Assembly (NCBI RefSeq): GCF_024054175.1
Contig: NZ_JAMXLA010000001.1
Span: forward strand, 1,234,528-1,298,527
Direction: 5' to 3'
DNA: 64,000 nucleotides
Origin: Flavobacterium sp. NRK1
GTDB taxonomy: Bacteria > Bacteroidota > Bacteroidia > Flavobacteriales > Flavobacteriaceae
The position numbers were made by a program, and so were the translations under genes. Of this stretch, positions 1 to 64,000 are shown piece after piece; within the stretch, counting starts at the first letter, position 1; each line of letters opens with the position of its first letter. The notes under the pieces are model-generated. The model searched no databases. It saw nothing but the letters and a program-made list of their open reading frames with translations, and was not told the origin of the DNA.

Positions 1-31
1 TGAGCGGCCGTTTTTGTTGTTTTATAAGTAA

Positions 32-850
32 TTATATTCCTGTAATTACAAGTTCCACCCTTCTGTCATACTCTGTTCCCTTACCAAGCGGAACGGTATT
101 ACCGTAGCCTTTATGCGTCATACGGTTAGGGCTTATTTTTTTAGATATAAGGTATTTATATACGGCAAAAGCCCTGTTTTTAGAAAGTTCACGCTTGCGG
201 GTATCTTTATCTATGGCTTCCCGCTGAAAACTTGGCGTACAACAAATATGCCCCTGTATTTCAAATTTGATGTTTTTGTACCGCATAAGAAAACGTGCCA
301 TTTTATCAAGCTCCTGTTTAGATTTGGTTGTAAGCTTGCTGCTGCCGCGCGCAAACAGTATATTATCAAGATAAATATGGTCGCCTATAATTACATCCTT
401 TTTAAGAACATTATATACTCCCGGTTCCAGTTTAGGCGGCGGAAGCGGCTTAAAGTTTATTGTAACGTCTACACGGCGGTTTTTAGAGCGCGCCTCGCTT
501 ACATTGTCAATATCTTCATCAAGTAAAATACGTCCTTTACCCTCTATCGTTACAATAATCTTATTTTTAATACCACGCCCCAAAAGAGTATCCCTAATGG
601 TATTTGCCCTGTTTGTAGAGAGCTTAAAGTTATATTCGTCTTTGCCCCTGTCGTCGCAGTAACCAAAAATCTGAATGCTTTCAATGCGGGTAGTGTCTAT
701 AGCCTTAATAAATGCTACCACATTGTTTCCCTGTTTGTCATCAAGATTATACTTGTTTACATCAAAATAAACCGAATAAACAGTTTCTTCCTGAGCAAGT
801 GCAATAGTAGTAATTAAAAGAGTGAGTAGTGTGTAAAGTGATTTTCTCAT
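32..850 (-). CDS. OmpA family protein with two tandem OmpA-like domains
   Basis: A 272-residue exported protein. An N-terminal signal peptide ending near residue 19 (ALA-Q) is followed directly by two OmpA-C-like peptidoglycan-binding modules, roughly residues 25-130 and 160-270. Each has the pattern of a YFD or LFA strand, a G-Y/H segment, a run ending SxxRA, and a closing RRVD/RRVE motif. There is no beta-barrel and no TPR or WD repeat, unlike the longer Bacteroidota OmpA proteins. Such domains hold the cell wall to the outer membrane; a periplasmic wall-binding role is inferred. It starts 8 bp after kup on the same strand and probably shares its transcript. Confidence 0.85.
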   Translation of the reverse strand: MRKSLYTLLTLLITTIALAQEETVYSVYFDVNKYNLDDKQGNNVVAFIKAIDTTRIESIQIFGYCDDRGKDEYNFKLSTNRANTIRDTLLGRGIKNKIIVTIEGKGRILLDEDIDNVSEARSKNRRVDVTINFKPLPPPKLEPGVYNVLKKDVIIGDHIYLDNILFARGSSKLTTKSKQELDKMARFLMRYKNIKFEIQGHICCTPSFQREAIDKDTRKRELSKNRAFAVYKYLISKKISPNRMTHKGYGNTVPLGKGTEYDRRVELVITGI

Positions 851-857
851 CTAAGAT

Positions 858-2837
858 TTAGTTGGGGCAGTCATCTATTCGTACCAGGTTAAAATCTTCA
901 GGCGGATGGATTACGATAGGGAACTTCTCTACTTTAACAGAGCTGCTGTCCAGACCAAAAGCACGTCCTTCCGAAAGACTTATTTTTTTAAGTATAAAGT
1001 AAATATCTAATATAATTCTTTCATACCACGGCAAATCGTTGTCGTAAGAAAGGAATTTTTCTATAATTACAAATTTAAAGTCGCCAATTACATTATTACG
1101 ATTAAGCGATTCGTAACGGCTTGTAATATCTACCTCGCTGCGTTTCACCATATCGCGCACTACCTGCTTAAACATTAGGTTTACTCTCGGCGCTACACGG
1201 AAACCAAGATAAAAGTCTACCCTTATAACGTCATCTTTCATTATTTCGCGTACACGATATTCCATTTTGTAAGGTTCATCCACCACATTTACGTGAACAA
1301 ACCAGTATATATCGGCACGTTTAGGTCTTTTTTGCAGTATAGAATAAATAATTTTAGATTCTATTTCGTCTCCAAGCTGTGCATTGGTCATATATACTAA
1401 ATGCGTAGCATATTTAGGAATAGACATGTCGTTACTAAGCTCAGAAAGTACCGTTTTGTAGTTTGCAATTTTAGTAAACTCGGTATATTCACTACGAATT
1501 CTTTTTGCTGTAAACCAAACAGCCATGATCATGGCCAGCAGTCCCGCAATACCCAGCGATACATAACCTCCGTGGTGGAACTTGCTTATGTTAGCTATAA
1601 GAAAAGAAATTTCTATAGTAAAGTAAATGCATATTACAGCCACTATAAGTATTTTGTTATAGCGCTTCATAACCATATAATATCCCAGCAGAGTAGTTGT
1701 CATGAGCATACAAAGCACAATAGCAAGGCCATATGCCGCCTCCATATTACCCGATTCCCTAAAGTGAAGCACAATAAACACACACCCCAGGAATAAAAGC
1801 CAGTTAATAGATGGTATATAAAGCTGCCCTCTTAATTCTGTTGGGAATTTTACAGATACTTTTGGCCAGAAGTTAAGCCTCATAGCCTCGGAAATAAGTG
1901 TAAACGAACCGCTTATTAAAGCCTGAGAAGCAATTACCGCAGCCGATGTTGCAATAGCAATACCAAACGGCAGAAACCAGTCCGGCATTAGTAAATAAAA
2001 CGGGTTGCCGGGATTAGTAGGATTACCGCTAAGTGTAGAAAGTGTCTGGCCAGAATGTGATATTAGATAAGCTCCCTGTCCAAAATAGTTAAGTACCAGC
2101 ATTGTTTTTACAAACGCCCAGCTTACACGGATATTTGCCCTGCCACAGTGCCCCATATCGCTATATAATGCTTCTGCCCCTGTGGTACACAGAAACACGA
2201 AACCAAGTACATAAAAACCTTCGTGGTGAATGCTTAACAAATGTATAGCATAGTAAGGATTAAGCGCTTTAAGAACACCTATATTGCCAAAAAGCGGTAT
2301 AGTGCCCAGCACGCCCAGCATACCAAACCACAAAAGCATCATAGGACCAAAAAATTTACCTATAAACTTACTGCCAAAACGCTGTATAAAGAACAGTATA
2401 AACAATATGGTTATAACAATAGGCACAGTATCAAGCTCAGGCTGATAGGTTTTAAGACCTTCTATTGCAGAGGATACCGAAATAGGAGGTGTAATAATAC
2501 CGTCTGCCAGCAATGCACTACCACCAATAATTGCGGGTACTATGAGCCCTTTTTTCTTAAGCCTTTTTACAAGCGTATAAAGGGAAAAAATACCACCTTC
2601 ACCTTTGTTATCGGCATTAAGGGTTAAATACACGTATTTAATGGTAGTCTGCAATGTAAGAGTCCAGAAAATACAGGACAAAGCGCCCAGTATTACCTGT
2701 TCTTCAATAGGCTGTTCGCCTACAATTGCTTTCATTACGTATAGAGGGGAAGTTCCTATATCTCCGTAAATAATTCCCAAAGTAACCAGCAATCCGCCAA
2801 GCGTTACCTTGTTGAGTTGTATGTGATTGGTGCTCAC
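858..2837 (-). CDS. kup: KUP family potassium uptake permease
   Basis: A 659-residue inner-membrane K+ transporter of the KUP/HAK/KT family, thought to work as a K+/H+ symporter. The diagnostic motif GDIGTSPLY is at residues 25-33. It is followed by about twelve hydrophobic segments to about residue 450 and then a soluble cytoplasmic C-terminal domain of about 190 residues, the usual KUP layout and near the usual length. The start is the ATG 31 nt downstream of a good -7 element (TACCTTTG). The downstream OmpA-like gene follows after 8 bp, so the two are likely co-transcribed. Family assignment is firm; ion kinetics are not visible from sequence. Confidence 0.96.
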   Translation of the reverse strand: MSTNHIQLNKVTLGGLLVTLGIIYGDIGTSPLYVMKAIVGEQPIEEQVILGALSCIFWTLTLQTTIKYVYLTLNADNKGEGGIFSLYTLVKRLKKKGLIVPAIIGGSALLADGIITPPISVSSAIEGLKTYQPELDTVPIVITILFILFFIQRFGSKFIGKFFGPMMLLWFGMLGVLGTIPLFGNIGVLKALNPYYAIHLLSIHHEGFYVLGFVFLCTTGAEALYSDMGHCGRANIRVSWAFVKTMLVLNYFGQGAYLISHSGQTLSTLSGNPTNPGNPFYLLMPDWFLPFGIAIATSAAVIASQALISGSFTLISEAMRLNFWPKVSVKFPTELRGQLYIPSINWLLFLGCVFIVLHFRESGNMEAAYGLAIVLCMLMTTTLLGYYMVMKRYNKILIVAVICIYFTIEISFLIANISKFHHGGYVSLGIAGLLAMIMAVWFTAKRIRSEYTEFTKIANYKTVLSELSNDMSIPKYATHLVYMTNAQLGDEIESKIIYSILQKRPKRADIYWFVHVNVVDEPYKMEYRVREIMKDDVIRVDFYLGFRVAPRVNLMFKQVVRDMVKRSEVDITSRYESLNRNNVIGDFKFVIIEKFLSYDNDLPWYERIILDIYFILKKISLSEGRAFGLDSSSVKVEKFPIVIHPPEDFNLVRIDDCPN

Positions 2838-2867
2838 GATAAATTTTAATTAAAGAACAAAGGTACT

Positions 2868-2875
2868 CCTTTTTG
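2868..2875 (-). promoter_or_regulatory. Predicted -7 element of kup promoter
   Basis: On the minus strand this reads TACCTTTG, a perfect match to the Bacteroidota primary sigma factor -7 consensus TAnnTTTG. It lies 30 nt upstream of the kup ATG. No TTG is visible at the usual -33 spacing. Confidence 0.6.
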
Positions 2876-2943
2876 AAAAATCTGCCAGATAAACCCGTAA
2901 TATTTAACCTTAAAAAAATCTGTTATGCTTTGATGCATAATTA

Positions 2944-3771
2944 TTAAACTTCCGATGCAATGGTTTTATTGTTTCTTGACCATTCACTCCATGATCCTAC
3001 ATAAAGTTTAGGTAAGGGTAGGCCTGCATAATGCATAGCCAGTATGGTATGGCAAGCTGTAACGCCCGATCCGCAATGTACAATTGCCTCTGATGAGGGT
3101 GCACTACCCAATGCACTGATGAACTTATCTTTTAAAGTTTCAGGCGATAAAAAAAGCCCGTCTACATCAAGACTGGTTATATAGGGTATATTGATAGCCC
3201 CGGGAATATGTCCGGCAATAAGATCTATAGTTTCTGTTTCGCCCTTAAAACGTTTGCTGTCTCTTACATCTATAATTACTTTTCCTGATTGAGAAGCCGC
3301 TTCTACATCATCTATTGTCATTGAGGGAAGCAGCCAGTTATTAAATATATAGTAGGGAGATGGAGAAGGTATTTCTGCCAGGTCACTAAGCGGAAAACCT
3401 GCTTTAACCGCAGCCTCCAGCCCACCATTTATTACCTGCACTTTATCATGCCCTGCAGCGCGCAGCATCCACCAGAATCGTGCTGCGGCGTTAGCCCCCC
3501 TTTTATTGTCGTAAACCACAACATGGCTCTCGGGCTTTATACCCAGCCGGGATAATACTTTACTAAAATGAGCAGTATCCGGTAATGGATGCCTCCCTCC
3601 TTTTGCAGCATCAGGAGCAACAGCGGCAAGATCTGTATTTAAATCTACATGTACAGCTCCTTTAAGGTGCTGTGTAGCATAGCTAATGCTATCGCCGGCA
3701 TCTACAATAACAACTTCAGCTGTTTTAACAAGTGCTGACAAATCCTTCGGATGTAGTATTGGCTGCATCAT
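2944..3771 (-). CDS. sseA: Sulfurtransferase (thiosulfate/3-mercaptopyruvate type, tandem rhodanese)
   Basis: A 275-residue protein made of two rhodanese domains, about residues 1-130 and 145-270. The active-site loop in the second domain is CGSGVTAC with Cys233. The CGSGVT form is typical of 3-mercaptopyruvate sulfurtransferases rather than thiosulfate rhodaneses (CRKGVT). The C-terminal GSWSEW motif, near residue 260, is also conserved in this family. It probably moves sulfane sulfur from mercaptopyruvate or thiosulfate to an acceptor in the cytoplasm. It lies downstream of the S41 protease on the same strand with a 50-bp gap. Substrate preference is an inference from the loop. Confidence 0.9.
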   Translation of the reverse strand: MMQPILHPKDLSALVKTAEVVIVDAGDSISYATQHLKGAVHVDLNTDLAAVAPDAAKGGRHPLPDTAHFSKVLSRLGIKPESHVVVYDNKRGANAAARFWWMLRAAGHDKVQVINGGLEAAVKAGFPLSDLAEIPSPSPYYIFNNWLLPSMTIDDVEAASQSGKVIIDVRDSKRFKGETETIDLIAGHIPGAINIPYITSLDVDGLFLSPETLKDKFISALGSAPSSEAIVHCGSGVTACHTILAMHYAGLPLPKLYVGSWSEWSRNNKTIASEV

Positions 3772-3821
3772 AGCTAATGATATTAAAAATCCCCATGACG
3801 TTATGACACAGGGATTATGAT

Positions 3822-5456
3822 TTATTGAGACAATATCTTGTTGTATTGTGCACTATTTGCAAGCAGCGCTGCAGATTTCTGAATTTCAGGATTGCTTGTT
3901 ATATAGTATTTATACAATCCCTCTTTATACTGATAACGCTTTATAAGCTCATCCCTCAATAATTCTTTTATTTCCTGCTTATGCACATTAAGTTCGTTTT
4001 CTTCGCTTTTTTGTAATGCTGCAAGCAACTGCTGGTACTGCACAGCAATTGCAGCATCCATTTTTTCTTTTTTAGCTACATCCATTACCGCTTTAATCGA
4101 TTTTTCTGTTTCGGTATCAAACTGAAAATTATCTTTTTTAAGTGATTGTTTCAGCGCCTCAAAGTCGGCATCCGTTATATTAGGGATACCCGTAAGGTTT
4201 GGATTTTTATAATAGTAGGTTGTAGCATAATTAAATAATCCGTCATTTTTTACCAAAGCATCAGATATTGGGCTTTGTTTTGATTCTTCAAGCTCTACAT
4301 CCGGCAAAATGCCACCGCCATCATAAACTGTTCTCCCTTTTTTGGTTTTAAAGGCATTGTAATCTTTTTTATCTATCCTTATGGCTTTGCCTTCTGCATC
4401 TTTATGAGCATAATCAAGTGCCTGAATACCACGCCCTGATGGTGTATAATATCTTGAAATAGTCACTTTTACCTGAGTACCGTAGGTTAAATCCAGCGGG
4501 CGCTGTACCAGCCCTTTCCCAAAACTTCTGCTGCCTACAATTACCGCGCGGTCCAGATCCTGAAGTGCACCCGCAACAATTTCTGAAGCTGAAGCACTGC
4601 TGCCATTAACCAGTATTACAAGCGGAATTTCAAGATCTACGGGAGCTCTCTGAGTCCTGTAAGTATTGTTATAGCTTTCGTTTTTAGATTTTGTAGTAAC
4701 AATAGTTTCACCCTGTGGTACAAACAAATTACATACCGCTACTGCTTCATTAAGTAATCCGCCCGGATTACCTCTCAGGTCAAGTATAATGTTTTTAGCA
4801 CCATCTGCTTTAAGCTGCAAAAGCGCCGCTTTGGTTTCGGAAGATGCTTTGCCGTTAAATTGTGACAGCACTATATAACCGGTATCCTTACCAATCATAC
4901 TATAAAAAGGCACTGCATGAATATCTACCTCATCCAGTACTATTTCTGTAGAATAGGTTTTACCCTGACGAATGTATTTAATAGCCACCCTGGTATTTTT
5001 GCTCCCTTTAAGCAATTCGCCGGCATCTTCTTTAAAATCAGAAAGGTTTACATCGCCAATCTGAATAATTTCATCTCCTGCTTTAAGCCCTGCTTTATCT
5101 GCAGGATAATCTTTATAAGGCTCTTTAACAATAAGCTTACCCTCTTTACGGGTAATAAGCGCACCTATTCCGGTATATTCTCCTGTATTGTTTATCTTAA
5201 ACTTAGCCACATCCTGCTCATTAAAATAAACAGTATAAGGATCAAGATCGGCCAGCATATTTTTTATGGCTTTATCCATAAGCTGCCCCGGGTTTACCTC
5301 ATCTACATAGTTATTGTTTACCGTTTTAAACAATGTGGTAAATATTTCTATCTGCTTGGCAATTTCAAAAAAATCGTTTTTAAAGCTTACCCCCACAAAC
5401 AAAAATGCAGATGCCACAACCGGCAGTACATATCTTTTCTTAGGCATTTTTAGCAT
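3822..5456 (-). CDS. C-terminal processing protease, S41 family
   Basis: A 544-residue periplasmic protease of the CtpA/Prc type. One hydrophobic N-terminal segment (about residues 9-24) acts as signal or anchor. A PDZ domain follows (about 90-175) with the ligand-gating stretch near GIGALI, and then the S41 catalytic core. Ser289 in the NGSSASASE motif and Lys314 in SFGKG form the expected Ser-Lys dyad, 25 residues apart as in CtpA. These enzymes trim or degrade exported proteins from their C-termini. A second in-frame ATG three codons downstream is an equally possible start. The gene lies between rnpA and the sulfurtransferase gene. Confidence 0.93.
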   Translation of the reverse strand: MLKMPKKRYVLPVVASAFLFVGVSFKNDFFEIAKQIEIFTTLFKTVNNNYVDEVNPGQLMDKAIKNMLADLDPYTVYFNEQDVAKFKINNTGEYTGIGALITRKEGKLIVKEPYKDYPADKAGLKAGDEIIQIGDVNLSDFKEDAGELLKGSKNTRVAIKYIRQGKTYSTEIVLDEVDIHAVPFYSMIGKDTGYIVLSQFNGKASSETKAALLQLKADGAKNIILDLRGNPGGLLNEAVAVCNLFVPQGETIVTTKSKNESYNNTYRTQRAPVDLEIPLVILVNGSSASASEIVAGALQDLDRAVIVGSRSFGKGLVQRPLDLTYGTQVKVTISRYYTPSGRGIQALDYAHKDAEGKAIRIDKKDYNAFKTKKGRTVYDGGGILPDVELEESKQSPISDALVKNDGLFNYATTYYYKNPNLTGIPNITDADFEALKQSLKKDNFQFDTETEKSIKAVMDVAKKEKMDAAIAVQYQQLLAALQKSEENELNVHKQEIKELLRDELIKRYQYKEGLYKYYITSNPEIQKSAALLANSAQYNKILSQ

Positions 5457-5637
5457 AGTTCTTCCTCTTTAATTTTTTCCTTACAATAAAAAACGCAATC
5501 ACGAAAATAAGTATAAAAGGCCAAATGTACAGCAAACCAATGAAGAAACTTGATAAGCCTTAAATCAGACTATATTTCAGTACATTATTAAGCCACAATT
5601 AGAGTAATAACGTTAACGAGATAAAATAAGTATAGTA
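5457..5637. other. Intergenic spacer between rnpA and the S41 protease gene
   Basis: On the minus strand a 38-codon open frame without an ATG encodes a strongly hydrophobic helix followed by basic residues, running into the start of the protease gene. It begins right after a stop codon, so it may be the remnant of a small membrane protein or chance. The rest shows no RNA gene or clear terminator. Confidence 0.3.
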
Positions 5638-6027
5638 TTAAAGTTCTTCCAGCGCAGCAAACTTTTCAAAAAGCTGAATTGTTTTTGCGTTTATTTCCTC
5701 AAATGAAAGACGATCCTTAGTCTGGTAAAAAAACATAAAAGCATAAGGTTTGTCCAGCTTTTCTATGATAATATGCTTGTGATGACGGTAGGTTTCGCGA
5801 AGCAGGCGTTTAAAATAATTACGGTCGTGTGCGCGCTTAAAATGCTTTTTGGAAACCGAAACCCCCATTTTTAGCGGAGTATCTTCAGCTTCGTCTTCAT
5901 AAAGAGGCACATATACCAAACGCAACGGATATTTTGAAACCGATTTACCTTCCGTAAACATACGGTCTATCGTGTTTCGGCTTTTAAGCTTCTCCTGTTT
6001 TGGATATGTAAACGGCCTGTTTTGCAT
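5638..6027 (-). CDS. rnpA: Ribonuclease P protein component
   Basis: A 129-residue basic protein that binds the RNase P RNA and helps mature tRNA 5' ends. The family signature is at about residues 84-100 (HDRNYFKRLLRE, the Bacteroidota form of RNRxKRxxRE). It is preceded by the KMGVSVSKK strand that forms the RNA-binding cleft. Length is normal. In most bacteria rnpA follows rpmH; here no rpmH is upstream, and the gene has its own -7 element only 4 nt from the ATG, so its mRNA is probably leaderless. Confidence 0.95.
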   Translation of the reverse strand: MQNRPFTYPKQEKLKSRNTIDRMFTEGKSVSKYPLRLVYVPLYEDEAEDTPLKMGVSVSKKHFKRAHDRNYFKRLLRETYRHHKHIIIEKLDKPYAFMFFYQTKDRLSFEEINAKTIQLFEKFAALEEL

Positions 6028-6031
6028 CGCA

Positions 6032-6039
6032 CAAAGGTA
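6032..6039 (-). promoter_or_regulatory. Predicted -7 element of rnpA promoter, abutting the start codon
   Basis: The minus strand reads TACCTTTG, a perfect TAnnTTTG, with only 4 nt before the rnpA ATG. Transcription would start at or within a few bases of the initiation codon, which implies a leaderless message. No -33 TTG is seen at 17-23 nt. Confidence 0.6.
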
Positions 6040-6338
6040 GCAGTTACATTTAAATGAAAATTAATAGCTAAAACATTTCTTCCCTATTCGTAGTAAGGTT
6101 TTATCTGCTTCTACATAAATTTCCACAATTCTATCTACATTATTCTACAATTTACACACTATAATTAATTTTTAATTTCAGTTATTAAAAATAAGCCAAC
6201 ATTACATAAACAACTGATTTACTATTAATTACATACCATTAATATAAATAAAACCCCTGTTATAAAAGTAACGGCATTGTACTTGCCTTATCTTAATCAG
6301 AAACACAGAACATAATCATAATAAATATCCACACACAC

Positions 6339-6575
6339 ATGAAAAAGTTATTTTTAAGCGCATTAATGCTAACAGGCGTTATGGCAATGGCACAGGAAAA
6401 ACCAGCTACAGAAACTACAAAACAACCTGTACAAACAACTCAGGCTGCAACAACCAAAGAGGTAAAACCAGCTACACCTGCATCTCAGGCCGAACCGGCT
6501 AAAAAAGCTGAGGCTACTGTAAAAGAAGAAAAAGCAACAGCTAAAAAGGCTGACCCAGCTAAAAAATCTAACTAA
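6339..6575 (+). CDS. Small exported Lys/Ala/Thr-rich protein
   Basis: A 78-residue protein with a clear signal peptide (MKKLF start, hydrophobic core, cleavage near AMA-Q at residue 19). The mature part of about 59 residues is low complexity, made of Ala, Lys, Thr, Glu and Pro with repeats such as AKKA and KPAT. It has no aromatic residues after the signal. The composition resembles histone-H1-like or PAPA-type tails, but the signal peptide places it in the periplasm. I do not recognise a family and propose no function. It stands alone between rnpA and the hmu pair and is followed by a strong terminator. Confidence 0.65.
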   Translation: MKKLFLSALMLTGVMAMAQEKPATETTKQPVQTTQAATTKEVKPATPASQAEPAKKAEATVKEEKATAKKADPAKKSN

Positions 6576-6622
6576 TTTTTTAGCGCCACTATATATAACG
6601 CAGGATTTCTATTTTTACCTGC

Positions 6623-6656
6623 AAAGAAACCCGTGATTTTGTCATGGGTTTCTTTT
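6623..6656 (+). terminator. Rho-independent terminator after the small exported protein gene
   Basis: AAACCCGTGA pairs with TCATGGGTTT (one G-U) and is followed by a T-rich tract. Confidence 0.8.
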
Positions 6657-6690
6657 GTTTTAAAGGCAAAGTATGAGCTATAAAAACACG

Positions 6691-6723
6691 AATCCCGACG
6701 ATTATTGCATAACCGGCGGGATT
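6691..6723 (-). terminator. Hairpin after hmuY-like gene
   Basis: AATCCCG and CGGGATT form a 7-bp stem, followed on the minus strand by a T-rich tract. It lies about 30 bp beyond the hmuY-like stop codon and probably ends the haem operon. Confidence 0.55.
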
Positions 6724-6754
6724 ACAAAATAAAACAAAAACTAACTTAATATAT

Positions 6755-7831
6755 TTATTTCAGCAATTCGTACTGAAAAACAGGGAAGCCTCTTTCTCCT
6801 TCTGTACTAACCATAGAAATAAATTTTACTTTATAAATATTGCTTTCTCCGTCTTTAACTACAAAGAAAACATTGTTATATACAGCATGGGTAAATACAT
6901 CGCGCCAATCTGCACCTATAGCTCTTTGATCTGTGCTGTAGGTATAATTACCCGATGTAACATCTGACAGTGTAAAAGCAGCGTATGCGTTGGCATCGCC
7001 TTCTACTTTAAAGGCAGTAACCCCCGCTTTTGAATTTGTAACTACAAAATCGGCATAAAAATAAGCTCCCGCAGATCCTCCTGTACCATCAAAAACTTCA
7101 TTGGTAAATGTGGTAAAGTTTAGGTCCCATTTATCTTTTTGCGGTTCTACATTTACTGTAACACCCGTAGTAAGGTTAAAAAAAGTATGATTGTAAGCTG
7201 CATCTTTAGCTATAGACACTGTTGTAGCCGTAGTAGCATCAATAGCTGCAAACTGAAGCTTATATCCATTACCATCCTGCCATACTTTTACTTTTTTCCA
7301 TCCCCTTGGCGTACCGGAAACATTTGCCGATCCGGCATCGGGTTTTTGTGTTGGCACACTGTTGCCAAGGTTAACAAGATATACAGATGCAGATGCCTCA
7401 TTAGACGCTATTTCACCAAAAGCAGTACTGTTAATATCACCTGTAGGATTATCTACATAAGCCATATTTTCGGCATTAAAGGTTCCTATAGCTACAGTAG
7501 CATCTGAAACCTGAACCTGAGTAATATCGGTAGTTTCAAGCTTTTTTACAGCCATTCCTAATGCGCCGTTTATTACAACATGAGGGGTTGTGCCGGAATA
7601 AAATCCTAAGTCCCATGAATCTCTTGAAATTTCCAAAGCTGTTTCGCCACTCAGGTCTATATATACCTGGTTTCCCTGATTGGCTCCGCCAACATTAAGA
7701 GGATTTTCTGTACTGCCAAATACTGTACCTGAAGAAGGTGCAGGAACTACAGGGTCTATTTTGCTATTATCATCACTGCTGCATGCAGCCAGTGTAAGGA
7801 ATGTAAATGATAGAAGGATTAATTTTTTCAT
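6755..7831 (-). CDS. hmuY: HmuY family haem-binding lipoprotein
   Basis: A 358-residue outer-membrane lipoprotein with lipobox LAAC (lipidated Cys17) followed by a Ser/Asp tether. The body fits the HmuY fold family, including the stretch WDLGFYSG near residue 75 and a second WDLNFTTF segment near 233. HmuY proteins capture haem at the cell surface and pass it to a TonB-dependent receptor. The receptor gene is immediately upstream with a 5-bp gap, giving an hmuR-hmuY order. It is somewhat longer than the Porphyromonas protein (about 215 residues), as is common in Flavobacteria. The haem ligands cannot be named from sequence alone. Confidence 0.85.
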   Translation of the reverse strand: MKKLILLSFTFLTLAACSSDDNSKIDPVVPAPSSGTVFGSTENPLNVGGANQGNQVYIDLSGETALEISRDSWDLGFYSGTTPHVVINGALGMAVKKLETTDITQVQVSDATVAIGTFNAENMAYVDNPTGDINSTAFGEIASNEASASVYLVNLGNSVPTQKPDAGSANVSGTPRGWKKVKVWQDGNGYKLQFAAIDATTATTVSIAKDAAYNHTFFNLTTGVTVNVEPQKDKWDLNFTTFTNEVFDGTGGSAGAYFYADFVVTNSKAGVTAFKVEGDANAYAAFTLSDVTSGNYTYSTDQRAIGADWRDVFTHAVYNNVFFVVKDGESNIYKVKFISMVSTEGERGFPVFQYELLK

Positions 7832-7836
7832 TTATA

Positions 7837-10005
7837 TTAAAAATTAAGATTGTATGTAAGTTTCAAAAAATAAGACCGCCCGTATCCCATAAGCATGTCG
7901 GTAGTTCCGGCAGAATGCTGCCCTGCATTAGAAGCAACGCTTGTATTAATATTTACCACATTAAAAATATTTCTCGCGCCAAGCGTAGCATCGAGCCTTT
8001 TACTGAAGAAAGATCTTTTGGCAGATGCATCCATAAAACTGAACGATTGTATATCCTGCAATATATATTCGGGATTACTTAAAGAGCCATTTTCTACATA
8101 TTGCTGTGTTTTGCCATTCAGCTTATAGTACACTGTAAATGAAGTATTCCATTTTGGTATAGAATAAGTAACATTGGTATTTAACTGGTAGTTATATAGA
8201 AATTTATCATCTGATTTAATCTGGCCGCTATCCATTTTTCTTGAAATACCTGCAAGGGTAAACCCTACTCTCGCCTGCCAGTTATTATAACCCAGCTGGT
8301 GCGTGGTGGAAAAGTTCCACATTTTATAACTATTTATGTTTACGTATTTGTATTGCAATTGCGGATTTACCCCTATTACCGCCATTTCTATTCGGTCCGT
8401 AATGTCGGTATAACTCACCGATGCCATATTAGATAACTGCAGCCCTGAATTAAAAAAAGTAAGTTTTTTACCGCTCACTTCAAACGAATTAGCATTTTCC
8501 GGAATTAAATTTTTATTGCCCTGAATGTTATGGTTAGCATCTACCATATAGGTATATAATTCATCATACGTTGGGGTACGGTATGACCTGCCATAAGAAG
8601 CTCTGGCTTCATACCCATTACTATACAATTGCCTTAATCCTAACGATGCCGCCCATTGGTCTTCAAACCTTGATTGAAATGAATAACGCACCCCCGGACG
8701 CACCGAAAATTTATCGGTTACACTTATCTCGGCAGCCGTAAAAGCATCGTAATTTTCAATTCTTTTTTTCAGATCTGTACCTGCCTGATCCGGATCATTG
8801 AAATTTCCTGACAGTGAAGAGCTGTAACCATTAGTATTTACAGCTTCATAGCCAACCTGAAGATCTACCTTTTTGTTATTAAAAAAATTACTTAAAGTAC
8901 CTGTAGAATAAAGTACTTCGGTATCCTGATACGTTTGTTCTTCATTATTGGCTTCGGCACCGGTTTGTATATAATATTTAAAATTTTCAACATCTCTTTT
9001 CTGCTTTTGATGCGAAACCGAAACATTGTAATTTAAATACCCTATTTTACCCACTGCATTTAAATGATGATAAAATTTTTGAGTATCGTAACGCCTGTCG
9101 ACAGCTACCCTGTAGGTTCCAACACCCGAAACAAATTCGTCGGTTACAACCGGATTGTAAAAATCGATATCTTCATTAAAATAATCGAATTTGTAGAAAA
9201 TACGAAAATTGCCTTTTTGATACCTAACAAGAGCGTTTGTAAAAAACTGCTCTTTAGGCAGCCAGCTATAACCACGATTATGCTGAGGATCTAAAACATC
9301 GTAATCGGTATAATCACGGCCCCCCCTGTCATCAATAAAACCTTCAAAATCATTTCTGTTAGCCCCTATAGCCGCATACCAGTTTTGATTAATGGTATGC
9401 GCAACCCTTACTGCCTGTATATGGCGGCCTTTATCGCCTAAGGGTTCATACTCATCTCCAATGGTTTCTTCCTGCGCAGTGGCACTTATTTCCCACTTAT
9501 ATTTGCTGTTCTTTTTAGTGATAATGTTTATTATACCGCTTACAGCATTAGCACCGTGCGTTACACCCATGGCACCCTCAATAATTTCTATTTGCTCAAC
9601 ATCGTCAAGGTTTATCTGGGTAACATCTACATTATTGCCTAAACCTGTATCGCTTACTAAAGGAACATTATCAACAAGTACCTTTAAATAGTTGCTGTTT
9701 AACCCAAACATAGATACTGTAGAGCGCCCCGAATCATTGTTGGGCTGAATGGTAATGTTTAAGTATTGGTTCAATACATCGGCCAGATTGTTACCCGCCT
9801 GTCGTTTTATATCCTCAGCAGATATTACACGTACGTTAAAAACTGATTTTTTTATTGATTGCGGCTCTATCTGCCCTGTAACCACCACTTCTTCCAGCTG
9901 AGTAGTTTTAATAGCTCTAACAGAGTCTGTAGCGGTTTCCTGAGCTAATGAAGTGAAACCAATTAAAAATGCTGTGGATAAAAATACCTGTGCTTGCTTA
10001 TGCAT
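7837..10005 (-). CDS. hmuR: TonB-dependent outer-membrane receptor, probable haem receptor
   Basis: A 722-residue TonB-dependent transporter. A signal peptide (about residues 1-21) is followed by a TonB-box-like LEEVVVTG and a plug domain (about 40-165) with the usual ITIQPN...GLNSNYLKVLVD and IEIIEGAMGVTHGANAVSGIINIIT motifs. A 22-strand barrel follows, ending in aromatic Phe. YRTPTYDELY and the following N-x-NLIPE segment, near residues 480-505, resemble the FRAP/NPNL motifs of haem receptors. The HmuY-like gene directly downstream supports haem or haemoprotein as substrate. A promoter and a perfect 14-bp palindrome lie just upstream. Confidence 0.88.
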   Translation of the reverse strand: MHKQAQVFLSTAFLIGFTSLAQETATDSVRAIKTTQLEEVVVTGQIEPQSIKKSVFNVRVISAEDIKRQAGNNLADVLNQYLNITIQPNNDSGRSTVSMFGLNSNYLKVLVDNVPLVSDTGLGNNVDVTQINLDDVEQIEIIEGAMGVTHGANAVSGIINIITKKNSKYKWEISATAQEETIGDEYEPLGDKGRHIQAVRVAHTINQNWYAAIGANRNDFEGFIDDRGGRDYTDYDVLDPQHNRGYSWLPKEQFFTNALVRYQKGNFRIFYKFDYFNEDIDFYNPVVTDEFVSGVGTYRVAVDRRYDTQKFYHHLNAVGKIGYLNYNVSVSHQKQKRDVENFKYYIQTGAEANNEEQTYQDTEVLYSTGTLSNFFNNKKVDLQVGYEAVNTNGYSSSLSGNFNDPDQAGTDLKKRIENYDAFTAAEISVTDKFSVRPGVRYSFQSRFEDQWAASLGLRQLYSNGYEARASYGRSYRTPTYDELYTYMVDANHNIQGNKNLIPENANSFEVSGKKLTFFNSGLQLSNMASVSYTDITDRIEMAVIGVNPQLQYKYVNINSYKMWNFSTTHQLGYNNWQARVGFTLAGISRKMDSGQIKSDDKFLYNYQLNTNVTYSIPKWNTSFTVYYKLNGKTQQYVENGSLSNPEYILQDIQSFSFMDASAKRSFFSKRLDATLGARNIFNVVNINTSVASNAGQHSAGTTDMLMGYGRSYFLKLTYNLNF

Positions 10006-10007
10006 TA

Positions 10008-10021
10008 CTAACTTAAGTTAG
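10008..10021. promoter_or_regulatory. Perfect 14-bp palindrome in the hmuR leader
   Basis: CTAACTTAAGTTAG is a perfect inverted repeat between the predicted transcription start and the hmuR ATG, ending 3 bp before the start codon. Its position suits a repressor site acting on haem or iron signals. The protein that binds it is unknown. Confidence 0.45.
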
Positions 10022-10039
10022 ATTAATTCTAAATTACGG

Positions 10040-10070
10040 CAAAGCTAAGTGTCGCACTCTAGATATGCAA
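10040..10070 (-). promoter_or_regulatory. Promoter of the hmuRY operon
   Basis: On the minus strand TTG (10068-10070) is followed after 20 nt by TAGCTTTG (10040-10047), matching the Bacteroidota TTG-N(17-23)-TAnnTTTG promoter. A 13-bp direct repeat ATTAATTCTAAAT flanks it (10022-10034 and 10080-10092). Confidence 0.75.
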
Positions 10071-10211
10071 ATTATTTTTATTAATTCTAAATAAAAGTAG
10101 TGAAGTAAGAAAAAATAAGATTTCTAGTAATTATATTTTATTGATTGAACTGGAGAAATTCATTTGATAAATCCAAATGAATATCGCACACAATGGGTTA
10201 AAAAACAAAAA

Positions 10212-10232
10212 AGCCTTCGCAATGCGAAGGCT
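10212..10232 (-). terminator. Terminator of the suf operon
   Basis: A perfect 9-bp stem AGCCTTCGC/GCGAAGGCT with a 3-nt loop is followed on the minus strand by a T-run. It sits 22 bp past the sufD stop. Confidence 0.9.
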
Positions 10233-10254
10233 ATATATATTTTATTAACGGGTA

Positions 10255-11571
10255 TTATAAATCAAAACCCATGCTTACATTAAGTTTGGAAGCAATAAGT
10301 TTTGTAATCCTGTTTTTAAGTTCAGGTATTCTTATACTCTCAATAACTTCGTTGCTAAAAGCATACATAAGCAGTGCTTTAGCTTCTTTTTGTGGTATTC
10401 CGCGGCTTTGCATATAAAACATAGCGCTTTCATCAAGCTGCCCTATAGTACAACCGTGAGAACATTTTACATCGTCGGCAAAAATCTCTAATTGCGGTTT
10501 GGCATTTATAGTAGCCTTATCGCTTAATAGTATATTATTATTCTGTTGGAAAGCATCCGTTTTCTGCGCTTCTTTCTCAACATAAATCTTACCGTTAAAA
10601 ACACCTGTAGCATTGTCATCAAAAATACCTTTATAATTCTGATGGCTTTCACAATTTGCTTCAGCATGGCGTACTAATGTATAGTGATCTACAAGCTGCT
10701 TGTCGCCAATAATGGTAATTCCTTTCAGCGTACTCTCTATATGCTCTCCCTGGTGGTAAAAATTAAGGTTGTTACGCGTTATATTACCTCCAAAAGAGAA
10801 AGTATGCACAGAGGCGTTACTATTCGCTTTCTGAGCTATATAAGTATTATCTACAAGGTTAGCACTTTGCAGGTCATTCTGAATTTTGTAGTAATCTACA
10901 ATAGCCCTTTCCTGCACAAATATTTCGGTAACAGCATTAGTAAGCACCGGATTACTGTTAAGGCTCTGATGCCTTTCTATAATCTGTACCTGAGCATTTT
11001 CGCCAACAACTATAAGGCTCCTTGGCTGCACCATAAGCGCCGCTTCATTACCTGTAGAAAGGTACATGATCTCAATAGGCTTATCGGCAACTTTGCTTTT
11101 AGGAACATTTATAAAGGCCCCTTCACTGGCAAATGCTGTATTTAAAGAGGTAAGACTATCTTCTGTATTCGCTATTTTATTAAAATAGGTGTCTATAACT
11201 TCTTTATATTTAGGCTTTGTAAGTGCCGAAGACATTAAGCATACATCAAGCCCTTCATGAGTTGTGGAAGAAAGGAATGAGCTAAAAATACCGTCTATAA
11301 AAACAATTTTATAAGTATCTATTTCATGAAGAAAGTACTTTTTCACATCAACATAACTTACCACATTTTCCTCTTTAGGGAAAACACTAAAATCATTTTT
11401 AAGAACCGCATTTAGCGATGTATATTTCCAGGCTTCCTCTTTTTTATTGGGGAATCCTTTGGTCTCAAAATTCTTTATAGCCCTGGTACGGATATCATGC
11501 AGATCTGAATCTACATCTACACGTTCCTCAAAAGCCATAAAAGAAGATAATAATTTGTCTTTTAAATCCAT
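10255..11571 (-). CDS. sufD: Fe-S cluster assembly protein SufD
   Basis: A 438-residue SufBD-fold protein, the partner of SufB and SufC in the SufBC2D scaffold that builds Fe-S clusters in the cytoplasm. The C-terminal half shows the conserved right-handed beta-helix region, with KCSHGCTIGQLD and YMQSRGIPQKEA motifs at about residues 368-398. The length is normal for SufD. It is the last gene of the operon before a strong terminator. Unlike in many genomes, sufS and sufE do not follow; the next gene downstream is the haem receptor. The 5' spacer carries short AAAGTCATAAAGTC-type repeats. Confidence 0.95.
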   Translation of the reverse strand: MDLKDKLLSSFMAFEERVDVDSDLHDIRTRAIKNFETKGFPNKKEEAWKYTSLNAVLKNDFSVFPKEENVVSYVDVKKYFLHEIDTYKIVFIDGIFSSFLSSTTHEGLDVCLMSSALTKPKYKEVIDTYFNKIANTEDSLTSLNTAFASEGAFINVPKSKVADKPIEIMYLSTGNEAALMVQPRSLIVVGENAQVQIIERHQSLNSNPVLTNAVTEIFVQERAIVDYYKIQNDLQSANLVDNTYIAQKANSNASVHTFSFGGNITRNNLNFYHQGEHIESTLKGITIIGDKQLVDHYTLVRHAEANCESHQNYKGIFDDNATGVFNGKIYVEKEAQKTDAFQQNNNILLSDKATINAKPQLEIFADDVKCSHGCTIGQLDESAMFYMQSRGIPQKEAKALLMYAFSNEVIESIRIPELKNRITKLIASKLNVSMGFDL

Positions 11572-11573
11572 TT

Positions 11574-11619
11574 TATAAAGTCAAAAGTCATAAAGTCATA
11601 AAGTCAAAAGTCATAAAGG
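11574..11619. repeat. Short-period intergenic repeat before sufD
   Basis: AAAGTCA-type units (AAAGTCAAAAGTCATAAAG and close variants) recur about five times with a period of 8-10 bp between the four-helix-bundle gene and sufD. Confidence 0.7.
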
Positions 11620-11635
11620 ACTTCTTTCCATAAAC

Positions 11636-11998
11636 TTATTTACTAAGATATTTAATAAAACCGCTAAGCAGTCTTGATATTTCGCTAATCTCAAGAAGTA
11701 AATCATCAAATGCTTCCTGAGTAATATAATTTAAATCTAATGCCAGATATAATTGAGACCTCATCTCTCCTGCAGAACCTTTTGCAATAAACAAAAAGTG
11801 TACAAACTCTTTATCTGTATGTCTTTCAAAACCTTCGGCAATATTAGATGATATTGAAACCGATGATCTTCTAATTTGTCTTGCCAAATCTAAATCTTTT
11901 CTAAAAGCATCATTTTCGGTAAGTTGGTATATTTTCTTATTGAGAAGTCGGGATTTTTGCCACGAATTTATTTCTTCAAAAGAATTAAACTTACCCAT
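11636..11998 (-). CDS. Four-helix bundle protein (23S rRNA IVS-type) inside the suf operon
   Basis: A 120-residue protein of the family first known from intervening sequences of 23S rRNA genes. Key features are the opening W near residue 13, the ARQIRRSSVSISSNIAEGFER motif at about residues 40-60, and the LYLALDLNYI helix near 83-92. The family folds as a pentamer-forming four-helix bundle with a basic surface; its biological role is unknown. It separates sufC and sufD, normally adjacent, and both of its flanks carry related AAAGTC/GACTTT repeat units. This suggests insertion into the operon, though inserted genes of this family are frequent in Flavobacteria. Co-transcription with suf is expected. 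Confidence 0.85.
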   Translation of the reverse strand: MGKFNSFEEINSWQKSRLLNKKIYQLTENDAFRKDLDLARQIRRSSVSISSNIAEGFERHTDKEFVHFLFIAKGSAGEMRSQLYLALDLNYITQEAFDDLLLEISEISRLLSGFIKYLSK

Positions 11999-12000
11999 TT

Positions 12001-12030
12001 ACTTTCGACCTTATGACTTTCGGCTTTAGA
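12001..12030. repeat. Degenerate short repeat between sufC and the four-helix-bundle gene
   Basis: ACTTTCGACC-TTATGACTTT-CGGCTTTAGA has a roughly 10-bp period and shares the GACTTT/AAAGTC core seen on the other side of the inserted gene. Confidence 0.5.
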
Positions 12031-12034
12031 CTAT

Positions 12035-12781
12035 TTAGTTTTCAGATTTAATCCAGTCGTAACCTTTTTCTTCAAGTTCATAAGCCAGCTCTTTGCCTCC
12101 CGATTTTACAATTTTACCATTGTAAAGCACGTGGACAAAATCCGGAACAATATAATCAAGAAGCCTTTGGTAGTGGGTAATTACAATAACTGCATTGTCT
12201 TCGCTGCGCAATTTGTTTACACCGTTGGCAACAATTCTAAGCGCATCAATATCAAGGCCTGAATCGGTTTCATCCAGAATAGCCAGTTTCGGCTCAAGCA
12301 TAGCCATCTGAAATATCTCATTACGTTTTTTCTCACCACCCGAAAAACCTTCGTTTAACGAACGTGATAAAAATTTCCTGTCAATTTCTAAAAGCTCCGA
12401 TTTTTCACGGATAAGCTTAAGCATTTCATTTGCAGGCATTTCATCCTGTCCTTTAGCTTTACGGCTTTCATTGATAGCCGTTTTCATAAAGTTGGTTACA
12501 GATACCCCAGGTATTTCTACAGGATACTGAAATGAAAGGAAAATACCTTTATGTGCTCTTTCTTCAGGTGCCAGTTCACCAATATCTTCTCCTTCAAGGA
12601 TAATTTCCCCGTCAGTCACTTCATAGTCTTCTTTACCGGCAATAACCGAGGAAAGTGTACTTTTACCAGAACCGTTAGGTCCCATTATAGCGTGTACTTC
12701 ACCGGCTTTAACCTCAAGGTTTATACCTTTTAGAATGTCTTTATCTTCTACTCTTGCGTGCAGGTTCTTAATTGAAAGCAT
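12035..12781 (-). CDS. sufC: Fe-S cluster assembly ATPase SufC
   Basis: A 248-residue ABC-type ATPase that binds SufB and SufD and drives conformational change in the SufBC2D scaffold. The Walker A is GPNGSGKS (residues 34-41), the signature is FSGGEKKR (146-153), and the Walker B is [12 protein letters not shown] (166-177). The ABC signature with SGGEKKR rather than SGGQ is typical of SufC. Length is normal. It lies 34 bp upstream of the four-helix-bundle gene and 87 bp downstream of sufB on the same strand. Confidence 0.98.
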
Positions 12782-12794
12782 TGTTGTATTAAAA

Positions 12795-12818
12795 GTTTCA
12801 GGTTTCAGGTTTCAGGTT
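12795..12818. repeat. 7-bp tandem repeat between sufB and sufC
   Basis: GTTTCAG is repeated three times in tandem and followed by a partial fourth copy, within the 87-bp sufB-sufC spacer. Confidence 0.85.
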
Positions 12819-12868
12819 CTGCTCAAACCCGTCTCCAGCCTTATTTATAAATCTATCGTTTTAATTCC

Positions 12869-14317
12869 TTATCCTACTGATCCTTCTAAAGAAATCTCAA
12901 GCAGTTTTTGCGCTTCAACAGCAAACTCCATCGGCAGCTTGTTAAGCACGTCTTTACTAAAGCCGTTTACAATAAGAGCAATAGCTTTTTCTGTAGGTAT
13001 GCCCCTCTGGTTGCAGTAAAACACCTGGTCTTCACCAATTTTACTGGTAGTTGCCTCATGTTCTATTTTAGCTGTAGTGTTTTTAGATTCAATGTATGGG
13101 AAAGTATGCGCACCGCAATTGTTACCCATAAGCAACGAATCACACTGCGAGAAGTTACGGGCATTATCTGCCCTTGCTCCAATTTGTACAAGGCCACGGT
13201 AGCTGTTTTGCGATTTACCTGCCGAAATACCTTTAGAAATAATAGTACTCTTAGTGTTTTTGCCTAAGTGAATCATTTTTGTTCCGGTATCTGCCTGCTG
13301 GAAGTTGTTTGTAACGGCAATAGAATAAAATTCTCCTACCGAGTTATCGCCTTTAAGCACACAGCTGGGGTATTTCCATGTAACTGCCGAACCGGTTTCA
13401 ACCTGGGTCCATGATATTTTAGCGTTCTTTTCGCAAAGGCCGCGTTTGGTTACAAAGTTATATACACCACCTTTACCCTCTTTATTACCAGGAAACCAGT
13501 TTTGTACAGTACTGTATTTAATTTCTGCATCATCCAGTGCAATAAGTTCTACTACAGCAGCATGCAACTGATTTTCATCACGTGACGGTGCTGTACATCC
13601 TTCAAGATAGCTTACATAACTGCCTTCATCGGCAACTACAAGCGTACGCTCAAATTGTCCTGTTCCTGCCTGATTAATTCTAAAATAGGTAGAAAGCTCC
13701 ATTGGGCAGCGTACCCCTTTAGGAATATAGCAAAACGACCCGTCAGAAAACACAGCCGAGTTAAGCGCTGCATAAAAGTTGTCTTTTTGCGGCACAACAG
13801 TTCCAAGATATTTTTTAACAAGCTCAGGGTGTTCTTTAATAGCCTCAGAAATAGAGCAGAAAATAATTCCTTTTTCAGCAAGGGTTTTCTTAAATGTTGT
13901 AGCTACAGAAACAGAGTCCATAACAATATCTACTGCTACGCCTGCCAGTTTCTTTTGCTCATCAAGAGATATACCCAGTTTCTTGAATGTTTCAAGCAAT
14001 TCAGGATCTACCTCATCAAGGCTTTCATATTTCGCTTTTTTTAGTGGTGCGGAATAGTAGGAGATCGCCTGAAAATCAGGTTTCTCATAATGAACATTTG
14101 CCCATTCCGGCTCTTTCATTTCTTCCCATGCACGAAAAGCCTCCAGTCTCCATTCCGTCATCCATTCAGGCTCTTCCTTCTTTTTAGAAAGCGCCCTTAC
14201 GATGTCTTCGTTAAGCCCGTTGGGAAATGTTTCAGATTCAATGTCAGTATAAAAACCGTACTCGTACTCTTTTGTTTCGAGTTCAATTTTTAATTCCTCT
14301 TCAGTATACTTGCTCAT
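12869..14317 (-). CDS. sufB: Fe-S cluster assembly protein SufB
   Basis: A 482-residue SufBD-fold protein and the main site of nascent Fe-S cluster assembly in the SufBC2D complex. Conserved stretches include [15 protein letters not shown] near residue 195-210, the [14 protein letters not shown] segment near 240, and the C-terminal [13 protein letters not shown] block near 433-446. Length and sequence order are standard. It is the second gene of the operon, 96 bp downstream of the sufA-like gene, and the spacer contains repeated AAAGATTTAAA units. Confidence 0.98.
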
Positions 14318-14330
14318 TATTCTTTTATTA

Positions 14331-14360
14331 AAAGATTTAAATTTGAAAGATTTAAAAATT
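14331..14360. repeat. Short repeat between the sufA-like gene and sufB
   Basis: AAAGATTTAA-ATTTG-AAAGATTTAA-AAATT: two perfect 10-bp copies five bases apart, in the sufA-sufB spacer. Confidence 0.6.
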
Positions 14361-14413
14361 CTCTCCTAAACCCTCAATTTTAAATACTCTATAAATTTTC
14401 AATTCTTCAATGC

Positions 14414-14743
14414 TTAAAGCGAGAAGCTCTCCCCGCATCCGCATGTTCTTTGCGCATTTGGGTTATTGAAAACAAATCCTTTTCCGTTAAGCCCCCCTGA
14501 ATATTCCAGAATAGTTCCTGCAAGGTAAAGGAAGCTTTTTTTATCTACGGCAATTTTTATATTATTGTCTTCAAATACTTTATCATTTTCGCCCAGGGCT
14601 TTGTCAAACTTCAGTTCATATGACAAACCTGAACATCCGCCGCTTTTAACACCTACCCTAACATAGTCGGTAGCTGCATCAAAGCCATCATCTTCCATAA
14701 GGGAAATAACCCTTTTTTTTGCTGTTTCAGATACTTTTATCAT
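14414..14743 (-). CDS. A-type Fe-S carrier protein (SufA/IscA/ErpA family)
   Basis: A 109-residue HesB/IscA-type protein that accepts or delivers Fe-S clusters. The three conserved cysteines are present: Cys37 in SGGCSG and Cys101/Cys103 in the C-terminal CGCG motif. It is the first gene of the suf operon and has its own good promoter. Position favours SufA; sequence alone does not separate SufA, IscA and ErpA, so no symbol is given. Confidence 0.93.
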   Translation of the reverse strand: MIKVSETAKKRVISLMEDDGFDAATDYVRVGVKSGGCSGLSYELKFDKALGENDKVFEDNNIKIAVDKKSFLYLAGTILEYSGGLNGKGFVFNNPNAQRTCGCGESFSL

Positions 14744-14777
14744 GATTTATAAACTTATAATTAGTCTAAATTTAGTG

Positions 14778-14806
14778 CAAAGATACCACATTTTTATATA
14801 ATGCAA
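14778..14806 (-). promoter_or_regulatory. Promoter of the suf operon
   Basis: On the minus strand TTG (14804-14806), an 18-nt spacer and TATCTTTG (14778-14785) form a full Bacteroidota promoter, 34 nt upstream of the sufA-like ATG. Confidence 0.8.
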
Positions 14807-14902
14807 TAAGAGGTACAGTTTTTATACAAATACTGTTATAAGCAATACTTATACCAATACTTTACTGCAAAATTGTTAATTTGGCTCCATAAATTTATTA
14901 TA

Positions 14903-15760
14903 ATGAAATTATATCCTATAGAGAGCGGTAATTTTAAGCTCGATGGCGGTGCCATGTTTGGTGTTGTGCCCAAAACAATATGGAATAAAACCAACCCTGC
15001 AGACAACAATAACCTTATAGACCTTGCAGCACGCTGCCTGCTTATTGAAGATGGCAACAGGCTTATACTGATAGATACAGGGATGGGCAATAAGCAAAGT
15101 GAAAAATTCTTTGGCTATTACTCTATGTGGGGCGATCATTCTATAGATAAGTCCTTGGAAAAATATGGCTTTAGCCGTGATGAAATTACCGATGTATTTA
15201 TGACGCACCTGCATTTTGACCATTGCGGCGGGAGCATTCAATGGAATAAAGACCGTACAGGTTATGAACCTGCATTTAAAAATGCGCGTTTCTGGACAAA
15301 CAAAAATCATTGGGAATGGGCAACTAAACCTAATGCCCGCGAAAAAGCATCTTTTCTTACCGAAAATATAATCCCGATGCAGGAAAGCGGACAGCTTAAT
15401 TTTATTGAAAGGCCCGATGCAGGTTTTTTAGAACAAAGCGAATTAGGTTTTGGAATATTTTTTGCCGATGGCCATACCGAAAAGCAAATGATACCGCATA
15501 TAAACTATAATGGAAAAACTATAGTTTTTATGGCCGATCTGCTTCCTACTGTAGGGCATATTCCGCTGCCTTATGTAATGGGATACGATACACGCCCCCT
15601 GCTTACTATCGACGAAAAGGAGCGTTTTCTTACTACGGCTGCAAATAAAGGGTATTATTTGTTTTTAGAACATGATGCACATAACCAGATAATAACTGTA
15701 CAGGAAACGGAAAAAGGAGTCCGGTTAAAAGAATTATTCACCTGCGAAGATATTTTTTAA
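14903..15760 (+). CDS. MBL fold metallo-hydrolase
   Basis: A 285-residue metallo-beta-lactamase-fold hydrolase. The zinc motif THLHFDHCGG gives His102, His104, Asp106 and His107. Further metal ligands are likely in the GHTEKQM segment near residue 192 and the EHDAHN segment near 259. Relatives are annotated as quorum-quenching-lactonase-like or general MBL hydrolases, and the substrate cannot be read from sequence. The ATG at 14903 is preferred: a TTG start ten codons upstream is possible, but MKLYPIESG is the conserved N-terminus. It is divergent from the suf operon and followed by two terminator-like hairpins. Confidence 0.88.
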   Translation: MKLYPIESGNFKLDGGAMFGVVPKTIWNKTNPADNNNLIDLAARCLLIEDGNRLILIDTGMGNKQSEKFFGYYSMWGDHSIDKSLEKYGFSRDEITDVFMTHLHFDHCGGSIQWNKDRTGYEPAFKNARFWTNKNHWEWATKPNAREKASFLTENIIPMQESGQLNFIERPDAGFLEQSELGFGIFFADGHTEKQMIPHINYNGKTIVFMADLLPTVGHIPLPYVMGYDTRPLLTIDEKERFLTTAANKGYYLFLEHDAHNQIITVQETEKGVRLKELFTCEDIF

Positions 15761-15771
15761 AAGAACATTCA

Positions 15772-15797
15772 AAATCTGCTCACAAGGCAGATTTTTT
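15772..15797 (+). terminator. Terminator of the MBL hydrolase gene
   Basis: AAATCTGC/GCAGATTT stem with a 7-nt loop and T6 tail, 12 bp past the stop codon. Confidence 0.85.
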
Positions 15798-15817
15798 ATG
15801 CTCTGTAAATATTTCAT

Positions 15818-15845
15818 AACCACCAGTGTTTACAGGTGGTTTTTC
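15818..15845 (+). terminator. Second terminator-like hairpin
   Basis: AACCACC/GGTGGTT stem followed by TTTTC; probably a backup terminator, and possibly the end of an unseen short RNA. Confidence 0.5.
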
Positions 15846-16025
15846 GATATAAAGAATAAAAATATCGTTAAAGTGCTATTTTTCTGAAAAAAAATTGAAA
15901 TTAAGTGTAACAATATTCTTATAGATGAGTCTATTATAACTGGCCTTACTATTTAAATAAAAACAGAGGCTATATTATCGGGAAATGCTTATGGTTTAGC
16001 TACGATAATTTATAATAAAATATTA

Positions 16026-16104
16026 GGAATCTCCGCAGGTATCATTGAAATAGATTGAGTTAGTATACAATCCAAGGCAAGAAACGCTGCGGGTTCCTTT
16101 TTTT
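16026..16104 (+). ncRNA. Candidate structured small RNA, 6S-like shape
   Basis: Nested pairings can be drawn by eye: an outer helix GGAATC (16026-16031) with GGTTCC (16092-16097, one G-U) and a helix CGCAG (16034-16038) with CTGCG (16087-16091). These enclose a symmetric 14/14-nt open bubble and an apical helix GATTG (16053-16057) with CAATC (16068-16072). A T7 run follows directly, as for an intrinsic terminator. Closing stem, large central bubble and apical hairpin is the 6S RNA plan. Rfam has a Flavobacterial 6S family, but this candidate is shorter than typical 6S, and the RNA may begin upstream at the 15974-16009 hairpin. It could instead be a leader or attenuator for the S8 peptidase gene. 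Confidence 0.4.
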
Positions 16105-16238
16105 AATTTGGTATAAAAGGTCTTCTTTTAATCAAATTACAACCCTCATTCTTATTTCAGCTTTTTCAGAATCTTCATTTTTAACATCTTCAGAAATAAA
16201 AACTTTACGTAAAAACATTCTAAATTAATGTTTATAGT

Positions 16239-16246
16239 TAATTTTG
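16239..16246 (+). promoter_or_regulatory. Predicted -7 element of the S8 peptidase gene, overlapped by an inverted repeat
   Basis: TAATTTTG matches TAnnTTTG, 56 nt upstream of the ATG. It overlaps a 7-bp inverted repeat ATTTTGT-gta-ACAAAAT (16241-16257), a plausible operator. Confidence 0.5.
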
Positions 16247-16302
16247 TGTAACAAAATGCGTCTACATTAGACCAATTTTTTATAAATAGTAATTTACAGA
16301 AT

Positions 16303-17916
16303 ATGAAATTCAGATCAATTTACCTGTCGTTAGCGTTGGCATTAGCGCTTGCAAGTTGCGGGTCTTCAAAAATTACGGCAGAGCCAATTGCCATAAAAAC
16401 AACTATTACGCCTAAAAAGGCGGATCTTACAGATGCACAGGAAAAGCGCTGGAGTGATCTTGACCTTGTAAAAGATACCATTCCCGGAATGAGTGTAGAC
16501 AGAGCTTATGAACTGCTTAAAGGAAGAAAAAGCAAAAAAGTTATTGTTGGTATAGTAGATTCAGGAGTAGATATCAATCACCCTGAACTTAAACCTGTTG
16601 TGTGGACAAATACTAAAGAGGTTGCCGATAATGGTATTGACGACGACAAGAACGGTTATATTGATGACATACACGGATGGAACTTTTTAGGAAATGCTGA
16701 ACATGAAAACCTTGAATATGTGCGTATTCTTAAAAAAGGCGATGACGGTTCGGACACTTATAAAAGAGCAAGAGCCGAATATGATAAAGAAATGAAAGAG
16801 GCTCAGCAGGGTAAAATGCAAATGGATTTTATTACTAAAGCCGACCAAAAAATAAAAGCTGAACTTAAAAAAGACAGCTATACTGCAGATGACCTTAAAA
16901 ATCTGAAAACTACAGATCAGTTAATAACAATGGTTAAGCCTCAGTTTATCCACCTGTTAGGCACAATGACATCTGAAGAGCTTGCAAAAGAAATTCAAAG
17001 CGGTAAAGAACATTATGACAATCAGTTAGAGTATAATCTTAACGAAAAATTTGACGGCCGTAAAATTGTTGGAGATAATCCTGATGATATTACAGATACA
17101 AAATATGGAAACAACAATGTAATAGGCCCTGTTGCCGAAGGTGCTAAACACGGTACACACGTTGCAGGTATTATTGCCCAGACAAGAGGTAACGGTGTTG
17201 GCGGAGATGGCATTGCAAGCAATAATGTAGAAATTATGGCTGTACGCGCCGTGCCGGATGGTGATGAGTATGATAAAGACGTAGCACTAGGTATTCGTTA
17301 CGCTGTAGATAATGGTGCTAAAGTAATCAACGGTAGTTTTGGTAAATACTACTCTACGCACAGCCAGTGGGTATATGATGCTATTAAATATGCTGCCGAA
17401 AAAGATGTACTTATTGTTTGTGCTGCCGGAAATGAAGGCATGGACCTTAATGCTGATGGCAAAACTGTAGAACGTTATCCTAACGATAGTAAAGTAGGCG
17501 GCCCTGAAATTTCAGATAACTTCCTTACTATAGGTGCTATAAGCTACAATTATGGCCCGGAACTTCTTGCTAACTTTTCAAACTACGGTAAAAGCGAAGT
17601 AGATATTTTTAGCCCGGGAGTTAGAATTTATGCTACAACACCAAACAATTCATATGAATACCTTCAGGGAACATCAATGGCTTCTCCTAATGCAGCAGGT
17701 GTAGCAGCACTTATACGCTCATACTACCCTACTTTAACAGCTTCTCAGGTTAAGCACATTATTATGGATTCTGGTATTCCTGTAGATATTCAGGTTAACC
17801 TTGGCGGTGATCCTGATGATCAGAGATCATTCAGTGAATTATCCAGATCAGGAAAAATTGTAAATGCTTATAATGCAATTATTCTTGCTGATAAAATTTC
17901 GAGAGAAAAGAAATAA
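16303..17916 (+). CDS. S8 family serine peptidase (subtilase), lipoprotein
   Basis: A 537-residue exported subtilisin-like protease. Its lipobox LASC (lipidated Cys19) predicts membrane anchoring. The catalytic triad is Asp86 (VDSG), His283 (HGTHVAG) and Ser458 (GTSMASP). About 200 residues separate Asp and His because of a long, charged helical insertion (about 125-245), larger than in minimal subtilisins but usual in flavobacterial homologues. No C-terminal secretion domain is seen. It probably degrades peptides or proteins in the cell envelope. It is monocistronic, ended by a strong terminator before the M1 peptidase gene. Confidence 0.94.
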   Translation: MKFRSIYLSLALALALASCGSSKITAEPIAIKTTITPKKADLTDAQEKRWSDLDLVKDTIPGMSVDRAYELLKGRKSKKVIVGIVDSGVDINHPELKPVVWTNTKEVADNGIDDDKNGYIDDIHGWNFLGNAEHENLEYVRILKKGDDGSDTYKRARAEYDKEMKEAQQGKMQMDFITKADQKIKAELKKDSYTADDLKNLKTTDQLITMVKPQFIHLLGTMTSEELAKEIQSGKEHYDNQLEYNLNEKFDGRKIVGDNPDDITDTKYGNNNVIGPVAEGAKHGTHVAGIIAQTRGNGVGGDGIASNNVEIMAVRAVPDGDEYDKDVALGIRYAVDNGAKVINGSFGKYYSTHSQWVYDAIKYAAEKDVLIVCAAGNEGMDLNADGKTVERYPNDSKVGGPEISDNFLTIGAISYNYGPELLANFSNYGKSEVDIFSPGVRIYATTPNNSYEYLQGTSMASPNAAGVAALIRSYYPTLTASQVKHIIMDSGIPVDIQVNLGGDPDDQRSFSELSRSGKIVNAYNAIILADKISREKK

Positions 17917-17936
17917 GAAAATATAATTTTTTTAAG

Positions 17937-17967
17937 AATGGAAGGGCGCAATCCCTTCCATTTTTTT
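17937..17967 (+). terminator. Terminator of the S8 peptidase gene
   Basis: AATGGAAGGG/CCCTTCCATT, a perfect 10-bp stem with a T7 tail. Confidence 0.95.
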
Positions 17968-17978
17968 ATTTTTAGCCC

Positions 17979-19865
17979 ATGAAAAAATTAGTATTACTGG
18001 CATTATTATCGGCTACAGGCCTATATGCGCAAAACAATCCTAACCCCGGTTACTGGCAGCAGCACGTAGATTATAAAATGAACGTGTCTATGGATGTGAA
18101 AACTTACCGCTACACCGGTAAGCAGGAACTGGTATATACCAACAATTCTAAAGATACGCTTAACCGTGTTTTTTATCACCTTTACAACAATGCTTTTCAG
18201 CCTGGCAGCGATATGGATGCACGACTAAAAGCCATTGCCGATCCTGATAGAAGAATGGTAAAAACCTTTAAAACGGCCGATAAAACTACCTACGAAAGCC
18301 GTATCAGTAACCTTAAACCCGATGAGATTGGCTACCTGAAAGTAGAAAACCTAAAACAGGATGGTGCTGCTACACAAAATAAACTTGCAGGAACAATACT
18401 GGAGGTTACACTTGCAAAACCGCTTTTACCGGGACAATCTACCACACTTACAATGGATTTTGAAGGACAGGTTCCGGTACAAATTCGCCGTAGCGGAAGA
18501 AATAATGCCGAAGGTGTTGCTCTCTCTATGACACAGTGGTACCCAAAAATGGCCGAATATGATTTTGAAGGATGGCATACTAACCCTTATATAGCACGTG
18601 AATTTCATGGTGTTTGGGGTAATTTTGATGTAAACATTACTATTGATAAAGATTATACTATAGGTGGTACCGGTTACCTGCAAAATAAAAATGAGATAGG
18701 AAAAGGCTACCAGGATGAAGGCGTTGAGGTTAAATATCCACGAAAAACAAAAACACTTACGTGGCATTTTGTAGCGCCAAATGTGCATGATTTTGCCTGG
18801 GCTGCCGACAGCAATTTTGCTCACGACAAAATAATGGGTGAAAACAATACCGAACTTCACTTCTTCTATAAAAACACGCCTGAAAACCAGGATGGGTGGA
18901 AAAGGCTTCAGCCAAAAACAGCCGAAATTCTTTCATATTATAATAAAATAGTAGGTAAATATCCGTATAAGCAATATTCTGTAATACAAGGTGGAGACGG
19001 CGGTATGGAGTATGCTATGTGTACACTTATAACAGGCCATACGTATGAAGGTCTTGTATCTGTAACGGCTCACGAATTTGGGCATTCATGGTTTCAGCAT
19101 GTTCTTGCATCTAACGAAACTGAGCACGGATGGATGGACGAAGGCTTTACCACTTACATTGAAGACCTGGCAATGCACAACCTTATGCCTGCTAAAGATA
19201 AAAATGAGCAGGAAGCAAATCCTTTTGCAGGATCGTATGCCAATTATTTTTACATGGTAAAAACAGGTAAAGAACAGCCTTTAAGCACTCAGGCAGACAG
19301 GTTTGACCTTAACATGCTATATAGTATTTCATCGTACAGCAAAGGTTCAATTTTTCTTTCGCAGCTTGGTTACTTAATAGGCGAAGACAAACTTGCTGAA
19401 ACCATTAAGCGTTATTATGCCGACTATAAATTTACACATCCTACGCCTAACGATATAAAACGCACTGCCGAAAAAGTTACCGGTGCTCAGCTTGGCTGGT
19501 ATTTAACTGATTGGACAGAAACTACAAACACTATAGATTACAGCCTTAAAGCCGATGAGGATGGGGATGCAACCAAAGTTACCCTTGAACGTATTGGACG
19601 TATGCCTATGCCTATAGATATTATTGCAGTTTATGAAGACGGAACACAGGAAACATTTTATGTGCCGCTACGCTCTATGCGTTATATAAAAGATAATCCG
19701 TATCCTTCATTAAAACGCACTGTGCTGGCTGATTGGGACTGGGCCTACCCAACGTATAATTTTACAATAAATAAGCCTAAAAAAGCCATTAAAGTACTTA
19801 TGATAGACCCTTCTGAACTTATGGCAGATGTAAACAGAGATAATAATGTTTATATAGCACAATAG
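17979..19865 (+). CDS. M1 family zinc aminopeptidase, exported
   Basis: A 628-residue metallopeptidase of the gluzincin M1 family. A signal peptide (about residues 1-17, cut before QNN) is followed by the N-terminal beta domain and then the catalytic domain. The zinc motif is HEFGH at residues 365-369, with the third ligand Glu388 in WMDEGFTTY. A GGMEYAM motif upstream (about residue 343) corresponds to the substrate-binding GxMEN loop. The ERAP-like C-terminal helical domain is absent, as in short bacterial M1 enzymes. It probably trims peptides in the periplasm. It starts just after the S8 peptidase terminator. Confidence 0.93.
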   Translation: MKKLVLLALLSATGLYAQNNPNPGYWQQHVDYKMNVSMDVKTYRYTGKQELVYTNNSKDTLNRVFYHLYNNAFQPGSDMDARLKAIADPDRRMVKTFKTADKTTYESRISNLKPDEIGYLKVENLKQDGAATQNKLAGTILEVTLAKPLLPGQSTTLTMDFEGQVPVQIRRSGRNNAEGVALSMTQWYPKMAEYDFEGWHTNPYIAREFHGVWGNFDVNITIDKDYTIGGTGYLQNKNEIGKGYQDEGVEVKYPRKTKTLTWHFVAPNVHDFAWAADSNFAHDKIMGENNTELHFFYKNTPENQDGWKRLQPKTAEILSYYNKIVGKYPYKQYSVIQGGDGGMEYAMCTLITGHTYEGLVSVTAHEFGHSWFQHVLASNETEHGWMDEGFTTYIEDLAMHNLMPAKDKNEQEANPFAGSYANYFYMVKTGKEQPLSTQADRFDLNMLYSISSYSKGSIFLSQLGYLIGEDKLAETIKRYYADYKFTHPTPNDIKRTAEKVTGAQLGWYLTDWTETTNTIDYSLKADEDGDATKVTLERIGRMPMPIDIIAVYEDGTQETFYVPLRSMRYIKDNPYPSLKRTVLADWDWAYPTYNFTINKPKKAIKVLMIDPSELMADVNRDNNVYIAQ

Positions 19866-19906
19866 TTTTAATAAACTTGTGTCCTATCCACAATTCATCA
19901 TAAACA

Positions 19907-19937
19907 AAAAAGCAGTACCGTTGAAGTACTGCTTTTT
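19907..19937. terminator. Bidirectional terminator between M1 peptidase and GNAT genes
   Basis: AAAAAGCAGTAC/GTACTGCTTTTT, a perfect 12-bp stem with A- and T-runs on both sides, between convergent genes. Confidence 0.92.
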
Positions 19938-19954
19938 TGCTTTTTATATTTTAT

Positions 19955-20401
19955 CTATTGCCTGTGCATTCTTATATGCGGAATATCATCTTCAAGATAC
20001 TGCTCCCCTTCCTGCACAAAACCGTGGCTTTCATAAAACTTTTTCAGGTATAGCTGTGCTGATATGGTAATACATGAAATATTATAATGTTGATGTATCG
20101 CCGCAATGGCGGTAGCCATAAGATCATGGCCCCATTTACGATCGCGGTATTTTTGGCTTACTACTACCCTGCCAATAGACGGATTGTCAAAATAATCTCC
20201 TGTATTAAACAGGCGGCAATAGGCAACTAACTCATCGTTAAACATCCCCAACACATGTAAAGCTTTCTCATCTTTGCCATCAATATCCTGATAAACGCAG
20301 TTTTGCTCCACTACAAACACCTCGCTCCGCAATTGCATAGCTTTGTATAGTTCCTGCAGAGAAAGTTCGTTAAATCGCTTTATTTTAAATTGTGGCTTCA
20401 T
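19955..20401 (-). CDS. GNAT family N-acetyltransferase, ElaA type
   Basis: A 148-residue acetyltransferase. The ElaA-subfamily pattern includes LYKAMQLRSEVFVVEQ near residues 18-33, then YQDIDGKD, and the acetyl-CoA loop region around RVVVSQKYRDRKWGHDLM (about 78-95), a variant of the Q/RxxGxG/A motif. The substrate is unknown; ElaA relatives are uncharacterised small-molecule or protein acetyltransferases. The start codon overlaps the stop of the DUF4837 gene (ATGA), so the two are translationally coupled. Confidence 0.9.
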   Translation of the reverse strand: MKPQFKIKRFNELSLQELYKAMQLRSEVFVVEQNCVYQDIDGKDEKALHVLGMFNDELVAYCRLFNTGDYFDNPSIGRVVVSQKYRDRKWGHDLMATAIAAIHQHYNISCITISAQLYLKKFYESHGFVQEGEQYLEDDIPHIRMHRQ

Positions 20402-21375
20402 AAGAACTTTATAGATTTGATTATAGATTCAAGTTCTATTACCAAATCTCTTTTTGGTGAAGACGGACTGTAAATAAAGCCTTCTACTACCATGTAGCAA
20501 TTATGCCTGTCGTCCCGAATGGCATAGTTAAGGAAAGGTCCATTCATAAAGTCATGCTTCATTTCCCAGTTTCCACGGGTTTCAAAAGCGCGTTTATCTT
20601 TAAAGCTGGTCATGAAAAGGTAGGGCGAATAAGCTTCCTCTGTAATCATAAAAGTGTTTTCTTCCTGGCCATGAATGTATTCCTGCCCAATAGAATCACG
20701 CATTTTTATAATATTGTTTACAATAGTTTTATCGTGTTCTATAACATCATAAGGAACTTTGTAAAGCAATATGTTAGTGTTTCCGCTTGGAATATCTTTT
20801 TTAAGCCATATAAAATTGCTGTTTTGAATAGCGTAATTATAAGTAGACGGAACTTTAATAGAAATATTATACTGCTTTTTTATAAGCGTTTCATCAATTA
20901 GTCCAAGCTTAATATTCCTTTGTTGGTTCTCAGCAATTTCTGTTTGTTTTATCGTGCGGATAATTTCATCAGAATGCATATCTATAAGTTCCAGTATATC
21001 ATCAATAGATTTTCCTGTTATAGTAAATACATTTTGCGGGGCACAATAATTATTTTCTACAAAGTCAAAGTTCTTTCTATCGGCTTTGTCTATAACAATA
21101 ATATTCCTTCCCTTTTTAAGGGATTCGTCAAACGACTTATCATGCAGCTGATTAAGGGTAAAAATAGGTTCTTCCTGTGTAAGGCCGTCTACAGGTGCCG
21201 CAAGCCTTTTTCGCAGGCTGTCTCCTACCTCGCCATTCCAAAGTACATCGCTTATTACAATAGAAATTTCGTTTATATTGCCCTTGGAAGAATACTCATT
21301 ATTATGTTTCTTCTTATTGCAGGCCACACAGCAAAGAATAAAAACAAATGCTATTGTTTGCTTTAGCCTTTTCAT
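20398..21375 (-). CDS. DUF4837 family lipoprotein
   Basis: A 325-residue protein with a lipoprotein signal (CCVAC, lipidated Cys near residue 19) followed by a Lys/Asn tether. It appears to be a DUF4837 protein, a Bacteroidota family of unknown function. Two similar alpha/beta halves can be made out, each with hydrophobic strand and charged helix alternation. It lies 22 bp downstream of a LysM lytic transglycosylase gene, an arrangement I believe is common in Flavobacteria, so a cell-envelope role is likely. No catalytic motif is visible. Confidence 0.8.
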   Translation of the reverse strand: MKRLKQTIAFVFILCCVACNKKKHNNEYSSKGNINEISIVISDVLWNGEVGDSLRKRLAAPVDGLTQEEPIFTLNQLHDKSFDESLKKGRNIIVIDKADRKNFDFVENNYCAPQNVFTITGKSIDDILELIDMHSDEIIRTIKQTEIAENQQRNIKLGLIDETLIKKQYNISIKVPSTYNYAIQNSNFIWLKKDIPSGNTNILLYKVPYDVIEHDKTIVNNIIKMRDSIGQEYIHGQEENTFMITEEAYSPYLFMTSFKDKRAFETRGNWEMKHDFMNGPFLNYAIRDDRHNCYMVVEGFIYSPSSPKRDLVIELESIIKSIKFL

Positions 21376-21397
21376 TAAAGTAATGATTTTAAAGAGT

Positions 21398-23146
21398 TTA
21401 ATTTACTACAGCAACTTTAAGCTTCATGCCGGGCTGAATATTTTCTCCCTGAAGTTTATTCCAGCTTCTAAGATTTTCAACCGTTACACCAGGATGCTTT
21501 CTTGCAATACTAAACAATGAATCGCCTTTTTGTACTATATACATGCGCTCTTCTTCATAGTTTACCTGCTTGCTTCTTTTAGTAGTTTCTTTAACTGCTA
21601 TAGCTGTTTTAGTCTCTTTAGCACATTCCGTAACATCAATATCATCTGCAGCATCGTTATCAGCTACATCTTCATCATCTGTGGAAGCAACAGCGGTTTT
21701 TGCACTTGTATTTACTGTAGTTTTAGTAGTTGCTTTTTCTTTGGTTTGGGTTTCTTTAGCAGCAATAGCTTCCTGTGTAACAGGTGTATTTATAACTGTT
21801 GACTGATAAATTTTCAGTTTATGCCCTGCAATGATATTGTTGCCTCTTATTTTGTTCCATTTTCTAAGGTCTGTGATGCTGACGTTATATCTTTCAGCAA
21901 TTTCACTCAGGTTATCGCCTCTTTTAATAGTATGGAATTTGGTTGTAGTTTTTGTTCTTCCTGAAGAGGATGTTGATGAAGCAACAGCGGTTTCAGAACC
22001 GTTATCAAGAAAATATGGCTTTTCTCTTTTGCCCGCCTCATAATCTATATAAGCATAAACCGCTTTTTCATTAGAAGTAAACAAGCCTATTTTTTCTTTA
22101 GGAAGTCTTAGGTAATGTGCTTTTTCAGTTGTGTAAGGAATAACATCCAGCTTATAAATAGGGTTAAGCAGCTGTAACTGAGATACAGGAACATCTAATA
22201 CCTGAGCAATCTGTTTAAAAGACATTTGGCGTTTTACCATTACCGTATCTGTTTCAAAGTACGATATAGGTGCTTTATTGGCTTTTATACCGTGGTCATT
22301 AGCATATTCATAAATATACATTGTGGCAAGAAAAGTAGGTACATAAGCCTGGGTTTCTCTTGGAAGATTTCTACGGATATTCCAGTAATTGCTGTAACTT
22401 CCTGAACGGCGGATAGCCTTAGTAACATTACCCGGGCCAGCATTGTATGATGCAAGAACAAGATCCCAGTCACCAAACATATTATAAAGGCTGGACAGGT
22501 ACTGGCATGCAGCTTCTGTTGCTTTAATAGGGTCACTTCTTTCGTCAACATAGCTGTTTACCTCAAGATTATATTGCTTACCTGTAGGATACATAAACTG
22601 CCAAAGTCCTGTTGCCCCTACCCTTGATTTAGCTCTTGGATTTAGTGCAGACTCTATTACTGCAAGATATTTAATTTCTAAAGGCACATTGTATTTTGCA
22701 AGGTGCTCTTCAAACATTGGGAAATAATATTCTGAGATAGCCATTAAACGCTCATAAGATCTTGGCCTGTTTTTAAGGTACGATTTTATGATATTTTCAA
22801 GGCCTTTGCTGTATTCTATATGAAATGGTGATTTAGCATCAAGCTTAGCTAGTCTTTCTTTTAAAAGTTCTGTAGAAAGGCTATAGTCAACATCTTCATC
22901 AGGATTGATCTTCATAAGATCCTCCTGCATATCATTAAACAAATCCTCGTTAGTAAGTTCTTTTATCCATAAGCTGTCTATACAGGCCAGATCATTGTGG
23001 CGTATAAAAGTAGATTTTATAGAGTCCAAGAACGAAACTTTAGCAATTGGTGCAACCGGGGAAATGTCGGTTAGGGCACTCTCCTGGGCAAATGCTGCCA
23101 GAGAGAAAAGTGCGAAAACGAATGACAATGTTTTCTTTTTATTCAT
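21398..23146 (-). CDS. Membrane-bound lytic transglycosylase with two LysM domains (MltD-like)
   Basis: A 582-residue peptidoglycan-cleaving enzyme. A signal peptide (about 1-20) leads to an SLT/lysozyme-fold domain (about 150-300) with catalytic Glu165 in the ESALNP motif, followed by GATGLWQFM and SYNAGPGNV. Two LysM domains follow (about 405-447 and 536-580), each with a GDxLxxIA pattern. They are joined by a Thr/Lys/Glu-rich linker of about 85 residues. This is the MltD layout, and the enzyme makes 1,6-anhydro-muropeptides. It is first in a three-gene set with DUF4837 and GNAT genes. Confidence 0.93.
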   Translation of the reverse strand: MNKKKTLSFVFALFSLAAFAQESALTDISPVAPIAKVSFLDSIKSTFIRHNDLACIDSLWIKELTNEDLFNDMQEDLMKINPDEDVDYSLSTELLKERLAKLDAKSPFHIEYSKGLENIIKSYLKNRPRSYERLMAISEYYFPMFEEHLAKYNVPLEIKYLAVIESALNPRAKSRVGATGLWQFMYPTGKQYNLEVNSYVDERSDPIKATEAACQYLSSLYNMFGDWDLVLASYNAGPGNVTKAIRRSGSYSNYWNIRRNLPRETQAYVPTFLATMYIYEYANDHGIKANKAPISYFETDTVMVKRQMSFKQIAQVLDVPVSQLQLLNPIYKLDVIPYTTEKAHYLRLPKEKIGLFTSNEKAVYAYIDYEAGKREKPYFLDNGSETAVASSTSSSGRTKTTTKFHTIKRGDNLSEIAERYNVSITDLRKWNKIRGNNIIAGHKLKIYQSTVINTPVTQEAIAAKETQTKEKATTKTTVNTSAKTAVASTDDEDVADNDAADDIDVTECAKETKTAIAVKETTKRSKQVNYEEERMYIVQKGDSLFSIARKHPGVTVENLRSWNKLQGENIQPGMKLKVAVVN

Positions 23147-23184
23147 TTAATTTACTTTTTTTAATCAGTTAAATTACAATGCTT

Positions 23185-23210
23185 TACAAAGTAACAAAGT
23201 ATGATAACTT
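23185..23210. repeat. Short AAAGT repeat upstream of the lytic transglycosylase gene
   Basis: ACAAAGTAACAAAGTATG is an 8-bp-period duplication of ACAAAGTA, of the same type as the spacers near glnS/folB. Confidence 0.5.
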
Positions 23211-23241
23211 TAAAATTGAATTTCTATTGCAAATTTTAACA

Positions 23242-24432
23242 CTAGGCCTCAAGTATTGCAGCAATACCCGGTAGTGTTCTGCCTTCCAGCATTTCCAGCA
23301 TGGCACCGCCACCTGTAGAAACGTAACTCATTTTCGGCTCAAGGCCAAATTGTTTAACGGCAGCTACAGAGTCTCCCCCGCCTACAAGCGAGAAAGCACC
23401 ATTTTCGGTAGCTTCAGCTATAAAATTACCAAGGGCTATAGTTCCTTTGGCAAAGTTTTCCATTTCAAATACGCCAAGCGGGCCATTCCAAAGAATGGTT
23501 TTAGACTCAAGAATAACTTTTTTAAAGTTCTCTAATGATTTTGGCCCTGCGTCAAGCCCCTGCCATCCGTCCGGAATTGCAGTTACATCTACAACCTGTG
23601 TTTTAGCATCATTGCTAAAACTGTCGGCAGCAATAACATCTACCGGCAGGTGTACCTGTACATTCTTTTCTTTAGCCTTTGCCAAAATTTCAAGGGCAAG
23701 ATCCTGCTTATCATCTTCGCAGATAGAGTTTCCTATTTTTCCGCCCTGTGCTTTGATAAAGGTAAATGTCATACCACCACCAATAATCAGGTGGTCAACC
23801 TTATCAAGTATATTTTCTATAACTGTAATTTTAGACGAAACTTTAGATCCGCCCAAAACAGCCGTTACAGGTTTTTCGCTGTTTTTTAAGACTTTGTTAA
23901 GACTTTCTATTTCTTTAGCAAGAAGTAAGCCAAAGGTTTTATTTTCAGGAAAATAATTTGCTATAATAGTTGTAGAAGCATGTGCACGGTGTGCAGTACC
24001 AAAGGCATCGTTTACATAAACATCGCCCAGATTGGCCAGTTTTTTTGCAAACTCAGCATCTCCTGCTTCTTCTTCTTTATGAAAACGAAGATTCTCAAGA
24101 AGCAGCACTTCGCCCGGTTTCAGGTTTTTTGCTGCCTGGTCTGCTTCAGCACCAATACAGTCTGAAACAAACTTTACATTAACACCCAGTATTTTAGATG
24201 TAGTATCTACAATATGCTTAAGTGAATACTTTTCTTCAGCACCTTTTGGCCTGCCTAAATGCGACATTAAAATAACGCTCCCGCCGTCTTTTAAAATTTT
24301 ATCGATAGTTGGTTTAGCAGCTTCAATTCGCGTAGTATCGGTAACTTTAAAATTCTCATCAAGAGGTACGTTAAAATCTACACGGATAACAGCTTTTTTA
24401 TCGGCAAAATTAATATCAGCAAGAGTTTTCAT
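23242..24432 (-). CDS. pgk: Phosphoglycerate kinase
   Basis: A 396-residue glycolytic enzyme that transfers phosphate between 1,3-bisphosphoglycerate and ADP in the cytoplasm. Standard features: RVDFNVP near residue 18, SHLGRPKG near 58, LLLENLRF near 108, the ATP-binding GGSKVSSK segment near 190, and the C-terminal [10 protein letters not shown] loop. The ATG at 24432 is chosen because an upstream in-frame start at 24471 would overlap the -7 element and precede the predicted transcription start. Length matches the family. Confidence 0.97.
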
Positions 24433-24468
24433 TAATGTGGTTTTAGTTTTTAGAATTCTGTAGAAAGG

Positions 24469-24501
24469 CAAATATAATCGTTTCTGTTAATAAAAAGCCA
24501 A
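24469..24501 (-). promoter_or_regulatory. Promoter of pgk
   Basis: On the minus strand TTG (24499-24501), 22 nt and TATATTTG (24469-24476); the -7 is 36 nt before the chosen ATG. Confidence 0.65.
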
Positions 24502-24764
24502 GACATTGTTCAAAAATATTTTTAACATATAATTAACTATTTGTTTGTCAGCATTTTATATTGATGTTAAATTTAAAATTAACACACAAAACGGGAGTTT
24601 TATGTAATTAAAAGCATTTGATATATTACCACGAAAACGTAGTAGTATTTTTTATGTAACACGATTTATCTTATAGAAGCAAATTATAATTAAGCAAAGA
24701 CAGCTATAAATGTACCACATTTTATGAATAGCATTTGCTTAATTTCTTATCCTGAATTTTCTGC

Positions 24765-24772
24765 TATATTTG
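24765..24772 (+). promoter_or_regulatory. Predicted -7 element of the holB-like gene, abutting its start codon
   Basis: TATATTTG matches TAnnTTTG and ends 4 nt before the ATG, so the transcript is probably leaderless. No well-spaced TTG is visible. Confidence 0.55.
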
Positions 24773-24776
24773 TCCT

Positions 24777-25925
24777 ATGCTTTTCTCAGAAATTTTAGGA
24801 CAGGATCATATTAAAAACCATCTTACCACGAGTGCCTCTTCGTCGCGCATTCCGCATGCACAGCTTTTTATAGGCCCCGAAGGTTCAGGTACTTTGCCAA
24901 TGGCTATTGCTTATGCGCAATACATTCTTTGCGCTAACACTGATGGAGAAAATGGTAATGGCAACGATGCCTGTAACCTTAAATTCAAAAACCTGTCGCA
25001 CCCTGATCTGCATTTTGTTTTTCCGGTAGCTTCAAACAGCGAAGTAAAAAGCCACCCTGTAAGCGCCAACTTTTTAAAATCATGGCGCGAGTTTGTTAAC
25101 CAGACTCCATACGGCAGCCTTTTTGACTGGTATAAAAAAATTGACATTCAGAATAAACAGGGACAGATTGGTGTAGATGAAGCCTACGAAATTGTAAAAT
25201 CGCTTTCGCTAAAAGCTTATGAAGGCGGATATAAGGTTATGATAATCTGGATGGCTGACCGCATGAATATTGCTACTGCCAACAAACTGCTTAAACTGCT
25301 GGAAGAGCCGCCAGAAAAAACGGTTTTTATACTGATTGCCGAAAGCGAAGATGATATTTTACAAACCATACTTTCACGCTGCCAGGTGCTTAACTTTGGC
25401 CCTTTAGGTGAAAAAGCTATTGTAGATGCCCTTGTTTCACGTGAAAATCTTGATGAAAAAAGTGCACTGAAATTAGCGCATCAGGCTCAGGGAAATTATA
25501 ATAAGGCACTGCATTTATTACATAAATCAGATGATGGGTTTCCGTTTGAAGAATGGTTTGTAATGTGGGTTCGTGCTGCTTTCAGGGCTAAAGGCAATGC
25601 TTCTGCCATACAGGATCTTATTGCCTGGAGCGAACAAATAGCTTCTATTGGCCGCGAAGCCCAAAAGCAGTTCTTAAATTTTTGTATTGATATGTTCCGT
25701 CAGGCCTTATTGCTTAACTACAATGCTAAAGACCTTGTTTTTATGGAACCAACAGTAGATAAGTTTAAACTTGAAAACTTTGCACCTTTTGTAAACGGCA
25801 ATAATATTAACGACATTTTTAAAGAACTTAGCGATGCGCTTTATCATATTGAGCGTAACGGTAATGCCAAAATTATTTTAACCGATCTGTCTATAAAACT
25901 CACACGTTTAATCCATAAAAAATAA
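24777..25925 (+). CDS. holB: DNA polymerase III subunit delta'
   Basis: A 382-residue AAA+ protein of the clamp-loader family. It begins with FSEILGQDHIKNHL and PHAQLFIGPEGSGT. The P-loop is degenerate (GPEGSGTL lacks the GKT), as in delta' subunits that do not hydrolyse ATP. The LKLLEEPPEKTVFILIAES segment (about 172-190) and the SRCQ sensor near 202 are standard clamp-loader motifs. It probably helps load the sliding clamp at replication forks. The ATG is 4 nt after a -7 element. A DoxX-type gene follows after 4 bp. Confidence 0.88.
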   Translation: MLFSEILGQDHIKNHLTTSASSSRIPHAQLFIGPEGSGTLPMAIAYAQYILCANTDGENGNGNDACNLKFKNLSHPDLHFVFPVASNSEVKSHPVSANFLKSWREFVNQTPYGSLFDWYKKIDIQNKQGQIGVDEAYEIVKSLSLKAYEGGYKVMIIWMADRMNIATANKLLKLLEEPPEKTVFILIAESEDDILQTILSRCQVLNFGPLGEKAIVDALVSRENLDEKSALKLAHQAQGNYNKALHLLHKSDDGFPFEEWFVMWVRAAFRAKGNASAIQDLIAWSEQIASIGREAQKQFLNFCIDMFRQALLLNYNAKDLVFMEPTVDKFKLENFAPFVNGNNINDIFKELSDALYHIERNGNAKIILTDLSIKLTRLIHKK

Positions 25926-25929
25926 AACT

Positions 25930-26313
25930 ATGTACACGCATACCGCAATTATTATCACATTAGCATTTCTTGCTATAACATTTATTCAGTCCGGCTACGA
26001 TAAAATTGCCGACTGGAAAGGAAATGTAGGATGGTTGAAAGGACATTTTGCTCAAACACCTATTAAAAATATGGTGCCATTTTCGCTTTTTTTAGTGCTT
26101 ATAATTGAAATTGCTGCCGGAGCATCATCTGTTATTGGTGCCATAGAAATTTTAGTAAATGGCGGTACCGAATTTGCTTTCTGGGCAGCCGTATTATCAT
26201 GCATAGCATTATTAATGTTACTATTAGGTCAGCGAATGGCAAAAGAGTATGATGGTGCAAGAACAATAGTAATCTATTTTATTCCGACCGTTTTATTGCT
26301 TACTTGGCTGTAA
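25930..26313 (+). CDS. DoxX-like family membrane protein
   Basis: A 127-residue protein with four hydrophobic segments (about 4-20, 46-66, 75-95, 105-125), the DoxX/DoxD fold. The conserved QSGYDKI motif after the first segment (about 20-26) is typical of the bacterial DoxX group. Function is unknown for this subgroup; relatives act with quinone or thiol redox partners. It is 4 bp downstream of the holB-like gene and shares its terminator, but no functional link is implied. Confidence 0.8.
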   Translation: MYTHTAIIITLAFLAITFIQSGYDKIADWKGNVGWLKGHFAQTPIKNMVPFSLFLVLIIEIAAGASSVIGAIEILVNGGTEFAFWAAVLSCIALLMLLLGQRMAKEYDGARTIVIYFIPTVLLLTWL

Positions 26314-26344
26314 TATAACTTAGTAGGAAAATATATATCATATA

Positions 26345-26377
26345 AAAAAAGCGAACCGGAAATTGGTTCGCTTTTTT
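26345..26377. terminator. Bidirectional terminator between DoxX and helicase genes
   Basis: AAAAAAGCGAACC/GGTTCGCTTTTTT, a perfect 13-bp stem between convergent genes. Confidence 0.93.
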
Positions 26378-26381
26378 ATGA

Positions 26382-28667
26382 TCAGTCGTTTTGCAGGCTG
26401 GCCCTGAAAAGCCTTAGTTCACCCCAGGTAAATTCGTCACCAAGCTTTTCTTTTAATCCGCCCAATGCTTCACCCTCAAAGTCTTTAAAAGCTTCTGTAA
26501 GTGCAATTATCCTGTCTTGCGGCAATACATCTTCAACCCTAACCTTTCCGGCCTGTATAAGGCCCGCAAAATGGCTCATTATAGTAGTTTCGGTAAGTTT
26601 TCTTGTGCGGGCTATGTCTGCTATAGATAATTTTTTCTGCCACAGTTCATGCGTTTCTTCCAGTGTAGTCTTTTTTGGCTCTGCCGATTTTTTCTTTTTT
26701 GGTGCATAACGCTCTATAGTAAAATCATCGTCCTGCTCTTCAAGCAGCGTACTTGGATTTTGTCTTAGCAATGCGCGAAATGCTTCAATTTTTTTAGACT
26801 TATACGATTGAATTTCAGGCGAAATCAAATGCTCCCTGCTTATGGGTTTTCCTTCATTAACAATCTCCATAAGCAGTTTAGATTTCATAAGCCTTATAAC
26901 TGCTGCTGTCTGCATTTCTTCCATTTCAGCAAGTTCTTCATAAAAACTTTTCGCTTTTCTAATGCGTTTTACCTCTTCCATTTTTTCCAGAAGTCCTGAA
27001 GCCAGACGATCCATTGCCGGGAAAAAATAATTATAAGCTGCTGTTACTCTTTCTGCTACAAAAACCATATCAATATCAGGCTGCCTAAAAAGCCGGTCAA
27101 GTTGTGCAATAAATTTTTTTGAAGCATCCAGCAAGCCATGAATATTATTTTCCTGCCTATTAGCCCATTCCCTGTATTTTGCTTTTAAAGCTTTATCGCC
27201 TTCCTGCAAATAGCTCATTTTGTGCCTTTGCCATTCGGTAGCTAAATCTGCCCATTCAAAGCTGTTTTTAAGAAAGTTAGCAATAAATCGTTCTGTTTCC
27301 TGCTTTAAAGAATTTTCCAATTCGCCTTCTTCTGCTCTGCCTGACGAGTAACCTATAACATCGGCATCGCTTGAAATACCATTCATACGTATCGGAGATA
27401 GCAAAATAAGCCCTTCTAATGAACGCAAACGTGAAAGGGCAACATATGCCTGTCCGGGCATAAAAACCTGCGATACATCAAGCACAGCTTTGTCAAAAGT
27501 AAGTCCCTGGCTCTTGTGTACCGTTATAGCCCATGCCAGTTTTAGGGGATAATGCACAAAAGTTCCTAAAACATCTTCTTTTATCTCTTTGGTAACGTCG
27601 TCAACATAATAGCGCACATTTTGCCATTCGTACTTGGTTGCCTCTATTGTTTCGTCTTCTTCAGGAAAATATACAAGTATCTCTTCATCTGATAATGATT
27701 TAATTACGCCGATTTTTCCATTAAAATATTTCTTCTCGGGCGAAAGGTCGTTTTTAATAAACATTACTTGTGCCCCTACCTTTAATTTAAGTTCCTGTTC
27801 AACCGGGTATATCTTATCCGGAAAATCACCTACAATTTCCGGATGGTAGGTAAACTGCTTTTCGTCAAGCTCTTCCAATGAAGTAGCATTCATGGCATCC
27901 GCCTTCGCATTATGGGTAGTAAGCGTTATATAGCCGGTATGTTTGGTAGAGTCAAAATCAGGCTGAACAAAAGTGTTTAAAACTTTAAGATCTTTTTCTG
28001 TTATTACATTGTTCCTCAAATTGTTAAGTACATCTATAAATACCGAATCCGTTTGCCTGTAAATTTTATCCAGCTCAATATATAATGGCGGGTCCTGGTG
28101 TACTACATGAGAATGAAAAAAGAATTTACCCCTGTAATAATTTCGCAATACCTCCCATTCTTCATTTTTTACTACCGGTGGCAGTTGCAGCAAATCGCCA
28201 ATGTATAGAACCTGCACACCTCCAAACGGAAGATTTTTCTTACGTACACTTCTAAGCATAAAATCCATAGCATCCAGAAGATCAGCTCGAAGCATACTCA
28301 CTTCATCTATAACCAAAAGTTCAAGATTGTTGATAACCGACTGCTTATCGGCACGCATACGGAAATGGCGGCGAAGTGTATCTTTAGTTTCAAACTTCAC
28401 AAAATCAGAGAATTGAGGTGGCTGATTATGATCTGGTATAAACCCTGAAAAGGGCAATTGAAACATAGAATGTATAGTAACACCTCCTGCATTTAGCGCA
28501 GCTATGCCTGTTGGGGCTACAACCACAACATTTTTATGCGTTGTACGGATTATTTCCCTCAGCAAAGTAGTCTTCCCTGTACCCGCCTTACCGGTAAGGA
28601 AAACAGACCTATTTGTCTGGTTTATAAAGCGTAATGCATAAGAAGCTGCTGTAGAGAGATTTTCCAT
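26382..28667 (-). CDS. PIF1-like superfamily 1 helicase with C-terminal helix-turn-helix
   Basis: A 761-residue 5'-3' type SF1B helicase. Walker A GKAGTGKTT is at residues 26-34 and the DEAD-like box LLVIDEVSML near 115. VAPTGIAALNAGG is the Ia motif, and the C-terminal WAITVHKSQGLTFD and YVALSRLRSL motifs (about 380-420) complete the helicase core. The last 90 residues contain a HTH_40-type winged helix (ETHELWQKKLSIADIARTR). An SF1 core fused to a helicase-associated C-terminal region and HTH is common in Bacteroidota; a role in fork restart or G-quadruplex unwinding is inferred from PIF1. Confidence 0.9.
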   Translation of the reverse strand: MENLSTAASYALRFINQTNRSVFLTGKAGTGKTTLLREIIRTTHKNVVVVAPTGIAALNAGGVTIHSMFQLPFSGFIPDHNQPPQFSDFVKFETKDTLRRHFRMRADKQSVINNLELLVIDEVSMLRADLLDAMDFMLRSVRKKNLPFGGVQVLYIGDLLQLPPVVKNEEWEVLRNYYRGKFFFHSHVVHQDPPLYIELDKIYRQTDSVFIDVLNNLRNNVITEKDLKVLNTFVQPDFDSTKHTGYITLTTHNAKADAMNATSLEELDEKQFTYHPEIVGDFPDKIYPVEQELKLKVGAQVMFIKNDLSPEKKYFNGKIGVIKSLSDEEILVYFPEEDETIEATKYEWQNVRYYVDDVTKEIKEDVLGTFVHYPLKLAWAITVHKSQGLTFDKAVLDVSQVFMPGQAYVALSRLRSLEGLILLSPIRMNGISSDADVIGYSSGRAEEGELENSLKQETERFIANFLKNSFEWADLATEWQRHKMSYLQEGDKALKAKYREWANRQENNIHGLLDASKKFIAQLDRLFRQPDIDMVFVAERVTAAYNYFFPAMDRLASGLLEKMEEVKRIRKAKSFYEELAEMEEMQTAAVIRLMKSKLLMEIVNEGKPISREHLISPEIQSYKSKKIEAFRALLRQNPSTLLEEQDDDFTIERYAPKKKKSAEPKKTTLEETHELWQKKLSIADIARTRKLTETTIMSHFAGLIQAGKVRVEDVLPQDRIIALTEAFKDFEGEALGGLKEKLGDEFTWGELRLFRASLQND

Positions 28668-28728
28668 GAGGCGTATAAATTGAAGTGCCGAAAATTACGG
28701 ATTTTTGAACACAATAATGTGCAAAAAA

Positions 28729-28751
28729 AATGCTTCCGCAAGGGAAGCATT
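28729..28751 (-). terminator. Terminator after the OmpH-like gene
   Basis: AATGCTTCC/GGAAGCATT stem followed on the minus strand by a T-run, 22 bp past the stop. Confidence 0.85.
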
Positions 28752-28772
28752 ATATATTTAAAAGTAAAAAAA

Positions 28773-29360
28773 TTATTTCTTTTCTTCTTTTGCAGGCTCT
28801 TCATTTACTGTTTCAGTAGTTTTAGCTGAACCTTTATACTTGTCATTCAGTTCTTTAGTTATTTTATCTGTAATATTATATCCTTCTTTAGCATACATAA
28901 TGCTTACTACATCGCCAGAACCATAAATGTAATCATATCCGTTTTTCTTACCGTAATCAGTAACAAACTTCTTGATCTTACTAATAAGTGTATCCTGTTT
29001 TGGACCAAATTCTTCTTCAAGCTGTTTAAGCATAGCTTCTTGAGTCATTTGCAGTTTCTGCCCTCTTTCCTGTAATTCCTGCTGTCTTAATTGCGCCCAC
29101 TGCATACCCTTTGCTTTAGCTTCTTCAGGAAAACTCGCTCTGTCAAGATCAAACTGATGTGCTTTTGCCTGTAATTCCTGTGCCATCACTTCTCTTTTAG
29201 TTTTGTTTTGCGATTCAAGTTCTTTATACTCGTCAAGATCCTGAACAATTTTATTTGTATCTACATAAGCTGTCTTGAGGCCTGCTGCATTAGAGCCAGC
29301 TTCTTTATTGCATGAAATTACCGCAAGGGCAAAACCGATTATCAAAAGTGATTTTTTCAT
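28773..29360 (-). CDS. OmpH/Skp family periplasmic chaperone-like lipoprotein
   Basis: A 195-residue exported protein with a lipobox-like VISC (Cys17). The body follows the Skp/OmpH plan: a short N-terminal strand (TAYVDTNKIVQDLDEY) and two long charged helices (about 45-125) that would form a coiled-coil arm. A C-terminal strand with YDYIYGSGDVVSIMYA returns to the core. A Glu/Lys-rich tail ends the protein. Skp-like proteins hold unfolded outer-membrane proteins in the periplasm. The lipid anchor is unlike E. coli Skp but frequent in Bacteroidota. Confidence 0.88.
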   Translation of the reverse strand: MKKSLLIIGFALAVISCNKEAGSNAAGLKTAYVDTNKIVQDLDEYKELESQNKTKREVMAQELQAKAHQFDLDRASFPEEAKAKGMQWAQLRQQELQERGQKLQMTQEAMLKQLEEEFGPKQDTLISKIKKFVTDYGKKNGYDYIYGSGDVVSIMYAKEGYNITDKITKELNDKYKGSAKTTETVNEEPAKEEKK

Positions 29361-29600
29361 TTCCTGATTTTAGAATTATTTTTTAAAAATTTTCGTAAAA
29401 GTAATAATTAGTTGTTAAGTACCAAAAAAAGTGATTTTTTGAAAAAAAATTAATGTATAAATAAGATTTATTAAGGACAATATAACGTATAGAATTTTTC
29501 AATTAAAGTCGGCTTAAAATAAAGCCTCCTGCTGAGTTTTTAGAAATCTTTGGTATAAATCCTTATTTAAGCTTAAAAAAATTTAATTTGAAGCTTTTAT

Positions 29601-30455
29601 TTAATTTTTGGCATGTTTTAATATATAAATATGTGAAGAATACTCTGAATTCCGTGCTGCTTTTAAATTTGAACGTAATCCGGTTAAAAAACCTTTTACA
29701 AAACTCATTTTGCCAGTTTTATATTTTTCAGATAACAGGCTAACATAAAAACTGTCAAATTTCATAGGCATAATTTTTATAAGCTCCATCTGCTTTTTTT
29801 CAAAAAGCATTTTTATAGCTGTTTTAGAAAAATGCCACAAATGTCTTGGCACATCATATGCTGCCCAATGCTTTCCATAATATTGCGCATCGTAAGATTT
29901 AAAGTTAGGCACAGCAATAATTATTACACCATCGGGTTTAACAATTCTTTTAAGCTCGGTAATTTGGGCTTCTACATCCGGCACATGTTCCAGTACATGC
30001 CACATGGTTATAACATCAACAGACTGATCCTGCATTTCAGAAAGTGCTTGTACAAAATCAACACCTTTAGATTGCGCTATAGCTTTTGCTTTAGCACTTG
30101 GCTCTAATCCAACTGTTTTCCAGTCATTTTTTGCTGCAATAACCAAAAAATCACCCGTTCCGGCTCCAATATCAAGAATTTTACCTTTCTTCGGCTGAAA
30201 TTGTTGTATTAAATTGATTTTATCTCTTAGTGCCTTTTGCTTTACCGTATGATAGAGCTTTTCAAATATGGAGCGTTTACCATCGGTATGCGAAATATAA
30301 TCATCACTTTCATAATAGCTGCCCAGTTTTTCGGGAGCTGGCTGAGGATGTGTTTTAAGCAATTGTAGCTGCTCATCAAGCAAAAGCTGAAATTCTTCAC
30401 CCGATACAGAATAATCTTTAACCGTAAGGTAAACATTGTTTTTAGAAAAGTCCAT
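29601..30455 (-). CDS. Class I SAM-dependent methyltransferase
   Basis: A 284-residue Methyltransf_11/23-type enzyme. SAM-binding motif I is ILDIGAGTGDF (residues 93-103), the acidic motif II is GLEPSAKA (about 116), and the MWHVLEHVPD motif (about 150-159) is typical of methyltransferases acting on quinones, sugars or lipids. Substrate unknown. Its ATG overlaps the stop of the preceding lipoprotein gene (TAATG), and that gene is coupled to mnmG in the same way, so the three form one translational unit. Confidence 0.88.
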   Translation of the reverse strand: MDFSKNNVYLTVKDYSVSGEEFQLLLDEQLQLLKTHPQPAPEKLGSYYESDDYISHTDGKRSIFEKLYHTVKQKALRDKINLIQQFQPKKGKILDIGAGTGDFLVIAAKNDWKTVGLEPSAKAKAIAQSKGVDFVQALSEMQDQSVDVITMWHVLEHVPDVEAQITELKRIVKPDGVIIIAVPNFKSYDAQYYGKHWAAYDVPRHLWHFSKTAIKMLFEKKQMELIKIMPMKFDSFYVSLLSEKYKTGKMSFVKGFLTGLRSNLKAARNSEYSSHIYILKHAKN

Positions 30456-30979
30456 TAATAATTATTGTATTCGAATTTTAAATCTTTAAGATATTTGATT
30501 ACCAGGTTTTGATAAAGTGACTCAGCAGATAAACAATCATTGTTATATTCATCAATAACAGAAATGCCAAGAAAATTCCCCGACGACCCTATTCTGTTAA
30601 CTTCAGTTTCAACATTGCTTACCATGTATTGTGAAAGGTCGAAATATTTTACTAATTCATCATAACTATAAAAAAACACTGTAAATTGATGTCCTTCTAA
30701 TGAAATATTATAAGTTACTTCTTCCGAGTTACCCAATTTATATTTATTCATTAAAAATTGCTGAAAAGGCTCTTTTCTCTGATTATTTTCAAAAAAGAAG
30801 CAAATAAGGCCTTCATCATGGCCTAAAATCTCTTTTCCATTTTCTAACAACAAATAATCGTCAATTTCAACAGTATGCCTTGGTGTTATACAGCTTGTAA
30901 ACAAAATGGCTATAAAAAACACAAAAAACCCTTTTATAAAAAGGGTTTTAAAAAATCGTTCCACGTGAAACATTGCCAT
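30455..30979 (-). CDS. Hypothetical lipoprotein, coupled to mnmG
   Basis: A 174-residue protein with a lipoprotein signal ending in FTSC (Cys30). No family is recognised. The mature part is acidic and rich in Asp, Glu and Tyr. The start is uncertain: residues 3-6 (FHVE) are encoded by a parS-like palindrome, and residues 11-18 by a strong hairpin (30924-30949) that could terminate mnmG. The ATG overlapping the mnmG stop (TAATG) is taken as the start; the Met two codons later is as likely. A GTG at 30914 would leave too short a signal. Confidence 0.6.
   Translation of the reverse strand: MAMFHVERFFKTLFIKGFFVFFIAILFTSCITPRHTVEIDDYLLLENGKEILGHDEGLICFFFENNQRKEPFQQFLMNKYKLGNSEEVTYNISLEGHQFTVFFYSYDELVKYFDLSQYMVSNVETEVNRIGSSGNFLGISVIDEYNNDCLSAESLYQNLVIKYLKDLKFEYNNY
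30924..30950 (-). terminator. Terminator-like hairpin inside the lipoprotein signal sequence
   Basis: AAAACCCTTTT and AAAAGGGTTTT pair over 11 bp around a 3-nt loop, followed on the minus strand by a T-rich tract. It may attenuate transcription from mnmG into the two coupled genes. Confidence 0.5.
30958..30971. promoter_or_regulatory. parS-like site, one mismatch
   Basis: GTTCCACGTGAAAC differs in one base from the four perfect sites at 32.9-33.0 kb and resembles the general ParB consensus (GTTTCACGTGAAAC). Confidence 0.65.
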
Positions 30980-32850
30980 TATCGCCCCATATGTATTAAT
31001 AGCACAGAAACATCACTCGGAGATACTCCACTTATACGCGAAGCCTGAGAAATTGTTACCGGCCTGATTTTTTTCATTTTTTCGCGCGCTTCATACGAAA
31101 GCGACTTTATTTTATCATAATCAAAGTTAGCAGGAATTTTTACATCTTCTAACCTGTTAAGTTTATCAGCGTTATTCTTTTCCTTTTCTATATATCCGGA
31201 ATATTTTACCTGAATTTCTGCCTGCTCTACTACTTCTCTATCAAGATCATGTTCGTTAATATAATCTTTCACTTTTTCAAACCTTACAATATCTTCAAGG
31301 TCTATTTGAGGCCTTGAAAATATTTTAAACATTTTATCCGGCTGAGAAATTGGCGCTGATCCTTTTTCTTCAAGAATTGGATTAGCTTCAGCAACTGTCA
31401 CGCTTGTCTCTTTAAAGAAATTTACAAAAGCTTCACTTTTGTCTCTTTTCTGTTCCATCCTTCTCAAACGGTCTTCTTTTGCTAAACCTATTTCATAAGA
31501 TAACGGTGTAAGCCTGAAATCAGCATTATCCTGACGAAGCAACGTTCTGTATTCAGCTCTTGAGGTAAACATTCTATAAGGTTCTTCTGTACCTTTAGTA
31601 ATTAGATCATCAATAAGCACTCCTATATACGCTTCATTACGTTTTAAAATAAACGGATCTTTATCATGCACTTTAAGGTGCGCATTAATGCCAGCCATTA
31701 ACCCTTGCGAAGCAGCTTCTTCATAACCTGTAGTTCCGTTTATTTGTCCTGCAAAATATAATCCTTCTACCAACTTAGTTTCAAGCGTATGCTTTAACTG
31801 TGTTGGCGGGAAATAATCATATTCTATAGCATAACCCGGACGGAAGAATTTCACGTTTTCAAAACCTGCTACACTACGCAATGCTTTAAACTGAACATCC
31901 TCCGGAAGGGAGGTTGAAAATCCATTTACATATACTTCTACAGTATCCCACCCCTCAGGCTCAACAAAAAGCTGATGGCGGTCTTTATCTGCAAAACGGT
32001 TAATCTTATCTTCAATAGATGGACAGTAACGTGGCCCAAGGCTTTTAATGCGTCCGTTAAACATTGGCGAACGATCAAAACCTTCACGAAGCAGATCATG
32101 AACCAACTCTGAAGTGTAAGTCATATAACAAGAACGCTGATGTTTCAGCGACTGGGTAACATCCATATATGAAAACTTATCAGGGTTAACATCACCGGGC
32201 TGTTCCAACATTTTTGAATAGTCTAAAGACCGTCCGTCAACACGTGGCGGTGTTCCCGTTTTCATTCTTCCCGAAGAAAAACCAGCACGAACTAAATCTT
32301 CCGTTATACCATATGCAGCACCTTCTCCTGCCCTTCCTCCACCAAATTGTTTTTCGCCAATATGAATTAATCCATTCAAAAATGTACCATTGGTAAGTAC
32401 AACAGACTTCGCTTTAATTTCTAAACCAAGAGACGTTCTTATCCCTTTTATTTTACCATCTTCAATAATAACACCCGACACCATTTCCTGATAAAAATCC
32501 AGATTAGGTGTACGCTCAAGCATCAATCTCCATTCTTCAGCAAAACGCATACGGTCACTCTGTACACGTGGACTCCACATTGCAGGCCCTTTTGACTTAT
32601 TAAGCATCTTGAACTGTATAGCTGTCTTGTCAGACACTATTCCTGAATACCCTCCAAGCGCATCAATTTCACGCACAATCTGTCCTTTTGCGATACCTCC
32701 CATTGCAGGATTACATGACATTTGCGCAATGTTTTGCAAGCTCATTGTAACGAGCAGTGTTTTCGAACCCATATTAGCGGCAGCCGCCGCAGCTTCAGAA
32801 CCTGCATGCCCGGCACCCACTACAATCACATCATATACCTCGTTAAACAT
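30979..32850 (-). CDS. mnmG: tRNA uridine 5-carboxymethylaminomethyl modification enzyme MnmG (GidA)
   Basis: A 623-residue FAD-dependent enzyme that, with MnmE, modifies the wobble uridine of several tRNAs. The N-terminal FAD motif is VGAGHAGSEAA (about residues 12-22), and MSCNPAMGGIAKG follows near 45-57. The GGGRAGEGAAYG and tRNA-binding C-terminal RPVTISQASRISG segments are typical. A purine-rich AAAGGAGAT 7-15 nt upstream is an unusually good Shine-Dalgarno for this window. The gene lies just beside the parS cluster, consistent with the classical location of gidA near replication origins. Confidence 0.97.
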   Translation of the reverse strand: MFNEVYDVIVVGAGHAGSEAAAAAANMGSKTLLVTMSLQNIAQMSCNPAMGGIAKGQIVREIDALGGYSGIVSDKTAIQFKMLNKSKGPAMWSPRVQSDRMRFAEEWRLMLERTPNLDFYQEMVSGVIIEDGKIKGIRTSLGLEIKAKSVVLTNGTFLNGLIHIGEKQFGGGRAGEGAAYGITEDLVRAGFSSGRMKTGTPPRVDGRSLDYSKMLEQPGDVNPDKFSYMDVTQSLKHQRSCYMTYTSELVHDLLREGFDRSPMFNGRIKSLGPRYCPSIEDKINRFADKDRHQLFVEPEGWDTVEVYVNGFSTSLPEDVQFKALRSVAGFENVKFFRPGYAIEYDYFPPTQLKHTLETKLVEGLYFAGQINGTTGYEEAASQGLMAGINAHLKVHDKDPFILKRNEAYIGVLIDDLITKGTEEPYRMFTSRAEYRTLLRQDNADFRLTPLSYEIGLAKEDRLRRMEQKRDKSEAFVNFFKETSVTVAEANPILEEKGSAPISQPDKMFKIFSRPQIDLEDIVRFEKVKDYINEHDLDREVVEQAEIQVKYSGYIEKEKNNADKLNRLEDVKIPANFDYDKIKSLSYEAREKMKKIRPVTISQASRISGVSPSDVSVLLIHMGR

Positions 32851-32865
32851 TTTATTATCTCCTTT

Positions 32866-32879
32866 GTTCCACGTGGAAC
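32866..32879. promoter_or_regulatory. parS site 1 (ParB-binding palindrome)
   Basis: GTTCCACGTGGAAC, a perfect 14-bp palindrome identical to the core of Pseudomonas parS sites, 16 bp upstream of the mnmG ATG. Confidence 0.88.
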
Positions 32880-32920
32880 TTTAAAAATTTGCTTTATAAA
32901 ATTTTTTTGCCAAGCATTAC

Positions 32921-32934
32921 GTTCCACGTGGAAC
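32921..32934. promoter_or_regulatory. parS site 2
   Basis: Perfect GTTCCACGTGGAAC, 55 bp from site 1. Confidence 0.88.
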
Positions 32935-32960
32935 CCAATTAATTTGACAATTTTCCTTAA

Positions 32961-32978
32961 ACGTTCCACGTGGAACGT
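32961..32978. promoter_or_regulatory. parS site 3
   Basis: Perfect GTTCCACGTGGAAC (32963-32976) extended to an 18-bp palindrome with flanking AC/GT; 42 bp from site 2. Confidence 0.88.
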
Positions 32979-33002
32979 TTTAAAATATATAGATGTTTAG
33001 CT

Positions 33003-33422
33003 CTATTGTTCCACGTGGAACAGGGCTGTTTTTTCATCCTCTTTATATCTCATAATAGCTGAGTCTGCTTCAGTTTTATCTTTATAACCACAGTAGTGTA
33101 AAATACCGTGTGCCATAACCCTTTTAAGTTCATCTTCAAAAGGCACGTTAAAATCTACAGCATTATCTTTAACTCTTTCTATAGAAATAAAGATATCACC
33201 ACTTAAAAGATTACCCATTGTATAATCAAAACTGATAATGTCAGTAAGCGTATCATGATCTAGAAATTCTTCATTCATTTTTAAAAGATACTCATCATCA
33301 CAAAAAATGTAATTGATCTCACCTTCTGTTTTATCTTCAGATTCTATAACGCGGCTAATCCACTCTTCATGTTTAGCTTCATCCTGAAGTACAAATTGGG
33401 TTTCGTAATTAAAACTAATCAT
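33003..33422 (-). CDS. ybeY: Endoribonuclease YbeY (rRNA maturation factor)
   Basis: A 139-residue zinc-dependent RNase that acts in 16S rRNA 3' processing and ribosome quality control. The metal motif is HGILHYCGYKD with His105 and His109. The third His of the usual HxxxHxxGYxH is replaced by Lys114-Asp115, as I believe is common in Bacteroidota YbeY. The start overlaps the end of the DUF4175 gene by 8 bp, so the two are coupled. The last codons are formed by a parS site (FHVEQ), suggesting that the centromere site shaped the C-terminus. Confidence 0.93.
   Translation of the reverse strand: MISFNYETQFVLQDEAKHEEWISRVIESEDKTEGEINYIFCDDEYLLKMNEEFLDHDTLTDIISFDYTMGNLLSGDIFISIERVKDNAVDFNVPFEDELKRVMAHGILHYCGYKDKTEADSAIMRYKEDEKTALFHVEQ
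33008..33021. promoter_or_regulatory. parS site 4, embedded in the 3' end of ybeY
   Basis: Perfect GTTCCACGTGGAAC, 45 bp from site 3. It encodes the C-terminal FHVEQ residues of YbeY. Confidence 0.88.
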
Positions 33423-36400
33423 CTTTTCTAAAATAGGTTTGCACCTTTTGATTAAAATATGGGCGCAAAGGTAAGCTTTGTCTGTTTAATATTTCTACGC
33501 TATTTAAATAATCTTTCAATGCCTCAGGAATACGGTTAGCGTTGTTGTTGTATTCTTTAGTATTGGTTTGAGATTGCCTTTTATTCTCTTCACCCTGCTG
33601 GCGTATGGCTTTATCAAGTTTTAATAATTCATGTTTTAAATTCTGCATTTTTTGCATTGCATCCCCCTTAAAACCTTTATTAAGCAATTGCTTTTCTATC
33701 TCCTTCATCTGGCGCATTGCATTCTGGCCATTACCGCCCATACCCTGCTTTTCCAACTCTTTTTGTAAAGCTTCACGTAGTTGCTGCTGTTCCTTATAAA
33801 TTTCAAATAGCTCACCCGCATCACCTTCTTTATCTCCGTCGTCACCTTCTCCTTCTCCTTTATTCAGCCCCTTTTGATTACCTCCGGGTTGTGGTTCGCC
33901 TTCTTTTCCTTCACCTTTTTTACCACTTTTTCCTTCTTTTCCTTCTTTCATTTTCTGGGCAAGCTGCTCCTGCTTTTGTATAATATCAGGCAATTGCATT
34001 TCACCTTTGCCGGTCCTGCCCGGTTTAGGGCTTCCTGTACCTGAACCCATCATTTCCATCTGCATATTGTTTAATGCATCACTTAAAAAATCTGCCAGTT
34101 TATTGGCCGATGTTATAGCATATTGCTGGTTGGACACACCACGGGGAACAATATTGTCTGCAAGATCTGTAATGGCTTTATCAATATAATAATGCACATT
34201 ACCAACCTCTGCAGTTATCTCTTCAGTTATTTTAGGATTACGCAAAGACATAGCAAAAATACTATCATCAACATGCCTGAACTGTTGTTTAAGATCCTGC
34301 TGTTTTTTAAGGTTTTTACTAAATAAAGAAGAATGAGATGTACTTCCTTTAAACTTACCCATTACATCTTCCTGAGAAAATGAATATGCTAAAAGATTAT
34401 CCAGAATCTGGCGCAGCATTTTAACATCTTCTTCCATTTGCTCCATATCGCCGCTCATCATCATTTCCATCATCTTACCTCCCATTTCTTTCATCTTTTT
34501 ACCGGCAGATTTTTGTCTTGGCTTAGCGTTTTGTTTACTGTCTTTATTTTGTTTTTTTAATTCATCAGATGCTTTCTGCATATCATCTTCAACACTCTTT
34601 TCCTCATTCTTATCCGCAGGAATATCCATTGGTTTTTTAAGTTCTTCATTTTCCTTTTCCAGTTCGCGAAGCTCTTCCTGTATCTTATCAAATTCCTTTT
34701 GTATCTCATCCTGCTTTTCAGCAGAATTCTTTTCGCTTTCAGAAAGCTTCTCTTGTTTATCACCAAGGTCATTTAATTTATCCGCAATTTGCTCAGCCTT
34801 CTTTTCTACATAAAAACGCTTAGTAAGCTCAACAAGCTGTTCTAAATTCTTAGCCTGATTTTTACTGTTTTTCTTTAGCTGATCTACTTTATCAAACAGT
34901 TCTTCTTTCTCTAATTTATCGGCAAGTTTTCTGAGTTCTTCAAGAAGCTTCTGATTTTTTTCAGCTTCTTTTTCATTCTTTTCTAAACGTTTTTTAAGTT
35001 CTTCTTTAAACTCATCTTTCTTTTCCGGATTAAATTTATCAAGATTCTCCTCTAATTTTTTAGAGAATTCTTTCATCATTTCGTCCTGTTGCTTTTGACG
35101 ATTAATGAAATCCTGAATCTTTTTCTGGTCTTTAAAATCAAGGTTGTCTTTCTCCTTACCCATCTTTTGCAGCTTATCAAGTTCACTTAATTGCTTATCC
35201 TGATTCTTAATTGATTTTTCAAGACTATTAATATTGCTGTTTTGTTCCTGCAATGCTTCCTGACGTTTTTCATCATCCGTTAGTTCTCTATGAGAAAATA
35301 CAGACGATTTTGAACTCTTATAATTATGTACAGCATCATTATCAAAAACTTCAAAATAATACTCGTAATTAATACCTTCTTTTACGGACAGCCCATCAGG
35401 GAAAGTATAATAGAATCTATCATAAACTTCTCTCTTCACAGGTAATGTTCCACGTTTGGCAACTTCAGGATTATCCTGTGGATAGTAAACAATCTGAAGT
35501 TTAGTTAAACCATAATCGTCTGACAGCTGACCCAAAACAATATCCCTCTCAAGCTTTAAACTGTCCGGAGCTGCTGCAACATTGATGGTAGGATACTGAT
35601 CTTTTACAGTTGTAAGCTGATATTGCAGTTTTTCGTGATGTTTTACCTTATTATTTGAAGTAAATATCTGATATTCTGTATTATGTAATATATTTTTAGA
35701 TAATGAAAAGGAATCTTCATCATTTGTAAACGTATAGGTCTGTCCTTCACCAACCCACTCAATAGCAGTAGTTGCAAGAGCATCAACTTTCCAGGTCACT
35801 TTTGTTCCTTCAGGTACTACAGCATTACCAGTACCACTAATAGTCTCCGGCTTTTTACCAAGATATGTTGGAAAATTTAATACCATTTCAAAATTGGCAA
35901 TAGCAGGTACGGCTACAACATTTAGTTCATAAGGCTGCGAGATTACGTTATTTGCAGAAAGGTTAAATTCAATATTTTTTGCGGGCTTTTCAAACCGGTA
36001 TTGAAAAACTCCCGGCTTAACATTTTCAAGATAATAGTTTTCACTGCCAATTGTTATCATGGCATTTTCAGGAACTACAGAACCTGCCGTTTTAACTTCC
36101 AGAATAAAATCAGTATCCTGCTGCGCAGTTAAAGAATTGTTGATTATTACAAATTCAAAAGGTGCAGGTGGTGCATAATGCTTGCTGTAATGCACTACCC
36201 TATCTAAACTTTGTGTAAATACAGAAGTATTACCGCTCATCATAAAAAATAAAATCAGCAGGACCGGTATAGCTGCATACGGAATGTATTTAATATTCTT
36301 TTTAAAATTAACAGCATTTGTAAATGGTATAGGCTGAAGGTTGTTTGCCTTCTGCTCTATAGATGCAACTAATAATTCTGACCGATCGTCTTGTGATGAT

Positions 36401-36741
36401 AACTGAAGAAAATTTGTAAGCTTGTCATTTATCTCAGCGAAATGCGTTCCGATTATATCAGAAGCCTGGCGATAATCTATACCCTTTTGCAGTTTGAACA
36501 ATTTAAATACCGGAAACAGAATAAACCTGAACAACAGGAAAATCTCTACCGCAATAAAAAGCCAGAACAAAGTAATTCTTCCTGCTGATGGCAGCCAAAG
36601 AAAATACTCTACCAACAGCGTGAATATAAAATACAGCAGTCCCAGCCCAATAAAAAATAATGTTCCACGTAAAAGTTCGTTGGTATAATACTTTTTTATA
36701 AAGGCTTCCAGCTTGGAATAAATAACATTTTTTGCTTCCAA
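33415..36741 (-). CDS. DUF4175 family membrane protein
   Basis: A large protein of about 1108 residues. Two N-terminal membrane segments lie in the first 75 residues and a third near 170-185. An extracytoplasmic beta-rich domain follows (about 200-520), then a very long Lys/Glu-rich coiled-coil region (about 530-800) and Gly/Lys/Glu-rich low-complexity repeats near 950-1000. This fits DUF4175, whose function is unknown; the layout suggests a membrane-tethered structural or sensor protein. No ATG fits the N-terminus: a TTG at 36741 (MEAKNV...) gives the family-like start, while another TTG at 36777 would add 12 residues. It overlaps ybeY by 8 bp. Confidence 0.82.
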   Translation of the reverse strand: MEAKNVIYSKLEAFIKKYYTNELLRGTLFFIGLGLLYFIFTLLVEYFLWLPSAGRITLFWLFIAVEIFLLFRFILFPVFKLFKLQKGIDYRQASDIIGTHFAEINDKLTNFLQLSSQDDRSELLVASIEQKANNLQPIPFTNAVNFKKNIKYIPYAAIPVLLILFFMMSGNTSVFTQSLDRVVHYSKHYAPPAPFEFVIINNSLTAQQDTDFILEVKTAGSVVPENAMITIGSENYYLENVKPGVFQYRFEKPAKNIEFNLSANNVISQPYELNVVAVPAIANFEMVLNFPTYLGKKPETISGTGNAVVPEGTKVTWKVDALATTAIEWVGEGQTYTFTNDEDSFSLSKNILHNTEYQIFTSNNKVKHHEKLQYQLTTVKDQYPTINVAAAPDSLKLERDIVLGQLSDDYGLTKLQIVYYPQDNPEVAKRGTLPVKREVYDRFYYTFPDGLSVKEGINYEYYFEVFDNDAVHNYKSSKSSVFSHRELTDDEKRQEALQEQNSNINSLEKSIKNQDKQLSELDKLQKMGKEKDNLDFKDQKKIQDFINRQKQQDEMMKEFSKKLEENLDKFNPEKKDEFKEELKKRLEKNEKEAEKNQKLLEELRKLADKLEKEELFDKVDQLKKNSKNQAKNLEQLVELTKRFYVEKKAEQIADKLNDLGDKQEKLSESEKNSAEKQDEIQKEFDKIQEELRELEKENEELKKPMDIPADKNEEKSVEDDMQKASDELKKQNKDSKQNAKPRQKSAGKKMKEMGGKMMEMMMSGDMEQMEEDVKMLRQILDNLLAYSFSQEDVMGKFKGSTSHSSLFSKNLKKQQDLKQQFRHVDDSIFAMSLRNPKITEEITAEVGNVHYYIDKAITDLADNIVPRGVSNQQYAITSANKLADFLSDALNNMQMEMMGSGTGSPKPGRTGKGEMQLPDIIQKQEQLAQKMKEGKEGKSGKKGEGKEGEPQPGGNQKGLNKGEGEGDDGDKEGDAGELFEIYKEQQQLREALQKELEKQGMGGNGQNAMRQMKEIEKQLLNKGFKGDAMQKMQNLKHELLKLDKAIRQQGEENKRQSQTNTKEYNNNANRIPEALKDYLNSVEILNRQSLPLRPYFNQKVQTYFRKDD

Positions 36742-36913
36742 AATATATAGAATTGTTAATAACCGATAAAAATACAAATTCCCGCGAACTAATAAACGTT
36801 AAAAATCCATTTATATAGTGGGTTATCAGTATATATAGCATCTTGTTGTTAATAACTTAGCGTCAGGTTAAAATTCAACACTCAATTTATCTGTCAAGGA
36901 AATTACATAATTG

Positions 36914-36921
36914 TATCTTTG
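36914..36921 (+). promoter_or_regulatory. Predicted -7 element of gltX promoter
   Basis: TATCTTTG, perfect TAnnTTTG, 21 nt upstream of the gltX ATG. Confidence 0.65.
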
Positions 36922-36942
36922 CAGCTTAAAATTTAAGTAACA

Positions 36943-38469
36943 ATGTCTAAGCAAGTTCGCGTGCGTTTTGCACCAAGCCCTACAGGACCTTTACACATAG
37001 GTGGTGTAAGGACAGCCCTATTTAATTATTTATTTGCCAAAAAACATGGAGGTGTTTTCTATTTACGTATAGAAGATACTGACCAAAACCGCTACGTAGA
37101 AGGTGCAGAAGAATATATTATTGAAGCGCTTAACTGGTGTGGGATTCCCTTTGACGAAGGCGTAGGCAAAGAAGGTAAATTTGGACCTTACCGCCAGAGT
37201 GAAAGAAAAAACATGTACAAACAATATGCACTTAACCTAATTGAAAACGGTTGGGCATATTATGCATTTGATACTACTGAAACTCTTGATGATTTAAGAG
37301 CTGCTGCCGAAGCTGAAGGAAAAACTTTTATATATAACCATACCAACCGTGAAACATTAGAAACCTCTTTAAGGCTTTCTGAAGAAGAAGTGCAAAAGAG
37401 AATTGAAAACGGAGAGGATTATGTTATCCGATTCAAAACTCCGGTAGATGAAACACTGCATTTAAAAGATATTATTCGTGGTGATATAAAATTTGAAACT
37501 AATCTGCTTGATGATAAAGTTTTATTTAAAAGCGATGGTATGCCTACTTATCACTTGGCCAACATAGTTGATGACCATTTAATGGAAACCAGCCATGTTA
37601 TACGTGGTGAAGAATGGCTGCCTTCCCTACCCCTACACGAACTTTTATACAGAGCTTTTGGTTGGGAAGCACCCCTCTTTGCACATTTACCACTAATACT
37701 TAAACCTGTTGGTAACGGTAAGCTTTCTAAAAGAGATGGCGACAAACTTGGTTTCCCTGTTTTCCCTCTTGAATGGAAAAATCCTGATGGAACTATATCT
37801 TCCGGATATAGGGAAAAAGGCTTTTTACCTGAGGCCGTTGTTAATTTCCTTGCTCTTTTAGGATGGAACCCGGGTACAGATCAGGAACTATTTACACTTG
37901 ATGAGCTTGTACAATTATTTGATCTTGAAAGGGTACATAAAGCAGGTGCTAAATTTGACCCGGAGAAAAACAAATGGTTCAATCACCAATATTTTGGAAG
38001 ACAGGATAATGAAACTTTAGCTAAAGATTTCTCTCATGTACTGCTTGAAAAAGGCATAAACAGGCCTATTGAAGTTGTTACGGAGGTTGTAGGCCTGGTT
38101 AAAGAGCGTGCTAACTTTGCTAATGAACTTTGGGATTTAAGTGATTTCTTCTTTACAGCGCCAACAGCTTATGATGAAAAAGCTTCTAAAAACTGGAAGC
38201 CTGAAACAGCAGAGTTAATGACCAAACTAACAGAAGTACTGGAAAATATATTAGATTTTACTTCTGCCAATATAGAAAGCGTTGTAAAAGCCTGGATGGA
38301 AGAAAACGGTATTGGTATGGGTAAAGTTATGCAGCCATTGCGTTTAAGCCTTGTAGGCTCACTAAAAGGCCCTCATTTGTTTGATATTATTGCCATAATA
38401 GGCAAAGAAGAAACAAAAAACAGAATACAAAAAGCTATTGAGACTTTACAACTAAACCTTCCTGCTTAG
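36943..38469 (+). CDS. gltX: Glutamate--tRNA ligase
   Basis: A 508-residue class I aminoacyl-tRNA synthetase charging tRNA-Glu. The HIGH motif is at [11 protein letters not shown] (residues 11-21) and the KMSKS motif is KLSKRDG (near 260-266). An anticodon-binding helical domain forms the C-terminus. Length is normal. This is the discriminating or non-discriminating GluRS; because glnS is present in the window, a discriminating enzyme is expected. The stop codon lies inside its own terminator hairpin. Confidence 0.97.
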
Positions 38470-38480
38470 GAAGGTTTTTT
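38454..38480 (+). terminator. Terminator of gltX overlapping its stop codon
   Basis: AAACCTTCC/GGAAGGTTT stem with a T-run; the TAG stop is in the loop. Confidence 0.9.
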
Positions 38481-38530
38481 TATTATACTAAAAATCGTAC
38501 CTTACCACAAATCAATCTAAAACCTTAACT

Positions 38531-39541
38531 ATGGAAAATGTTTTTTTATATGTAATCCTCTTTTTCGGGTTACTTATCTTTCTTTCTTCGTTCTTTACTG
38601 TTAAACAGCAAACAGCTGTAATTGTAGAACGTTTTGGTAAATACCTAAGCATACGCCATGCAGGGCTTCAGCTTAAAATCCCTATTATTGACAAAATTGC
38701 CGGAAGAATAAATCTTAAAATACAGCAGCTTGATGTAATTATTGAAACAAAAACCAAGGAGAATGTTTTTGTAAAAATGAAGGTTTCTGTACAGTTTGTT
38801 GTAATACAGGAAAAAGTATATGAAGCTTTTTATAAACTACAATTTCCCCATGACCAGATAACATCGTATGTTTTTGACGTTGTGCGTGCAGAAGTTCCTA
38901 AACTTAAGCTTGATGATGTTTTTGAACGTAAAGATGATATTGCAATTGCTGTTAAAAGAGAACTTAATGAAGCAATGACTACCTATGGTTATGATATTAT
39001 AAATACACTTATAACTGATATTGACCCGGATATTCAGGTAAAAAATGCCATGAACCGTATTAATGCTGCCGACAGGGAAAAATCGGCTGCCGAATATGAA
39101 GCAGAAGCACAAAGAATAAGAATTGTAGCCAAAGCAAAAGCAGAAGCAGAAAGCAAAAGGTTACAGGGACAGGGTATTGCTGACCAGCGTCGTGAAATTG
39201 CAAGAGGACTTGTAGAAAGTGTAAATGTCCTTAATGAAGTAGGCATTAATTCACAAGAAGCATCTGCCCTAATTGTTGTTACCCAGCATTATGATACACT
39301 TCAATCTATAGGATCTGATACTAATTCCAACCTTATACTGTTGCCAAATTCTCCACAGGCAGGCAGCGATATGCTAAATAACATGGTAGCATCATTTGCG
39401 GCATCTAACCAGGTTGGCGAGTCAATCAAAAAAGGAAACCTAAAAAGGGAAATTGAGAAAAGGAAAACAAAAAAAGATGATTACCGCTCGCAGGAAGAGT
39501 ATGATCCTGAAAATGATAATAACGATACAAAATCAGAATAA
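38531..39541 (+). CDS. SPFH/Band 7 domain protein (stomatin-like)
   Basis: A 336-residue membrane-anchored protein of the stomatin/prohibitin/flotillin group. One N-terminal membrane segment (about 4-22) is followed by the Band 7 domain (about 23-200), with QQTAVIVERFGKY and GLQLKIPIID. Next comes a helical AEAEAQRIR/AKAEAESKRLQGQG oligomerisation region (about 190-235) and a charged, disordered tail. These proteins form membrane rings that control proteases or lipid domains. No NfeD partner is adjacent, so the role here is open. Confidence 0.9.
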   Translation: MENVFLYVILFFGLLIFLSSFFTVKQQTAVIVERFGKYLSIRHAGLQLKIPIIDKIAGRINLKIQQLDVIIETKTKENVFVKMKVSVQFVVIQEKVYEAFYKLQFPHDQITSYVFDVVRAEVPKLKLDDVFERKDDIAIAVKRELNEAMTTYGYDIINTLITDIDPDIQVKNAMNRINAADREKSAAEYEAEAQRIRIVAKAKAEAESKRLQGQGIADQRREIARGLVESVNVLNEVGINSQEASALIVVTQHYDTLQSIGSDTNSNLILLPNSPQAGSDMLNNMVASFAASNQVGESIKKGNLKREIEKRKTKKDDYRSQEEYDPENDNNDTKSE

Positions 39542-39548
39542 AAACAAG

Positions 39549-39573
39549 AAATCCCGCCTTATGAGCGGGATTT
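39549..39573. terminator. Terminator after the SPFH gene
   Basis: AAATCCCGC/GCGGGATTT stem with a 7-nt loop and T-rich tail; convergent with the next gene. Confidence 0.9.
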
Positions 39574-39579
39574 TCTTTT

Positions 39580-40059
39580 TTAAGGACGTCCTCTTGGTAT
39601 GCCCACCTGCCAATTAACAGGTTCATTTTTAAACATATAAATAGATTTATCTTTGGATATCAAATTAAAACGCCTTTCATAATATGCATTTTTCCCACCA
39701 CCAATAATTTTGTTATATAGCTTTATTTTATAATTACCTTCTAAATTTGCATCTTCCGAATCTGAATAAAGACTATCTTTTATAAGGCTTTTATCTTTCT
39801 TACAACAAATAATTATGCTGTCATTGTTAATAATCCTAAATGAATAATTACTGCTATTAATGAAATTATATTCATTAACAGCAATAGAGTTGTCATAAAA
39901 ATGGACAGAACCTCTAAAAAGCTTTTCATTTTCATTAATAATCATTCTGTTAACCGACCAATGTCCTTTAAAGTCAGAACTATAATTTCTAGGATAAAAT
40001 ATAATAAAAAGCGCCAATGCAATTAAAAACAATACTATAATTTTACCTGAAAACTTCAT
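39580..40059 (-). CDS. Hypothetical membrane-anchored protein
   Basis: A 159-residue protein with one N-terminal hydrophobic segment (about 5-22, FSGKIIVLFLIALALFII) that is either a signal anchor or an uncleaved signal. The rest is a beta-rich region with many Asn, Tyr and Ser residues and a repeated YN/IINND character, suggesting a lipocalin-like or other small beta-barrel fold. No family is recognised. The ATG seven codons inside the open frame is preferred because it places Lys directly before the hydrophobic core. Confidence 0.6.
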   Translation of the reverse strand: MKFSGKIIVLFLIALALFIIFYPRNYSSDFKGHWSVNRMIINENEKLFRGSVHFYDNSIAVNEYNFINSSNYSFRIINNDSIIICCKKDKSLIKDSLYSDSEDANLEGNYKIKLYNKIIGGGKNAYYERRFNLISKDKSIYMFKNEPVNWQVGIPRGRP

Positions 40060-40204
40060 AACATTTATTAAGTACCGCAATATACTAAAGAAAGCATTCT
40101 CTACTAAAGTTCAGTACGTAGATTAAAAAAAGCTTTCTATCTATCAGTTATTTTATTTAAATAAGATCATCGAATATCTACCTTTGTAAAAATTCTAAAT
40201 TGTA

Positions 40205-40579
40205 ATGAAGAAATTGCTGTACCCTGCTTTAATAGTTGTAATGATTGCCGTACCCTATTTTTACATTAATTCTAAATATGGAATTGATGAAGACTTCTTT
40301 AAAGAAATGTTGGAAGAACGCATACAAGAAAACTATAATGGAATTGTTATAAAAAAATTCATTGATAAATCCGGAAAATATCCTTCATCAAAAATTATCC
40401 TAAAGAGTAATACTGTTGCCGAACCCGGAAAAGAATTTTGGAAAACTATATCAGTTGGAGATTCAGTTGTAAAAGCTAAAGGAAAAGACTTTGCAACCCT
40501 TTATAAAAAAGATACAATACTAAGATATAGCTATGCAGATCATATAAATAAAATGATGAAAGAAGAACTTGCGAATTAA
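40205..40579 (+). CDS. Hypothetical small membrane-anchored protein
   Basis: A 124-residue protein with a single N-terminal membrane segment (about residues 3-20) and a soluble, Lys-rich outer part. The pattern KIILKSNTV followed by VGDSVVKAKGKDF resembles small proteins of unknown function found alone in Flavobacteria. No family is recognised. It stands alone and ends in a strong bidirectional terminator shared with the opposing operon. Confidence 0.6.
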   Translation: MKKLLYPALIVVMIAVPYFYINSKYGIDEDFFKEMLEERIQENYNGIVIKKFIDKSGKYPSSKIILKSNTVAEPGKEFWKTISVGDSVVKAKGKDFATLYKKDTILRYSYADHINKMMKEELAN

Positions 40580-40616
40580 AAAGAAAAAGCTACCAAATTG
40601 GTAGCTTTTTCTTTTA
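40579..40616. terminator. Bidirectional terminator
   Basis: AAAGAAAAAGCTACC/GGTAGCTTTTTCTTT, a 15-bp stem; its right arm reaches the stop codon of the converging gene. Confidence 0.93.
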
Positions 40617-40850
40617 AAATATCTTTTTAAAAATCCAGGTTAGCGCAGCGCTCTTTATCGGCCCGGAGAGTGATCCTAAAACGTGTAATACTTTTTTAGG
40701 AGTATCTCCTATCATATTCATAGGCTGCAGGCTATCCTTGGTTTCGTCTAAACTCCTTTTAAATTTAGCATAGGCAAGGTCTTTTTCTACCTTAAGTATT
40801 TCAAGGTCACGGTTTATCTCGTCGTAAGAATTATACACTTTCAGTTTCAT
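40614..40850 (-). CDS. DUF6327-like small protein
   Basis: A 78-residue protein with the opening YNSYDEINRDLEILKVEK, which fits the DUF6327 family as I know it, followed by a helix and a hydrophobic C-terminal segment (about 55-75) ending in KKIF. It is third in a compact operon behind a YtxH-type protein and a holin-like membrane protein, spaced by 6-12 bp. Such trios in Bacteroidota are thought to be envelope or stress related; function unknown. Confidence 0.75.
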   Translation of the reverse strand: MKLKVYNSYDEINRDLEILKVEKDLAYAKFKRSLDETKDSLQPMNMIGDTPKKVLHVLGSLSGPIKSAALTWIFKKIF

Positions 40851-40856
40851 TGCAAT

Positions 40857-41210
40857 TTAGTATTTCTTTAAAAAAATCCTTGAAAATCTTGAAAGCATAG
40901 GGCCTTCAACCAGCTTATCCTGAACATAGAATACTACAATAGCAAGGATAAGATAAATAAAACCTACAATAAGAAAACCATAAGCCATATTATCAAGCCA
41001 ATAGCCTATACCTATTGCAAGGGCAATTGAAAAAAATACCGTAACAATCATCAGCATGACAGCCAGAAGAAATAACTTCAGCATCATGGTGGTAGATTTC
41101 ATTAATATCTTAAATCCCCAGAGCTTATAGTACTTTACATTAGCATCTATAAGTTTTCTGGCTTCTTCTTTAAGATCTTCAGCGTTCTCTTTTATTTCTT
41201 CAAATGCCAT
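40857..41210 (-). CDS. Phage-holin-like family membrane protein (Actinobacterial holin-X/DUF1469 type)
   Basis: A 117-residue protein with an N-terminal charged helix (about 1-30) and two long membrane segments (about 45-70 and 75-98). It matches the Phage_holin_3_6 layout, but no lysis genes are nearby, so the holin name is misleading. It is the middle gene of the YtxH-holin-DUF6327 operon. A role in membrane stress or permeability is inferred from these partners only. Confidence 0.8.
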   Translation of the reverse strand: MAFEEIKENAEDLKEEARKLIDANVKYYKLWGFKILMKSTTMMLKLFLLAVMLMIVTVFFSIALAIGIGYWLDNMAYGFLIVGFIYLILAIVVFYVQDKLVEGPMLSRFSRIFLKKY

Positions 41211-41222
41211 AGCAGGAATATA

Positions 41223-41558
41223 TTATTTTGCAGATGCTGTTTTAGACTTTGAATCGTTTTTCAGCTCTTCCAGTTTTTTTTCAAGCATAGAGATTACATC
41301 TTCTGTTTTATGCTCTACATTGCTAACAAGATTATCTAAAGAACTTTCAAGATCTTTTTTAGCTACACCAAATTTTCCTTTAACCGTTTCGGTAAGTTCA
41401 TGAAGTTTATCTGCAAGTTCATCTTTTTTGGCGCCAACACCTTCTTTAATTTTTTTTCTGGTTTTTGCGCCTTCATCCGGTGCAAATAAAATTCCTATTG
41501 CCGCTCCAATTGCTGCACCCGCAAGTACCGCTACTACTGTTCCTGATTTACCAGCCAT
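41223..41558 (-). CDS. YtxH domain-containing protein
   Basis: A 111-residue protein with a Gly/Ala-rich membrane segment (about 6-26, VVAVLAGAAIGAAIGILFAP) followed by DEGAKTRKKI, the YtxH signature. A long amphipathic helical tail with Lys/Glu/Asp periodicity suits a coiled-coil or LEA-like function. YtxH proteins are general-stress proteins in Bacillus. It is the first gene of its three-gene operon. Confidence 0.85.
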   Translation of the reverse strand: MAGKSGTVVAVLAGAAIGAAIGILFAPDEGAKTRKKIKEGVGAKKDELADKLHELTETVKGKFGVAKKDLESSLDNLVSNVEHKTEDVISMLEKKLEELKNDSKSKTASAK

Positions 41559-41807
41559 AATATAATTTTTTTTTGATTAATAGCATAAAGATACCCACTT
41601 TAACATTTGTAGGATGTTAATATGCCGTTAATTGAAAGCCAAACTATGTAAAAATTAAAATAAGCTGATTTCACGCAGTTTTACTGAGTAAATGTAAGAA
41701 CACCTTTGCTATAAAAAATAATAGCTTACAATCATTTTTAAGAGGTTACTTTTAATAAAAAAACCTTATTCTATTATTTTAATTGATAAGATATATAAAT
41801 AATAAAA

Positions 41808-41831
41808 AAGCTCCTGATAAATCAGGAGCTT
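41808..41831 (-). terminator. Terminator of glnS
   Basis: AAGCTCCTGA/TCAGGAGCTT with a 4-nt loop and T-run on the minus strand. Confidence 0.88.
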
Positions 41832-41852
41832 CTATAAATAAAACTGATATAA

Positions 41853-43538
41853 TTATTCTTTGCTCTCAAGTTTAGCCCAGGTATCTCTAAGACCAACAGT
41901 TTTGTTAAAAACTATTTTTTCGGCATTGGTATCCGGGTCAACACAAAAATAGCCTAACCTCTGAAATTGGTAACGCTCTCCGGCTTCTGCACTTTTAAGG
42001 CTTGGCTCCAGATAGCCTTTTATAATTTCAAGCGATTTTGGATTTATATACTCTTTAAAATCAATATCTTTATCTGCATCAGGAGCTTCGTGAGTAAATA
42101 AACGGTCGTATATTCTCACTTCGGCTTCAATTGCATGTGGTATAGAAACCCAGTGAATTGTACCTTTTATTTTTCGCAAACTTGCTTCTGTACCACTACC
42201 ACTCTTACTATCAGTATCATACGTGCAGTGAATTTCGGTAATATTGCCGTCAGCATCTTTTACAACGCTCTCCCCTTTTATAATATATGCATTTTTAAGC
42301 CTTACTTCTTTACCAAGAGTTAAACGGAAATATTTACTGTTGGCACTTTCCATAAAGTCTTCTCTTTCAATATAAAGTTCTCTTGAAAAAGGTATTTCTC
42401 TAAATCCTGCAGTTTCATCTTCAGGATTATTTTCCGCTTCAAGCCATTCTTCTTTTCCTTCCGGATAATTAGTAATAACAAGCTTAACAGGATCTAAAAC
42501 AGCCATAACGCGGGGAGCAGTCTTATTAAGATCTTCTCTTACGCAAAACTCTAATAATGAAACATCTATTAAGTTTGTGCGCTTAGCAATACCAATAGTG
42601 TCTGCAAAATTGCGTATGGAAGCCGGTGTATAACCCCTTCTTCTCATACCGGATATTGTAGACATCCTTGGGTCATCCCAACCTTTAACATGCCCTTCCT
42701 GCACCAATTGTAAAAGTTTTCTTTTACTAACAACAGTATGGCTTAGGTTACGGCGGGCAAACTCGCGTTGCTTAGGCCTTACATTTCCTTCCGTGTAGAT
42801 CTGGTCCAGGAACCAGTCATATAGTTCCCTGTGCATAAGGAACTCAAGTGTACAAAGTGAATGAGAAATCTCTTCTACATAATCACTTTCTCCATGTGCC
42901 CAGTCATACATTGGATATATTTTCCATGCTTCCCCTGTACGGTGATGATGCTTGTGTAATATACGATACATAAGCGGATCGCGCATTAGCATATTGCTCG
43001 ATGCCATATCTATTTTAGCCCTTAAAACGTGAGTTCCCTCAGGAAATTCGCCGTTTTTCATCCTTTCAAAAAGGTCAAGGTTTTCTTCTACAGACCTGTT
43101 TCTGTATGGACTATCAGTACCCGGTTGAGATGGCGTACCTTTTTGTTTAGCCATGTCTTCACTACTTTGGCTGTCTACATAGGCTTTACCATTTTTAATA
43201 AACTGAACAGCCCAGTCATAAAGCTCCTGAAAATAGTCTGAAGCGTAACGCTCTTCTGCCCATTGGTATCCTAACCACTCCACGTCTTTTTTAATTGCAT
43301 CTACATATTCCTGCTCTTCTTTAGCAGGGTTAGTATCATCAAAACGTAAGTTTACAGGCGCATTATATCTAAGTCCTAATCCAAAATTAAGGCATATAGA
43401 ACTCGCATGGCCTATGTGCAGGTAACCATTAGGTTCCGGAGGAAAACGAAAACGTAGTTTGTCTTTTGCAAAACCTTTTCCTAAATCCTCTTCAATAATC
43501 TGCTCAATAAAATTAAGTGATCTTTCTTCAGTCGACAT
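41853..43538 (-). CDS. glnS: Glutamine--tRNA ligase
   Basis: A 561-residue class I aminoacyl-tRNA synthetase charging tRNA-Gln. The HIGH motif is in PPEPNGYLHIGHA (about residues 34-46), and the KMSKS motif is VVSKRKL (near 265). The two C-terminal beta-barrel anticodon domains are present. The ATG at 43538 (MSTEERSL) is preferred: the in-frame start at 43562 would lie within the -7 element and before the transcription start. Together with gltX it implies direct Gln-tRNA charging. Confidence 0.96.
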   Translation of the reverse strand: MSTEERSLNFIEQIIEEDLGKGFAKDKLRFRFPPEPNGYLHIGHASSICLNFGLGLRYNAPVNLRFDDTNPAKEEQEYVDAIKKDVEWLGYQWAEERYASDYFQELYDWAVQFIKNGKAYVDSQSSEDMAKQKGTPSQPGTDSPYRNRSVEENLDLFERMKNGEFPEGTHVLRAKIDMASSNMLMRDPLMYRILHKHHHRTGEAWKIYPMYDWAHGESDYVEEISHSLCTLEFLMHRELYDWFLDQIYTEGNVRPKQREFARRNLSHTVVSKRKLLQLVQEGHVKGWDDPRMSTISGMRRRGYTPASIRNFADTIGIAKRTNLIDVSLLEFCVREDLNKTAPRVMAVLDPVKLVITNYPEGKEEWLEAENNPEDETAGFREIPFSRELYIEREDFMESANSKYFRLTLGKEVRLKNAYIIKGESVVKDADGNITEIHCTYDTDSKSGSGTEASLRKIKGTIHWVSIPHAIEAEVRIYDRLFTHEAPDADKDIDFKEYINPKSLEIIKGYLEPSLKSAEAGERYQFQRLGYFCVDPDTNAEKIVFNKTVGLRDTWAKLESKE

Positions 43539-43559
43539 AGCTTTAAATAAATAAGATTG

Positions 43560-43567
43560 CAAAGGTA
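43560..43567 (-). promoter_or_regulatory. Predicted -7 element of glnS promoter
   Basis: Minus strand TACCTTTG, perfect TAnnTTTG, 21 nt before the chosen glnS ATG. It decides the start codon. Confidence 0.65.
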
Positions 43568-43579
43568 GTTAATTACAAG

Positions 43580-43667
43580 CAAAGTTACAGAGTATCAAAG
43601 TACCAAAGTTGTAGCATTAAAAGCCCAATTACTTTGTAACTTTGCCGCTCTTTAAACTTTGTAACTT
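43580..43667. repeat. Clustered AAAGT-type short repeats between divergent glnS and folB
   Basis: CAAAGTTACAGAGTATCAAAGTACCAAAGTTG on one side and ACTTTGTAACTTTG plus AAACTTTGTAAC on the other form both direct and inverted short repeats, covering the promoters of both genes. Confidence 0.6.
43637..43644 (+). promoter_or_regulatory. Predicted -7 element of folB promoter
   Basis: TAACTTTG, perfect TAnnTTTG, 26 nt upstream of the folB ATG; TTG at 43609-43611 is 25 nt away, longer than usual. Confidence 0.5.
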
Positions 43668-43670
43668 ACT

Positions 43671-44030
43671 ATGAATAGTATTAAACTTAAAAATATACGT
43701 ACTTTTTCTTATCACGGCTGCCTTGTAGAAGAAAGCAAAATAGGATCTGATTACTCTGTAGACCTTGAAATAAAGGCTGATTTAAAACGGTCTATGGAGA
43801 CCGATGAGCTTGAAGATACAGTAGATTATGTACATTTAAATAAAATAGTGACTGAAGAAATGGCTATACGGTCTAAATTACTTGAACATGTTGCAAAACG
43901 TATTATGAACAGGGTTTTTAAAGAGATACCTATGGTAACTTTTGTTATGGTGGCAGTATCTAAAATTAACCCTCCTATTGGCGGCGATGTACAGGCTGTA
44001 ACCATACAGCTTGAAGAAAAAAGACAATAA
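43671..44030 (+). CDS. folB: Dihydroneopterin aldolase
   Basis: A 119-residue folate-pathway enzyme that turns dihydroneopterin into 6-hydroxymethyl-dihydropterin and glycolaldehyde. The T-fold pattern is complete: an opening IKLKNIRTFSYHGCLVEE, a DYVHLNKIVTEEM helix (about 50-64), the KLLEHVAKRI motif with the catalytic Lys near residue 73, and a C-terminal NPPIGGDVQAV strand. Length is standard. It is a single gene divergent from glnS. Confidence 0.94.
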   Translation: MNSIKLKNIRTFSYHGCLVEESKIGSDYSVDLEIKADLKRSMETDELEDTVDYVHLNKIVTEEMAIRSKLLEHVAKRIMNRVFKEIPMVTFVMVAVSKINPPIGGDVQAVTIQLEEKRQ

Positions 44031-44058
44031 AAAAACCGGATTAATTTCCGGTTTTTTT
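44029..44058. terminator. Bidirectional terminator between folB and the sulfatase gene
   Basis: AAAAACCGGA/TCCGGTTTTT stem flanked by A- and T-runs, reaching into the last codons of the opposing gene. Confidence 0.85.
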
Positions 44059-45990
44059 ATGCTTCATTTTATATTTTCTGTTCTTATAAAGATCAGATGC
44101 TGCGGTTACATGTGCCAGTGCATCTTTTGCCATTTCTTTATCAAGAGGTACCGGTTCCAACACAGTATCGTTTTTAATTTTAAACTGTAATGCTTCCTTA
44201 TTAGGCTGCATAATAACAACCTGATCATCTATCCTGAAAGCATTTATATCATGAAACTGCATGATAGACCTGCCTTTAACATCCTGTTTTAATTGTTTTA
44301 AATTACGCCCAGGCATTGGTGTTTCAACCTTCATTCCTGCCATATCAAGCAATGTAGGAGCAAGATCTATCTGGCTGCATAATTTTTCATATTTAGTTCC
44401 TTTTGTAACACCGGGACCTATAATAAGTGCCGGTATATGAAACTTATGAATTGGTACTAAATGCTTACCATATGTTCTGGTATTATGGTCGGCAACTACA
44501 ATGAATATGGTATTTTTAAAATACTCTTCTTTTTTAGCCAGTTCAAAAAACTTCCCAATAGCAAAATCAGCATATTTCATAGCATTGTTTACAGTATTTT
44601 TTTCTTTGTCAAACAGTTCAATTCTTCCGTCAGGAAATTCAAAAGGTTCATGGTTAGATGTTGAGAACATTAACGAGAAGAAAGGCTTACCCTTTTGACT
44701 TTTAAAATATTCATTTGCTTTAACAACCAGGTCTTCATCACTATAACCCCAGGTACCTTTAAAAGCATATTTATTTCCGTCTTTATCAAAATCTTCTTCA
44801 TCAATAATATTATCAAAGCCATTACCATTAAAAAAAGACGCCATATTATCAAAATTCGCCATCCCTCCATATATAAAACTAGTATCGTAACCTTTATCTT
44901 TCATAAGATCGGCAAGCGTAAAAAATTCTGATTGCGAATTACTTAGTTTAACAACACTTTCTGAAGGTGATGGAAGAAACCCTGTAACCACAGCTTCTAT
45001 ACCTCTTACGCTTCGGGTACCCGTGCAGTATAAGTTTGTAAACAATAATCCATCATTAGTAAGAGCATCAAAATTTGGTGTTAAAGGCTTACCACCCAAA
45101 CAGCCAATATATTCTGCACCAAGACTCTCCTGAAGAAAAATAACAACATTCATAGGCTGGTTGTTACTACTGTCAGGTGTTTGCGTATGTAATAATGGCA
45201 ATTCAGCATCTGTAAAATCTTCAGGCTGGGCCGTCATATATTTTTTAACCCTTGTATAAGCTTCAGCACTATCCATTTTACCATACATTTTACCTGAATT
45301 GTTTTCATTTTTTAATGAGTAAGCAGCAAAAGCAACAGTGTAAAATGAATTAAGCCCCATGCAGTTTGTAAGCTGATCAAACGAAAAAACAGCATTACTT
45401 GCGTTTATAGGCCTTTTAGAAGTTAAACTACCCCTAGCGCCAAAAAAAAGTAAAAAAGCTACAGGAACGAATAAAAACAGCTTAAATCGGTATTCTGTAA
45501 ACGGAGTAGCAAATAATGATCTTCTTTTTTTAAATAATAGATAAATAAAAGCTCCCATTATAACAAAGGTCAGTATAATAGAACTTAAATAACTTTTAAA
45601 CAACGTACCCATTACCTCTTTCGGATAAATAAGATAATCAAGGAAAAGCCTGTTAGGCCTGGTATCATATTGCTTTATAAAATCTGAACTGGTAAGCTCC
45701 ATAAGTAATATCAATACCAAAAAAAGGATATAGTAAATATTTAGAAATCTATTGAAATAATGAAGATACTTACCCGGCACGAAACTTATAATAAGAAATG
45801 GCAGGAACGATAAATAGCATAAAAGTATCAGGTCAAACCTTAAACCTATTGGGAAAATATACCAGTAATCAGGGGTATCATCTATTCTATCCTTAAAGAT
45901 GAAAAAAAGTATTATCCTGCTTAAAGTGGTAATTGCTAAACCAATAAGTATAAAATTGGCAATTGACTTAAGGTATGAAAGTTTCTTCAT
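44041..45990 (-). CDS. LTA synthase family / sulfatase-like membrane phosphotransferase
   Basis: A 649-residue protein with five N-terminal membrane segments (about 10-215) and an extracytoplasmic sulfatase-fold domain (about 275-600). Key motifs: metal-binding VVIFLQESLG near 280, the Thr nucleophile in CTGTRSVRGIEA near 323-334, STSNHEPF near 440 and VVADHNTRTYG near 500. This is the lipoteichoic-acid-synthase and phosphoglycerol-transferase plan. In a Gram-negative host it more likely transfers phosphoglycerol or phosphoethanolamine to glycans or lipids. The substrate is not determined. Confidence 0.88.
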   Translation of the reverse strand: MKKLSYLKSIANFILIGLAITTLSRIILFFIFKDRIDDTPDYWYIFPIGLRFDLILLCYLSFLPFLIISFVPGKYLHYFNRFLNIYYILFLVLILLMELTSSDFIKQYDTRPNRLFLDYLIYPKEVMGTLFKSYLSSIILTFVIMGAFIYLLFKKRRSLFATPFTEYRFKLFLFVPVAFLLFFGARGSLTSKRPINASNAVFSFDQLTNCMGLNSFYTVAFAAYSLKNENNSGKMYGKMDSAEAYTRVKKYMTAQPEDFTDAELPLLHTQTPDSSNNQPMNVVIFLQESLGAEYIGCLGGKPLTPNFDALTNDGLLFTNLYCTGTRSVRGIEAVVTGFLPSPSESVVKLSNSQSEFFTLADLMKDKGYDTSFIYGGMANFDNMASFFNGNGFDNIIDEEDFDKDGNKYAFKGTWGYSDEDLVVKANEYFKSQKGKPFFSLMFSTSNHEPFEFPDGRIELFDKEKNTVNNAMKYADFAIGKFFELAKKEEYFKNTIFIVVADHNTRTYGKHLVPIHKFHIPALIIGPGVTKGTKYEKLCSQIDLAPTLLDMAGMKVETPMPGRNLKQLKQDVKGRSIMQFHDINAFRIDDQVVIMQPNKEALQFKIKNDTVLEPVPLDKEMAKDALAHVTAASDLYKNRKYKMKHKKTGN

Positions 45991-46100
45991 AAAATATTGT
46001 TAAAAAATATTTACGAAATTATTAACTTATTCTTTATCAAAGCAGAATAATTAAAAAATTAAGCAATTAATAAGTAAAATAAAAAATGGTTTAATTTTTC

Positions 46101-46130
46101 TTGCGTTAGAGTAAAATATATGTAAATTTG
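46101..46130 (+). promoter_or_regulatory. Promoter of tRNA-Cys
   Basis: TTG (46101-46103), 19 nt, TAAATTTG (46123-46130): a full Bacteroidota promoter, 17 nt before the tRNA. Confidence 0.85.
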
Positions 46131-46147
46131 CCAACCATATATGTAAT

Positions 46148-46218
46148 GGCATCTTGGCCGAGCGGCTAGGCTCAGGTCTGCAAAACCTGCTACAGCGGTT
46201 CGAATCCGCTAGATGCCT
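46148..46218 (+). tRNA. tRNA-Cys (anticodon GCA)
   Basis: A 71-nt cloverleaf. The acceptor arm is GGCATCT/AGATGCC with discriminator T, as expected for tRNA-Cys. The anticodon stem-loop CAGGT-CTGCAAA-ACCTG carries GCA. The T arm is AGCGG-TTCGAAT-CCGCT. CCA is not encoded. A T-rich terminator hairpin follows. Confidence 0.97.
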
Positions 46219-46222
46219 CAGC

Positions 46223-46256
46223 AAAAAAGCTTTCACAAATTGTGAAAGCTTTTTTA
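46223..46256. terminator. Terminator of tRNA-Cys (bidirectional)
   Basis: AAAAAAGCTTTCACA/TGTGAAAGCTTTTTT, a perfect 15-bp stem. Confidence 0.93.
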
Positions 46257-46272
46257 TTTGATTGCTTATTAG

Positions 46273-46956
46273 TTATTTAGAATTCTCTTCAAACTTTTCA
46301 ATCATCTTATTCCCTTCTCCCGGAAACCATCCCTGAAATAATAAGGCTATACCGAAAACAACAAGAATAATGCTTATTGCTTTTTTAATTTTCATAATAT
46401 TATTCATTGTAAGTTTACTTCTTAACTGTTTTGCAAGCAGTATTTTACAAAGATCTAAAGTAAAATATGAAAGTATAACCGATACAAAGAATATGAAAAT
46501 TCTAGATGGCTGCATATCAAGTTTTGGCCCCCAGGTAATAATAATGGCAAGCCAGAAACCTAATACTCCAATGTTTATAAAATTAAGTACAAAGCCTTTT
46601 ACAAAAAGGCTTATATAATTCTTTTTAAGAATGTCTTTAGAGGCATCATCAATAATATCATTCTTTGCTGTTTTGTTTATTTTCAGAAAAGAAATAATAC
46701 CATAAGTAACCATAATTAACCCTCCGAAAATAAATAAAGAAGGATCGTCTTTTATATTTTCAAGAAGCTGATAACTACTAAAATAAGCAATAAGTATAAA
46801 GATTATATCTGATGTAATAGCACCTGCATCAAAAGCTACGGCAGCTCTGAATCCTTTAATAACACTGGTTTCTAATAATACAAAAAAAACAGCTCCGGGC
46901 ATTATGCTCAAAAAAAAACCTAGTGGAATGGCGCTTAAAATATCTTGTAACATCAA
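46273..46956 (-). CDS. LysE family translocator
   Basis: A 227-residue inner-membrane exporter of the LysE/RhtB family. It begins with PLGFFLSIMPGAVFFVLLETS and has six hydrophobic segments, with the conserved SDIIFILIAYF stretch in the second (about 48-58). LysE family members export amino acids, but the substrate is not known. It is a single gene between tRNA-Cys and the head-GIN pair. Confidence 0.85.
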   Translation of the reverse strand: MMLQDILSAIPLGFFLSIMPGAVFFVLLETSVIKGFRAAVAFDAGAITSDIIFILIAYFSSYQLLENIKDDPSLFIFGGLIMVTYGIISFLKINKTAKNDIIDDASKDILKKNYISLFVKGFVLNFINIGVLGFWLAIIITWGPKLDMQPSRIFIFFVSVILSYFTLDLCKILLAKQLRSKLTMNNIMKIKKAISIILVVFGIALLFQGWFPGEGNKMIEKFEENSK

Positions 46957-47027
46957 ATTAAATTAAGTCATGCAAGTTACTATTTTAAATTTTTATATAA
47001 ACATAACATTAAAACAGATATGTAAAA

Positions 47028-47067
47028 ATCCCCGAAATAACCATTTTTTTCAGATGCTTTCGGGGAT
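47028..47067 (-). terminator. Terminator-like hairpin after the second head-GIN gene
   Basis: ATCCCCGAAA/TTTCGGGGAT, a 10-bp stem with a 20-nt loop, T-rich downstream on the minus strand. Confidence 0.7.
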
Positions 47068-47090
47068 CATTGGAGTACTTTTAATAATAA

Positions 47091-47732
47091 CTATTTTACT
47101 ATAATAATTTTTGCATTACTATCCTTTATCTGGCTCACTTTTTTTGGTTTGCCATATACTTTTAAATATCCATCTGAACCTACTGCAGTTGTTAACATAC
47201 CTGTTGCTGTTATTGTTCCCTTTCCATCAGAACCAATGTTTATAGTTACATCTTCAACATTAAGTTTTTCAGAATTATAATCAGCGTCGGAGCCTATTGT
47301 AGCACTCATTCTTATTGCCTTCCCATTTATTACTACCTTAGCATCTGAACCGGCGGTTACCTGTAATTCCTGTAAATTAACACTAAGCGTTGCTTTACTG
47401 TCTGCACCGGCAGTTAACTGTAAATTCTTTCCGTTAATTTCATCCTTACATGTTAGTATTGCATCTGAACCCAATGTAATGCTTTCAATATCATTTTTAT
47501 AGTATAAAGTTGCATTTCCTTCACCATTTAATACCAGGTTATCGTCGTTATTATACTCTATTTCAAAAGTTTCCTCACTATTAAATACAAGTTTATCATC
47601 ATTGCTCTTTACCAAATCCAGTTTGATATCACTCCCAATGGTTATTCTTTTAAAAGGTTCTAGTTCAATAGTTTTTTGAGCATCAGCAAATTGAAAAATT
47701 ACAAGGGCTGCAATAACTAAGAATGATTTCAT
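47091..47732 (-). CDS. Head-GIN (DUF2807) domain exported protein A
   Basis: A 213-residue protein with a signal peptide ending near residue 18 (DAQ). The rest is a beta-helix-like head-GIN domain. A GSD or GAD turn recurs about every 18-24 residues (IGSDI, LGSDA, AGADS, AGSDA, IGSDA, IGSDG, VGSDG), seven times in total, as in a solenoid. Head-GIN proteins are exported and of unknown role, perhaps adhesion-like. It is paralogous to the gene at 47880-48554, which lies upstream in the same direction and is separated by a terminator. Confidence 0.82.
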   Translation of the reverse strand: MKSFLVIAALVIFQFADAQKTIELEPFKRITIGSDIKLDLVKSNDDKLVFNSEETFEIEYNNDDNLVLNGEGNATLYYKNDIESITLGSDAILTCKDEINGKNLQLTAGADSKATLSVNLQELQVTAGSDAKVVINGKAIRMSATIGSDADYNSEKLNVEDVTINIGSDGKGTITATGMLTTAVGSDGYLKVYGKPKKVSQIKDSNAKIIIVK

Positions 47733-47815
47733 AACATATATGTTTTAAAATTGATTGATTTGAATACTTTACTAAAGACCTATATTTTAAATTATTGTTA
47801 CACTTTATTTAAAAA

Positions 47816-47855
47816 AAATCCCGGAAAATAGTATTGCTACTACTTTCTGGGATTT
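47816..47855 (-). terminator. Hairpin between the two head-GIN genes
   Basis: AAATCCCGGAAA and TTTCTGGGATTT pair (one G-U) with inner TAGTA/TACTA pairing; T-rich tail on the minus strand. Confidence 0.7.
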
Positions 47856-47879
47856 ATATAATTTTTAATCTTAAATAAA

Positions 47880-48554
47880 TTAACTTCTAACTTCTATTCT
47901 ACCTCCTGCAAATGTTTTTTTATTTACCTGCGGTGGGTTTCCGTAAATATTTATATCACCCCCTGCCCTTGTTTTTGCTTCAACAAATTCAGTTGCATTT
48001 ACATCGGCTTCTCCACCGGCATTTATACTTACTTCAGTTTGTGAGGTAATAAGATCCCTACCTTTAAATATACCTCCTGATGTTATTACAATATCATGAT
48101 TATCAGCTTTTCCTGTAATATTTAATATACCCCCGGAACTAGCTTTTGAATTCAGTTTTTTAACATCAATATTCAGTTTAATTTCAGCTCCCTCTTTCGC
48201 ATTAAGTACAAAAGCGGTAGCTTTAAAAGTATCCTGAGATGCTATTCTGGCACCTTCGTTTGCCTCTATTTGATCAATATTATTTTTATAATATAAAGTA
48301 ACGCTAATATCTTCTCCTGCAAGAAGTTTAGTGAGCTTCATTCTTATTTTAAGCTCATTATTTTTAGTAACTACTTCTACATCTTCTTTTCTGGATCCTT
48401 TAATTACTATCCTGTTTTCATTGCTTTTAACCATAAGTACATCTATCTGGTCAAAAGCTTTTACTGTGGTAAATTCCCCTAAAGCCTTATCTATATCCTG
48501 AGCAGATACCAGTTGAAATAACATAACAGCTGCAAATACAATTGCTTTTTTCAT
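47880..48554 (-). CDS. Head-GIN (DUF2807) domain exported protein B
   Basis: A 224-residue protein with a signal peptide (about 1-18, cut before QD) and a head-GIN beta-solenoid. Repeated turns are of the GG/GA type (NEGARI, KEGAEI, SSGGIL, TSGGIF, NAGGEA, RAGGDI, FAGGRI), where its paralogue uses GSD. It probably arose from the same ancestor by duplication, with divergence of the turn sequence. Each gene has its own terminator, so they are separate transcription units. Confidence 0.82.
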   Translation of the reverse strand: MKKAIVFAAVMLFQLVSAQDIDKALGEFTTVKAFDQIDVLMVKSNENRIVIKGSRKEDVEVVTKNNELKIRMKLTKLLAGEDISVTLYYKNNIDQIEANEGARIASQDTFKATAFVLNAKEGAEIKLNIDVKKLNSKASSGGILNITGKADNHDIVITSGGIFKGRDLITSQTEVSINAGGEADVNATEFVEAKTRAGGDINIYGNPPQVNKKTFAGGRIEVRS

Positions 48555-48619
48555 GATCTTTCTTTTTAAAATTTATGTCTTTAGTAAAAAGACATATAAA
48601 AAATTAAAGTGTTACAGTT

Positions 48620-50800
48620 TTACTCGTTTTTTCTTAAATACTGAAAATCAAGCTGCTTTTTAACAAGATCTGCATTTTTTACTTTTACATAAACCTCGTC
48701 ACCCAGCTGAAGAAGATTATGAGTAACCTCTCCTACCAGTGCATATTGCTTTTCATCAAATGTGTAATAATCGTCTTTAATTTCACGGATACGACACATC
48801 CCTTCACATTTGTTAGATACTATTTCTACATAAATTCCCCATTCGGTAACGCCAGAAATAACACCTAAGAATTCTTCATCCTTATGGTCAAGCATATACT
48901 TAACCTGCATGTATTTTATACTGTCACGCTCTGCATTTGCAGCAAGGTTTTCCATATTGGATGAGTGCATACATTTTTCTTCATATACTTCTTCATCAAC
49001 TGATTTTCCTCCGTCAAGATAGTACTGAAGCAATCTATGTGCCATAACATCAGGATACCTTCTTATGGGCGATGTAAAATGCGAATAATAATCAAAAGCA
49101 AGGCCGTAATGCCCAATGTTATGGGTAGAATATTTAGCCTTACTCATACTTCTTATTGCCAGTGTATCAACAAGGTTTTGCTCTTTTTTACCCTGTACTT
49201 CAGACAATAGATTATTAAGTGATTTAGATACAGTAGCTTTACTTTTAAAATTAATGCTGTATCCAAATTTAGATATTATGGTTTGCAGGTTGATAAGTTT
49301 ATCTTCATCCGGTTCATCGTGAATCCTGTACACAAATGTTTTTTCCTGTTTACCTATAAATTCAGCTACTTTTCTGTTGGCAAGCAGCATAAATTCTTCA
49401 ATAAGATGATTAGCATCTTTAGCTACTTTAAAATAAACACCCGTAGGTTCTGCATTTTCATCAAGGTGGAATTTTACTTCTACCTTATCAAAAGAAATTG
49501 CACCGTTAGCCAGCCTTTTACGTCGTAATATTTTAGCCAGCTCATCCATTTTAAGCGTAGCTTCCCTAATATCTTCGCTTACAGTGTATTCTTCTCCTGT
49601 TAAAGAAATTTCTGCCGGAATTGTACTTCCTTTAGTTTCTATAATATGCTGTGCTTCTTCATAAGCAAACCGCTGATCGGAATAAATAACTGTACGTCCA
49701 AACCATTGGTTTACAACTTCTCCTTTGTTATTTAGCTGAAATACAGCCGAAAAAGTATATTTTTCTTCATGTGGTCTAAGCGAACATGCAAAGTTAGATA
49801 ATACTTCAGGCAGCATAGGTACTACCCTGTCTACCAGGTAAACAGATGTTGCACGGTTGTATGCTTCTTCATCCAGAATAGTTCCTTCCTTCAGGTAATA
49901 AGAAACATCAGCAATATGAATACCAATTTCATAATTACCATTATCAAGTTTTTCAAATGATAATGCATCATCAAAATCTTTAGCATCACGAGGGTCAATA
50001 GTAAAGGTTAATACATCACGCATATCCCTCCTATTTGCTATTTCCTCAGGCTGAATACTTGTATCCAGTTTTTGTGCAAACACTTCTACATCAACAGGAA
50101 AATCATAAGGCAGTCCGTATTCTGCAAGTATTGCGTGTATCTCTGTATTGTGTTCTCCCGGCTTACCTAAAACCTTTATTACCTCCCCGAAAGGACTATC
50201 GGCTTTAGCAGGCCAGTCGTCTAATTTTACTAAAACAACATCACCGTTTTCTGCATTGCCTTCTTTACCTTTTGGTATAAAAATATCGGTATACATTTTA
50301 GGATTAGCTGTAGATACAAAAGAGAAATTCTTTTGAATATCTATAACACCAACAAATTCTGTTTTTGCCCTTTCTAAAATTTCAACAACCTCTCCTTCCG
50401 GCTTCCTGCCTCTTCTTCTGTTGTATATATATACTTTAACCTTATCTTTATCAAGTGCTTTGTTAAGATTATTGGTAGGTATAAATATATCATCTTCTAG
50501 TTCAGGAGAAACAAAATAAGCTGTTTTCCTGCTTGTCATATCAATTATTCCCTCTACATAGTCAGCTTTGGCCAATACTCTGTATTTCCCTCTTTCAGTT
50601 TCTTCAATTTTTTCCTGAGATGCCAAAATCTTGAGTTCTTTAATGATCTCATTTCTGCTTTTAGTATCATTCAGTTCAAGTACAGCAGCTATCTGCTTGT
50701 AATTAAAAGATTTATTAGGGTCTTTTGCGAGTATCTTATAAATTCTTCTGGAAAAATCCTTTTCCTTTTTTTCTGACGGTCTTCCGTTCCTTTTACTCAT
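48620..50800 (-). CDS. rnr: Ribonuclease R
   Basis: A 726-residue 3'-5' exoribonuclease of the RNB family that degrades structured RNA. An N-terminal basic helix-turn-helix region (about 1-70) is followed by cold-shock domains and the RNB catalytic core. The acidic motif TIDPRDAKDFDDALS (about 268-282) holds the metal-binding aspartates. A C-terminal S1 domain (about 640-720) ends the protein. The length fits RNase R rather than RNase II. It is the last gene before the polarity switch at about 50.9 kb. Confidence 0.97.
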   Translation of the reverse strand: MSKRNGRPSEKKEKDFSRRIYKILAKDPNKSFNYKQIAAVLELNDTKSRNEIIKELKILASQEKIEETERGKYRVLAKADYVEGIIDMTSRKTAYFVSPELEDDIFIPTNNLNKALDKDKVKVYIYNRRRGRKPEGEVVEILERAKTEFVGVIDIQKNFSFVSTANPKMYTDIFIPKGKEGNAENGDVVLVKLDDWPAKADSPFGEVIKVLGKPGEHNTEIHAILAEYGLPYDFPVDVEVFAQKLDTSIQPEEIANRRDMRDVLTFTIDPRDAKDFDDALSFEKLDNGNYEIGIHIADVSYYLKEGTILDEEAYNRATSVYLVDRVVPMLPEVLSNFACSLRPHEEKYTFSAVFQLNNKGEVVNQWFGRTVIYSDQRFAYEEAQHIIETKGSTIPAEISLTGEEYTVSEDIREATLKMDELAKILRRKRLANGAISFDKVEVKFHLDENAEPTGVYFKVAKDANHLIEEFMLLANRKVAEFIGKQEKTFVYRIHDEPDEDKLINLQTIISKFGYSINFKSKATVSKSLNNLLSEVQGKKEQNLVDTLAIRSMSKAKYSTHNIGHYGLAFDYYSHFTSPIRRYPDVMAHRLLQYYLDGGKSVDEEVYEEKCMHSSNMENLAANAERDSIKYMQVKYMLDHKDEEFLGVISGVTEWGIYVEIVSNKCEGMCRIREIKDDYYTFDEKQYALVGEVTHNLLQLGDEVYVKVKNADLVKKQLDFQYLRKNE

Positions 50801-50919
50801 ATAATTCTTTAAATAATGCTGAAAATTACAAATAACTACGACATATTATAGGTTTTTTAATGAAATAATAACTTATAAGTTTCTAAATTTATAGTCAGAT
50901 AATACTGAAACTTATTTAT

Positions 50920-51159
50920 ATGGAACACTTTATAACCGCTGCAGTATTTAATTATCCGCACGAAATAACCATTTTAAAGCATCTTTTGCAGGACGAAGGT
51001 ATTCAGTACTATTTTGAGAACGAAACCATGGCAGACTTGCTCCCTATGTATTCTTACGCACTGGGAGGCATCAAACTTAAAGTACATCCTCACGATCTGG
51101 AAATCGTAAAAGAAATTCTGAGTAAACTTGACACCGATAATCATTTAAAAATAGTTTAA
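50920..51159 (+). CDS. DUF2007 domain protein (putative signal-transducing protein)
   Basis: A 79-residue protein of the DUF2007 type: HEITILKHLLQDEGIQYYFENE followed by the GGIKLKVHPHDLEIVKEIL second half, a ferredoxin-like fold of the kind also found in PII-like families. Function unknown. It is the first rightward gene after rnr and borders the long AT-rich non-coding segment. Confidence 0.8.
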   Translation: MEHFITAAVFNYPHEITILKHLLQDEGIQYYFENETMADLLPMYSYALGGIKLKVHPHDLEIVKEILSKLDTDNHLKIV

Positions 51160-51875
51160 CCAAAAAAGGTTTTCAACACTTATTAAAAACAACAAAAAAG
51201 AAGATTTTTAAAATTTAAATTTTTGATGATTATTATTGCTTGTTAATAATGCCAATAACTTTTTTTAAAGGCGACTACTTTTAGAGTTATACAATTTTAT
51301 ACACTGCTATAAACAATGTTAAGGAATTGTAAAATTTTATAAATCAGATACTTTACAAATTTTTGGTATTAGTTATTAACAATGGTTAATTCAATATTTT
51401 TAAGGTGTTTTATTAATAAGTTTCATTGTTAATTGTTGTTAATAACTCTTCTTAATGTTTTCATAACATTTGGTAAAAAAGTAAAAAATAAATTTGGATT
51501 TTTAAGTTACGATTTTGATTAATAAAAATTTCCTTTACTTCTCAAAAATCTTCTCTTTTTTCATTTATAGTTATTAACAAATACTGTTAATTTTCAACTC
51601 CCTTTAAACACAGTACTTTACAAATATTATTAACATTGTTGTTTTTTAACAATTTTAGTTCTATATTATTTGTGCCAAAAAAGCCTAATCAACTGGTTTT
51701 TAAGTACTCAAATAATTTATACTTTTAAGCATTACCAAATGGTTAATTGTACCTTTATTACCATATACAAAAGTAAAGCAGCAGATTTATAAAATAATAA
51801 TTTTAAACAATTGTGTTTGTTTTTAACTGGGTACATGGCATTTATTTATAATTTTACAGTCTTAAATTTTTATAC
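51160..51875. other. Candidate chromosomal replication origin (oriC)
   Basis: A 716-bp AT-rich segment without genes. Seven copies of TTWTNAACA, one base from the DnaA box TTWTNCACA, occur at 51170-51178 (+), 51241-51249 (-), 51373-51381 (+), 51437-51445 (-), 51571-51579 (+), 51627-51635 (+) and 51643-51651 (+). TTATACACT, at 51297-51305, is one base off the classical box. An eighth copy is at 52370. An especially AT-rich tract lies at 51481-51565. Gene polarity switches here. This is an inference: no dnaA gene is in the window, and canonical DnaA boxes are lacking. Confidence 0.55.
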
Positions 51876-52304
51876 ATGAAAATATCTATCGGAAACGACC
51901 ATGCAGGGCCGGACTATAAAAAAGCTATTGTAAAATATCTTGAAGATAAAGGCATAGAAGTGATAAACCACGGAACAGAGACTTTTGACAGTGTTGATTA
52001 TCCTGATTTTGTTCATCCGGTGGCTAACGATGTAGAAAATGGTATTGCAGATTTTGGCATTATTATCTGCGGAAGCGGAAATGGTGTAGCAATGTCAGTT
52101 AACAAACACCAGAAAATAAGGGCTGCACTATGCTGGATAAAAGAAATCGCGGCGCTGGCGCGCCAACACAATGATGCTAACATAATAAGTATTCCGGCGC
52201 GATACACTTCTATACAACAGGCTATAGAAATGGTTGATACATTTTTAAATACACCATTTGAAGGTGGAAGGCACCAAAACAGGGTAAACAAGATTCCGTG
52301 TTAA
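51876..52304 (+). CDS. rpiB: Ribose 5-phosphate isomerase B
   Basis: A 142-residue RpiB/LacAB family enzyme that interconverts ribose 5-phosphate and ribulose 5-phosphate. GNDHAGPDYK lies at residues 6-15. Catalytic Cys65 in CGSGNGVAM is present, which separates RpiB from allose-type variants. RHQNRVNKI closes the active site at the C-terminus. Length is normal. It is followed by a strong terminator. Confidence 0.95.
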   Translation: MKISIGNDHAGPDYKKAIVKYLEDKGIEVINHGTETFDSVDYPDFVHPVANDVENGIADFGIIICGSGNGVAMSVNKHQKIRAALCWIKEIAALARQHNDANIISIPARYTSIQQAIEMVDTFLNTPFEGGRHQNRVNKIPC

Positions 52305-52323
52305 ACCGCGAAAAAATATACAG

Positions 52324-52352
52324 AAAGCTGCAACTACATTTGCAGCTTTTTT
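52324..52352 (+). terminator. Terminator of rpiB
   Basis: AAAGCTGCAA/TTGCAGCTTT stem with a T-run. Confidence 0.9.
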
Positions 52353-52441
52353 ATGACCAAATTTGATAATTATTAACAATAAAGTAATATATACCTCATT
52401 GTTTTTACAATAACTTTGAGCACTTATAACTGGTTAATACT

Positions 52442-53344
52442 GTGTCAAATCCGCGAATACATAAACATACTGTAGAAGGTAAAAACCTTTTATTTTCTAT
52501 ACTGCTAAATATAGTTATAACTACATCGCAGGTTGTGGGTGGTTTGCTTTCGGGCAGCCTTTCGCTATTGTCAGACGCATTGCACAACTTTAGCGATGTA
52601 CTGTCGCTGGTTATAAGCTACGTTGCCCATAAACTTTCGCAGCGCCAGGCAACACTCAAACAAACTTTCGGGCTGAAAAGGGCAGAGCTTATTGCCGCTT
52701 TTGTAAACGCGCTTACCTTAATAGTAGTAGCCCTTATACTTATTTATGAAGCTATACTGCGCTTTTTTAATCCGGTTACTATTGCGCCGGCATTGGTAAT
52801 ATGGTTATCAGCATTAGGCATTGTAGCAAACGGACTATCGGTTTTACTGCTCAAAAAAGACGCCGATCATAACCTGAATATGAAATCGGCTTACCTGCAT
52901 CTGCTTACCGATATGATGGCATCTGTAGCGGTATTGGTTGGTGGTTTGCTAATGAAGTATTTTCAGGTGTACTGGGTAGATAATATACTTACACTGGGTA
53001 TAGCAGTGTATCTTATAGTAGTAGCTTTTGATCTGCTAAAACAATCCACCCATATGCTGATGCTTTTTACCCCTAATGAAGTTAATATTGAGGAAATTAT
53101 TGAAGAAGTCCACAAAATTTCGGGCTGCGCCCGCTTACATCATATTCACGTGTGGCATTTAAATGAAGAAGAGCTCCACCTGGAAGCCCATCTTGATTGT
53201 TCTCACGATATGACGCTGTCACAATTTAATATTCTCCTGCACAAAATAGAGGAGGTGCTGTATGAAAAATTCAGTATTAACCACGTTAACATTCAGCCGG
53301 AATTTAAAAAAGAAGACCCGAAAGATTTTATAGTGCAGGATTGA
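52442..53344 (+). CDS. Cation diffusion facilitator (CzcD/ZitB-like zinc exporter)
   Basis: A 300-residue inner-membrane metal/proton antiporter. Six membrane segments carry the CDF metal site: the DALHNFSD motif in the second segment (about residues 45-52, HxxxD) and HLLTDMMASV in the fifth (about 152-161). A His-rich start (RIHKHTVEG) and a C-terminal ferredoxin-like domain (about 200-290) with HHIHVWHL follow. Zn2+ is the likely substrate. The start codon is GTG; no upstream ATG is available. Confidence 0.93.
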   Translation: MSNPRIHKHTVEGKNLLFSILLNIVITTSQVVGGLLSGSLSLLSDALHNFSDVLSLVISYVAHKLSQRQATLKQTFGLKRAELIAAFVNALTLIVVALILIYEAILRFFNPVTIAPALVIWLSALGIVANGLSVLLLKKDADHNLNMKSAYLHLLTDMMASVAVLVGGLLMKYFQVYWVDNILTLGIAVYLIVVAFDLLKQSTHMLMLFTPNEVNIEEIIEEVHKISGCARLHHIHVWHLNEEELHLEAHLDCSHDMTLSQFNILLHKIEEVLYEKFSINHVNIQPEFKKEDPKDFIVQD

Positions 53345-53360
53345 TTTTTAATTATCTATT

Positions 53361-53437
53361 GACTGAATTTACATTAATTGTGTCATTTAATTGACTGAAT
53401 TTACATTAATTACGTCATTTAAATGACTGAATTTATA
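53361..53437. repeat. 32-bp tandem repeat upstream of the AAA ATPase gene
   Basis: Two full 32-bp units starting GACTGAATTTACATTAATT (53361-53392 and 53393-53424) are followed by a 13-bp partial third (53425-53437). Each unit holds TGAC...GTCA ends that form an inverted repeat. There are no spacers, so it is not CRISPR. Confidence 0.9.
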
Positions 53438-53445
53438 TTTTTTAT

Positions 53446-53453
53446 TATTTTTG
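53446..53453 (+). promoter_or_regulatory. Predicted -7 element of the AAA ATPase gene
   Basis: TATTTTTG, perfect TAnnTTTG, 24 nt before the ATG at 53478 and right after the 32-bp repeats; it excludes the TTG start at 53451. Confidence 0.6.
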
Positions 53454-53477
53454 TATAATAAAACATATACAACCTTC

Positions 53478-54620
53478 ATGTCTAATTATTATAAAAGAGC
53501 TATAACACAAGAATTTACTAATAAATTAGTACCAAATAAAGTACTTGTATTATTAGGAGCGCGACGTGTAGGAAAAACTCAGCTTATAAAAAAATATATT
53601 GAAACAGTTAAACAGGATAGTTATTTACAATTAAACGGAGAAGATATTAATGATATAAATTTACTTCAGGAGCGATCAGTAAATAATTATAAAAGACTAC
53701 TAGTCAATATAAATTTATTGGTAATAGATGAAGCTCAAAATATACCGGATATTGGAGCTATTTTAAAATTAATTGTTGATACTATAGAGGGAATAACAGT
53801 TATTGCTACCGGGTCTTCTATGTTTGACCTTTCAAATAATCTTGGGGAACCATTGGTAGGAAGAAAAAACACACTGTATCTTTTTCCGCTTTCACAAATG
53901 GAGTTTTCAGAATTTGAAAATTATAAGCAGACAACCGAACTTTTAGAACAACGCTTAATTTTTGGAGGATATCCTGAATTAGAGCAATATGAGAGCTGGG
54001 AGGAAAAGAAAGATTATCTTTATGAGATTATCAACGCCTATCTATTAAAAGATATATTGGTTTTTGAGGGAATAAAAAATTCAGACAAAATCTATGATTT
54101 ACTTAGGCTTATTGCGTTTCAAACCGGAAAAGAAGTTTCACTACAGGAATTAGGCAATCAGTTACAGCTTTCTAAAAATACAGTAGAAAAATACCTGGAT
54201 TTACTGAGTAAAGTATTTATATTATTTAAATTAGAAGGTTTTAGCAGAAATCTTAGAAAAGAAATTACTAAAACAAGCCGTTGGTATTTTTATGATAATG
54301 GTATCAGAAATGCAATAATTAATAATTTTAATAGATTGGATTTACGTACTGATATAGGAGATTTATGGGAAAACTATCTGGCATCTGAAAGAATAAAAAA
54401 ACAACATTATCAAAAATTAAGGACTAATAATTATTTCTGGAGAACCTATGATCAACAGGAATTAGACTGGTTAGAAGAAAAAGCAGAACAGCTTGCTGCT
54501 TTTGAATTTAAATGGAATGAAAAAAAGAAAACCAAGATACCTGCTGCGTTTTCAAAAGCATATCCGGAAGCTTCTTTTGAGATTATAAATAAAGCTAATT
54601 ACCTTGACTTTATTACATAG
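53478..54620 (+). CDS. ATP-binding protein, AAA_14/DUF4143 family
   Basis: A 380-residue protein. The N-terminal AAA domain has a Walker A GARRVGKT (residues 27-34) and Walker B LLVIDEAQNI (about 75-84), followed by IATGSSMFDL. The C-terminal DUF4143 half carries an HTH-like segment (ISLQELGNQLQLSKNTVEKYLDLL-type, about 220-250) and a nuclease-fold-like EIDWLEE-type end (QELDWLEE, near 333). Members are often mobile and suspected defence or toxin-antitoxin-like factors, but no function is proven. The gene is visibly more AT-rich than its neighbours, suggesting horizontal acquisition. Confidence 0.85.
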   Translation: MSNYYKRAITQEFTNKLVPNKVLVLLGARRVGKTQLIKKYIETVKQDSYLQLNGEDINDINLLQERSVNNYKRLLVNINLLVIDEAQNIPDIGAILKLIVDTIEGITVIATGSSMFDLSNNLGEPLVGRKNTLYLFPLSQMEFSEFENYKQTTELLEQRLIFGGYPELEQYESWEEKKDYLYEIINAYLLKDILVFEGIKNSDKIYDLLRLIAFQTGKEVSLQELGNQLQLSKNTVEKYLDLLSKVFILFKLEGFSRNLRKEITKTSRWYFYDNGIRNAIINNFNRLDLRTDIGDLWENYLASERIKKQHYQKLRTNNYFWRTYDQQELDWLEEKAEQLAAFEFKWNEKKKTKIPAAFSKAYPEASFEIINKANYLDFIT

Positions 54621-54660
54621 GTAAATTTTAGAATTCCTAACACTCACAACCCTTTGACAC

Positions 54661-54682
54661 AAATGCCGTAAAAATGCCGTAG
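54661..54682. repeat. 11-bp direct repeat upstream of the XRE regulator
   Basis: AAATGCCGTAA is followed directly by AAATGCCGTAG; the pair sits about 35 bp before the -7 element and may be the regulator's own operator. Confidence 0.55.
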
Positions 54683-54714
54683 TAAAACCGCTATCAAAAA
54701 CTTATCTTCACGGC

Positions 54715-54722
54715 TAATTTTG
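54715..54722 (+). promoter_or_regulatory. Predicted -7 element of the XRE regulator gene
   Basis: TAATTTTG, perfect TAnnTTTG, 24 nt before the ATG at 54747. Confidence 0.6.
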
Positions 54723-54746
54723 TCCCATAACTTTAAAATAAAAATT

Positions 54747-55307
54747 ATGGAAACCATTGGTAAAAAAATAGCTGAGATAAGAAAACAAAAAGGACTCACT
54801 CAGGAAGAAGTTGCAGAGCTTGCAAAAATAAATTTAAGGACTTTACAGCGTATTGAAAAAGCAGAAACCGAACCACGTGGCAATAGCCTTAAAGGTATTT
54901 GCGAAGCACTTAATATAAATATTGAAGATATTGTTGATTATGGCAAAATAGAGGACAGAAACTATCTTATGTTTCTTCATTTGTCGGTTATGTCTATGGC
55001 ACTTATCCCGTTTGGTAATATTATCATGCCGCTTATTTTGTGGCTCAATAAAAGAGACAAAGTACAATCTGCCCATAAACAGGGTATAAATATCCTCAAT
55101 TACCAAATACTTTGGACTATAGTAAGTAATGCTGTGCTTATTGCAGGAGCTTACTTAAAAATAAATCATTTTGACGGCGCCAGATTTATATACACGTTTT
55201 TTATTTTATGTATTATCAATTTTATATATCCAATCTATCCTGCTATTATGATCAATAAGGGCAGGGTTAAAAACTACTATCCGTCAATCATTAGGATTAT
55301 AAGGTAG
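54747..55307 (+). CDS. XRE-family regulator fused to a DUF4870-like membrane domain
   Basis: A 186-residue protein. Residues 1-62 form a Cro/C1-type helix-turn-helix (KKIAEIRKQKGLTQEEVAEL...RTLQRIEKAE). The rest has about four hydrophobic segments and starts with LHLSVMSMALIPFGNIIMPLILWL, resembling DUF4870. This would be a DNA-binding protein tethered to the inner membrane, so sensing at the membrane is likely. The ATG at 54747 fits the -7 element 24 nt upstream; an in-frame TTG at 54720 overlaps it. A short direct repeat lies upstream. Confidence 0.8.
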   Translation: METIGKKIAEIRKQKGLTQEEVAELAKINLRTLQRIEKAETEPRGNSLKGICEALNINIEDIVDYGKIEDRNYLMFLHLSVMSMALIPFGNIIMPLILWLNKRDKVQSAHKQGINILNYQILWTIVSNAVLIAGAYLKINHFDGARFIYTFFILCIINFIYPIYPAIMINKGRVKNYYPSIIRIIR

Positions 55308-55408
55308 AGATACGTAATGAAACAACTTTTTATACAACCATTACTGTTAAAAAATAACCGTTGTATCAAAAATTATTTCTCCATATTTGTAATCCTATTT
55401 TTATTACA

Positions 55409-57532
55409 ATGACAAACCTAGAATACATTGCCGGACAGGTAACTGCCCCAAAAAAGAGTATTGAAGCCACGCTTAAATTGCTATCAGAAGATTGTACCAT
55501 TCCGTTTATTGCGCGCTACCGTAAAGATGCCACCGGTAATCTTGATGAGGTGGTTATAGAACAAATTGCCCGGCTTAACCAGTCATTTGATGCTATTGTA
55601 AAACGCAAAGACGCAATTATAAAAAGCATTACCGAACAAAACGCCCTTACGGGCGAATTATCGGCTAAAATAAACGGCAGTTTTGATTTAACCGAACTGG
55701 AAGATTTATACCTGCCCTACAAAAAGAAAAAGAAAACCAGAGCCGACACCGCCCGTGAAAACGGACTGGAGCCACTGGCTAAAATTATAATGGCGCAAAA
55801 CGCTGATGATATTGACTTTATAGCTTCAAAATACCTTAACGATAAGGTGGCTAACGAAGATGATGCCCTGCAGGGTGCCCGTGATATTATTGCCGAATGG
55901 ATCAATGAGAATGTATATATCCGTAAATCGCTCCGCCGGATTTTTGGACGCAAAGCGTCAATTACCACAAAAATCACCAAGGCGGGCAAAGAAGACGAAA
56001 AGGCTAAAAAATTTGAACAGTATTTTGACTGGTCTGAAAATTTAACAAAAGCACCATCGCACAGGTTGCTGGCAATGCTTCGTGCCGAAAACGAAGGCTT
56101 TATAAAGTTTAAAGTAGAAATAGAAAACGACGAAGCACTCGACTTAATGGAGCAGTCGGTCATAAAAAATAACCGCGAAACCGCGGGACAGCTAAAGCTG
56201 GCAATAGAAGACAGTTACAAGCGGTTGCTGGCTCCGGCAATAAGCAATGAGGTATTGCAGGAGGCCAAAGCCAAAGCTGATGCTGTAGCGATACAGGTTT
56301 TCGCTGGAAATCTGGGTCAGTTGTTATTGGCACCGCCACTAGGGGAAAAACGCATACTGGCCATAGATCCGGGTTTTAGAACCGGATGCAAAGTAGTATG
56401 TCTCGACGAGAAAGGCGATTTGTTATATAACGAAACTATATTTCCGCATGCCCCGCAAAACGAAACGGCTATTGCCATGAAAAAAATACGTTCTATGGTA
56501 AATGCCTACAAAGTAGATGCAATATCTATTGGCAATGGAACGGCATCGCGTGAAACAGAACATTTTATTAAAAAAATTGCGTTCGATAAACCGCTTCAGG
56601 TGTTTGTGGTAAGCGAAGCCGGAGCATCGGTATATTCGGCATCAAAAATTGCCAGGGAAGAGTTTGGCAGTTATGATGTTACTGTTAGGGGAGCGGTATC
56701 TATAGGGCGCAGGCTTAGTGATCCGTTAGCCGAACTTGTAAAAATAGATCCTAAAGCCATTGGTGTAGGGCAGTACCAGCACGATGTAGATCAGGGTGCG
56801 CTTAAAGACGAACTGGACACTGTAGTTATGCGTTGCGTAAACTCGGTAGGGGTAAACCTTAATACGGCCAGTAAATCGCTTCTGGGCTATGTATCGGGTA
56901 TAGGTGAGAAGCTGGCAGAGAACATTGTGGCGTATAGAAGCGAAAACGGTCCGTTTGAAGACCGTAAGCAGCTTAAAAAAGTACCAAGGCTGGGAGAGAA
57001 GGCGTATCAGCAGGCGGCGGCATTCGTAAGGATTCCAAATGCAAAAAATCCGCTTGATAATTCTGCAGTGCACCCGGAAGCCTATACTATTGTAGAAAAA
57101 ATGGCGAAGGATATGAAACTTAAAACGGCTGACCTTATTTCTAATAAAGAGGCCATTGCAAAAGTTCCTGCCGATAAGTATGTTACAGAAACAGTAGGAC
57201 TACTGGGCCTTAAAGATATATTGAAAGAGCTTGAAAAACCGGGACTGGATCCGCGTAAATCGGCTAAAGTATTTGAGTTTGATCCAAATATAAGAACAAT
57301 TGCCGATCTGCGAACCGGAATGATATTACCGGGTATAGTGAACAACATTACCAACTTTGGCTGCTTTGTAGATATAGGTATTAAAGAAAGCGGCCTGGTG
57401 CATATCTCTCAGCTTAAAGAAGGCTTTGTGAGCGATGTAAATGAGGTGGTGAAACTGCATCAGCACGTGCAGGTAAAAGTTACCGAGGTAGATGAATCCA
57501 GAAAAAGGATTCAGTTGAGTATGATTTTATAA
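55409..57532 (+). CDS. tex: Tex family S1 RNA-binding protein
   Basis: A 707-residue protein of the Tex/Spt6-like family. Order of domains: N-terminal Tex_N helical region (about 1-185), YqgF-like RNase-H-fold domain (about 305-440, with AIDPGFRTGCKV), helix-hairpin-helix region (about 480-560, SGIGEKLAENIVAYR) and a C-terminal S1 domain (about 630-702, ITNFGCFVDIGIKESGLVHISQL). Tex acts in transcription and RNA metabolism. The ATG at 55409 gives the family N-terminus MTNLEYIAGQ; an upstream in-frame start is not supported. Confidence 0.95.
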   Translation: MTNLEYIAGQVTAPKKSIEATLKLLSEDCTIPFIARYRKDATGNLDEVVIEQIARLNQSFDAIVKRKDAIIKSITEQNALTGELSAKINGSFDLTELEDLYLPYKKKKKTRADTARENGLEPLAKIIMAQNADDIDFIASKYLNDKVANEDDALQGARDIIAEWINENVYIRKSLRRIFGRKASITTKITKAGKEDEKAKKFEQYFDWSENLTKAPSHRLLAMLRAENEGFIKFKVEIENDEALDLMEQSVIKNNRETAGQLKLAIEDSYKRLLAPAISNEVLQEAKAKADAVAIQVFAGNLGQLLLAPPLGEKRILAIDPGFRTGCKVVCLDEKGDLLYNETIFPHAPQNETAIAMKKIRSMVNAYKVDAISIGNGTASRETEHFIKKIAFDKPLQVFVVSEAGASVYSASKIAREEFGSYDVTVRGAVSIGRRLSDPLAELVKIDPKAIGVGQYQHDVDQGALKDELDTVVMRCVNSVGVNLNTASKSLLGYVSGIGEKLAENIVAYRSENGPFEDRKQLKKVPRLGEKAYQQAAAFVRIPNAKNPLDNSAVHPEAYTIVEKMAKDMKLKTADLISNKEAIAKVPADKYVTETVGLLGLKDILKELEKPGLDPRKSAKVFEFDPNIRTIADLRTGMILPGIVNNITNFGCFVDIGIKESGLVHISQLKEGFVSDVNEVVKLHQHVQVKVTEVDESRKRIQLSMIL

Positions 57533-57560
57533 TTAGGTAACCAATTAAACAAATATAAAA

Positions 57561-57959
57561 ATGGGAAGAGTAGGATTAGTAGAAATTTTTTTAATGATGC
57601 TTTTATTTATATTGCCGTTTATCATACTTATCGTAGCAAGTATGTGGACGCTTTTTAAAAAAGCAAACAAACCGGGATGGGCTGCAATTGTGCCTATTTA
57701 CAATAATCTGATATTGCTTGAAATAATAAGAAAACCGTGGTGGTGGCTATTACTGATGTTAATACCGGGGGTAAATATTATATTTAGTATCTGGGCTACC
57801 AACTTATTTGTAAAGAGTTTTGGTAAAACTGAAGGCTTTACAGTAGGAGTATTGTTTTTACCTGTAGTATTTTATCCGATACTTGCCTTTAGCAAATCTA
57901 CGCAGTACATACACAGTATAACAAATGAAATGAACGATATAGGTAACACAACTTACTAA
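57561..57959 (+). CDS. DUF5684-type small membrane protein
   Basis: A 132-residue protein with three or four membrane segments. The motif KKANKPGWAAIVPIYNN (about 30-46) is the hallmark of DUF5684, often annotated as a signal-peptidase-I-related membrane protein though no protease residues are seen. It follows tex after 28 bp and shares its direction; a link is not implied. The stop is followed by a strong terminator. Confidence 0.8.
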   Translation: MGRVGLVEIFLMMLLFILPFIILIVASMWTLFKKANKPGWAAIVPIYNNLILLEIIRKPWWWLLLMLIPGVNIIFSIWATNLFVKSFGKTEGFTVGVLFLPVVFYPILAFSKSTQYIHSITNEMNDIGNTTY

Positions 57960-57988
57960 TAAGTCCATTTAAAAAAATTATAAACAAT

Positions 57989-58022
57989 AAAAACCCCGCT
58001 AAAATCCTTAGCGGGGTTTTTT
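57989..58022. terminator. Bidirectional terminator between DUF5684 and tatA genes
   Basis: AAAAACCCCGCTAA/TTAGCGGGGTTTTT, a perfect 14-bp stem. Confidence 0.95.
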
Positions 58023-58039
58023 ATAACTATATATATTAA

Positions 58040-58234
58040 TTATAGCTTGTTCTCGTCGTTTGACTGTTTTTTAGGTGCAGAAGTTGGGTGATCTTCACCG
58101 TCTTTAGCTGCATTCTTGAATTCTTTAATACCGGTACCAAGCCCTTTCATAAGCTCAGGAATTTTTCTTCCTCCGAAAAGCAGCACAACAATCACTAATA
58201 TTACCAGTATTTCTGTTAAACCAAGTTTTCCCAT
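58040..58234 (-). CDS. tatA: Twin-arginine translocase subunit TatA/TatE
   Basis: A 64-residue Tat pore-forming subunit. The N-terminal membrane helix (about 5-21) is followed by the hallmark [21 protein letters not shown] amphipathic helix and a charged tail. It moves folded proteins across the inner membrane together with TatC, which is not in the window. TatA and TatE are not separable from sequence. It is the only leftward gene to the right of the candidate origin. Confidence 0.92.
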
Positions 58235-58258
58235 GACAACAAATTTAAATTATTAAGG

Positions 58259-58266
58259 CAAAGTTA
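58259..58266 (-). promoter_or_regulatory. Predicted -7 element of tatA promoter
   Basis: Minus strand TAACTTTG, perfect TAnnTTTG, 24 nt before the ATG; a TTG 16 nt upstream (58283-58285) is slightly close. Confidence 0.5.
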
Positions 58267-58400
58267 AATATAAAACTAATTACAATAACCATTTACGGCA
58301 AATATTTAGATATGGTTTTCGTTAAATAAAATAAAATACCCAAAGTACTGTTACTTTAGTGTAATGTTTATAGATATAAATAATAAATAGTGCAGTATTA

Positions 58401-58408
58401 CTATATTT
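58401..58408 (+). promoter_or_regulatory. Predicted -7 element of the M23 gene
   Basis: TATATTTG, perfect TAnnTTTG, 18 nt before the ATG. Confidence 0.55.
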
Positions 58409-58426
58409 GTCAATTAAACAGGTTAT

Positions 58427-59296
58427 ATGAGCAAAAAAAGGCTGAAACGGCAGATAATCAAGAAAAAATTATTCAATAAAAACCGTTTGGTAATACTAAA
58501 TGAAGATACTTTTGAAGAACTTTTTTCTCTTAAGCTTAACCTCATGAATGTGTTTGTGGCAATTACAAGCATTAGTATTGTTATGATTGCCCTTACTACT
58601 TATATTATTGCTTTTACCCCATTAAGGGAATATATTCCGGGTTATGCATCTACCCGGTTAAAACGCGAAGCTACCGAAAATGCTATAAAAAGCGACTCAC
58701 TGCAAAAAATAATAGATGAGAACAGCATGTACCTGGCATCTATAAAAAAAGTACTTACGGGCGACTTAGAACATTCAAGGCTAAGCCGCGATTCTATACA
58801 GCCGGCAGAACCCAAAGATCTAAGCAAAATAGATGAAGGGCCATCGGAAGCAGATAAAAAGCTCCGCGAAGAGGTTGCCCTTGAAGATAAATATAACCTT
58901 TTTGAACAGGCAAAGCCTAAGGTAAACCTGGTGCTTTTTCCGCCTGTTAAAGGCCATATTACAGACCCTTATAACTCTAAAGAGAAACATTTTGCTATAG
59001 ATGTTGCCGTAGCTAAAGATACGCCTATAAAATCTATAGCTTCCGGAACAGTAATATTTGCAGACTGGACACCAACAAACGGAAATGTTATTATACTTCG
59101 TCATAACGATGGTATAATGTCGGTTTACAAACATGCCGCTTCGCTTACAAAAGAACAGGGTGATATTGTAAAATCGGGCGAAGTTATCGCCATGGCCGGA
59201 TCTACAGGTTCGCAATCTACAGGTGTATACCTTCATTTTGAACTCTGGAAAGACGGTTATCCTATTAATCCTTCACAGTTTATAGATTTCGAATAA
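58427..59296 (+). CDS. M23 family (LytM-like) membrane protein with altered active site
   Basis: A 289-residue protein with a basic cytoplasmic start, one membrane segment (about 42-64), a helical linker (about 75-160) and a LytM domain (about 170-289). First metal ligands His188 and Asp192 (HxxxD) and the last, His270 in LHFEL, are present. The first His of the usual HxH motif is Tyr268 (VYLHFE instead of PHLHFE). In LytM that His is catalytic, so the domain may be a non-hydrolytic regulator, like EnvC, or weakly active. Its stop overlaps the start of the GH3 gene (TAATG). Confidence 0.9.
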   Translation: MSKKRLKRQIIKKKLFNKNRLVILNEDTFEELFSLKLNLMNVFVAITSISIVMIALTTYIIAFTPLREYIPGYASTRLKREATENAIKSDSLQKIIDENSMYLASIKKVLTGDLEHSRLSRDSIQPAEPKDLSKIDEGPSEADKKLREEVALEDKYNLFEQAKPKVNLVLFPPVKGHITDPYNSKEKHFAIDVAVAKDTPIKSIASGTVIFADWTPTNGNVIILRHNDGIMSVYKHAASLTKEQGDIVKSGEVIAMAGSTGSQSTGVYLHFELWKDGYPINPSQFIDFE

Positions 59297-60780
59297 TGTC
59301 AGTAAAATCATTTGCAGCAAAAATATTTGCAGGAATAGTAAACAACAGTACCCAAAAATGGGCTAAAAACCCTGTTGCTACCCAGCAAAAAGTATTCGAA
59401 AAACTTTTGGCTGAAGCCAAAGCAACACAGTTTGGCCAGGATCATAATTTTGCAGGAATTACATCTTACAGCGATTTTGCAGATAATGTTCCTGTTCGCG
59501 ATTATGAAGGGCTAAAGGAATATGTTGACAGGGTGGTGCATGGTGAAGAAAATGTATTATGGCCGGGTAAACCGGTTTATTTTGCAAAAACGTCGGGAAC
59601 AACATCCGGAGCTAAATATATACCACTTACAGCAGCCTCAATGCCTTTTCACATTCAGGCCGCACGCAATGCAATACTGGCTTATATTCACGAAACAGGC
59701 AAAGCAGATTTTGTAGATGGCAAAATGATATTTTTACAGGGCAGCCCTGTGCTTGACGAAAAGCACGGAATAAAATTTGGCCGCCTTTCAGGTATTGTGG
59801 CGCATTATGTACCTGCCTATCTTCAAAAAAATCGTATGCCAAGCTGGGAAACCAATGTTATAGAAGACTGGGAAACCAAGGTTGATGCCATTGTTGAGGA
59901 AACGTATAATGAAGATATGGCTGTAATATCGGGCATTCCGTCATGGGTACAAATGTATTTTGAAAAACTGCAGCAAAAAGAAGGCAGAAAAGTGGGCGAT
60001 ATTTTTAAAAATTTCGGCCTGTTTATATATGGCGGGGTAAATTTTGAGCCTTATCGTGCCAAATTTGAAAACCTTATAGGACGTAAGGTAGACAGCATTG
60101 AACTTTTTCCTGCATCTGAAGGCTTTTTTGCCTATCAGGATGCCCAAACCGAAAAAGGGATGCTTTTACTGCTTAATTCGGGCATTTTTTATGAATTCAT
60201 TAAATCAGACGAATTTTTTACAGAAAACCCACGCCGCTATACTATTGGCGAAGTAGAATTAGGTATAAATTATGTACTTATTATTTCTACCAATGCAGGG
60301 CTGTGGGCATATAACATTGGTGATACTGTTGCGTTTACTTCTCTTAAGCCTTATAGAATTATTGTTACCGGCAGGATTAAACACTATATATCGGCATTTG
60401 GGGAACATGTAATAGGCAAAGAGGTAGAGATGGCGCTTAAAGAGGCTATGGAAGGTACAGATATTAGTATAAATGAATTTACCGTTGCCCCGCAGATAAA
60501 TCCTGATAACGGCCTACCCTATCATGAATGGCTTATTGAATTTGAACATGAGCCTGATGATATAGATGCTTTTGCCCTGAAAATTGACGGAGCAATGCGC
60601 CGCCAGAATGTATATTATGACGATCTTATTGTAGGGAATGTATTGCGGACGATTGTAATAACAAGCGTGAAGAAAAATGGCTTTCAGGAGTATATGAAAT
60701 CTGTTGGTAAACTGGGAGGACAAAACAAATTGCCAAGACTGGCTAACGATAGAAAAATTGCCGATTTTTTTAACGCTTAA
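59296..60780 (+). CDS. GH3 family acyl-acid-amido synthetase-like protein
   Basis: A 494-residue member of the GH3 family of the adenylate-forming superfamily. The ATP-binding motif is KTSGTTSGAKYIP (about residues 98-110). The YPASEGF-type element appears as FPASEGF near 273-279, and INTNAGL-type as ISTNAGLWAYNIGDTV near 332-347. Plant GH3 enzymes join amino acids to acyl acids such as auxin, releasing AMP and PPi; bacterial members are common in Bacteroidota but without a known substrate. It is translationally coupled to the M23 gene, which hints at an envelope-related acid or amine. Confidence 0.88.
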   Translation: MSVKSFAAKIFAGIVNNSTQKWAKNPVATQQKVFEKLLAEAKATQFGQDHNFAGITSYSDFADNVPVRDYEGLKEYVDRVVHGEENVLWPGKPVYFAKTSGTTSGAKYIPLTAASMPFHIQAARNAILAYIHETGKADFVDGKMIFLQGSPVLDEKHGIKFGRLSGIVAHYVPAYLQKNRMPSWETNVIEDWETKVDAIVEETYNEDMAVISGIPSWVQMYFEKLQQKEGRKVGDIFKNFGLFIYGGVNFEPYRAKFENLIGRKVDSIELFPASEGFFAYQDAQTEKGMLLLLNSGIFYEFIKSDEFFTENPRRYTIGEVELGINYVLIISTNAGLWAYNIGDTVAFTSLKPYRIIVTGRIKHYISAFGEHVIGKEVEMALKEAMEGTDISINEFTVAPQINPDNGLPYHEWLIEFEHEPDDIDAFALKIDGAMRRQNVYYDDLIVGNVLRTIVITSVKKNGFQEYMKSVGKLGGQNKLPRLANDRKIADFFNA

Positions 60781-60853
60781 TGAAGCAACCACCTCTGATT
60801 TTTTTCATCCTACACAGGTAAAACAGAGGATGTAACAACTAAAAATAAAATCC

Positions 60854-60861
60854 TACATTTG
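60854..60861 (+). promoter_or_regulatory. Predicted -7 element of the DUF6909 gene
   Basis: TACATTTG, perfect TAnnTTTG, 17 nt before the ATG. Confidence 0.55.
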
Positions 60862-60878
60862 CCGTAAATCCTAAAAAT

Positions 60879-62567
60879 ATGCAGGGTATAAAAAACATAT
60901 CACGATCAAGGGCGCAGGAGTCTTCTGCAGCCATAGAGCGGCTGTATATTACAATGAGACATTTGTTTAACAGGGGATTTTATAAACCCATGGGTGTATC
61001 TGGTGATACGCTCAGGGAAGCACTTCTCTCCTTGCGCCCCGAAATTTACGGATCTATAGCCGAAGAAAAGGCAGAGCTTAACGGACTGCTTTACGTTATA
61101 GAACGTTTACCGATAGGTATTGAGGAATGCAGATTTGTTAACCTTACATCTGACGAAGGTTATTCAAAATCACATTTTAAAGCCATAATACCGCCTAAAA
61201 GAAGGCGCAACTGCTATCGTATAGATGATGAGCAGATGAATGTGGAAATTACCCGTGGGCGATCGGATATTTACGATATATTAACCCATCTTACTTTTAT
61301 TTATTTAGAATCGCATAAAATTAAAAACCGTGTGATTATAGATGATAACGGTGAGATTGCCAGGGACTGGCTTAAGCTGGAGCAGGTTATACAGGCAAAT
61401 ACCAAACTGAATCTTATTGAAAGAGAGCAGGCTATATCGCATGCATCCATTATTTTAGGGCGTACTTTTGCTGAGATTACAGATATATATGACGCGTTTG
61501 GTACCAAAGCAATACCTGACAGATTTTTACATGTTATTTACTGGCTGGGCAAACTGGCGCTTGAGGAAACGCTTGGCGGAGCTAAACGTATTATAACCTT
61601 TAGCCCTATTTTGCGCGAAAGGCTTGGCCACCATATACATGGAGAGATATGGGCAGATAATATTAAAATGGTACTGAAGCAAAACGGACTTCTGGAAAGG
61701 CCCATACATATTATAAGTGCTAATATGCATAGTGTAATGAACTCGATTTTTGCTCCTTATGAGCTAAGATCTAAATATAAAGATAAAAGCGACTTTTTTA
61801 TTTTTGAAGAATTAAGCAAATCAGGCAATGATATACTAAGAAATAAAGTAGAAGAGACTGCGCTTAAAAATGGTATGATAGCTATGCCCGATACATCGGG
61901 TACTAATATAGATGTGCAGATATTTGACACTGCCGGGATAGATTTTTCTAAAACGGCATTTCCTGAAGCAAAACCCAATAATGCTCCTGTTATATTAGTT
62001 ATGGATTATGCTTTTGGCGAACAGGCTTATGAAACAATAGATGAGCTTTTAAAACCGTTTAAAGAAGGCAAAAACAGGACACTGCTTAATGTTGAGTCGG
62101 TTTCTATAATGGGTAAGGCAGGGATACTTGAAGGGGCTAAGGGTGATATCATGATACCTTCGGCTCACATAAATGAAGGAACAGGAGATAATTATCCTTT
62201 TGAAAACGAATTAACGGCAGAAATGTTTGCGGGCCAGGGAATTCCTGTATATAGCGGGCCTATGGTAACAGTATTGGGTACATCATTACAAAACAGAGAT
62301 TTACTTAAGTTTTTTAATGAATCTACCTGGGGTGTAATAGGCCTTGAGATGGAAGGAGCTCACTATCAAAAAGCTATACAGTCGGCGTCAAAAATAAGAA
62401 AGAGCATTAATCCTGATGTTAAGGTGCGCTATGCTTATTATGCTTCAGATAATCCGTTGGAAACGGGCAGTACGCTTGCTTCCGGAGGGCTTGGAACAAC
62501 AGGTGTAAAGCCTACTTATATTATTACTATAAAAATTTTAGAACAAATATTCAATCTATCAAACTAA
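60879..62567 (+). CDS. DUF6909 family protein with PNP/AMP-nucleosidase-like C-terminal region
   Basis: A 562-residue cytoplasmic protein that I place in DUF6909, a Bacteroidota family without known function. The first 300 residues are helical and lack known motifs. The C-terminal region has a run resembling the nucleoside-phosphorylase/AMP-nucleosidase superfamily: GKAGILEGAKGDIMIPSA (412-429), NEGTGDNY (432-439, compare RGEGTSDDY), YSGPMVTVLGT near 461, and GLEMEGAHY (488-496, compare the EMEG/DMEG motif). A nucleotide-binding or nucleosidase role is inferred, not shown. It is 3 bp upstream of the Wzz-like gene. Confidence 0.75.
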   Translation: MQGIKNISRSRAQESSAAIERLYITMRHLFNRGFYKPMGVSGDTLREALLSLRPEIYGSIAEEKAELNGLLYVIERLPIGIEECRFVNLTSDEGYSKSHFKAIIPPKRRRNCYRIDDEQMNVEITRGRSDIYDILTHLTFIYLESHKIKNRVIIDDNGEIARDWLKLEQVIQANTKLNLIEREQAISHASIILGRTFAEITDIYDAFGTKAIPDRFLHVIYWLGKLALEETLGGAKRIITFSPILRERLGHHIHGEIWADNIKMVLKQNGLLERPIHIISANMHSVMNSIFAPYELRSKYKDKSDFFIFEELSKSGNDILRNKVEETALKNGMIAMPDTSGTNIDVQIFDTAGIDFSKTAFPEAKPNNAPVILVMDYAFGEQAYETIDELLKPFKEGKNRTLLNVESVSIMGKAGILEGAKGDIMIPSAHINEGTGDNYPFENELTAEMFAGQGIPVYSGPMVTVLGTSLQNRDLLKFFNESTWGVIGLEMEGAHYQKAIQSASKIRKSINPDVKVRYAYYASDNPLETGSTLASGGLGTTGVKPTYIITIKILEQIFNLSN

Positions 62568-62570
62568 CCA

Positions 62571-63578
62571 ATGGCACAGCAAACAGAAACCACTAATCAT
62601 GAGATTGATCTTGATCAGATATCAAAAAAAGTAAAAAATGTTATAGGCAGGACAAATGATTCTGTTTTTGACGGAATACTTTTCATTAAACGAAATATTA
62701 TAATAATTGCTGTGCTTATTATAGTAGGTGCAGCTTTTGGTTATTATAAGGATAAAAAAACCAGTATATATGAGCATACTATTTTGGTAAAACCTAATTT
62801 TGGGAGTGTAGATTATTTATATGAACAGATAAAAAACATTAATGCCAAAATAGCCGAAGGAGATACTGGCTTTCTTAATTCCATAGGAATTAATGAAGAA
62901 GCGCACCTTGCAAAAATTGAAATAGATCCTGTTGTAGATATTTATAATTATGTTGCGCAGGAAGAAGGGCTGAATATTATACAGACAGATAATATGAAGT
63001 TTTTAATTTTCAGGCAGATTGCTGACAAAAGGGATATGACAGAGGTTCTTGAAGAATATGCTACATCTAAAAATTATAAAAGTCATCTTATTACAATTAC
63101 TACTGCCGGATCTATAAGCAAAAAAGAAGATGTTATAAACCCTATACTCGATTATTTAAATTCCAGCAATTATTTTAAAGATGTTCAAAAAGAGGCAATT
63201 AAAAGCCTTGACAGAAAAATTGCAGAGAACGACAGTATGGTTAAACAGGCAAATGCTATATTAGACCGTTTATCTAATAAAAATAATGCCAACCCGGGTA
63301 TGCTTTTGCTTAATGAAAAAAAAGAACTTAATGATATACTCGTAATAAAAGATCAGCTTATAAGGCAACAGGCTAATAATATGATACATAAGATTGATTA
63401 TAATAGTATTATTAAAGAAACCACTACTATAGTAAACAATAAAAAGCATAGCCTTTTAAGTAACAAGATGAAATATATTTATCCTATTTTACTATTGATG
63501 ATATTTTTTGCTTTGATGTCTTTTAAGAACTATTATGTAAGGCAGGTAAATAAACGAAAAGTGATTATACAGGAATAG
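62571..63578 (+). CDS. Wzz-like chain-length determinant / polysaccharide co-polymerase
   Basis: A 335-residue inner-membrane protein with the Wzz plan: one membrane segment near residues 48-66, a long periplasmic helical domain (about 70-300) and a second segment near 303-320. The N-terminal cytoplasmic part starts with a helical, charged stretch (HEIDLDQISKKVKN). No tyrosine-kinase domain or Walker motif is fused. Such proteins set O-antigen or exopolysaccharide chain length. It follows the DUF6909 gene after 3 bp and precedes a flippase gene, marking the start of a surface-polysaccharide locus. Confidence 0.8.
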   Translation: MAQQTETTNHEIDLDQISKKVKNVIGRTNDSVFDGILFIKRNIIIIAVLIIVGAAFGYYKDKKTSIYEHTILVKPNFGSVDYLYEQIKNINAKIAEGDTGFLNSIGINEEAHLAKIEIDPVVDIYNYVAQEEGLNIIQTDNMKFLIFRQIADKRDMTEVLEEYATSKNYKSHLITITTAGSISKKEDVINPILDYLNSSNYFKDVQKEAIKSLDRKIAENDSMVKQANAILDRLSNKNNANPGMLLLNEKKELNDILVIKDQLIRQQANNMIHKIDYNSIIKETTTIVNNKKHSLLSNKMKYIYPILLLMIFFALMSFKNYYVRQVNKRKVIIQE

Positions 63579-63626
63579 CACTTTTTATAATTAATTACTC
63601 TTTCCGGAAGATAACACCGGTATAAT

Positions 63627-64000
63627 ATGCTTAAAAAAACAGGACAATTAAAAGATTATATTGTTTATGGTTCAGGTCAGGTATTAAACCTAATTGCGCC
63701 ATTGGTAGTTGCACCTCACATAATTATTGTCTGCGGTATAGAAAACTGGGGTAGAATAGGGGTAGCATTGTCTGTTTTTGCGCTATTAGGAATATTTATT
63801 GACTTTGGCTCACTGCTTTTTGGCGTTAAAGAGCTAAGTATAAATAAAGGTGATAATGCTAAAATAAAGAAACAACTGGAAGAGGTTTACACTTTTAGGA
63901 CTATAGTGTTTCTTGTTGTATTGGTATTACTTTTATTAAGTTTTCTGTTCTTCCGTATAGATTATAAACTCTACCTGTGTGGTATAGCTATGCTGGCAGC
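63627..64000 (+). CDS. Oligosaccharide flippase (Wzx-like), partial, cut by the window end
   Basis: The first 124 codons of a membrane protein, running off the window. It starts MLKKTGQLKDYIVYGSGQVLNLIAP and has at least four hydrophobic segments with a charged linker (FGVKELSINKGDN, about 66-78) between them. This is the N-terminal layout of Wzx/MATE-type polysaccharide flippases that move lipid-linked repeat units across the inner membrane. The neighbouring Wzz-like gene supports this. Confidence 0.8.
   Translation, partial: MLKKTGQLKDYIVYGSGQVLNLIAPLVVAPHIIIVCGIENWGRIGVALSVFALLGIFIDFGSLLFGVKELSINKGDNAKIKKQLEEVYTFRTIVFLVVLVLLLLSFLFFRIDYKLYLCGIAMLA

Follow-up and report, generated by a model that had tools for sequence, protein, structure and literature searches.

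The usual DnaA box is TTWTNCACA, and lineage-specific departures from this form have been described. According to the accessible part of a study of Epsilonproteobacteria, DnaA boxes in this group have the core TTCAC and the helix-5 residues of DnaA are changed; the lineage-specific box is tentatively tied there, in another class than that of the genome considered here, to residues 435 and 438–439 (PMC5043019). The same study gives DnaA residues 399, 423, 432–435, and 438–439 as base-contact positions. Other species-specific boxes, as quoted in an excerpt of a further paper, are TTTTCCACA in Cyanobacteria and AAACCTACCACC in Thermotoga (PMC10225481).

For Bacteroidetes, the accessible part of a paper on Prevotella intermedia, citing DoriC, places oriC remote from dnaA (PMC4755523), and the Elizabethkingia origin is likewise counted, in the part available, among Bacteroidetes origins far from dnaA (PMC8994065). 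An origin remote from dnaA is thus a trait already known for the phylum. As excerpted, both studies ran Ori-Finder with the box of E. coli, allowing a single mismatch at most, and no variant box is reported in these excerpts (PMC4755523, PMC8994065). Within Flavobacterium, the origin of F. enshiense was put at 'gltX', where the skew turns, in an account whose available part describes no boxes (PMC9867689), whereas mnmG is given as origin marker in the excerpt of another Flavobacteriaceae paper (PMC12843772). No report of an AACA variant box was found in the literature on Flavobacterium or Bacteroidetes origins, in a search that drew partly on excerpts and to which DoriC and most subscription papers were external; a search for the exact 9-mer returned no title concerning DnaA boxes.

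Here, we analyzed a stretch of 64,000 nucleotides from Flavobacterium sp. NRK1 (hereafter the window; G000:C1:1234528-1298527). Contig C1 holds 3,617,149 of the 3,632,747 bases of this genome (G000) and is therefore nearly the whole genome. By RpiB, the closest named relatives are Flavobacterium beibuense and F. rakeshii (96–97% identity). A first-pass annotation of the window had proposed a candidate oriC with a variant DnaA box, TTWTNAACA, in the spacer upstream of rpiB, which measures 716 bp (51160–51875) and is 79% A+T. The gene rpiB was found to mark the origin in most Flavobacteriaceae seen. To the left of the spacer, glnS (41853–43562) lies at about 8 kb and mnmG at about 18 kb. Because glnS is a relative of gltX, the partly available account of the F. 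enshiense origin at 'gltX' possibly refers to the same neighborhood as this spacer. The features of the locus are as follows (positions in the window).

48620–50800, minus strand: rnr (ribonuclease R), left flank; RNB domain PF00773, E 2.2e-112; transcribed away from the origin
50920–51159, plus strand: open reading frame of 79 amino acids in the interval between rnr and the spacer, read from the sequence; points towards the spacer
51160–51875, no strand: putative oriC, from the GC-skew switch, the box cluster, and conservation upstream of rpiB
51170–51178, plus strand: variant DnaA box TTTTCAACA; 97 observed vs. 16.5 expected in 85 spacers
51210–51223, no strand: AT-rich stretch AAAATTTAAATTTT, candidate DNA-unwinding element, from the sequence; across 107 upstream regions, the 13 bases ahead of the anchor have the majority consensus AAATTTAAATTTA
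51224–51249, plus strand: conserved core element, TGATGATTATTAT, four-nucleotide gap TGCT, and inverted box TGTTAATAA; in 107 of 153 upstream regions
51241–51249, minus strand: variant DnaA box TTATTAACA, the core box; sequence match
51373–51381, plus strand: variant DnaA box TTATTAACA; sequence match
51437–51445, minus strand: variant DnaA box TTATTAACA; sequence match
51571–51579, plus strand: variant DnaA box TTATTAACA; sequence match
51627–51635, plus strand: variant DnaA box TTATTAACA; sequence match
51643–51651, plus strand: TTTTTAACA, weak or chance box; 26 observed vs. 30.8 expected in 85 spacers, not enriched
51801–51809, plus strand: TTTTAAACA, weak or chance box; sequence match
51876–52304, plus strand: rpiB, right flank; PF02502, E 4.6e-57; transcribed away from the origin

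The 79-residue frame has no Pfam match at 1e-5. In one relative (G022), visual inspection of the sequence upstream of rpiB and the origin showed a C-terminus resembling that of this frame. This frame also bears on the initial statement that both genes flanking the spacer point away from it, which holds for rnr and rpiB and fails for the frame itself, which separates rnr from the spacer and points inward. The switch in gene polarity described at the same time was recovered in its direction and not in its counts: among hand-picked, non-overlapping open reading frames of at least 100 amino acids, 32 of 41 run leftward on the left side and 10 of 10 rightward on the right side.

A recount agreed with the seven TTWTNAACA sites originally noticed within 482 bp (51170–51651), five of which are exact TTATTAACA, and the spacer holds an eighth site, TTTTAAACA, at 51801–51809. 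Elsewhere in the window, five further exact copies of TTATTAACA were counted (24485, 36754, 36847, 39825, and 52370) instead of the four first given. In simulated spacers of order-1, -2, and -3 Markov models, TTWTNAACA occurred 1.04, 1.10, and 1.55 times on average, and eight or more sites were reached in none of 2000 simulations of each order. The corresponding means for TTATTAACA were 0.12, 0.18, and 0.33 against five observed, a number again reached in 0 of 2000. TTWTNCACA, with C at position 6, is absent from the 716-bp spacer and present five times across the window. Genome-wide, 125 copies of TTATTAACA and 145 of the reversed control word were found, that is, no enrichment; it is the local cluster, not the genome-wide frequency, that makes TTATTAACA stand out.

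GC skew, named as a check of the candidate origin, switches at the spacer, and the cumulative minimum of the window lies at 51768. Along C1, 20 stretches of 20 kb were sampled: all nine before 1.282 Mb have negative skew (−0.012 to −0.114) and all eight from 1.290 to 2.66 Mb positive skew (+0.014 to +0.131), so that the sign turns between 1.282 and 1.290 Mb. Farther from the origin the values are −0.082 at 2.88 Mb, −0.008 at 3.14 Mb, and +0.007 at 3.40 Mb, and the terminus side is blurred by this weak and mixed skew. As first remarked, no dnaA gene is near: dnaA lies at C1:2214674-2216068, 0.93 Mb off, and is therefore not adjacent to the putative origin in this genome. A TTATTAACA and a TTGTTAACA site were seen about 400–500 bp upstream of dnaA (L039, about C1:2216500-2216591), which are possibly autoregulation sites or matches by chance.

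We then considered the same locus in relatives. The named loci number 76, that is, 80 minus four extra copies in one F. paronense assembly (L080, L083, L085, and L086), which were left out of the spacer sets and of the relatives' skew and residue counts. In this assembly the rpiB origin region occurs four more times, on three small contigs (15–20 kb), besides the chromosome contig, owing to either origin-proximal over-coverage or an assembly artefact. A divergent rnr lies upstream of rpiB in 71 of the 76 named loci, and, of the 54 that have at least 5 kb on each side, 48 show a change from negative to positive skew at the rnr–rpiB spacer. When 20 kb were scanned in each of six complete Flavobacteriaceae genomes, the best AACA cluster in 600 bp lay upstream of rpiB in all six, including three whose rnr is not adjacent to rpiB; in G040 the last AACA site of the best cluster falls inside rpiB. 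A local skew minimum lies at most 1 kb upstream of rpiB in two of these six genomes (G142 and G125).

Spacers were compared in 85 loci (71 named and 14 others, the window's own included) kept from 106, 21 having been dropped for want of a divergent rnr upstream. TTWTNAACA was observed 352 times in them vs. 110.8 expected, TTWTNCACA 24 times vs. 20.4, TTWTNGACA 12 times vs. 10.1, and TTWTNTACA 110 times vs. 58.5, so that T at base 6 is raised too; these counts are not independent because the loci are related. Words in excess over an order-3 model include TTGTTAACA, TTATTAACA, TTATCAACA, TTTTCAACA, CTATTAACA, and TTGTCAACA, the counts of TTGTTAACA being partly double since it overlaps its own complement (the palindrome TTGTTAACAA). 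A single-substitution scan of TTATTAACA in the same spacers revealed a shape like that of a DnaA box, with strong preferences for A or G at base 3, T at 4, T, C, or G at 5, and A, C, and A at 7–9, whereas C or A at base 1 and some A at base 2 were tolerated. At base 6, observed and expected counts were 103 and 15 for A, 32 and 9 for T, 7 and 2 for C, and 2 and 1 for G. The 9-mers are thus conserved in relatives, the boxes being kept upstream of rpiB, and together with the skew switch at the spacer this supports the reading of the locus as a candidate oriC. The stretch is very probably the site where copying of the Flavobacterium chromosome starts.

Upstream of rpiB in relatives, mostly 400–700 bp from this gene, we found a core element composed of an AT-rich part (majority consensus AAATTTAAATTTA), TGATGGTTATTAT, four bases that are mostly AGCG, and the inverted box TGTTAATA; the corresponding region of the window, including its AT-rich stretch, is 51210–51249. 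The search used a 13-base anchor with at most three mismatches, a four-base gap, and a loose box whose base 6 was left free. It was positive in 107 of the 153 upstream regions, compared with 3 of 153 when the reverse strand was searched and 1 of 153 when order-2 simulations served as control. The positives comprise 68 of the 76 named loci and 39 of 55 further Flavobacteriaceae, and the element was found in 0 of 22 genomes outside this family. The core box has A at base 6 in 103 of the 107 regions and C in the other four, namely those of G021, G096, and G117, which have Ala435 in DnaA (E. coli numbering), and of G198, which has Ser435.

DnaA of the window's genome (P0004) matches TIGR00362 with 499 bits, and its Pfam domains were found, domain IV included. 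It keeps R399, D433, and H434 (E. coli numbering). At E. coli position 435, residue 444 of P0004, it has Ala. Its further residues are Ala423, Ile429, Asp431, and Leu438, where most other Bacteroidota read have Lys423, Phe429, Gly431, Ser or Thr435, and Ile438. Domain IV was compared for 102 genomes, in which residue 435 is Ala in 83, Ser in 16, and Thr in 3; the 75 Flavobacteriaceae among them have 72 Ala and 3 Ser. Ala435 also occurs in genomes of the families f6, f7, f40, f46, f54, f58, and f69, and f58 has Ser435 too (G404).

To relate this residue to the boxes, we used the 55 Flavobacteriaceae for which both DnaA and the region preceding rpiB (700 bp at most) were known; G055, whose contig ends at rpiB, and G058, which has no rpiB match, were left out despite having DnaA. 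In the 52 genomes with Ala435, AACA boxes outnumber CACA boxes in 46, equal them in 6, and are fewer in none; four of the six ties (G023, G024, G107, and G128) have neither AACA nor CACA boxes upstream of rpiB. The three genomes with Ser435 have 0 AACA and 6 CACA boxes (G198), 1 and 6 (G089), and 3 and 3 (G022), or, pooled, 4 AACA boxes vs. 2.0 expected and 15 CACA boxes vs. 1.1. Three or more CACA boxes are present in 3 of 3 Ser435 genomes and 2 of 52 Ala435 genomes, the exceptions being G008 and G010 with three each (Fisher's P = 0.0004, uncorrected for kinship). By eye, the box at the core place has C at base 6 in all three Ser435 genomes (TTATACACG in G198, TTATCCACA and CTATTCACA in the others), and the TTATTAT part was not recognizable at the core place of G089 and G022. 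In G022, two of the three AACA hits upstream of rpiB (L397) are the two strands of one palindrome. The change of one fixed letter of the box seems to accompany a single amino acid change in DnaA, and this association between box base 6 and residue 435 is new here. Residues 423, 429, 431, and 438 vary along with 435, so that the determinant cannot be narrowed down to this position. The DnaA of G022 combines Ser435 with the other tabulated residues of its Ala435 relatives, and this genome is possibly an intermediate of a specificity switch.

In a domain-IV tree with column 435 masked and few columns, seven changes of the Ser/Thr vs. Ala label were counted, at least three of which are supported by starred branches. 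The Ser435 members of the family fall inside the Ala435 group, G198 apart from G089 and G022 and beside a long branch that the program flagged as doubtful. Such a placement implies that more than one return to Ser is possible.

For genomes outside the family, the predictions were fixed beforehand: CACA origin boxes in G178 (Thr435) and G240 (Ser435), and AACA boxes in G395 (Ala435). In G178, a region of about 520 bp (3710944–3711467) has six TTDTNCACA and two TTDTNAACA sites, one of the latter being the complement of an overlapping CACA site. This fits the prediction, with the reserve that the skew is weak throughout and the local cumulative minimum is 5 kb from the cluster. G240 has five exact TTATCCACA in 170 bp (L290, G240:C1:1941001-1941168), adjoining the apparent end of an AraC-type gene as read by eye, and 88 copies genome-wide vs. 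20 of the reversed word. No skew switch was found at this cluster (1.941 Mb), which could serve to titrate DnaA or could be the true origin of a genome that has been rearranged. G395, with 66% GC, has no box cluster at its skew turn (3.52 Mb); two AACA boxes and one CACA box lie upstream of its rpiB, 0.5 Mb from the turn, and TTWTNAACA occurs 50 times genome-wide vs. 11 for the reversed word.

Further genomes were looked at after the predictions. G343 (f58, Ala435) was picked because its cluster was visible, site positions being listed for two of eight genomes, G343 and G014; it has four AACA and no CACA boxes in 573 bp (1012650–1013222), within a stretch where the contig skew turns from negative to positive, and two CACA sites (1006350 and 1006836) at a local skew minimum 6 kb to the left of the AACA cluster. 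It agrees in part with the residue-435 rule. G326 (f69, Ala435) agrees with the rule by its boxes upstream of rpiB, six AACA and two CACA. In G404 (Ser435, complete genome), the sampled skew is too noisy to place the origin. Twelve of the 22 genomes outside the family have no AACA or CACA box upstream of rpiB, their origin being probably elsewhere.

Two lines of evidence were rejected. Genome-wide counts of a word against its reversed form were dropped as evidence of box choice because they contradict the local pattern in G198, a Ser435 genome in which TTATCAACA occurs 92 times vs. 27 for the reversed word; such counts may reflect codon use. An apparent strand bias of the listed sites of G014 beyond 0.48 Mb was set aside too, since the density of the listed sites is halved, suggesting a listing artefact.

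Based on these analyses, we consider it highly probable that the rnr–rpiB spacer is oriC and carries a lineage-specific box, with A at base 6, that is read by a DnaA with a changed recognition helix. DnaA made from a gene 0.93 Mb away would bind the cluster of variant boxes, TTRTYAACA, in which base 6 is A and not C. Its assembly would start from the core inverted box at 51241, the neighboring AT-rich DNA would be opened, and two forks would then depart in opposite directions. The departure of the box from TTWTNCACA would come from the changed recognition helix of DnaA in this lineage, above all from Ala in place of E. coli Thr435, the residue that we infer to be the cause of the change.

The first-pass annotation had left a choice between a lineage-specific DnaA box and the site of a different initiator. 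We favor the former because base 6 is the only place where the 9-mer departs from the pattern of a DnaA box, and this base varies with a DnaA residue that contacts bases. Both observations weigh against an origin in which the AACA 9-mers serve another initiation factor or a nucleoid protein while DnaA uses weak canonical sites, and so does the canonical-like box at the core place of G198. On the other hand, there is a mild excess of canonical boxes in the pooled Ala435 regions upstream of rpiB (CACA 24 vs. 9.1 expected), where GACA is raised as much (15 vs. 5.8), TACA occurs 31 times vs. 26.6, and AACA reaches 196 vs. 47.1. On balance, another factor is an unlikely reader of these sites.

Equally unlikely, in our judgment, is an origin whose base 6 has merely drifted in AT-rich DNA toward low-affinity boxes under an unchanged DnaA specificity. 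Upstream regions are AT-rich, a few C6 boxes are kept in Ala435 regions, and T at base 6 is raised as well, all of which drift would allow; however, the regions of the three Ser435 genomes are as AT-rich as those with Ala435 (GC 0.22–0.24) and yet have three to six CACA boxes, AACA boxes are 3- to 4-fold above the Markov expectation, and the core box has A at base 6 almost throughout (103 of 107). That the spacer is no origin at all, and instead a regulatory region shared by rnr and rpiB with operator repeats and a skew switch nearby by chance, would suit its place between divergent genes but is highly improbable, as the spacer coincides with the switch, 48 of 54 relatives have the switch at the same position, and genomes in which rnr is not adjacent still have the cluster by rpiB.

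Beyond the reading of the spacer as an oriC with a lineage-specific box, the chances appear evenly balanced for a wider one, a repeated and reversible change of initiator specificity, in which replacement of Thr or Ser by Ala at position 435 of the recognition helix makes DnaA prefer A instead of C at base 6, and the origin boxes change accordingly. It would apply to Flavobacteriaceae and possibly to other families that have Ala435 (f58 and f69 agree in part); G089 and G198 would have gone back to Ser435 and C6 boxes, and G022 would possibly be half-way. A change of the DnaA box is hard to explain, because it involves an essential initiator with essential sites, many of which have to change at once; Flavobacteriaceae show both states of the box at a single conserved locus, perhaps with an intermediate. 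There is also a practical side. An origin finder based on TTATCCACA with one mismatch catches TTATCAACA and misses TTATTAACA, which has two mismatches, and hence Flavobacteriaceae origins may score low or be misplaced. A better origin rule, also for choosing the start point of a genome, is rpiB together with TTRTYAACA.

As to known systems, the AT-rich tract and TTATTAT beside the inverted box resemble the junction of the unwinding element and R1 in E. coli and, in part, BUS, the orientation of the core element having been compared with the B. subtilis arrangement. In the accessible parts of the papers concerned, BUS calls for three or more NAN triplets no farther than 16 bp from a DnaA box (PMC8287927, PMC10721633). 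Read by eye, the window is partly like the BUS, or DnaA-trio, described there, in that a repeated trinucleotide lies a short spacer away from the box (GAT GAT TAT TAT, with a four-nucleotide gap), but the trinucleotide nearest the box differs from the consensus 3'-GAT-5', and relatives mostly have GAT GGT TAT TAT, also read by eye, in which the run is broken.

The canonical oriC of E. coli, as far as the available part of its description goes (PMC5742627), has TTATNCACA boxes; both origins have a cluster of 9-mers in both orientations and AT-rich DNA, and the two DnaA proteins share R399, D433, and H434, whereas the window's boxes have A at base 6 and its DnaA has Ala435. The boxes of Cyanobacteria and Thermotoga, as excerpted, are changed at positions other than base 6 (PMC10225481). 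In the accessible account of Epsilonproteobacteria (PMC5043019), the likeness lies in a lineage-specific box and a tentative link to residue 435; there, base 5 (T) is newly required and base 6 stays C, whereas here it is base 6 that changes, together with residue 435 and within one family.
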